DNA from: a virus
IMG/VR virus record: IMGVR_UViG_3300025671_000464
Span: 1-25,527 of that record
DNA: 25,527 bases
Reading direction: 5' to 3' (one strand)
Position numbers and translations under genes: made by a program. Below are positions 1 through 25,527 of this stretch, one piece after another (position 1 is the first letter of the stretch; each line of letters begins with the position of its first letter). A model generated the notes under the pieces. It ran no database searches, was not told where the DNA came from, and was given only the letters and a program-made list of their open reading frames with translations.

Positions 1-2224
1 TCATTCTGCCGACGGTAAACGAAGAAAGCGAACCAATGTCAAGACCTGAAGTATTAAGTAGATAACCGTCATTCGACCCATCAAACTCAACCGCAGGCTT
101 CCCGTTCTCCGTCACCACGCCCGTCGTGCCGTCGTAAATCTTCGGCATACTCGCCGTCGTCGTTTGCGCCGCGTCGTTCGTGTTGCCTGATTGGTCGTAC
201 CACTTCGATACGAACCCGTCGTTACTTCCGCAATGCGTAGCTAAAGCCGTAGTGTCAAGCTCCCCATCTGCAAATCCGATGTCAGCATACGAAGTGCCGT
301 TGTAAACTTCGACCGCATCGCCTGAGTAGGTGCTGGATAGTAAACGCAAGGAATAAGCCGCCGCCGAGCCTGTGTATGTGTCAAGTAATAACGTAGCTGG
401 CGCAACATCCTCCCACGTTTGTTTCAGGCTTATCGGTACAGTGCCGCCTGTGCGTGCTTTGAGGTATGCCAATAGCGTCGCCTTTGCCGTAGCGTATGCC
501 GTGTCGTCGGCGATGTCAGCGAACTGCGTCCAATCACCTGACGTGTCGGGGTCAGCCTGCGCTTTCTCAGCGTACCACAACTTGCGCCGAATCACATTGC
601 CCGCGCTTGGCGTGTCGCTTGATGCTGATTCGCTTAAGCCGTCGCCGTCAGCTTGCGCCGTATAGTACAGCTCGACCGTTTCCGTAGCGCCTGAACGTAG
701 CGTGCCCGCTTCCGTATCGTACCGCTGATGGTACTGCACGTCAACGGCAATGTCAGCCCACTCTACGTCGTAATCCGTCCCCGTGCTTTTCACGAGGGCT
801 TGCCCCGTCGTACCTCCTGCAATGAGAGAAACCTTCGCGTTGTTTGCTGTAATGTCGTCAGCTTGTTGGGTGGTTATGCCAACCTTTGCCGTGTTTGCTG
901 CTACGTCGGTATTGTTTGATACCTCGGTGTCAAAGTCGCTGATCGTACTCGCCGCCTGCGTTCCTGTGTGGTTTGCTCGGTCAAGTAAAAAAGCGTCCGT
1001 TTCGTTCGCAGTTGCAGAGGGAGCAACACCCTCCAATTTCGTGCGTTCATCATCGGTAATAATCGCACCGCTGCCCGCGCTCGTTACATCCGTCAAATCA
1101 GTAACGCTGGTGGGTATGTCCTCCGCTCGACCTAAAACGCCGCTTGTACTTGGTAATATGATTGTGGTGTCTTGCGTAGCGCCTGAGTTGGGGCGTATCC
1201 ATTGAGTAAAATTGCCGTACTCGAATTTAAAGTAAGTGCCAAACTTTACAAGTAGGTCAGCTACATTGGCCGTGCTTGATCCGTCCAAATGCAGCGCAGT
1301 AAACGCTGTGTCACCATCCGCGTCAGTCGCTACAACAAACTCAATATCACCGGGTGACGTTTCGGTCAACACGACCTTGGTTTTCCCTGTCTGTACGGTT
1401 GCCTTCGTTTGCTCTAGCTTTAACTCGCTCTCCGTGCCTGCGCCGTTTTTGACCGTTGTCTCTAAGCCTTTTCTAAACTCATCGAAGAGAGCAGTTGTGC
1501 GACCGTCTTTTACCCAACGCTGCAGACCGTCGTCCCATCGGATACTTTGACCCTCGAACGGGTTGGTAATTTGTACGTCGTCTAAAGCCACTAGCGTCGA
1601 AGCTCCGCCCGTATCTAAAGTAACTACGCCGTCTCCATCGTCCGTAAGTGTGCCGTTGGTTACTTTGATTGTGCGCACCGAAAGAACGTCCGTAGATCCG
1701 TCCTGCGTCAACATTCGGAGGATGCCCCTTCGCGCGTATGCTACTTCGTCTCCACCTTCGGGGCTTACCCCGTCGATAGGTGCGTTACAAGCGTCCCACT
1801 CGTAAGGGATCGCCACGGACAAATCCAAGAGAACGCCGGAGAGTACGTTCTTCGTCTCTTCCTCCAGGGGTGTAGTCGTGGCGTTTACTACTTCATAATC
1901 CTGAGCAAAGAGGAAGATGTTCCCGCCGTTTTTAATGTCCGCAATAATATCCTCTGCGCATTGCTCCGCATCGCTAACCACCTCCTTTTGACGGTCGGTC
2001 TTCTTCGTCTTATCGGCTGGCACGTCGAGGATATATACCTCGAGGTTATAGGTCTTCGTTCCTGCGTCGTATGTAGCTCCCGTATATACGAGATGCATAA
2101 GCGGAAACGAAGTAAACTTCGAGAGGTCTACGTCATCGGGTGACCCAAACGAAAACGACTTCACAAAGAAGTGCGCATCCGCAAATACCTTGAACCTTTC
2201 GACTATGTTATTGAACGTGATCAT
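1..2224 (-). CDS. Tail fibre / receptor-binding protein, 3' end beyond the left edge
   Basis: The frame is open without a stop from an ATG at 2224 to base 1, giving about 741 residues with the C-terminus missing. Residues 1 to about 150 (MITFNNIVERFKVFADAHFF...) look like a neck or tail-completion-type domain that Bacteroidota phages often carry as a separate gene. Residues about 395-470 are fibre-like: a LEGVAPSATANETD stretch, then HTGTQAASTISDFD and an Asn/Thr/Ala heptad region (NTDVAANTAKV) likely to form a trimeric coiled coil. From about residue 620 comes a beta-sandwich domain (AYSLRLLSSTYSGDA, YADIGF, ELDTTAL, KWYDQSGNTNDA, KPAVEFDGSNDGYLL). That pattern resembles the arabinofuranosidase-B (GH54-type) catalytic fold and LamG-like phage fibre tips. 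Host surface glycan binding or cleavage is inferred. The start overlaps the frameshifted end of the upstream tail-chaperone gene by 17 bases. Confidence 0.85.
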   Translation of the reverse strand, partial: MITFNNIVERFKVFADAHFFVKSFSFGSPDDVDLSKFTSFPLMHLVYTGATYDAGTKTYNLEVYILDVPADKTKKTDRQKEVVSDAEQCAEDIIADIKNGGNIFLFAQDYEVVNATTTPLEEETKNVLSGVLLDLSVAIPYEWDACNAPIDGVSPEGGDEVAYARRGILRMLTQDGSTDVLSVRTIKVTNGTLTDDGDGVVTLDTGGASTLVALDDVQITNPFEGQSIRWDDGLQRWVKDGRTTALFDEFRKGLETTVKNGAGTESELKLEQTKATVQTGKTKVVLTETSPGDIEFVVATDADGDTAFTALHLDGSSTANVADLLVKFGTYFKFEYGNFTQWIRPNSGATQDTTIILPSTSGVLGRAEDIPTSVTDLTDVTSAGSGAIITDDERTKLEGVAPSATANETDAFLLDRANHTGTQAASTISDFDTEVSNNTDVAANTAKVGITTQQADDITANNAKVSLIAGGTTGQALVKSTGTDYDVEWADIAVDVQYHQRYDTEAGTLRSGATETVELYYTAQADGDGLSESASSDTPSAGNVIRRKLWYAEKAQADPDTSGDWTQFADIADDTAYATAKATLLAYLKARTGGTVPISLKQTWEDVAPATLLLDTYTGSAAAYSLRLLSSTYSGDAVEVYNGTSYADIGFADGELDTTALATHCGSNDGFVSKWYDQSGNTNDAAQTTTASMPKIYDGTTGVVTENGKPAVEFDGSNDGYLLNTSGLDIGSLSSFTVGRM

Positions 2225-2348
2225 GTGCGAGCTTGTCTTTTAAATAGCTGAGATGTTGGAAGACGACTTGAATAGGGAGTTCCGTAACCTTGTCCATCTT
2301 GAGGAGGTCTTCTCCTGCGAGGGCGTGGAGGACGTGATACCACCCCCA
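2208..2348 (-). CDS. C-terminal part of tail chaperone made by -1 frameshift
   Basis: In the -1 frame relative to the gene starting at 2893, the sequence after a run of five A and five G encodes 46 residues that read like real protein: WGWYHVLHALAGEDLLKMDK, then VTELPIQVVFQHLSYLKDKL, ending AHDHVQ. A fused product would be about 228 residues. The Trp/Tyr-rich start followed by an amphipathic helix with TELP resembles the C-terminal extension of tail chaperone fusion proteins. No good independent start explains this segment, because an ATG at 2432 in this frame would give a 5' part without protein character. Its stop overlaps the fibre start. Confidence 0.6.
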   Translation of the reverse strand, partial: WGWYHVLHALAGEDLLKMDKVTELPIQVVFQHLSYLKDKLAHDHVQ

Positions 2349-2893
2349 TTTTTCGCCGACCGGATCGCTGCCTCCGCTACCTCCAGTAAAGAGGACTTCA
2401 TATCGAGCAGCAGTTCGTTTCTGGTAGTCCAAAAAAAAAGCAACGTACCGGATACGAGGTCTGCGGGCATCTCTTCAAATATCGAAGCGTCTTCTTTGGC
2501 GGTGTATTTCTTTACCTCGTATTTCTCCCCGAGTTCGTAGGTTACTTCCCGGAAGAGAACCGACATTACTTTGTGCGCGTTCTTCCAAAAGTCCTCGAGG
2601 TAGTTTTCCAGGTCGATCCATTCGCCCGCCGTGAAAGCATCCCAATCGGGAACGAATCCGAATCGTTTTCCGTCCATCTCAACCACTTTCTCGAAGCGTG
2701 CGGTCTCTTGGGTAAGGAGTTGGTCTATATGCGCTCCTGCGGCTTCTATGAGCTTCTGCGGCATGGTACGCAGTTTGTCCACGCTCTTGCCCGTGCAAGC
2801 GGAGATCCGTTCGAGTTGGTTCTCGCTTGTCATCATTACTTGCAGTTCCCCGAGCGTGAGGTCTGACCATCGGTGAGGGAGGCGTAATTCCAT
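2240..2893 (-). CDS. Probable tail assembly chaperone, zero-frame product
   Basis: This 217-residue protein (MELRLPHRWSDLTLGELQVM) has a convincing globular part up to about residue 182, including FGFVPDWDAFTAGEWIDL and the FWKNAHKVMSVLFREV segment. I associate that pattern with Bacteroidota phage tail assembly chaperones. The last 35 residues (GGGITSSTPSQEKTSSRW...) are Ser/Thr-rich and do not look like a folded end. In the -1 frame the same stretch encodes a far better C-terminus, so this is probably the short product of a lambda G/GT-style pair. The start ATG has an A-rich leader (TTTAAACG). The gene lies between terL and the fibre rather than next to the tape measure, which is unusual. 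The family assignment is from memory and moderately sure. Confidence 0.7.
   Translation of the reverse strand: MELRLPHRWSDLTLGELQVMMTSENQLERISACTGKSVDKLRTMPQKLIEAAGAHIDQLLTQETARFEKVVEMDGKRFGFVPDWDAFTAGEWIDLENYLEDFWKNAHKVMSVLFREVTYELGEKYEVKKYTAKEDASIFEEMPADLVSGTLLFFWTTRNELLLDMKSSLLEVAEAAIRSAKNGGGITSSTPSQEKTSSRWTRLRNSLFKSSSNISAI
2343..2353 (-). other. Candidate frameshift (slippage) site
   Basis: On the minus strand the zero-frame codons read GCG AAA AAT GGG GGT, and the downstream product needs a -1 shift. The site is a run of five A, one T and five G. It is not a perfect X XXY YYZ heptamer: a slip on G AAA AAT or T GGG GGT leaves a first-position mismatch in the P site. Insertion of one base by polymerase slippage on A5 or G5 would give the same frame change. 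Which mechanism applies cannot be told from sequence. Confidence 0.45.
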
Positions 2894-2937
2894 CGTTTAA
2901 ATAACTTGGTTTGTTCGGTTTCCTTATCCCTTACGAA

Positions 2938-3000
2938 ACGGGTTTGCGTGAATCGTGCGTGGAATTTGCGTGTTTACGGGAATTTTACGGGTCGCCCGTA
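2938..3000. repeat. 11-bp phased repeat array between terL and tail chaperone
   Basis: This lies in the 109-base gap between two minus-strand genes, one of the two longest gaps in the window. On the plus strand TGCGTG starts at 2945, 2956 and 2967, exactly 11 bases apart. TTTACGGG starts at 2973 and 2984, again 11 apart, and another ACGGG lies at 2938. A perfect 6-bp inverted repeat with a 3-base loop (TACGGG-tcg-CCCGTA) closes the array at 2986-3000. No terminator-like T tract follows on the coding strand. A protein-binding array on one face of the helix is plausible. A packaging site (pac/cos), a late-gene operator or an accessory origin could all explain it. Confidence 0.55.
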
Positions 3001-3002
3001 TT

Positions 3003-4151
3003 TTACCCGATTGCGTAGCTCCCGAAGTTCGGGTTGGTTTGGTTGAAGGTAATCGCATACCGCATAGCGTCGATAGCGTGGTTAAATTGGTCTACGGGTT
3101 CATTCAGTTGCTTGCCGTTCTTATCCTCCTTCCATTTGTAGTTGCGAAGCTCTTTGATAAGGTTCACACTCCGCGCCGTGACAAGTAGCGGGCGCGAATG
3201 GAGGAACTGGATTCCGCTTCTAACCGAATCGCGTCCCTTTCTTGCTCCGTGAGTATTGAATCCGTGGCCGTGTATCTCGTCGATGCTCTTTGGTTCAGCG
3301 GAGTCACACACGACAACATCCGATCTATCGACGTTATTATCTCGGAGCATTTGTGCGATATTGCTATTAGTGAGGCGCGTTGCGTAGCAGAGTTCGTCGA
3401 CTGCGAAGCCGTGGCCGTCGGTGTATACTCTGACGATCGCGGTGGGGTCGTTCGTATATCCGAAGTCGAGCCCGATGTTGAGGAGTTTAAATTCATTTGG
3501 TATTTGGTCTATTTCTTTCCAATGGGTGAAGATGGTTGCCCGGCTTGTTCCTCGCTCTCCGAGTCCGTACACCCTCCAGAAGTTTTCATCTGCTTCTTTG
3601 AAGCGTTCAATCTCCAGGAGTACACTTTGCGGGAGGAAGGGGTTATCCTTGTACGTCGTTTTAAAGAAGTCGCAGTCATCGCGGTTTGGTAAGTCGTAAA
3701 GCCAATGGAATTCGTCGGAGGGGTTGAAATCGACAATGATTCTCCCCGTGGTTCTTAGGATAAGTTGCCGCCAATCTTCGAGGGTTATCTCGTTGGCCTC
3801 GTTGATAAAGAGAACATCGCGCTTTCGCCCTCGCACCTTCTGCGGTTGATCCACCGAAATAAACTCCACGAGGTTTCCCCATAGCTGGTAGGTGGCTTCC
3901 GATTTGTTGTGAAGCTCGACGTTATACACGTCCTCATTTTCGAGTATCTCGAAGAAGTCCCGCATGGCTGTAGCACGGAGGGCGGGGAATGTCTTCCGGC
4001 AAATGGTTACTACGAGGCCGGAGTTCTTGTGGCATAGCTCTATGAGGCTTTGAAGTATCGAATACGTCTTGCCGGATCGCGTCCCGCCTTGGTGTACCTG
4101 GATGCGCTTCTTTGAGTTCCTTACGTGGTAATATGTGGCGGGTAGTTTCAA
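3003..4151 (-). CDS. terL: Terminase large subunit (ATPase and nuclease)
   Basis: This is the packaging motor that cuts concatemeric DNA and pumps it through the portal. The 382-residue protein has Walker A GGTRSGKT at 22-29, Walker B DVLFINEAN at 112-120, and a C-terminal RNase-H-like nuclease. The likely metal ligands are D229 in LDFGYTNDP, D283 in CDSAEPK and D361 in NHAIDAMRY. Length is normal for the PBSX/phage terminase family. The start is a TTG: the frame has a stop 17 codons upstream and no ATG before residue 62, and KLPATYY matches where family members begin. The TTG overlaps the stop of a 45-codon ORF as TTGA, which points to translational coupling. The call is firm and the start is probable. 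Confidence 0.95.
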   Translation of the reverse strand: MKLPATYYHVRNSKKRIQVHQGGTRSGKTYSILQSLIELCHKNSGLVVTICRKTFPALRATAMRDFFEILENEDVYNVELHNKSEATYQLWGNLVEFISVDQPQKVRGRKRDVLFINEANEITLEDWRQLILRTTGRIIVDFNPSDEFHWLYDLPNRDDCDFFKTTYKDNPFLPQSVLLEIERFKEADENFWRVYGLGERGTSRATIFTHWKEIDQIPNEFKLLNIGLDFGYTNDPTAIVRVYTDGHGFAVDELCYATRLTNSNIAQMLRDNNVDRSDVVVCDSAEPKSIDEIHGHGFNTHGARKGRDSVRSGIQFLHSRPLLVTARSVNLIKELRNYKWKEDKNGKQLNEPVDQFNHAIDAMRYAITFNQTNPNFGSYAIG

Positions 4152-4285
4152 TACGGCCTCGGGTACTTTCTTCCGTGTTCCTTCTCCCGGCGCTGAATCT
4201 CAAGTTCAACCGTCTTCTTTTCTTCGCCTTGACTCTTGCGGAGGAGTCCTAATAAACCGGGGATGCTGTATGCGTGTAGTTTCAT
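4148..4285 (-). CDS. Small 45-residue ORF coupled to terL
   Basis: An ATG at 4285 with an A-rich leader (CAAACAACG) opens a frame starting MKLHAYSIPGLLGLL and ending in a charged stretch (ELEIQRREKEHGRKYPRPY). Its TGA overlaps the terL TTG start. It fills the otherwise empty gap between terS and terL and follows a TATATTTG promoter-like element. I do not recognise it. It could be a leader peptide whose translation delivers ribosomes to the weak terL start, or a small packaging accessory protein. Confidence 0.5.
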   Translation of the reverse strand: MKLHAYSIPGLLGLLRKSQGEEKKTVELEIQRREKEHGRKYPRPY

Positions 4286-4300
4286 CGTTGTTTGTTTCCC

Positions 4301-4308
4301 CAAATATA
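4301..4308 (-). promoter_or_regulatory. Candidate Bacteroidota -7 element upstream of terL
   Basis: The minus strand reads TATATTTG, a full match to the TAnnTTTG -7 box, about 16 bases before the ATG at 4285. The expected TTTG -33 box is poor: only GTTG is found, with a 16-base spacer. It lies just downstream of the terS stop. It could give terL and the downstream tail genes their own transcript with a very short leader. The match is to one box only, so this is tentative. Confidence 0.35.
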
Positions 4309-4312
4309 AAAA

Positions 4313-4660
4313 TTATTTTTCATCCAACCACGAGAGGGGCTTTTTCTCTTGTACCTCTATCTCTTGCCGTTCTATGTATCCGCGCTTCTTGCCTTTGGTC
4401 TTTAGAAAGAAGATGGTAGCTGCGGGGTTGCCTTCTTTTACGAGCTTGTAGAGGTGGCTTTCTGCGAAGTCGAGAACGCCGTCCTGGATGGAGTTTACCG
4501 CGCTCTTATATTCTTCGTCTGCCTTGAGCCATGCGTAATGGGTGGAGCGGTCGATACCTACCATCTTCGCAGCGGTCGATACGATACCGAGTGACTTCTC
4601 CAAGGCTTCCAACATAGCCTCTTTTTTGGTGTTGGATTTGTTGTGTTTTACGGCTTCCAT
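4313..4660 (-). CDS. terS: Terminase small subunit
   Basis: This is the DNA-recognition subunit of the packaging terminase. The 115-residue protein has an N-terminal helix-turn-helix (GIVSTAAKMVGIDRSTHYAW, about 25-44) and then an oligomerisation region with NPAATIFFLKTKGKKRGYIE, a signature of small-terminase families seen with PBSX-like large subunits. It directly precedes terL in transcription. The start overlaps the end of the methyltransferase gene by 13 bases. The C-terminus is charged (KKPLSWLDEK), as expected for the part that contacts TerL. Confidence 0.88.
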   Translation of the reverse strand: MEAVKHNKSNTKKEAMLEALEKSLGIVSTAAKMVGIDRSTHYAWLKADEEYKSAVNSIQDGVLDFAESHLYKLVKEGNPAATIFFLKTKGKKRGYIERQEIEVQEKKPLSWLDEK

Positions 4661-5775
4661 AGCTCCGCCTTTTTACCTGTGAAGTCCTCCCATCGTTTTA
4701 CGATAACATCGCAATATTTAGGATCTAATTCCATTCCGTAGCATTTGCGCGCTGTTTTCTCCGCTGCTATTAGAGTTGTACCCGAACCGAGAAAGGGGTC
4801 GACCACTATCCCCTCCGTCCATTGAATTACCTCTTCCAAAAGCTCCACGGGTTTCTGTGTAGGGTGTAGGTTGTTTCCAGTGCGGTCGTGTTGCACCACG
4901 TCCGTTGGTCTTTTGTTCGGCCATTTATGGTTTTTGCCTGCATAAAAAGCGCAGACCTCGGTTTGTCTTGCGTGTTCGTGTTCTAAGTCGCCCATAGACC
5001 AGTTATTTTTCACCCACGTTATTACGCTTTTTGGGTGCGGTATACTTCCTAAATTATCCCATCTACACCAAACGTATCGGGCAAAGTTTACTGGCCATGA
5101 GCACGCAGTGTGAAGGCATTTATCGTCCCCGTCATTTTCAATTACGCGATGCTTATCTTTTCTATGATTGCTCTGAAAAGCCATGCCGTAAGGGGGGTCT
5201 GTAACAAGTGAATCCGCCTTCTCTCCGTTCATTAGCTTCTCCACGTCCTCCGCTTTTGTAGAGTCCCCACAAAGCAAACGATGCTCCCCCAAGATATACA
5301 AGTCTCCGAGTTTGGTCTTCGGTTCTTCCGGTACTTCGGGTACTTCGTCGGGATCGGTGAGGCCTTCGGTCGGTTCTTCGTCCGGAGTCCAAACGTCAAG
5401 CCCCCATTCTTCTAACTCCACAGCATCCCATTCGTTCGCTAGAATATCCCAATCCCATTCCCCGAATCCGACGTTATCTTTTACAATAAACTCCTTCGCC
5501 TTGCTTTCTTCCCACGAAGCGACGTAAACAGGTGCCTCGGTCAATCCTGCGGCCTTGCAAGCCTTCAGGCGCATATTACCCCCGAGTACAATCATATCGG
5601 GGTTTACGACTATGGGCCGCGCTTCGAGCATCTCCGGGAAGGTCTGAATGCTTCGAACCAGTTTCTCGAACTTGTCCTCTTTAATTGTCCGAGGGTTGTT
5701 CGGGTTCTCCCGGATCTCCGAGAGCTTCGTGCGCTTGAACGATAACGGCCTCGAGGGTGTGGAGGAATTCGGCAT
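4648..5775 (-). CDS. ParB-like / DNA methyltransferase fusion
   Basis: This 375-residue protein has two parts. The ParB/Srx-like N-terminal domain (LSFKRTKLSEIRENPNNPRT, 11-30; VLGGNMRLKACKAAGL, 63-78) is joined by an acidic Pro/Glu linker (about 130-155) to an amino-DNA methyltransferase. Motif IV is DPPYG at 193-197 and the SAM-binding motif I is DPFLGSGTT at 326-334, so IV precedes I, the beta-type order. It should methylate adenine N6 or cytosine N4 in a short recognition site. No restriction partner is nearby, so it is an orphan enzyme, likely protecting phage DNA or marking it for packaging. The gene sits directly before terS. Its start overlaps the preceding small ORF by 95 bases, but no later ATG would keep the ParB domain. 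Confidence 0.92.
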   Translation of the reverse strand: MPNSSTPSRPLSFKRTKLSEIRENPNNPRTIKEDKFEKLVRSIQTFPEMLEARPIVVNPDMIVLGGNMRLKACKAAGLTEAPVYVASWEESKAKEFIVKDNVGFGEWDWDILANEWDAVELEEWGLDVWTPDEEPTEGLTDPDEVPEVPEEPKTKLGDLYILGEHRLLCGDSTKAEDVEKLMNGEKADSLVTDPPYGMAFQSNHRKDKHRVIENDGDDKCLHTACSWPVNFARYVWCRWDNLGSIPHPKSVITWVKNNWSMGDLEHEHARQTEVCAFYAGKNHKWPNKRPTDVVQHDRTGNNLHPTQKPVELLEEVIQWTEGIVVDPFLGSGTTLIAAEKTARKCYGMELDPKYCDVIVKRWEDFTGKKAELWKP

Positions 5776-5902
5776 TATGTACGGCTAAAGTTAAGAGGAG
5801 GGTTGCGGGGTCTTGCCCTACGTGTAAACGCACTACTTCGGCGTTCTCCGTAATAAGTAGAAAGTTCTTTGCGTGGAGGAGGGCTTTACGTGCGTTTCTC
5901 AT
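5681..5902 (-). CDS. Small hypothetical protein, 73 residues
   Basis: The ATG overlaps the preceding gene's stop as ATGA, and the frame is the only one covering 5776-5898. The protein (MRNARKALLHAKNFLLITEN...) is mostly helical by eye with a hydrophobic middle (TLLLTLAVHNAEFLHTLEAV) and an acidic Pro-rich tail. Its last third overlaps the methyltransferase start in another frame. I do not recognise a family. The tight coupling supports it as a gene. The long overlap is the main reason for doubt. Confidence 0.5.
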   Translation of the reverse strand: MRNARKALLHAKNFLLITENAEVVRLHVGQDPATLLLTLAVHNAEFLHTLEAVIVQAHEALGDPGEPEQPSDN

Positions 5903-6123
5903 GGGTGCAATATACGGCCTTCAACATCTCGTGCAATGGTTTCGAGCCATTCGCGGTCGTAGTGGGTCATATTGTGTTCCCTTCGGTGCAGCATCCGGAG
6001 TCCTGCCGTTTGTCCGATCGTGTCGAAGTATTGCTTCTCTTCGAACTTCTCTTTCTTGGGTTGCTTCATGAACTCGCGGATGTTGTGCGCAATCTCTGCG
6101 CGTTCTTCTTTGGTGTAGCTCAT
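5899..6123 (-). CDS. Small hypothetical protein, 74 residues
   Basis: I place the start at the ATG at 6123 (MSYTKEERAEIAHNIREFMK) because it overlaps the stop of the preceding 49-residue gene as ATGA. A longer version from 6156 would add 11 residues of poor character. The protein is charged and helical (KKEKFEEKQYFDTIGQTAGL) with no membrane segment. No family is recognised. It belongs to a run of small genes joined by 4-base overlaps between the Cys-rich gene and the methyltransferase. Confidence 0.6.
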   Translation of the reverse strand: MSYTKEERAEIAHNIREFMKQPKKEKFEEKQYFDTIGQTAGLRMLHRREHNMTHYDREWLETIARDVEGRILHP

Positions 6124-6269
6124 TGCCCCGTTTCTTCTTTCCAAATGATGGAACAAACTGCAATGCGTTGCTCTGCATCGGGAAACTCCCGCTTTGTAAT
6201 TACGTGGTTAATACAGCGGTGCATGAATTGGTAGCGGTTTTCGCTTTTTTCAGGTTTTGGGAGTGGCAT
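6120..6269 (-). CDS. Short conserved phage protein of the MPLPxP type, 49 residues
   Basis: The frame begins MPLPKPEKSENRYQFMHRC and contains KREFPDAEQRIAVCSIIW near its end. Short proteins of the form MPLPxPxxxExxxxFxxRC...EFPxxxQRxAVCxxxW recur in phage genomes, alone or as parts of head proteins, which supports this as a real gene. The start overlaps the preceding gene by 20 bases and the stop overlaps the next gene as ATGA. Two conserved Cys and one His could bind a metal. The role is unknown. Confidence 0.72.
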   Translation of the reverse strand: MPLPKPEKSENRYQFMHRCINHVITKREFPDAEQRIAVCSIIWKEETGQ

Positions 6270-6639
6270 CTTTCAATAGTTGTTTTAGTTCGTTAAACAT
6301 CCTCCGGTTACACGAGGAGCATTGCGAAGCTTGCGTATTCGTTCCGGTGGCTTTTGAGTACAGTTCGGCGAGGTCGCCGTTCGTAGCGTCTTTAGGGTTC
6401 TCGATTAGTTCGCGGATCTTGTCCAGGAGTTCCGCGTTTATCTCTGCCTCCCATTTATCCAATGGGCACGAGGCTACCTTTAACCGTGTCTTCGTGGGCA
6501 TATGGCAGCCGCAGAGTTTGGAGTCGGTGAAGGCTTCGGTTACGAGAGGGCCGCAACTCTTCGTGGATTGTACGAAGTGTTCGCAGCCTTGACAAATGGC
6601 GAGGCGGTCACTCCTTTTCTGTCCGGTTACGAAGAACAT
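6250..6639 (-). CDS. Cys-rich, probable zinc-binding protein
   Basis: This 129-residue protein has C16-x2-C19 (RLAICQGCEHF), C29, the cluster C43-G-C45-H46 (KLCGCHMPTK), C58 (ASCPLDKW) and a second pair C107-x2-C110 (QCSSCNRR). The N-terminal arrangement matches a small phage family I have seen in Bacteroidota phages that ends its conserved part with CPxxxW. Two zinc-ribbon-like sites are likely. It lies directly downstream of the sigma-like gene with a 32-base overlap, so a role in transcription or DNA binding is possible but not shown. Confidence 0.7.
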   Translation of the reverse strand: MFFVTGQKRSDRLAICQGCEHFVQSTKSCGPLVTEAFTDSKLCGCHMPTKTRLKVASCPLDKWEAEINAELLDKIRELIENPKDATNGDLAELYSKATGTNTQASQCSSCNRRMFNELKQLLKDATPKT

Positions 6640-7081
6640 CTTTCAGGGTTTTTCTTGTGACGTGTAGTGAGCGATATAAGGTAGACTCTCCAATCCCACT
6701 TCGTCGAGATATTTCTGCCATGTTCCATCCGTTGAGATATAGTCCGAATACAGTTCGATCGAACCAGCTGAGACGGTCGAGAATGAGTTGGAGTTGTTCG
6801 CGCTGGATGGCTTTGCTCCAGTCGCTTTCGCTTGTTTGTTCTGTTTGTTCATGGTCGTTTGTTTTATACAGTTCCTTAAATTTTCCGCGTGTCGCTTCGA
6901 AGTACATAGCCTTCACAAAGTAGCCGAAGGGGTTCTCCATATATCGCTTATCAATGCACCGGAGATAGACGTGGTGAACAAGGTCGCCCGGATCCTCCGT
7001 CCATCGTTCGGCAACGCGGAGGAGTTTTGAATAGTTCCGTGTTAGGAACCTATTCCAATCCTCTTTGCGCCTTGATTTCAT
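6608..7081 (-). CDS. Sigma-70-like transcription factor
   Basis: This 157-residue protein has the layout of a minimal sigma factor. A region-2-like part (DLVHHVYLRCIDKRYMENPF, then GYFVKAMYFEATRGKFKELY, about 33-72) is joined by a polar linker to a region-4 helix-turn-helix (LDRLSWFDRTVFGLYLNGWN and AEISRRSGIGESTLYRSLHV, about 102-140). It should direct host RNA polymerase to phage promoters, or act as an anti- or co-sigma. Since it is made from the replication operon, it is a good candidate activator of the large structural operon. It overlaps NinG by 31-32 bases. Confidence 0.78.
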   Translation of the reverse strand: MKSRRKEDWNRFLTRNYSKLLRVAERWTEDPGDLVHHVYLRCIDKRYMENPFGYFVKAMYFEATRGKFKELYKTNDHEQTEQTSESDWSKAIQREQLQLILDRLSWFDRTVFGLYLNGWNMAEISRRSGIGESTLYRSLHVTRKTLKDVLRNRTEKE

Positions 7082-7448
7082 TTACTTTCCTTCGATAGTA
7101 TCTGCACTTCTCCTCGAGTTCTTCCACCGTCCATTTCTTGTTCTGGTTGCTCTTGAGAAGGATAGCTTGCGCCGTTCCTTCGCCATGTATTTCGTCGAGC
7201 TTCTTTCCAAAAACGTATTGCTGGCCTCCGGTCATGTTACATTGCTTGCATTGAAAAGCGACGTTTATCTCATCCCATCGCGTGGCCAGCTTCGCCCGGG
7301 TGATAAAGTGTCCGCAGTCTACTTCCTTATAATGCCTCAACCGTCCGCAGGTAAAGCACTCACCCCAGCCTTCTTCGTTTGATCCTTTGAGGCGGATATA
7401 CGTCGAAAAGATGGAATCAAGTTTCGCTTTCGTCTTCGCTATTCCCAT
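7050..7448 (-). CDS. ninG: NinG/Rap-like recombination nuclease
   Basis: The 132-residue protein matches the lambda NinG (Rap) pattern. It has a CxxC pair (C31, C34), then DCGHFITRAKLATRWDEINV with C45 and H47, and a second pair in QCKQCN (C67, C70), giving an HNH-like zinc fold. Rap cuts branched DNA such as recombination intermediates. The C-terminus is a basic helical tail (KCRYYRRKVNEIKAQRG). It is shorter than lambda NinG but of usual size for Bacteroidota phage versions. Its place between replication and packaging genes suits resolution of branched DNA before packaging. Confidence 0.85.
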   Translation of the reverse strand: MGIAKTKAKLDSIFSTYIRLKGSNEEGWGECFTCGRLRHYKEVDCGHFITRAKLATRWDEINVAFQCKQCNMTGGQQYVFGKKLDEIHGEGTAQAILLKSNQNKKWTVEELEEKCRYYRRKVNEIKAQRGLE

Positions 7449-7681
7449 TCGATAGACAATAAATCTTGAATCCGTACCCCGCGGATCATTTCATCCGCTT
7501 CAATTATGGAGAGTTCCATTTTATGCAGGGGCTCTACTTTTATTAAAATGTCGGAATAATACGGCCATTTTAGCCCCCTCTCTACAAAAACATCTTTGAT
7601 TGTACAGGGAATCATATTTTCATCGCTTGAAAACACGCATTCTTTGCCGATAAGGTCTTCTATTTTTTCAGTCGTTGTCAT
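7439..7681 (-). CDS. Hypothetical protein, 80 residues
   Basis: This acidic protein (MTTTEKIEDLIGKECVF...) has alternating beta-like segments (MIPCTIKDVFVERGLKW, SDILIKVEPLHKMELSII) and no membrane segment. Its ends overlap both neighbours by 10-14 bases, which supports it as part of the replication operon. I do not recognise a family. A small SH3- or Tudor-like barrel is possible from the pattern but is only a guess. Confidence 0.65.
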   Translation of the reverse strand: MTTTEKIEDLIGKECVFSSDENMIPCTIKDVFVERGLKWPYYSDILIKVEPLHKMELSIIEADEMIRGVRIQDLLSIEWE

Positions 7682-8171
7682 TCTTTCCCGGTATCAAAAA
7701 AGGATTGTTCTTCATTCTCCAAGCGAGCTTTGCGGCTTCTGCATCGTATTCGGGGACGTTGCTAGGGTTGTCCGTTCCTCGGTATATTACCTCGTTTTGA
7801 CGCTCCAGGATTGGGGCGCGTTCCTCTTCGTGCTTGGTGATGCACTCTCGGAATTCCGCGATCTTCAACCGCTCGTAATATTTGCCGTAGTGCCCCGTTA
7901 TCATGCGCTGACAAATTAACTTCAATTCCTCCAATTTCAAAACAGGGAAAATCTCAAATATCATTTCTGCGCAAAGGGCGATGTCTTCGAAGCTCGAGAG
8001 CGTCTTCTTTGCGTCTATGGAGTCCACCGTGGTCTTGATCATTGAGACGACAGCCGCGCGGGTTTCTTCCGGCATAACACGAAGCGCGGTTTTAATGTTG
8101 GTGCCTTGCTCCCAACACTCCTGGGGCGTGTATTTAAATAATCCCGTTTTTGAGATAGTTATTAAACTCAT
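7668..8171 (-). CDS. Hypothetical replication-operon protein, 167 residues
   Basis: I chose the ATG at 8171 (MSLITISKTGLFKYTPQECW), which overlaps the initiator's end by 38 bases. A start at 8273 would add a Ser/Arg-rich stretch that is the out-of-frame image of the initiator's tail. The protein is helical (ETRAAVVSMIKTTVDSI; FPVLKLEELKLICQRMITGH), followed by HYGKYYERLKIAEFRECITK. That GKYYERL pattern recurs in small proteins next to phage replication initiators in Bacteroidota phages. A helicase loader or initiator partner is possible but not proven. Confidence 0.68.
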   Translation of the reverse strand: MSLITISKTGLFKYTPQECWEQGTNIKTALRVMPEETRAAVVSMIKTTVDSIDAKKTLSSFEDIALCAEMIFEIFPVLKLEELKLICQRMITGHYGKYYERLKIAEFRECITKHEEERAPILERQNEVIYRGTDNPSNVPEYDAEAAKLAWRMKNNPFLIPGKNDND

Positions 8172-8850
8172 CTCGGCTCGGGCCTTTTGGACTTGCCTTC
8201 TTTGGTCGAGGGAAGATTCCTTGCCACTGGTTCGCGATAGCGAGTTGTATGGCTTCGATTGCTTGTTGTTCATCTCCGTTTGTTTCGTTGTGTAGTTTGT
8301 GGAGCGCGGCTAATTCTCCGCGCCGGGTGTACTTCTTAATCTTTCGTTCTCTGCGGTCTTCTTTCCATTCCCCCCAAATATGGGAAAACGTTTCTGAAGT
8401 CCAAGGAAGAACGATAGGCTCTTCTTTCTTTACTTGTTCTTTACTCTTCTCTTTACTATAGTCTTTACTCTGCGCAACTGTAGTTGCTTTTACTTGCAAC
8501 TGTGGTTGCAACTTTTGCAACGATTGTTGCTTCTTTTGCAACTGTAGTTGCTTGTTCCAATCGTTGCTTGCAACAGTTGTTGCTTCTACGAGTACGGTCA
8601 TTTTCCGCTTATGTCCGTAACCCTCGCAAGCTAAGTAATTGGTTTCACAGAGGTCTTTGCGCATCTTTCGAATATATTGAGGCGTGCAAACGAGTTGCTC
8701 CGCTAAGAACTCATCACCCGCCCAACACGCGCCGTCCTTTTGGCTAAGGTTGTGAATCTTCGCCAGGAGTATTCTTTGCATCGGTGATAGGTCTGCACAT
8801 TCCCAAATTTCGAACGGGATCCAAATACCTCGGGTATCCTTCTCCATCAT
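8134..8850 (-). CDS. Replication initiator / replisome organiser carrying the candidate origin
   Basis: This 238-residue protein has an N-terminal winged-helix domain (IPFEIWECADLSPMQRILLA, 12-31; LAEQLVCTPQYIRKMRKDL, about 49-67) like phage replisome organisers. A Gln/Lys-rich linker (about 88-141, NKQLQLQKKQQSLQ) follows. The C-terminal domain (WGEWKEDRRERKIKKYTRRG, AIQLAIANQWQGIF) matches the end of DnaD/DnaT-type loaders. The linker is encoded by two sets of DNA repeats that look like an origin. The gene overlaps the repressor stop as ATGA and shares its promoter. Lambda O also carries its origin in its own linker-coding region. Confidence 0.82.
   Translation of the reverse strand: MMEKDTRGIWIPFEIWECADLSPMQRILLAKIHNLSQKDGACWAGDEFLAEQLVCTPQYIRKMRKDLCETNYLACEGYGHKRKMTVLVEATTVASNDWNKQLQLQKKQQSLQKLQPQLQVKATTVAQSKDYSKEKSKEQVKKEEPIVLPWTSETFSHIWGEWKEDRRERKIKKYTRRGELAALHKLHNETNGDEQQAIEAIQLAIANQWQGIFPRPKKASPKGPSRDEFNNYLKNGII
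8427..8469. repeat. Four 8-bp direct repeats next to the iterons, candidate unwinding element
   Basis: TCTTTACT occurs four times without mismatch, starting at 8427, 8438, 8450 and 8462 (AGTAAAGA on the coding strand). Spacings are 11, 12 and 12 bp. The tract is A+T-rich and strand-biased (pyrimidines on plus, purines on minus), and it starts five bases from the first iteron. This matches the pairing of iterons with an A+T-rich, strand-asymmetric unwinding region in lambdoid origins. Confidence 0.65.
8474..8583. repeat. Five palindromic iterons, candidate replication origin
   Basis: Five 14-bp imperfect palindromes share the arms GCAAC-N4-GTTGC without exception. They start at 8474, 8496, 8517, 8538 and 8570. 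The centres are TGTA, TGTG, GATT, TGTA and AGTT. Spacings are 22, 21, 21 and 32 bp, close to two or three helical turns. A lone half-site GTTGC lies at 8563-8567. The array lies inside the initiator gene over its linker codons. An initiator dimer could bind each palindrome on one face of the helix. Confidence 0.8.
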
Positions 8851-9053
8851 TGAGGCATTGTAATTCTTCGAACGCGGTCAATCTCCAATTCTTGCTTCAC
8901 GATGTATTCTCGATAAAATGCGAGTATCTCACGTACGAATTCCCCGTCTGAACTGAACCCTTGTAGGGAGTTCGTGCGAATCCAATCCTTTTCCTCTTCC
9001 GTAAGTCGGAGGGTTATACTTTTCGATAGCTGATAATTTCGTTTCATTCTCAT
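8847..9053 (-). CDS. Ribbon-helix-helix transcriptional regulator
   Basis: This 68-residue protein contains KSITLRLTEEEKDWIRTNSL (11-30), followed by GEFVREILAFYREYIVKQEL. A short beta strand and two helices in this order are typical of MetJ/Arc-type DNA-binding dimers. The first ATG is at 9053 and a second at 9047 (MKRNYQ). The promoter predicts a transcript that starts at or next to the first ATG, so translation is nearly leaderless. A 23-base palindrome lies over the promoter, so autorepression is likely. It is the first gene of the replication operon, so it would control replication, the sigma-like factor and packaging. The stop overlaps the initiator start as ATGA. Confidence 0.82.
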   Translation of the reverse strand: MRMKRNYQLSKSITLRLTEEEKDWIRTNSLQGFSSDGEFVREILAFYREYIVKQELEIDRVRRITMPQ

Positions 9054-9054
9054 G

Positions 9055-9077
9055 TTACAAATGTACTCAATTTGTAA
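9055..9077. promoter_or_regulatory. Operator palindrome over the -7 box
   Basis: TTACAAAT (9055-9062) and ATTTGTAA (9070-9077) form a perfect 8-bp inverted repeat around a 7-base spacer. The left arm covers the -7 box and the start region. It immediately precedes the ribbon-helix-helix gene, so the protein probably binds here and blocks its own operon. Confidence 0.65.
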
Positions 9078-9088
9078 GACAATACAAA
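9058..9088 (-). promoter_or_regulatory. Bacteroidota-type promoter of the replication operon
   Basis: The minus strand has TTTG (9088-9085), a 19-base spacer, then TACATTTG (9065-9058), a full match to the -33 TTTG / -7 TAnnTTTG consensus with preferred spacing. The predicted transcription start falls at about 9052-9054, which is the ATG at 9053. It lies directly downstream of a terminator that closes the previous operon. Confidence 0.75.
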
Positions 9089-9090
9089 GG

Positions 9091-9117
9091 AAAAAAAAGG
9101 GGGCTAAAGCGCCCCCT
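9091..9117 (-). terminator. Rho-independent terminator of the middle operon
   Basis: On the minus strand a 7-bp G+C-rich stem (AGGGGGC/GCCCCCT, loop GCTTTA) is followed by eight T. The stem begins within the last codons of the HTH gene. It separates that operon from the promoter at 9058-9088. Confidence 0.85.
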
Positions 9118-9319
9118 CTTTCTCACAATCCATAACTTCAAGAACGATTTCCGCGTAGGTGGCTCCGGTTTGATCGCTTATCTCGGGGATGTGTTTAAGC
9201 ATATTCCGAGGGCGCAAACTACACCAGCTTCGCACCGTTGCCCCGGTCACGTCCAGTTGATACGCGGCCTTCTCGAGTGATCCGTAGTTCCTGACGAGAA
9301 ACAATTTAATATTATTCAT
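9104..9319 (-). CDS. Small helix-turn-helix DNA-binding protein
   Basis: I use the ATG at 9319 (MNNIKLFLVRNYGSLEKAAY, 71 residues); the alternative at 9328 is a TTG. GSLEKAAYQLDVTGATVRSW reads as a helix-turn-helix of the Cro/XRE kind: it has the Ala in helix 1, a Gly/Thr turn and a recognition helix with TVRSW. LKHIPEISDQTGATYAEIV follows. The size fits a Cro-like repressor or an early regulator. It is the last gene of its operon and ends inside a terminator. Its target cannot be read from sequence. Confidence 0.62.
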   Translation of the reverse strand: MNNIKLFLVRNYGSLEKAAYQLDVTGATVRSWCSLRPRNMLKHIPEISDQTGATYAEIVLEVMDCEKEGAL

Positions 9320-9659
9320 AACGTTCAAATTTGAATGCGCCCCAGAGGAACGACTTCTTAACTACTACCCGCTTCTTACGAATGCCCGTAGACGCATTTT
9401 GAGGGGTCTTCCTTGCGTTAACTACGTCCGCGATAGGTGTTACCTTATCGAAGAGATTTGGTTGCTTTAAAACCCATTTTTTACCGTCGAACTTGTACGA
9501 GCGTTTGATAATCTGCCAACGGTTCGACATACTCTTTTTATCGCGGTTGCGAATCGGAGTCAATTTCTGCCATTGGATTTGGCCTGTCTTCCCGAGGTGC
9601 TGGTTGATTCTACGCAGCAACAAAGCCTCTTCCGCCTTGGTATATGCTCGCCCTATCAT
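9312..9659 (-). CDS. Possible Myb/SANT-like DNA-binding protein
   Basis: The ATG at 9659 overlaps the preceding stop as ATGA and gives 115 residues; a start at 9761 would run deep into the OB-fold gene. The first 50 residues (YTKAEEALLLRRINQHLGKT, then QWQKLTPIRN and SMSNRWQIIKRSY) have the aromatic spacing of a Myb/SANT three-helix domain: an initial aromatic plus T-x-x-E-E, a central Trp and a terminal RW. The C-terminus is strongly basic (GIRKKRVVVKKSFLW). DNA binding is likely. The family is my inference from pattern only. Confidence 0.5.
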   Translation of the reverse strand: MIGRAYTKAEEALLLRRINQHLGKTGQIQWQKLTPIRNRDKKSMSNRWQIIKRSYKFDGKKWVLKQPNLFDKVTPIADVVNARKTPQNASTGIRKKRVVVKKSFLWGAFKFERYE

Positions 9660-10030
9660 AGCTTCGAGATTAAGGTGTCCCGTAACTTCAAGAGCCATTC
9701 CGCCGCCTCGACAATCTTCTCCGGATCGCTCTCCTGGTTGATAGCGTGACCAATTGCCCACGATGCGTCGATGCGCTTCTGTATGTCGGGGCTTTGTCCG
9801 CCGCCTTGGTTAGGTGTGAACCCCGGCTTCGTCAGCTTCATACGCGGCCCCCACTTACTCGGGGTAACTTCGTACTCTACTTCGTCGCCGACGTTCCAGC
9901 GGTCTATGGTCTTTGCGGATACTTCTCCGTTTGTACCGTCTTCGAGTCCAATCTCGAACTTAAACATAAGGCCGTTCCGACCTTCATACGTGCCATTCGG
10001 TTGAATGGTCTTTACTTTACTAATTCCCAT
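9656..10030 (-). CDS. OB-fold-like protein, possible ssDNA-binding protein
   Basis: This 124-residue protein has a beta-rich N-terminus (KVKTIQPNGTYEGRNGLMFK, FEIGLEDGTNGEVSAKT, NVGDEVEYEVTPSKWGPRMK) with the strand and glycine pattern of an OB barrel. A Gly/Gln linker (GFTPNQGGGQSP, about 71-82) follows, then a helical end (DIQKRIDASWAIGHAINQES) that recurs in Bacteroidota phage proteins annotated as nucleic-acid binding. A role on single-stranded DNA during replication or recombination fits, but there is no acidic SSB tail. The leader (CCAAACAA) is A-rich. Confidence 0.6.
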   Translation of the reverse strand: MGISKVKTIQPNGTYEGRNGLMFKFEIGLEDGTNGEVSAKTIDRWNVGDEVEYEVTPSKWGPRMKLTKPGFTPNQGGGQSPDIQKRIDASWAIGHAINQESDPEKIVEAAEWLLKLRDTLISKL

Positions 10031-10048
10031 TTGTTTGGTTTTATGGGG

Positions 10049-10228
10049 TTAAACATTTCGATTTGTAAAGGAGCGGATAAGATCCGCGCTGAAGTTGTCA
10101 ATCAATCGGCGGAAGCGTTGCTCCTCTCGGAGTTCTTCTTGCCATTGGTTAAAATTCTGCGTTGGCTGCACGTGAACGCTGCTCTTAACGCATACGGGCC
10201 TTGCCCATTGCTTTTCGTTTGAATTCAT
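10049..10228 (-). CDS. Small hypothetical protein, 59 residues
   Basis: The ATG at 10228 follows TACATAAACA, the same AAACA-ATG context as other convincing starts here. The product (MNSNEKQWARPVCVKSSVHV...) ends in a helical, charged part (WQEELREEQRFRRLIDNFSA). It covers a stretch that would otherwise be empty. It overlaps the preceding small gene by 44 bases. No family is recognised. Confidence 0.5.
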   Translation of the reverse strand: MNSNEKQWARPVCVKSSVHVQPTQNFNQWQEELREEQRFRRLIDNFSADLIRSFTNRNV

Positions 10229-10358
10229 TGTTTATGTATCGTTCGAGGTTCGTAATTGAGGACTGGACTTCAAAGAGGAGGCGGTCTATGTCTTCGCCGG
10301 CGTACTCTTCCTGTGCCCAAGCGTAGTATTTCTGTACGTCTTCTTTTAGTTGGTTCAT
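10185..10358 (-). CDS. Small hypothetical protein, 57 residues
   Basis: The ATG at 10358 overlaps the stop of the preceding 91-residue gene as ATGA. The product (MNQLKEDVQKYYAWAQEEYA) is helical and acidic in its first half (EDIDRLLFEVQSSITNLERY) and basic at its end (NEFKRKAMGKARMR). A coiled-coil dimer is plausible. No family is recognised. Confidence 0.55.
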   Translation of the reverse strand: MNQLKEDVQKYYAWAQEEYAGEDIDRLLFEVQSSITNLERYINNEFKRKAMGKARMR

Positions 10359-10630
10359 AGGATACGGGTTTGAATGTCGTTCTTCAATTTACGCATATCA
10401 ATATCCAGGTAGTCCGTTACGTGGATCTCTGAAATATCAATTTTACTTGCTCCCCCTCGACAGAGAAAGACGCGCTCAATATCGATAGGCGTAAAGCGTG
10501 GGCCGTTAATCTCGGTGTTCTTGCCCGACCCTTCCAGCGTGAGTTGGTCGTATGCCTTGCGGCGGAAGTAGACCTCAAGAGTCATCGAGTCGATGAGGTC
10601 AACGTGGATTGATTCAAGTATTTGTTCCAT
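10355..10630 (-). CDS. Hypothetical protein, 91 residues, first gene of the middle operon
   Basis: The protein (MEQILESIHVDLIDSMTLEV) alternates beta-like and charged segments (YFRRKAYDQLTLEG, RFTPIDIERVFLCRGGASKI) and has no membrane segment. Its leader (CGATTTAAACA) matches that of the tail chaperone gene. It starts about 70 bases downstream of the terminator of the lysis operon, so it probably has its own promoter in that gap. I do not recognise the family. Confidence 0.65.
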   Translation of the reverse strand: MEQILESIHVDLIDSMTLEVYFRRKAYDQLTLEGSGKNTEINGPRFTPIDIERVFLCRGGASKIDISEIHVTDYLDIDMRKLKNDIQTRIL

Positions 10631-10789
10631 TGTTTAAATCGTTTGTTGAGGCAATGTTCAAACAAAAATCCCTTAAATCCAAATTTTCTTTTAAAATGTC
10701 AAAAAAAAGAGGGAAGCCCCGTTGAGCCTCCCTCCCTGTACAAACGATGTAAAACAACAGCTGAACCTGTAACAGCCCTCTAATATACT
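10631..10789. other. Intergenic region with terminator and probable promoter
   Basis: This is one of the two longest non-coding gaps. It contains the terminator at 10701-10734. Downstream of it, on the coding strand, is an A+T-rich stretch (10640-10700) with several TTTG boxes. I could not find a TTTG/TAnnTTTG pair with proper spacing; the best -7 candidate (AAAATTTG) has one mismatch and a wrong spacer. A promoter for the middle operon must still lie here if the terminator is efficient. Confidence 0.5.
10701..10734 (-). terminator. Rho-independent terminator of the structural/lysis operon
   Basis: On the minus strand GAGGGAGGC and GCTTCCCTC form a 9-bp stem with one G-T pair and an 8-base loop, followed by eight T. 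It lies 56 bases after the holin stop. Confidence 0.9.
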
Positions 10790-11215
10790 CTACTTCTGGG
10801 AAGAACCAAAGTAATAGTTAACGACTTGCCCCACGAGCGTACCTTCTGCAAAACCCAGAATATGGAAGAAGATCTCCTTGTCCTCTACCCCGGACTTCGC
10901 CCAAATCACCATAGTAATTCCAATAACCATCGCGGCAATACCGACAAAGGACTGCATCCAATCCCGCTTGTTGAGGGTCTTCGTTATTTCTATCTCTCGG
11001 TTCCTTGCGTTGGCGCGATCCGCGTTGGCAAACTCCGCAAGCATGAGCCGCGCTTTCTCTTTTTCCTCTTCGCTCTCCGTACTCGCGTCAATTAATGCGC
11101 CTATAGCCTTTAAAGCATCGCCCCCGGGCACCACCTCCCCGATAACCTCGAAAGCCTTTGGAGCTTTGTTTCTAAACCATTCTCCTAATTTGGTATCCTT
11201 GAGTTTCTTTTTCAT
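10790..11215 (-). CDS. Holin
   Basis: This 141-residue protein has a charged, helical N-terminal half (GDALKAIGALIDASTESEEE; an Ala/Arg-rich amphipathic helix to about 85). A clear membrane segment follows (QSFVGIAAMVIGITMVIWA, about 89-108), then a second hydrophobic stretch (IFFHILGFAEGTLVGQVVNY). This matches the '3TM holin' type often found with M15-type endolysins. It should form the membrane lesions that release the endolysin. It is the last gene before the terminator. Confidence 0.78.
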   Translation of the reverse strand: MKKKLKDTKLGEWFRNKAPKAFEVIGEVVPGGDALKAIGALIDASTESEEEKEKARLMLAEFANADRANARNREIEITKTLNKRDWMQSFVGIAAMVIGITMVIWAKSGVEDKEIFFHILGFAEGTLVGQVVNYYFGSSQK

Positions 11216-11916
11216 AGTTCCATCAATACGTTAAAGGCGGTATGTCCGCCAATTACCACCCCGCACCCAATCGCTTGCTTTTTAAAGTGCTTCGCATACC
11301 CTGCGGCGTAGCTGTTGCGGTCGATACCACACCCGACCTGCATACCGAAGAGTTTAAAGTTGTTCCCGACCATCCACTCAACGTAGGCTTGTGTGTGGAT
11401 GTGGCCTTGCACCGTGGATTGAAAGTCGTTCTTCGCTTTGGTTCGTGCCGTGCCCCCCTCCCCATGTACGTATTGAACCCCGTCGTACTCGATACGCTCG
11501 ACCCAATTCCACGAAGTACCGAGTACCTCGTTGTAGTCCTTTATCCATTCCTTCGGTACAGATGAAGTAAACGCCTTCCGCATGATAATACGGTCGTGGT
11601 TGCCTATGATAACATCCGCCTCGGGGAAGGCCTCCGACCAAGCTTCTACGTGTTCAATGGCTTGTGCGAGTTCATACGCTCCGCCCATCCCGTTGGGATC
11701 GGTTTCGTGGTAGCTAGAGTAGTGGTTGTCGATTATGTCGCCAATGAAAACGACTTGGTTACAGAGGTGGCGTTCGTAGGTGTCTACGCAAAACTCGAGA
11801 TAACCGTCTAACTCGAACGGACAATGCAAATCGCCAATTACGAGAATCCGCCGTTCTTTACTCTTCAGGTTTTGAAGGGCTTTGAACTGGCGAGAGGTGA
11901 GGCGGGGACGTGGCAT
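11212..11916 (-). CDS. Calcineurin-like metallophosphoesterase
   Basis: The 234-residue protein shows the full metal-site motif set in order: GDLH (28-31), GDIID (59-63), GNHD (105-108), a VHGEGG segment (about 150-155) and GHIH (about 171-174). It should hydrolyse a phosphoester; the substrate (nucleotide, DNA end or signalling molecule) is unknown. It lies between the endolysin and holin genes, overlapping the holin as ATGA, so it is made with the lysis cassette. Such enzymes are common in Bacteroidota phages, where some act on DNA ends. Confidence 0.88.
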   Translation of the reverse strand: MPRPRLTSRQFKALQNLKSKERRILVIGDLHCPFELDGYLEFCVDTYERHLCNQVVFIGDIIDNHYSSYHETDPNGMGGAYELAQAIEHVEAWSEAFPEADVIIGNHDRIIMRKAFTSSVPKEWIKDYNEVLGTSWNWVERIEYDGVQYVHGEGGTARTKAKNDFQSTVQGHIHTQAYVEWMVGNNFKLFGMQVGCGIDRNSYAAGYAKHFKKQAIGCGVVIGGHTAFNVLMEL

Positions 11917-12291
11917 TTAATAAACCCAGATGCGGTGTTGCGGTTTGTTTGTGTCGAGGTCGACATGTATGAACGAAGGGCTAATCCCGAGCCTCGTAAA
12001 TCCAACTTCCTGGAGCGCGTCAAGGATGATGTATCGGCTTTGGCTGTCCGTGCAATAGATGTCCGCTGCTAAACCTAAAAGGTGAGACGACTTCCGAGAG
12101 GCCGGATAGCCTTCTTTTATTAACTGTCGATTGTAAGCAACTGTACGAAAACCCCCACCTCGGGAAATAACGAACGGAATCCCGGCGCAGTCCCGAGCTT
12201 CATCCAACATAGCGAGAAAGTCGGAATCCATCATTTCTCCGCTGTTTACTTGGTCAGGAGAATCAAATTCGGAAAGGGTGAAATACCTCAT
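11917..12291 (-). CDS. M15-family peptidase endolysin
   Basis: The 124-residue protein matches the Peptidase_M15 (D-Ala-D-Ala carboxypeptidase / L-Ala-D-Glu endopeptidase) fold. The zinc motif SSHLLGLAADIYC provides H70 and D77, and FIHVDLD provides H109. An Arg in SRGGGFRT supports substrate binding. It has no signal peptide, so it depends on the holin. It is small and lacks a cell-wall-binding domain, as usual for phages of Gram-negative hosts. Its start overlaps the stop of the TM/coiled-coil gene as ATGA. Confidence 0.88.
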   Translation of the reverse strand: MRYFTLSEFDSPDQVNSGEMMDSDFLAMLDEARDCAGIPFVISRGGGFRTVAYNRQLIKEGYPASRKSSHLLGLAADIYCTDSQSRYIILDALQEVGFTRLGISPSFIHVDLDTNKPQHRIWVY

Positions 12292-12488
12292 TTCTCCGCG
12301 AGCATCAATTCAATCTTGTGGACGGCCTTAACGACCTCCTTCATCATATCCTTCAATTCGTCCTTGTCGGACTCCACGCGAATGATACGCCCCTTTAACT
12401 TCTCAATCTCGCGGTTTAGGTTTACCCATACCGCTACTATTGTTATTGCGCTTGGAAGAATCATTAGTACTATTTCGGTCGATGTCAT
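12288..12488 (-). CDS. Small membrane/coiled-coil protein, lysis accessory
   Basis: This 66-residue protein has an N-terminal membrane anchor (EIVLMILPSAITIVAVWVNL, 5-24) followed by a charged heptad helix (REIEKLKGRIIRVESDKDEL, then MMKEVVKAVHKIELML). This resembles XhlA-like and inner-spanin-like proteins. It starts the lysis group directly upstream of the endolysin. It probably helps disrupt the envelope or tunes holin timing. No outer-membrane lipoprotein partner is evident. Confidence 0.65.
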   Translation of the reverse strand: MTSTEIVLMILPSAITIVAVWVNLNREIEKLKGRIIRVESDKDELKDMMKEVVKAVHKIELMLAEK

Positions 12489-12537
12489 CGAGAAACTTCT
12501 TTAATAGGGTTATGTTTTCCTTTCGGCTTTTTCTCAT
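12403..12537 (-). CDS. Possible 44-residue ORF upstream of the lysis genes
   Basis: An ATG overlapping the previous stop as ATGA opens a frame starting MRKSRKENITLLKKFLDDID. Its first 16 codons fill the gap before the coiled-coil gene, and the rest (NSTNDSSKRNNNSSG...) is low-complexity and runs out of frame inside that gene. It has no lipobox, so it is not an Rz1-like outer spanin. It may be a leader that couples translation to the lysis genes. Confidence 0.3.
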   Translation of the reverse strand: MRKSRKENITLLKKFLDDIDRNSTNDSSKRNNNSSGMGKPKPRD

Positions 12538-13097
12538 CCGAAATACGCTTTTAAATCTACGAGCCGTGGGTATCGGCTCTGCCCGCTTATGCTCATACCG
12601 CTTTGATAGTAGTCCGCTGGTTGTGGAATCATGTCCGCGCCCGTGTTAGAGCTGTACTCGGGGAACAAAGAGGAGTTATTGCAGAGGTATTCGTAAAGGC
12701 GGTACGAGTAAAATTGTGCGTTCTGACGCGCTCTTTCTACTTCGCGGTGCAAGTCGTCCGGGGAGATGGCTTGCGTGTCTTCTGAGACCCTTAAAACGAG
12801 CGAGCCGTTATCCATCTTTACGTACAACGAAGGGATAAGCTCTACCATCGTCCACCAGAGGGTGGCTTTACGTACATACGAATCCATCAACGTAGCGTAA
12901 TCGCCCGACAAAGAAGAACCGGAAATATCACTCTTCAACTTCTCGAGGAGATCCGTACCCAAGTACAGTTGAATATACTTGTCCTGCGCGAGGATGATAG
13001 AAGGCACGAGATACGCATCCTCGAGGCTTCCGTTTATGTTGGTGATCCGCTTGATATAGTCCGGATTCACGAAGAGTACTTCTGCTGTAAGTGCCAT
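12534..13097 (-). CDS. Putative head-tail connector protein
   Basis: The 187-residue protein (MALTAEVLFVNPDYIKRITN) has a helical core (SIILAQDKYIQLYLGTDLLE; YATLMDSYVRKATLWWTMVE) and a Tyr/Ser-rich tail. Position and length fit head-tail adaptor proteins (gp6/gp15-like), and this sequence type is common next to portals in Bacteroidota phages (I think of the DUF6712 type, from memory). It lies directly downstream of the portal with no gap. It should bridge portal and tail. Confidence 0.6.
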   Translation of the reverse strand: MALTAEVLFVNPDYIKRITNINGSLEDAYLVPSIILAQDKYIQLYLGTDLLEKLKSDISGSSLSGDYATLMDSYVRKATLWWTMVELIPSLYVKMDNGSLVLRVSEDTQAISPDDLHREVERARQNAQFYSYRLYEYLCNNSSLFPEYSSNTGADMIPQPADYYQSGMSISGQSRYPRLVDLKAYFG

Positions 13098-14711
13098 TTA
13101 TCGAGGGTTTAAAAAGCCGTTATTGGGCATATCGGTGGGACGTTGTGCTACGCGCTTATCATTCTCCTGGAGGCGTTTGGCATCTACCCCCGCCTCACGA
13201 ATGAGCTTCTTCGCTTGGTTTACGGAGATCTTCTTGTTGTTCTTGCGGAGGTACGTTTGTCGCTTCCAGAAGTGGCGGCATGCTCCCCCGCCTTTGAACA
13301 ACCAGACAGAATAAGTATCCGCCCCATTTGGCCCCCATCCGGGGTTGACGGCTCTATCTCCAGCAGCGATAATATCTTCTTTACGGTATACACGCCCCGC
13401 GCTTACCATCTTTCTACAGAATTCCCGCGAATTATCGGATACCGTGCCGGGGGCGTATGCGTAACGTACTTTGATAATCTCGGTGTCTTGTTCTGATCCG
13501 GCTTGGGGTTTAGAACTTGGGACGGTTGCAAAAGCCCACAAAGCATCGCGCGTCTCTTCGAGGTCGTAGTCCACTTCTACCTCGTCGATTAGCTCCCATT
13601 CATCCCCCATCTCTTCGCCTACCTCATCGAGGTAATTCATACAGCCGTCGAGGTTGGTTTCTTCGCTGTTTAAAGTCACCAAAGTACTTTGAAGCCCTGC
13701 GGCATTGAGAAGCGTTTTAACGGCATTCTCGACGACCCTACGAGCCGGAGCAATTACATTCTTCTCGAAGATAACCGCAGAGGCTTCCAATTCAGTACCG
13801 CCGCCCAACTTGCCGGGAGTAGCTACGCCAAACATCATCGGGTTCGTAACGCGGTGGCCGATCATAATCTTACCCGTTACCTCTTCCGAGAGGAACTGGT
13901 ATTGTTTATCTGCGTCCGACAATTGGAACGGCTCGAAATCCGGCTTCCTTTCGGGATCGTCGGAGTACGTAACAATGAACTTCCCTGCGTTGCCCGCCCC
14001 GCTCAACTGGCGCTCGATGTCCATACGGATACGGTTCCTTTCTTCTTGGGGTGGGATGCCGTTCTTAAAGTGAATCGAGAACGAAGGGCTCATCCCGTTC
14101 TGGATGTTGTTAATGTGGTAAATCGAAATCTCTTTATCGAGTTCGATGTAGTTAATAGAACCGATGTAGTCCGGCTTTGGGTAATAGAACGACCCCGGGC
14201 TAAACGGCTTCACGTACATAATCTGCGTAGGGTGATCAAGCTTCTTATTTACGTCGAAGCAACAAATCTCTTCCGGCTCCTCGCGCTTGTCGCTCCAGTC
14301 CTTAGAATAGTAATAGTATTCGACCTTCTCATCTTCGTTTACGAAGCCGCTACGGACGTTCTCAAAAGGCAAGTGAGAGACGTTTGCAATCGTAGTACGG
14401 TCGAGGCTCCAATTCACCTCAAGAGCGAAGCCGCCTTGTATCTTAAAATCCAAACAAGCCTTGCGAAGTTCGTCATTCAAGTTCCATTGGTCGAAAGCGA
14501 GGCGGCCTTCTAAATCGTTAGCGTCGAACCCTTCGCCGTAAATCATCATAGCAATGGAGGTAACCAAAGCGTTGTGCGTGGCCGAAGAGTGGTAAAGATC
14601 CACCAGGTATTGGGGGAAGAGGTTGTCGTCTCCGTAATTGACGAAGCCCTCTCGGTTTGGAGTTTCGCGATACGAACGCTCCTCGTATTTTGCTAATTGT
14701 AGAATTTCCAT
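13098..14711 (-). CDS. Portal protein with C-terminal extension
   Basis: The portal is the dodecameric ring through which DNA enters and leaves the head. The 537-residue protein has portal-like parts: YHSSATHNALVTSIAMMIYG (40-59), a SISYHI-type segment (ISIYHINNIQNGMSPS), and the crown/wing helices with VTNPMMFGVATPGKLGGGTE and EKNVIAPARRVVENAVKTLL. From about residue 405 there is an extra domain (SREFCRKMVSAGRVYRKEDI; GGGACRHFWKRQTYLRK) with Cys and His, resembling the C-terminal part of MuF-type head proteins. The start overlaps the preceding stop as TAATG. It is unusual that the portal comes after the capsid gene. Confidence 0.85.
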   Translation of the reverse strand: MEILQLAKYEERSYRETPNREGFVNYGDDNLFPQYLVDLYHSSATHNALVTSIAMMIYGEGFDANDLEGRLAFDQWNLNDELRKACLDFKIQGGFALEVNWSLDRTTIANVSHLPFENVRSGFVNEDEKVEYYYYSKDWSDKREEPEEICCFDVNKKLDHPTQIMYVKPFSPGSFYYPKPDYIGSINYIELDKEISIYHINNIQNGMSPSFSIHFKNGIPPQEERNRIRMDIERQLSGAGNAGKFIVTYSDDPERKPDFEPFQLSDADKQYQFLSEEVTGKIMIGHRVTNPMMFGVATPGKLGGGTELEASAVIFEKNVIAPARRVVENAVKTLLNAAGLQSTLVTLNSEETNLDGCMNYLDEVGEEMGDEWELIDEVEVDYDLEETRDALWAFATVPSSKPQAGSEQDTEIIKVRYAYAPGTVSDNSREFCRKMVSAGRVYRKEDIIAAGDRAVNPGWGPNGADTYSVWLFKGGGACRHFWKRQTYLRKNNKKISVNQAKKLIREAGVDAKRLQENDKRVAQRPTDMPNNGFLNPR

Positions 14712-15115
14712 TACTGGTAGTAAATAACGTTATCCGGGATGGATATAGAAGGAATGTCGTATCCGGTTTCTCCGGTTACCGTAAGCGTCCCGCGCTCAAT
14801 TAAGCCCTCTACGCTTGCATCGGTAGGGGTGAGGTTCGTACTTGAGTTTTGCCCGTACACGTCATACGTATACTGCCCCGATTGCGTAAGAAGGACGCGC
14901 CCGGCAGTACCGAGCGGCTGGTTAGTGAAGACAGAGAGCTTCGTATATCGCGCATTATCAACCTCTACGTTTCCAACCATCGCATAAGTGTCTTGGCTCG
15001 CCATGCTCGTAAATATAACGAGATAGTGAGTAAACGCGTCGAAGTCCTTTTTCATCTCTTGAAGCGTGAGATAAATAAATTGTTCGTCGGAGCTATTGGG
15101 TGCGAGTGTAATCAT
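14711..15115 (-). CDS. Small structural protein, 134 residues
   Basis: The protein (MITLAPNSSDEQFIYLTLQE) has a beta-rich body: DAFTHYLVIFTSMASQDTYA, then GQYTYDVYGQNSSTNLTPTD and GLIERGTLTVTG. The 'GxYxYxVY...N...ErGxLxV' pattern recurs in structural regions of Bacteroidota phages, so a virion or tail role is likely. It starts at the very end of a terminator hairpin, so its expression, and that of the portal, depends on read-through or on a separate start. Confidence 0.6.
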   Translation of the reverse strand: MITLAPNSSDEQFIYLTLQEMKKDFDAFTHYLVIFTSMASQDTYAMVGNVEVDNARYTKLSVFTNQPLGTAGRVLLTQSGQYTYDVYGQNSSTNLTPTDASVEGLIERGTLTVTGETGYDIPSISIPDNVIYYQ

Positions 15116-15149
15116 ATCGAAAAAGAAAAGGGAGGACTAATGCCCTCCC
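15116..15149 (-). terminator. Terminator-like hairpin between tail-tube candidate and portal genes
   Basis: On the minus strand GGGAGG/CCTCCC form a 6-bp stem with an 8-base loop, followed by TTTTCTTTTT. The next gene starts at once (ATG at 15115), so this probably lowers rather than stops expression of the portal and lysis genes relative to the capsid. Confidence 0.7.
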
Positions 15150-15183
15150 CCGTCCTGTAACCTGTGAACCAAACAAATGAAAA

Positions 15184-15699
15184 TCAGGAACCAGCCGTGA
15201 AGGTGATATTCGCGTCCGAAGAAGAAACGAACGGAGCAGGAATAGCCTCCTCGGCTGTCAATTGGATTTGGTAACCGTTCAAGTCGCCCTTCGCGGTTCC
15301 CGTGCCGACGGTTCCTCCCGTTGCTTCTGCTCCGGTAGTGTGCCCCATCAACATATAGTTGTCGTTGTTGTCTTGGATGATAACGGCAAGACGGCTCTTC
15401 AACAAGTCGTAAATCTCTTCGTTATCCGTTGCACCGAGGTTCGGCATAGTCAACTCCAAAACTTGAGAGAAGAAAACCGTTCCGTTCTCAACTGAGGCCG
15501 TAACCGTCTGTTGGAATGAACCGCTGTTCTTCGTCAATTCAAAACCGTAAACCGTAATAGCGGTATCCGCTGCAATTACGCCGGAAGTAATTGAACCCCA
15601 ATCGTCCGCGTCGAATGCCTTGATCCAAACGCGCTTGATTCCTCCGATTTTGTCTTTACAGGGGAAGGAACGCCCTGAAACTGTAATACTACAAGCCAT
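15184..15699 (-). CDS. Candidate major tail tube or decoration protein
   Basis: The 171-residue protein (MACSITVSGRSFPCKDKIGG) is beta-rich with VTASVENGTVFFSQVLELTM, a segment RLAVIIQDNNDNYMLMGHTT and a Gly/Thr/Ala loop, ending in LNGYQIQLTAEEAIPAPF. That ending is typical of a Bacteroidota phage structural family. It lies right after the major capsid gene and is flanked by hairpins, as for an abundant virion protein. Tail tube fits best by fold pattern. A capsid decoration protein is the alternative. Confidence 0.6.
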   Translation of the reverse strand: MACSITVSGRSFPCKDKIGGIKRVWIKAFDADDWGSITSGVIAADTAITVYGFELTKNSGSFQQTVTASVENGTVFFSQVLELTMPNLGATDNEEIYDLLKSRLAVIIQDNNDNYMLMGHTTGAEATGGTVGTGTAKGDLNGYQIQLTAEEAIPAPFVSSSDANITFTAGS

Positions 15700-15715
15700 G
15701 AGTTAGAGGAATTGT

Positions 15716-15740
15716 GGGGAGGGATTTTCAGCCCCTCCCC
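15716..15740 (-). other. GC-rich hairpin between capsid and tail-tube candidate genes
   Basis: A perfect 8-bp stem (GGGGAGGG/CCCTCCCC, 9-base loop) fills the 48-base gap after the capsid stop. There is no T tract. It may protect the 3' end of the capsid mRNA or act as a processing site rather than a terminator. Confidence 0.6.
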
Positions 15741-15747
15741 GATTCAA

Positions 15748-16689
15748 TTAGGAGGTGCGAACAACCGCTGCGTAACCATCATGATCAACGACTTGCGTAC
15801 CGCCGTTGAACTTCATGATAACGCGGGTAACGTCGTCACCAGTTACACCAGTCAAATCCAAAACAGAGGCTTGGATGTGATCAGTCAAGAGGTTAGTTCC
15901 GAAGTAGATGTTATCCAACTTCGTCAACAACAAGCAGTCTTCCGGCATACCTGCGGGTGTAATGATATCGTAACCAGCGTAGCGAGCAACCAAGCCATCG
16001 TTCAAGAACGGCTGGTTGTAAGTACCTGCAAGTGCCTTGTAGTAAAGGTTCGCAGTTGCACGGCCCATAATCAACTTGGTGTTGGGGTCGCCTTGAATAG
16101 CTGTAGGCAAAGTAGTGCAAAGCGTATTCAAGTGAGTCAATACACCAGTAGTTGCGTCAGAGTCAGCGGTAAAAGCTCCGGCGGCTGCGCTCTTGTAAGT
16201 TCCGCTTCCGTCTTGAACCTTTGCCATAATACCGTCGAACGAAGTGTTCGCGTTGGCAGTAGAACCGTCGATTTCGAAGTTACCCTGCCACATATTCAAC
16301 TCTACGCCTTCGGCAACCTTTGCAGCCACGTATTGAGCGACGTAAGAAGAGAAGTCAGCGGGAGCGGCTGAAGACTGTCCGCGCATCTGCGCAGATTCCC
16401 AAGTTAAACGAAGGTCTTCGTTACAAACCTGTTCGTTGATCTTGAGCGCAGTTGCTTCGAGGACTGCTTCGCCCAAAGTCAACGGGCCGGATCCGGTTAC
16501 AAAACCGCAGTCCGTGTCGGGGTGCATTGCTACACCTGAGAACTTGCGGAGAACCGCTTTTGAGTGTACGTTTTCAAGAACGGAAATGTAACCGTTCGCA
16601 ATTGAGTCAGCGGAGAGAACTGCCGCCGCAACATAAGGTCGTGCCGCTTCACCCGCGTAGGTTCCGACGGCGATACTAGCGTTAGCCAT
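15748..16689 (-). CDS. Major capsid protein
   Basis: The 313-residue protein begins MANASIAVGTYAGEAARPYV and contains EQVCNEDLRLTWESAQMRGQ, VAAKVAEGVELNMWQGNF, PNTKLIMGRATANLYYKALA and DIITPAGMPEDCLLLTKLDN. This pattern is known from major capsid proteins of Bacteroidota phages and should have the HK97 fold. It directly follows a protease and a scaffold in transcription, a normal assembly order. The start overlaps the scaffold stop as TAATG. Codon use is smooth, with frequent AAC, GTA and GCA, consistent with high expression. Confidence 0.85.
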   Translation of the reverse strand: MANASIAVGTYAGEAARPYVAAAVLSADSIANGYISVLENVHSKAVLRKFSGVAMHPDTDCGFVTGSGPLTLGEAVLEATALKINEQVCNEDLRLTWESAQMRGQSSAAPADFSSYVAQYVAAKVAEGVELNMWQGNFEIDGSTANANTSFDGIMAKVQDGSGTYKSAAAGAFTADSDATTGVLTHLNTLCTTLPTAIQGDPNTKLIMGRATANLYYKALAGTYNQPFLNDGLVARYAGYDIITPAGMPEDCLLLTKLDNIYFGTNLLTDHIQASVLDLTGVTGDDVTRVIMKFNGGTQVVDHDGYAAVVRTS

Positions 16690-17282
16690 TATTTAGAGAA
16701 TTGGTTGTGGATCGCGGCAACGCGCTCCTGGATTGATAAACTTTTTAAATCGACGGGGGCGGGTGCCTCCATCTTTGGAGCGCGTGAGAGGCTCTTAGTA
16801 GCCTGCTTACTCAACTCCGTAATCTTTGCATCGCGCTCTTCGATTTGTGAAGAGAACTCCGCCTTCGTTGCTTCGATTGCTTCTGCGATCATACCTGCAA
16901 CGTCCTCGCGTGTCAATACCTCGGAAGATGCTTCGACCGCTTCGACCTCTTCGGCCTTTGGTTCTTCGGACATCTCTTCTTCCTTCTCCTCTTCGGCCTC
17001 AACTTCGGCTTCGGCTTCTTTCATCTCTGAAACTGCGCCTTCAGCAACGACCAACATAGAGCCGTCTTGCAAAGTGTACTCACCATCGGGGAGAGGGATT
17101 TGTTCGCCTTCGTCGTTTACTACGAAAACAGCGACACCGACCGCGAAGGCTTCCGCATCGGTTTGGATTTCTTGCCCGCTGTCAAGCGTAGCAACTGCAA
17201 ATTTTACCTCCGCATTCTCTTCGACCGACAACTCTACAGAGTACTTGTCGAAGATTTCGGAGATGCGTTCTTTAAGTGTCAT
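16689..17282 (-). CDS. Capsid scaffolding protein
   Basis: The 197-residue protein is very acidic in its middle (a run of Glu/Ala from about 85 to 120, SEMKEAEAEVEAEEEKEEEM). A predicted coiled coil follows (EAIEATKAEFSSQIEERDAK), then a short basic C-terminal end (LKSLSIQERVAAIHNQFSK), the usual capsid-binding part of scaffolds. The N-terminus has beta-like DGEYTLQDGSMLVVAEGAVS, a motif I know from Bacteroidota phage scaffold genes. It lies between protease and capsid genes. The assignment rests on composition and position. Confidence 0.8.
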   Translation of the reverse strand: MTLKERISEIFDKYSVELSVEENAEVKFAVATLDSGQEIQTDAEAFAVGVAVFVVNDEGEQIPLPDGEYTLQDGSMLVVAEGAVSEMKEAEAEVEAEEEKEEEMSEEPKAEEVEAVEASSEVLTREDVAGMIAEAIEATKAEFSSQIEERDAKITELSKQATKSLSRAPKMEAPAPVDLKSLSIQERVAAIHNQFSK

Positions 17283-17308
17283 CTTCGAGGGATTTTTTAT
17301 ATAACGGT

Positions 17309-18247
17309 TTACGAACCTTGTTCCTTACTCAATCGTTCCTCCAGGTACTCGAGTGCCATCTCGACCTCTACCGCCCAAAGCAACTCCAACTCTGTTAGCT
17401 TGGACTTCGACCAACGTAAGCCGGCCTTGCCTCCCCACAAGAGATAAGAGATAGTCCCGCATTCGGTCGTCGAATTTGGATCGTAGTATTCTTCCGCCCG
17501 TGACAGGTACGAGTACATTCGCTTAATCGTCTCCTCGGAGATGGGTTCACCGTTGGCGAGTTGTTGCGCTCGCACCTTTCCCGTCTGCGTAGCGCATTTA
17601 TTGCCTTGGTTCTCGTTTAATTCAATGCCCCTCTTGGCGTTGTTCTTCACCGCGTCGGGATAATCGGTATACGACTCCATATCTACGCGCTTTCCCTTCT
17701 TGTATCGCTTGTCCTCCTTTACGGTGGCGCGGCTCATCTCGTATTTATTTGCGAAATACCCCTCGATTGAGAAGCCCTTGACGCTGCCCTCCTTTACGAA
17801 CTTCTCCCAAATCGCGTCGTTCTCTACTTTCATAGATACCATCCACGTACCAACGGGAACCTCAAGCCCATACATACGGGATTTATCTTGCTCGCCTTCT
17901 ACGATCCAACTCTCTACAACGTGGAGACCGTTAATCTTGTGTTCGTGTTCGAGGGTTGCATTGGCTTGGTTGCCGTTCTTGAAGTAAAGCTCCATCGCCC
18001 GTCGGACGGTCTTCTTTGAGAAGTAAACGTAATACTCTTCCTCCCCGTTCCTTCTATAAATAGGCTTATCGGGAATGAGTGCCGCACCCATTACAATACG
18101 TTTCTCTTCGTCCTGCGTCTTGAATTGCAAGAGTTGCGCGTTCATCGCGATAAAGTCCGACTCAATTGCGGGTTGTTCTACGAGGGAAATAGCGTCGATT
18201 CCGTAGAGTTCCGCTTCTTCATCAATTACGAGTTCTAAAATATTCAT
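17309..18247 (-). CDS. XkdF-like prohead protease with C-terminal extension
   Basis: Residues 1 to about 180 match the XkdF-type serine protease of PBSX-like phages: GAALIPDKPIYRR (54-66), then YYVYFSKKTVRRAMELYFKN, TLEHEHKINGLHVVESW, and VPVGTWMVSMKV plus KGFSIEGYF. The His in EHEH and the Ser in KGFSIEG are likely catalytic. It would cut scaffold during head maturation. Residues about 195-300 form a second domain (NNAKRGIELNENQGNKCATQ; VRAQQLANGEPISEETIKRM; LLWGGKAGLRWSKSKL) also seen in other phage head proteins; its role is unknown. It overlaps the tape measure stop as ATGA. Confidence 0.82.
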   Translation of the reverse strand: MNILELVIDEEAELYGIDAISLVEQPAIESDFIAMNAQLLQFKTQDEEKRIVMGAALIPDKPIYRRNGEEEYYVYFSKKTVRRAMELYFKNGNQANATLEHEHKINGLHVVESWIVEGEQDKSRMYGLEVPVGTWMVSMKVENDAIWEKFVKEGSVKGFSIEGYFANKYEMSRATVKEDKRYKKGKRVDMESYTDYPDAVKNNAKRGIELNENQGNKCATQTGKVRAQQLANGEPISEETIKRMYSYLSRAEEYYDPNSTTECGTISYLLWGGKAGLRWSKSKLTELELLWAVEVEMALEYLEERLSKEQGS

Positions 18248-19881
18248 CCTACAAGAGTGGCTTGGTCGTTAATACGTTGATTGGCTTGTTGGGCGTTCGA
18301 TACTTCCGAAGAGACGACGTAGGTACGGAAGCCCGTTTGCCCTGCTCCCGCCCCTAAAAATCCGAGGTCGAGTTGTGGGGTAGTCGGTGCGGGTTCTGAT
18401 ATAGTTTGAGAAGGTGCGGAAGGTGTAGACCCTCCTCCGCCTCCGCCGAATTGACTGCGGGCAATGGTTGCCACTTGTGCCGCACCCGTAAGGGCAGCGA
18501 GTGCCGCACCAGGTAAACCCGCAGGAATACCCAAACCACCAACCGCCGGGTTAATGGCAGCCACGACCGCTCCGGCTGTGTTAATGATGGCTTGCGCAAT
18601 GCCGATAGCCTTGTTACGTTGGAAGGCTTTCTTTTGCTCTTCTTCGCTGTCTCCCGCGAAGGCGTCGTTCAATTGTCGGAGAGCGTCAAGGGAGGCGTTC
18701 GCATAGGCGAGGCGATCGTCCAAAACCGCTCGGTTATCGGCAATCTCTTTCTTCGCATTTTCTTCTTTGAGCTTTGCTTCCTCATCAAGCAACCTTTTCC
18801 GCTCTTCTGCGGCTTCTTGTTCTTTCGCAATCTTCTCCTCTTCTATGGCGATAGCCTCTTGATTGAGGCCATAAATGGAAGTCATCAATTCCGTTTGAAC
18901 GGCTGCACTACTTTCGGCGGCTTCGGCGGCTGCAATGCGTGCCTCTGCGAGTCGGTCTTGCCGTTCGATAGAATCGCCCTGCAAAGCTATTTCGCGCTCG
19001 ATAAGTGCAACCTCATCGTTTGCGATTTGCATCCGCTCCATTGCGAATTGTTGATCCAGTTCGGCAGCGCGTTCCGCCGCTTTAATCCTGTCTTCAATGG
19101 AGAGTCGTTCGTCGTCCCTTTGTTGCTTGAGTTGTTCTATCTCCGCACGCGCTTCGGCGTACTCTACGTTCAACTCCCTTTGTTGGTCTCTGAGGCGTTG
19201 TTGTTCCTTAGTGAGGTCGGTAGACGCTGCGACCGCTTTACTAACTTCTTCTTTGTATTCGCTTGCGAACTCCGTAACCGCTTCCGCTGCTTCTCCTATT
19301 TTGTCCGTTATATCTGTAACACCAAAGGCCACTTGCCCCACGGCATCCGCTGCGACTTTTGAGGCCGCTTTCCATTTGCCATCCATCAACAATTCCCACG
19401 CTTCCCCAATCTTTGGGATGAAGTTTAGAATACCGTCAATACGGTTCTGGATGTTTTGCTTAATGGCATCCCCGAGCTTCTTAATGGACTCAACCGGATT
19501 TGAAAAAGCGTCTACCACAGCCCCCGCAAATGGCTCGATACGTTGAACCAAGATATTGAAGGCAGCTCCCACAGCCGAAACAACTACCTCGAACGCTTCC
19601 GCGATCTTCTTGTTTTCGGCCATCTTTGCGGCAAGCCCTGCGAGGATACCAATTAGCGCCCCTATACCCGTGGCGGCGATAGCCGTTCCCAAAGCCTTAA
19701 AACCGGAAGCGCCGAGGCGACCAGCCGCGCGTAGCCCCTTCCCTACCTTGCTCGTTTTCTTTGCGCTGTCATCGAGTTTCTGGTCTACCTCCGATAAACC
19801 CGAAACAATTTCATCGAGTGACTTGGTTACTTCGCCTGTATCCGTCTTATACGTTAAGAGGATGTCTTGTGAATTAGCCAT
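18244..19881 (-). CDS. Tail tape measure protein
   Basis: The 545-residue protein sets tail length and is ejected with the DNA. Residues 45-115 are hydrophobic and Gly/Ala-rich (AAGRLGASGFKALGTAIAAT, GIGALIGILAGLAAKMAENK). Residues about 220-400 are a long charged coiled coil (EQQRLRDQQRELNVEYAEAR; EEKIAKEQEAAEERKRLLDE). A second Ala/Gly-rich membrane-like part (GIAQAIINTAGAVVAAINPA, 425-444) precedes a Gly/Pro/Ser-rich tail. At this length a short tail, roughly 80 nm, is expected by the usual 1.5 angstrom per residue rule. It follows the tail-tip genes rather than preceding them. Confidence 0.88.
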   Translation of the reverse strand: MANSQDILLTYKTDTGEVTKSLDEIVSGLSEVDQKLDDSAKKTSKVGKGLRAAGRLGASGFKALGTAIAATGIGALIGILAGLAAKMAENKKIAEAFEVVVSAVGAAFNILVQRIEPFAGAVVDAFSNPVESIKKLGDAIKQNIQNRIDGILNFIPKIGEAWELLMDGKWKAASKVAADAVGQVAFGVTDITDKIGEAAEAVTEFASEYKEEVSKAVAASTDLTKEQQRLRDQQRELNVEYAEARAEIEQLKQQRDDERLSIEDRIKAAERAAELDQQFAMERMQIANDEVALIEREIALQGDSIERQDRLAEARIAAAEAAESSAAVQTELMTSIYGLNQEAIAIEEEKIAKEQEAAEERKRLLDEEAKLKEENAKKEIADNRAVLDDRLAYANASLDALRQLNDAFAGDSEEEQKKAFQRNKAIGIAQAIINTAGAVVAAINPAVGGLGIPAGLPGAALAALTGAAQVATIARSQFGGGGGGSTPSAPSQTISEPAPTTPQLDLGFLGAGAGQTGFRTYVVSSEVSNAQQANQRINDQATLVG

Positions 19882-20042
19882 TCGAGGGATTTATATAAGA
19901 TGAAGCAAAGCGTTAAAACGTAAACCACAGCGAGAAACCAATCCAATACCTTGAACCAAATGGGGACTCGAACCCGTTCCCCTTTCGCCTGGAGCAATTG
20001 AATCGCTTCGCCTATATAACGGTGATTGTCAAGATTCCTCAT
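19854..20042 (-). CDS. Small membrane protein, 62 residues
   Basis: I use the ATG at 20042 (MRNLDNHRYIGEAIQLLQAK), which overlaps the stop of the large tail gene as ATGA. After a helical, charged start comes a membrane segment (VLDWFLAVVYVLTLCFILYK) and a short basic tail. It overlaps the tape measure start by 28 bases. No family is recognised. It could act in tail assembly at the membrane or in superinfection exclusion. Confidence 0.6.
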   Translation of the reverse strand: MRNLDNHRYIGEAIQLLQAKGERVRVPIWFKVLDWFLAVVYVLTLCFILYKSLEWLIHKTSS

Positions 20043-22264
20043 TGCTCGAAAGATTGGTAACAACGCTGCGCGGTCGGATTATAGACATAACCGTATTTGG
20101 TACAACAAATAGAGTTGCCCGGTAATAGTGAGTATGTTGTCATTCCGGCTGCATTCTCAAAACGAATTTCGCCCGTTGCTTTGTTGATTGCAATTGGAAG
20201 CCATTGACAATCGCGAACCTCCGAAAGCATTTTGAGGAGTTCCACCTTTACGAGATCATCCGAAGTAGCGTCGTAAGAAATAGAGAGTATTCTCCAGTAC
20301 GTATCCTTCAAGTAAATCTTATCCGAAAATTCGAACGTAGCTATGTCCGCCCGCGTCAACCGGAAGAAGGCGGTTAATTTGCGAGCGTCGGAACTGTATA
20401 ACTGATTTACGAACGGCGACCAATACTGATAATAAAGCGTATTTAACGGGTTGGCTTGTATGATGTGAAACGGCTTCTCTGGCCCATACCCTAAATCTTC
20501 GCTCGTTACCGTAGCGTTTAAGGCGGAGTACTGCGAAAAGGCAGGATAATCCGTAGCCGTTGCGGGCGTACTGTTGTCGTCTTCGTAGTAATTGATTTGC
20601 CCGCTTGGTGTTCCGTTCCAAAAGGCCAAACGCGGGAGCGGGTTCTTTATTCGCTTATCGGCTTGCTCCGTATCCACGAGCATACGGTGAACCGCGTAAT
20701 TCGTGCCGGGTATGTACGAGGCGACGTGCGGAGCGAATGGGCTTTTGATTTCTTTCGTACCCGAAGCGAAATCGTTCTCCGGATCGTCCACACGGTATCG
20801 ACCATATACCCGCGAAGCGTTTTTAAATACCAAGTCGTTCACAAGGTCTTTTCCATTCGAGTGCGTCCATTCGTACCGCCTAGATTGTAGGTCGGTCGTT
20901 GGCTCGATTGTGAGGTCTTTTGAGAGGTCTATCTTATTCGTCCAATCCTTCTTGGCTCCTGAAGCGAGATAGTCGTTAAACGGCTCTATATAGAGCTTCT
21001 TCGGATTGTTTCTGTCCGGGATGAATACGAGGTTGAACATCTTTTGCAAACCAGACACGAAGTCGATTTGCTTCATCTCCGGCATATTGGCTTCTACGTC
21101 GACCGTCTGACCACTGAGAGGCTCTGTTATCTCTAACAGTTCCAGCGATGTTCCCCCAGGGGCGAGTTGGTTTGTTCCTGTAAAAGTTACCGAATGGCCG
21201 TTATCACTTACCTCAAAACCAATTGCGAAAGTATCGCCTTGATCTAATAGAATCGGGTGGGATGTTTTGGTGATGCTTCCGGAACCTGACTCTTGAACAA
21301 GTAAGGGCCAATATCCCTGGTCTCCGGATACTTGCGCCGTTCCGTCGATTATACTCCCCATTGTAATGCTGTGGGGGCTGGCAACGCTGTAAGTAATGTT
21401 TGCCCGAAACGTATAGAACCCCCGAAAAGGCGCGGTATAAACACCGGATGCAACATTGCCATTTGTATCATAAAACGGAGATGTTTCTACAAAGTCGGTT
21501 ATTTCGGGGCCATCGATATTGAAAAGCGTAGCATTCGAAGCAAGCCCAATCGCAAAGGTTTCACTTTCAGGAGAGGCAGCCCCAACGCCTATCGGAGTTC
21601 TATTGCCTCGGTTCATCAACAAGTAGAGGTTGCTTTGCCTCGTGAAGAAGGTGGAATCCATCTCGTACCCTGCATTATCGAGAATCTCTTCCAATAATTT
21701 AGAGGCTCGGAAATACGGTGTGAAGTCGCCGTGTTCGAGGGGGTTGGTACTGCTCCAAAGATTATCGCTTGTCCAGTTCTGCCCCTTGTCCGGTAGGCCG
21801 TAACGTATCGCCCCGCTCGAAAGGCTGCCCGTCCAGCTCGCTTCTATATTCGTAGCGTTTAAGGTGTGGTCATACGCGGAGAGGTCGAGATCCGTAAGCA
21901 TACCGTCCCCAATATCCCGCGAGAGGTTTGCCGTCTCTCCAAAGAATACGAGTTCCACGTCTGCATATTTCCCTTTCTGAACGTATATGGCCTTCACCTG
22001 GACGAAGCCCCGCATTACGGGAATCGTGTTATAGGAAAGCTCCGCGTCTACTTTCGTCTTGGGATCCCAATCCGGAATCAGTCCGAACTCGTTTACTGGG
22101 CCAAAGTAATCTTGGTTCTTCTTCGTGAGTGGTACGCGGAAGGTCTGCGAAAAGTTCGAGCTGCTCGCGTTGATTTCTTGCAAGTTGCTGAACTGATACG
22201 AGAGGTTGACGGGTTCATTCTCGTACAACTCTATTTCGTTTCCGTCAATCGTAAGCCTTAGCAT
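20039..22264 (-). CDS. Large tail protein, probable tail tip/hub
   Basis: The 741-residue protein begins MLRLTIDGNEIELYENEPVN and continues LSYQFSNLQEINASSSNFSQ, then FRVPLTKKNQDYFG. This N-terminus is a pattern I know from Bacteroidota phage tail proteins next to tape measures, consistent with a distal-tail or hub ring. The middle contains an IgG/jelly-roll-like stretch (VASGVYTAPFRGFYTFRANI; about 265-300), typical of a C1q- or carbohydrate-binding-like fold. The C-terminus has two CC/C motifs (SICCTKYGYVYNPTAQRCYQ) that may bind metal or form disulfides. It probably forms part of the tail tip and may touch the host surface. Confidence 0.7.
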   Translation of the reverse strand: MLRLTIDGNEIELYENEPVNLSYQFSNLQEINASSSNFSQTFRVPLTKKNQDYFGPVNEFGLIPDWDPKTKVDAELSYNTIPVMRGFVQVKAIYVQKGKYADVELVFFGETANLSRDIGDGMLTDLDLSAYDHTLNATNIEASWTGSLSSGAIRYGLPDKGQNWTSDNLWSSTNPLEHGDFTPYFRASKLLEEILDNAGYEMDSTFFTRQSNLYLLMNRGNRTPIGVGAASPESETFAIGLASNATLFNIDGPEITDFVETSPFYDTNGNVASGVYTAPFRGFYTFRANITYSVASPHSITMGSIIDGTAQVSGDQGYWPLLVQESGSGSITKTSHPILLDQGDTFAIGFEVSDNGHSVTFTGTNQLAPGGTSLELLEITEPLSGQTVDVEANMPEMKQIDFVSGLQKMFNLVFIPDRNNPKKLYIEPFNDYLASGAKKDWTNKIDLSKDLTIEPTTDLQSRRYEWTHSNGKDLVNDLVFKNASRVYGRYRVDDPENDFASGTKEIKSPFAPHVASYIPGTNYAVHRMLVDTEQADKRIKNPLPRLAFWNGTPSGQINYYEDDNSTPATATDYPAFSQYSALNATVTSEDLGYGPEKPFHIIQANPLNTLYYQYWSPFVNQLYSSDARKLTAFFRLTRADIATFEFSDKIYLKDTYWRILSISYDATSDDLVKVELLKMLSEVRDCQWLPIAINKATGEIRFENAAGMTTYSLLPGNSICCTKYGYVYNPTAQRCYQSFEQ

Positions 22265-23520
22265 CGGATGATTTGTGCGAGTTCAACTTCGAACGAAGTA
22301 ACAAAGACCTTCGAAACGGTTTCTTCTTGTACCTGCATCGAGTTGGTCGAGATGGTTACGGGAACCCATAAGCCGTCGATTCGTGCCATTACGTTTTTAC
22401 TCCTCATGCAGTATTGCATAAGTGTGAGTTCCTCAATAGTGAGAATGCCGTTCAATTGGTAGCGTTCTTTCGCTTCGAGTTGATACGGCTTTATTTCTCT
22501 CGCTGTAGGTGCGAAGGAAAAAGAAGAAGCGTCGTAATCGCCCACTATCTTTCGATACGTCTTCTCCTCTCTCGTAACCGTCTTTTGCTTCTTTCCGTTA
22601 AAGCGTAGGTAATCCCACCCGCCGCGCGTATTTGCCCACGCCAATTGTACCGCTTCATTTTTAGAATAGCGGCAATTATTGGTGACTCGAATCTTGTTCC
22701 CGCTTTGTACTCCTGAAGAATTTGCTGGTATTAGCTCGTAATAACTCCACCCGCCCGCTACGGCGTTGAGGGCGTTTGTCAAAGGAATATAAGAAGCCGG
22801 GTAGAGGTATGCATAAAGGAGAGTCCCGTACCAATTTGATGCGGCTGCGGCTGCGGGCGACTGCCCTCCCGTAGGGGCTCCAATGACGTAATTTAATGAG
22901 TCATCTTCTACTCCGTCGTTATCGTAAATAACGGCGATTATTTGCCCTACTTGGGAACTCGTGTCGTCGGTATTGATAAAGGCAAATACTCCCGTATCTT
23001 CAATCCCCGCCGTTACGTGGATTATGTTGCTACTTGGTACGCGGTCCGTAAGCCAAAACTTCTCGCTTGCACTCGTCCCGTAATAGTCGCTATATCCCGG
23101 GTCTAGTCCTGCGGAGATCTGTTCGTATCCATCGAGGAGATAGTAATTGGCTGAGATGTCTTCGGCAGTGCTTTCGCTGCTTCCGTCAAAGTGCCCTATC
23201 TTAACTACGTATTTCTTTACCCCGTTATTCGCTCGCGTAAATACGTTATTGTTCAGCGAGTGGATTGTAGAAGTTAGCCCGTATTTAAATATGTCTACCT
23301 CTACCCGACCCAAAACGACTTCAGACAAGTCAAAGAAAGCGGTTTCGTTCGTGTTTGGCGTAAGGTATAGTTTGGCTATAGGGTCAACGGTGTCATTCTC
23401 GAAAACCTCTACTATAAAGCGATAATCGTCCGTAATTGTTATATCGGGAATAATTGTAAAGATCAGTTTCTGCCCTGCGGGTAACCACTGGTCCGAAGGT
23501 GAGTCGTCAATAGATGCCAT
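22258..23520 (-). CDS. Minor tail protein, 420 residues
   Basis: The protein (MASIDDSPSDQWLPAGQKLI) is beta-rich. An Ig-like first part (YRFIVEVFENDTVDPIAKLY; FDLSEVVLGRVEVDIF) resembles distal tail proteins. The C-terminal part contains VQLAWANTRGGWDYLRFNGK and QLNGILTIEELTLMQYCMRS, which recur in Bacteroidota phage tail proteins upstream of the hub gene. It overlaps the next gene by 7 bases and starts at the stop of the gp10-like gene (TAATG). The exact position in the tail is not clear. Confidence 0.65.
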   Translation of the reverse strand: MASIDDSPSDQWLPAGQKLIFTIIPDITITDDYRFIVEVFENDTVDPIAKLYLTPNTNETAFFDLSEVVLGRVEVDIFKYGLTSTIHSLNNNVFTRANNGVKKYVVKIGHFDGSSESTAEDISANYYLLDGYEQISAGLDPGYSDYYGTSASEKFWLTDRVPSSNIIHVTAGIEDTGVFAFINTDDTSSQVGQIIAVIYDNDGVEDDSLNYVIGAPTGGQSPAAAAASNWYGTLLYAYLYPASYIPLTNALNAVAGGWSYYELIPANSSGVQSGNKIRVTNNCRYSKNEAVQLAWANTRGGWDYLRFNGKKQKTVTREEKTYRKIVGDYDASSFSFAPTAREIKPYQLEAKERYQLNGILTIEELTLMQYCMRSKNVMARIDGLWVPVTISTNSMQVQEETVSKVFVTSFEVELAQIIRC

Positions 23521-24080
23521 TATTTCACTGTGATATTACCGAGTTTCAACTTGAACTTGTCTTTCAGGTCTTCCGCTACCGCATCGCCGATTTGTTTATT
23601 GAAGCGACCAGAGACAGCAACGAAGGCTTTCTCATAGAACCGAAGGCCAACGATTCCCTTACGTTTTACGCTGCGAGCGATTAAGAACGCGAGGGAGTTC
23701 ATGTTGCTTTGGCTTTGTTTCTTGAAGCGCCCTTTCTCATCGCGTAGGCGGATGCCCTTCGAACGGATCCACGGCAAGAATACTTTAGAGGGTGGTTGTT
23801 TGCGGAATCGAAAGAAGGGGCTTTTCTGGTTCTTCTCCGTGCCGTTCACGCCCCAATGCAAAAAGGCCGCGTATTTGTTCGCCTTGCCCCTTGCCCCAAA
23901 CGTAACCTCCCGCACTTCGTTACCTCGTACCCGGACGCGGTAAGACAAGGAGCGTTTGAGCGTTCCCGTAGCTACGCCGTAATTCTTGTTCTTGCCGATC
24001 CTACGCCCTCCGAGATGGCGACGGGCCGACTTCACTACCTCATCGGCGAAGCGAATTATTACCTCGTTGAGGTTCTTCAT
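23520..24080 (-). CDS. HK97 gp10-like neck/tail completion protein
   Basis: The 186-residue protein is very basic. SLSYRVRVRGNEVREVTFGA, NKYAAFLHWGVNGTE and PSKVFLPWIRSKGIRLRDEK fit the gp10/gpZ-like 'Y-A-x-x-x-H-x-G' pattern of neck-tail joining proteins. AFLIARSVKRKGIVGLRFYE near the end is also common in this family. It should join tail to head. Its start overlaps the preceding stop as ATGA. A position at the front of the tail genes is reasonable, although it is far from portal and connector here. Confidence 0.72.
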   Translation of the reverse strand: MKNLNEVIIRFADEVVKSARRHLGGRRIGKNKNYGVATGTLKRSLSYRVRVRGNEVREVTFGARGKANKYAAFLHWGVNGTEKNQKSPFFRFRKQPPSKVFLPWIRSKGIRLRDEKGRFKKQSQSNMNSLAFLIARSVKRKGIVGLRFYEKAFVAVSGRFNKQIGDAVAEDLKDKFKLKLGNITVK

Positions 24081-24454
24081 ATTCCCGCCTTTTCGCTTGC
24101 CTTCTTGCAGTGGTTCGCCTCGATGCTGTCCAGGTAGTTAGTTAACCAATTACCGAGCTTCGAAAGTGTCTTTTCTCTTTGGTTGGCTCCGAGTACCGCA
24201 GAGACGGAATGAGTACCGAAGGGTACGCCTCGCTTTGTTAGAGCCGCTGTAAGGAACGAACCCGAACAAACGGATACCACCTTACTCACGGAACGAAAGA
24301 AGCCGTATATAAGCCCCCAAATCGTTCTTACGAGGTTTTGAGCGGTAAACCACAAAGAGTCGAGGACGGTAAACACAATCCCCACCGGGATAGCTACTGC
24401 CGCCAAAACGAGAAGGAGTAAAACCTTAGATATCTTCTTCAGGAAACCAGCCAT
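24077..24454 (-). CDS. Membrane protein in the tail operon, 125 residues
   Basis: I prefer the ATG at 24454 (MAGFLKKISKVLLLLVLAAV) to a TTG six bases upstream. The N-terminus is a long hydrophobic stretch (VLLLLVLAAVAIPVGIVFTV), followed by LDSLWFTAQNLVRTIWGLIY, a second possible segment, and a soluble helical C-terminus (KTLSKLGNWLTNYLDSIEAN). No family is recognised. In this position it could be an injected membrane protein or an exclusion factor. It overlaps the preceding gene by 29 bases. Confidence 0.6.
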   Translation of the reverse strand: MAGFLKKISKVLLLLVLAAVAIPVGIVFTVLDSLWFTAQNLVRTIWGLIYGFFRSVSKVVSVCSGSFLTAALTKRGVPFGTHSVSAVLGANQREKTLSKLGNWLTNYLDSIEANHCKKASEKAGI

Positions 24455-24821
24455 GGTCAATCATGTATTGTTGATCCCGAATCGTGGTATCGCTTGGTAC
24501 GATGTGTCCGAACGGGAACTTGTTATTAGTTTGAACGTATGCGGAGAGCGAATACCGTTCCTCGGATGTAAGCTCGGGAAAGCAAGCCACCAACTTCTCA
24601 AGCGTTGCAGCTTCGTGTACCTTAATAACGTAATCCGTATCCACTTGCAGCGCGTTCTGTACGCCGTCGGGATGCGTTACAATTGGAAAAACGGTGGAAG
24701 CCGCTTCCCCTTCTGCCTGAATAAGTACGGGCCGCGAGATGTTGTAAAGTTCTCGCGTGATTTGGTACGCTCTTCGTTCGCTTGTCTGCGTGGCGGTTGG
24801 TAGAACTATGATGTACTGCAT
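24426..24821 (-). CDS. Hypothetical protein downstream of the tail fibre, 131 residues
   Basis: The protein (MQYIIVLPTATQTSERRAYQ) has an alternating beta/alpha layout (YDI-like VLIQAEGEAASTVFPIVTHP; YVIKVHEAATLEKLVACFPE) and a polar C-terminus (DQQYMIDHGWFPEEDI). The start shares one base with the fibre stop, so translation is coupled. I do not recognise it. A fibre chaperone or virion accessory fits its place. Confidence 0.6.
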   Translation of the reverse strand: MQYIIVLPTATQTSERRAYQITRELYNISRPVLIQAEGEAASTVFPIVTHPDGVQNALQVDTDYVIKVHEAATLEKLVACFPELTSEERYSLSAYVQTNNKFPFGHIVPSDTTIRDQQYMIDHGWFPEEDI

Positions 24822-25527
24822 CAGTAGATTGAATAGAAGGTGTTGATGTTGTCCTCGATGTTCGTGCGGTTGCTCGATTGGTCAGAACCGTAAATTATTA
24901 CCTCTTGGACATTGCAATTGGCATAAAAGGCTTCATCTAAATTTGCGATTCCGTCTTGCCCCGATGCAGCGCCCGTTGTTCGGGTAGCTGTCCCTACGCT
25001 TGTTGAATTCAGCCACGCTTCAACACCGTTCAATGTTGTTCCTGCAATCATTGTGTGCAAGTTTTGATTGGTGTCTTGTGTCGTTGTTATTGCTGTTGCA
25101 CTGTCGGCGTATCCATAGTTGAAGTTTCCGCTTGCTATGAATGGCGCGTACCAACGCTTGTTCCCATCTGAACCGCTTAAACCCAACATTACAGCGTTTG
25201 ATATTGTTATCATTCTGCCGACGGTAAACGAAGAAAGCGAACCAATGTCAAGACCTGAAGTATTAAGTAGATAACCGTCATTCGACCCATCAAACTCAAC
25301 CGCAGGCTTCCCGTTCTCCGTCACCACGCCCGTCGTCCCGTCGTAAATCTTCGGCATATCCGCCGTAGTCGTTTGCGTGGCGTCGTTTGAGTTGGATGAC
25401 TGGTCGTACCAGTAACGAATGAACCCATCGTTTGACCCACAGTGGGCAGCCAAGGCCGTCGTGTCAAGTTCACCGCTTCCGTCAAACCCGATGTCTGCGT
25501 AACTCGTGCCGTTCCAAACGTTAATTG
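24821..25527 (-). CDS. C-terminal part of a second tail fibre, 5' end beyond the right edge
   Basis: The frame is open from the right edge to a TGA at 24821, giving 234 visible residues. It begins inside the same beta-sandwich domain as the left-edge fibre (VWNGTSYADIGF, GELDTTALAAHC, YWYDQSSNSNDATQTT, KPAVEFDGSNDGYLL). It then shows the end that is missing there: RWYAPFIASGNFNYGYADSA, VEAWLNSTSVGTATR, EAFYANCNVQEVIIYGSDQS and IEDNINTFYSIY, a usual phage LamG/GH54-like ending. An internal TTG near 25453 is not the real start. It is a likely receptor-binding tip. The first 127 bases of the window match 25211-25337 exactly. Confidence 0.85.
   Translation of the reverse strand, partial: INVWNGTSYADIGFDGSGELDTTALAAHCGSNDGFIRYWYDQSSNSNDATQTTTADMPKIYDGTTGVVTENGKPAVEFDGSNDGYLLNTSGLDIGSLSSFTVGRMITISNAVMLGLSGSDGNKRWYAPFIASGNFNYGYADSATAITTTQDTNQNLHTMIAGTTLNGVEAWLNSTSVGTATRTTGAASGQDGIANLDEAFYANCNVQEVIIYGSDQSSNRTNIEDNINTFYSIY

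Follow-up and report, generated by a model that had tools for sequence, protein, structure and literature searches.

A -1 frame switch at a conserved T9 run in a putative tail chaperone gene of phages near P12024, with transcriptional slippage as the favoured mechanism

In tail assembly of the lambda type, the G part of the chaperone pair G/GT binds the tape measure protein and the T part binds the major tail protein, both chaperones being absent from virions, and the shift that yields GT is a classic example of ribosomal frameshifting. The lambda G/GT tail assembly chaperone and its relatives were reportedly treated by Xu, Hendrix and Duda in 2004. Here we ask whether a gene in a virus record of 25,527 bases (the whole stretch analyzed, hereafter the window) encodes such a pair, at which point its reading frame changes, and whether the ribosome or the RNA polymerase slips there. 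The minus strand of the window carries, in this order, terS (4660-4313), terL (4151-3003), the ORF of 217 residues in question, and a fibre-like gene, whose start codon (ATG at 2224) lies within the last part of the -1 frame. On its own account we mention a single ORF at 4648-5775 with an N-terminal ParB-like and a C-terminal DNA methyltransferase-like part, both named by eye from the sequence.

An earlier note on this DNA had claimed a tail chaperone gene with a programmed -1 shift at A5-T-G5, far from the tape measure gene. Its description of the locus was confirmed: the gene comes after terL and before the fibre-like gene, the zero-frame ORF closes with a Ser/Thr-rich tail (ORF list and translation), the -1 frame encodes WGWYHVLHALAGEDLLKMDK and 26 further residues up to the stop (translation), and A5-T-G5 lies at the position given in Table 1.

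Table 1. Features of the putative chaperone gene and of its neighbourhood in the window
Feature	Position	Strand	Remarks
Zero-frame product (G-like), 217 aa	2240..2893	-	ATG at 2893, TAA at 2240-2242
-1 frame extension (T-like), LDYQKRTAARYEVLFTGGSGGSDPVGEKWGWY...HDHVQ	2208..2432	-	Stop at 2208
T9, putative slip run (A9 on the plus strand)	2431..2439	-	Zero-frame codons CTT TTT TTT TGG (2429-2440); holds heptamer U_UUU_UUU
Double-read stretch, zero-frame codons 155-177	2363..2431	-	Mixed substitution pattern; predicted helix 144-182
Zero-frame tail, codons 178-217, Ser/Thr-rich	2243..2362	-	Changes mostly at sites silent in the -1 frame
A5-T-G5	2343..2353	-	Within the -1 frame extension; not the shift point
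Terminase large subunit	3003..4151	-	Adjoins the chaperone gene upstream; PF04466, PF17288, phrog_2
Fibre-like gene	2..2224	-	Adjoins downstream; split by the contig end, other part at 24821-25525 (ORF list)
Tape measure protein, 545 aa	18244..19881	-	phrog_9483, 1506, 1538 (tail length tape measure)

Selection on the two frames

A protein search of IMG/VR yielded 80 close relatives (77-100% identical), of which 78 were used (the other two run off their contigs). With gene 38 of Nonlabens phage P12024S as the query, 63 loci that were 25-99% identical to gene 38 were retrieved and 62 of them used, and a third query, which ended at the slip codon of the locus L147, gave 80 loci (42-100% identical to the query). 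As the last query stops at the slip codon, it imposed no selection on the run or the Phe-Phe (FF) encoded there. The pooled set comprised 222 loci after dropping two repeats; L125 is a second copy of P12024L. Among phage records, P12024S and P12024L were the only convincing relatives. The -1 peptide of the window as the query matched P12024L alone in these records (E 0.3), and the T-domain as a tblastn query matched none of them. None of the 97 candidate stretches in bacterial genomes was confirmed as a relative, and L136, used as a search query, matched itself alone.

Parsimony changes were counted over the 78 close relatives. Before the run, the zero-frame positions 1, 2 and 3 had 190, 74 and 1000 changes, respectively, and the numbers were 7, 157 and 52 over zero-frame nucleotides 534-651. 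The ratio of second- to third-position changes thus turned from 74:1000 to 157:52 (Fisher p 1.7e-96); note that the zero-frame second positions are the third positions of the -1 frame. Over nucleotides 462-534, there were 15, 30 and 42 changes, and the 24 nucleotides that begin with the first run codon (453-476) had two changes in total. Among the same relatives, codons 155 to about 173-176 were constrained in both frames, and the zero-frame constraint fades over codons ~174-177. Codon 218 was the zero-frame stop in 78/78. The -1 peptide could be aligned from T9 itself, starting with FFL and followed by L16, F17 and W31-Y34, across relatives that share 28-99% identity with the window; W31, G32, W33 and Y34 were invariant in an alignment of 49 sequences, made up of the window and 48 such relatives. 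As conservation of the -1 frame sets in at the run and the substitution pattern agrees, we place the switch at T9. Altogether, comparison of the relatives shows both putative products to be under selection and the switch to lie at the T9 run. The frame change in this gene is real, and the claim of a programmed -1 shift is strongly supported. The gene would then have what is expected of a G/GT-type pair, namely a short ORF with a selected -1 extension apparently made as a fusion.

AlphaFold gave the zero-frame protein a confident domain, a long helix (residues 144-182) and an unstructured tail (residues 184-217). The double-read stretch corresponds to the C-terminal part of this helix and, in the -1 frame, to a Gly/Ser linker. 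The zero-frame tail had been regarded as lacking protein character, which fits residues 184-217 (pLDDT <50) but not codons 155 to ~173, which are constrained in both frames and sit in the predicted helix. We also considered whether the openness of the zero-frame tail indicates selection, by fixing the -1 peptide and resampling its codons. This signal was weak (P of about 0.05 in the window, 0.02-0.77 among eight relatives) and the argument was set aside; we thus make no functional claim for the zero-frame tail beyond codon 177.

Conservation of the T9 run

The T9 run was unbroken in 221 of the 222 loci, some of them as distant as about 25% identity; in the remaining one (L136), it was T10. By set, T9 was found in 78/78 close relatives, 61/62 distant relatives and 80/80 loci from the query ending at the slip codon, in the same phase. 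TTT TTT is preceded by CTT, GTT, ATT or TTT and followed by TGG, TAT or TAC. The first and ninth T are mostly fixed by the encoded residues (Leu/Val/Ile/Phe before and Tyr/Trp after), which counts against the polymerase. In the set from the query ending at the slip codon, the codon directly after the run alternates freely between TAT and TAC.

Neither Phe codon in the run changed at its third position in 174 unique sequences (0 changes), as compared with 17-37 changes at other conserved two-fold sites (26 at F80, 37 at H107 and 17 at Y130). The eighth T is of particular interest. Replacing it with C would alter neither product (Phe stays Phe, and Leu TTG/TTA becomes Leu CTG/CTA) and would leave the heptamer U_UUU_UUC, yet T8 was invariant in 174/174. 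Because T8 is free in both frames and the heptamer would be kept, its constancy points to the homopolymer itself. We consider that the invariance of T8 could be explained only by the need for an unbroken homopolymer or by a ribosomal A site that strongly prefers UUU. A run of at least nine A or T conserved in length across homologs, as expected for transcriptional slippage, is present.

Elsewhere in the ORFs of 142 loci (1.1 Mb), T9 occurred seven times, at two kinds of place. As a separate observation, six relatives belonging to one group have a second T9 in an ORF, lying about 2.1 kb upstream of the chaperone T9: L154 (position 3362), L169 (3362), L170 (2376), L176 (1953), L181 (114) and L184 (3362). 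Between listed genes of the window lie two A8 runs, which read T8 on the coding strand (9091-9098 and 10701-10708); they are its only other runs of at least eight.

Slipping by the RNA polymerase and its alternatives

According to a passage in Baranov et al. (2005; PMC1088944), a run of nine A or nine T conserved in length among homologs very likely serves purposeful transcriptional slippage, and a passage in Atkins et al. (2016; PMC5009743) describes efficient slipping of bacterial RNA polymerase at nine A or T. Transcription insertions prevail in A/T runs; in E. coli and Buchnera, those found in runs were all in A/T runs and none in G/C (Traverse and Ochman 2017; PMC5574713). We favour slipping by the RNA polymerase rather than the ribosome as the likely cause of the switch, since T8 is never C and no consistent downstream structure was found; the exact length of nine and the near absence of Shine-Dalgarno-like 5-mers were counted on the same side. 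The unslipped mRNA (U9) would yield the 217-residue zero-frame protein. On occasion of copying T9, the polymerase would add one U (U9 to U10), ribosomes on the U10 mRNA would read on normally in the -1 frame, and the product would comprise residues 1-154 fused to the linker and the WGWY helical domain. The explanation as a whole, a two-product G/GT-like chaperone gene with slippage of the RNA polymerase on T9, seems reasonably probable to us. Transcriptional slippage had been suspected in the earlier note; the suspicion gains support, but the site is T9, unnoticed then, and not A5/G5.

In line with polymerase slippage, the gene resembles Thermus dnaX and Shigella mxiE as portrayed in a passage of Baranov et al. 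(2005; PMC1088944), in that a length-conserved run of nine A/T is present and one inserted base opens an overlapping frame. It differs from them in being a phage tail gene, in that slippage is predicted, and in that the phase of the run also suits ribosomal slipping. Separately, the +1 frame has a stop within about four codons after the run in 62/62 distant relatives (L125-L186), which could end the products of slipping in the other direction or merely follow from the conserved residues. With this early stop, transcripts shifted the other way in the distant relatives would yield a truncated zero-frame protein only. In the close relatives, the +1 frame is open for 10-27 codons in 56/78 and for longer in 22.

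The foremost alternative, which we regard as rather unlikely, is programmed -1 ribosomal frameshifting at U_UUU_UUU within T9 on unedited mRNA, as in lambda G/GT. Known G/GT systems rely on ribosomal -1 shifting, as a passage in Atkins et al. (2016; PMC5009743) states, and a heptamer of the form X_XXY_YYZ is correctly phased, as U_UUU_UUU, in every relative examined. That the phase of the run is always NTT TTT TTT T counts against the polymerase, for which phase is not needed while the ribosome needs it, but the conserved FF would fix the phase regardless. On the other side, T8 is never C even though U_UUU_UUC stays slippery and silent in both frames. The homopolymer would thus be constrained beyond the needs of ribosomal slipping, with the caveat that UUU in the A site may be slippier than UUC, which would also retain T8 and speaks against the polymerase. 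Neither of the stimulators expected for ribosomal frameshifting, a downstream structure or an upstream Shine-Dalgarno element, appears to be kept: there was no consistent downstream RNA structure in 18 representatives and the window (in models free of pseudoknots; single upstream or downstream outliers had z of -2 to -3), and AGGAG or GGAGG occurred within 20 nt upstream of the run in just 3/222 loci.

It is very improbable that the two frames are separate genes, the -1 ORF having its own start, perhaps with translational coupling. Genes 38 and 39 of P12024S and their counterparts in P12024L are annotated in this way, and a start codon precedes WGWY in 8/62 distant relatives. However, the 78/78 close relatives offer just a TTG within the run before WGWY, 52/62 distant relatives have no start between the run and WGWY (two were unreadable), and the -1 frame residues directly after T9 are conserved. 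In P12024S/L (L002 and L003), a TAATG stop-start overlap is found at 13020-13035, where the -1 ORF is annotated separately. This annotation leaves the T9 shift, which lies upstream of TAATG, unrecognised, and an own start at TAATG is possible as a second route in this branch.

A shift at A5-T-G5, the only conspicuous run near the WGWY peptide in the window, is refuted by comparison with the relatives, and we rejected this site with hardly any doubt left. Both A5 and G5 were intact in 21/78 close relatives as opposed to T9 in 78/78, the relatives having AAAAAT, AAAAGT or AGAAGT and GGGGG, GGGGA or GGGGC at these places, all silent in the -1 frame. The conservation of the -1 frame (FFLDYQK...Y..LF) begins already at T9, about 80 nt upstream of A5-T-G5, which is missing at that place in the distant relatives inspected. 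A sequencing error or a decayed gene, conceivable as homopolymers are error-prone, is likewise counted as refuted and next to impossible by T9 in 221/222 loci from separate contigs, by purifying selection on both frames, and by the fact that a relative with one continuous frame, for which the earlier note advised looking, was found in 0/222 loci.

Chaperone identity, gene order and implications

The chaperone reading is based on the architecture, that is, a short protein and its -1 extension in a structural block with the tape measure, portal and neck-like genes. Inspecting the ORF list by eye, we recognised no other such pair adjoining the tape measure gene. The identity claimed in the earlier note is thus plausible by architecture, though homology does not show it, and we infer that the two proteins quite probably act as G and GT, bridging the tape measure and major tail proteins. 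A tentative candidate for the major tail protein, guessed from its appearance, is at 15184-15699. The searches of Pfam and of PDB folds with the chaperone candidate gave no match, and the PHROG matches of the gene were families of unknown function. The match to the 'tail protein' family phrog_166 was weak (6/48 members, best E 0.0037), as was the Foldseek match (E 0.05) to a single named tail assembly chaperone. Many uncharacterised phage proteins share the zero-frame fold, P12024S gene 38 among them (Foldseek, E 1.1e-12). The model of the -1 domain was poor (pLDDT 65), and its BFVD matches all had E >4. A Flavobacterium phage 6H gene (10352-10927) was considered as a structural relative, having been equated by length alone with a Foldseek hit (E 3e-3); it has no T9, and we dropped it.

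The gene shares with lambda G/GT, as outlined in a passage of Atkins et al. (2016; PMC5009743), the short gene with a -1 extension, the linker plus helical T-like domain, and the location among the structural genes of a tailed phage that has a tape measure protein. Unlike lambda G/GT, with which homology was undetected, the slip site here is a strictly kept T9, 63 zero-frame codons past the run overlap the -1 frame, and the gene adjoins terL and sits 6.8-8.7 kb before the tape measure gene, not adjacent to it. The homologous genes of the Nonlabens phages (38/39 in P12024S and 40/41 in P12024L; phrog_32199 and phrog_38404), with 26% identity, have CT9 in the matching phase and are also sited after terL, but their zero-frame product is shorter (175 aa) and they are annotated as two hypothetical proteins.

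In the window, the tape measure gene is 15 kb away linearly, but the ends of the record fall within the fibre gene, whose two parts sit at opposite contig ends and share a direct repeat of ~115 bases (9-124 and 25218-25333). The genome in this record, of about 25.5 kb, is probably circular or circularly permuted and would have been cut within that repeat; the spacing of 15 kb is partly an artefact of the cut. In 11 relatives with both genes, the order was terL, chaperone, fibre, neck, tail and tape measure on one strand, and the chaperone gene lay upstream with a spacing of 6.8-8.7 kb, as measured from the end of the chaperone match to that of the small gene immediately preceding the tape measure gene. 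In P12024S, where gene 49 matches tape measure families, the two genes are on the same strand and about 6.4 kb apart. The chaperone gene is not immediately upstream of the tape measure gene, as G/GT-type genes are expected to be; it is truly non-adjacent, yet upstream as usual. The displacement claimed earlier holds in this sense, but the distance in the relatives is about half of the 15 kb stated.

In the open-access literature that we searched, we found no published case of transcriptional slippage for a tail chaperone; subscription papers lay mostly outside this scope, and absence is unproven. A passage in PMC6095929 mentions slippage for the tape measure protein of an Acinetobacter prophage. 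On balance, we lean slightly towards the view that, in a large aquatic phage lineage near the marine flavobacterial phage P12024, the ratio of the short to the long chaperone is set by slipping of the host RNA polymerase on an invariant T9, which would replace the ribosomal frameshift and write the stoichiometry into the mRNA population. The comparison corrects the split annotation in P12024S/L and suggests what phrog_32199 and phrog_38404, two PHROG families of unknown function, may do. If the proposal is true, the RNA polymerase, and not the ribosome, can set the same two-protein ratio, and the lineage, in which T9 is kept including a base free in both frames, offers a clean test of such a polymerase-set ratio.
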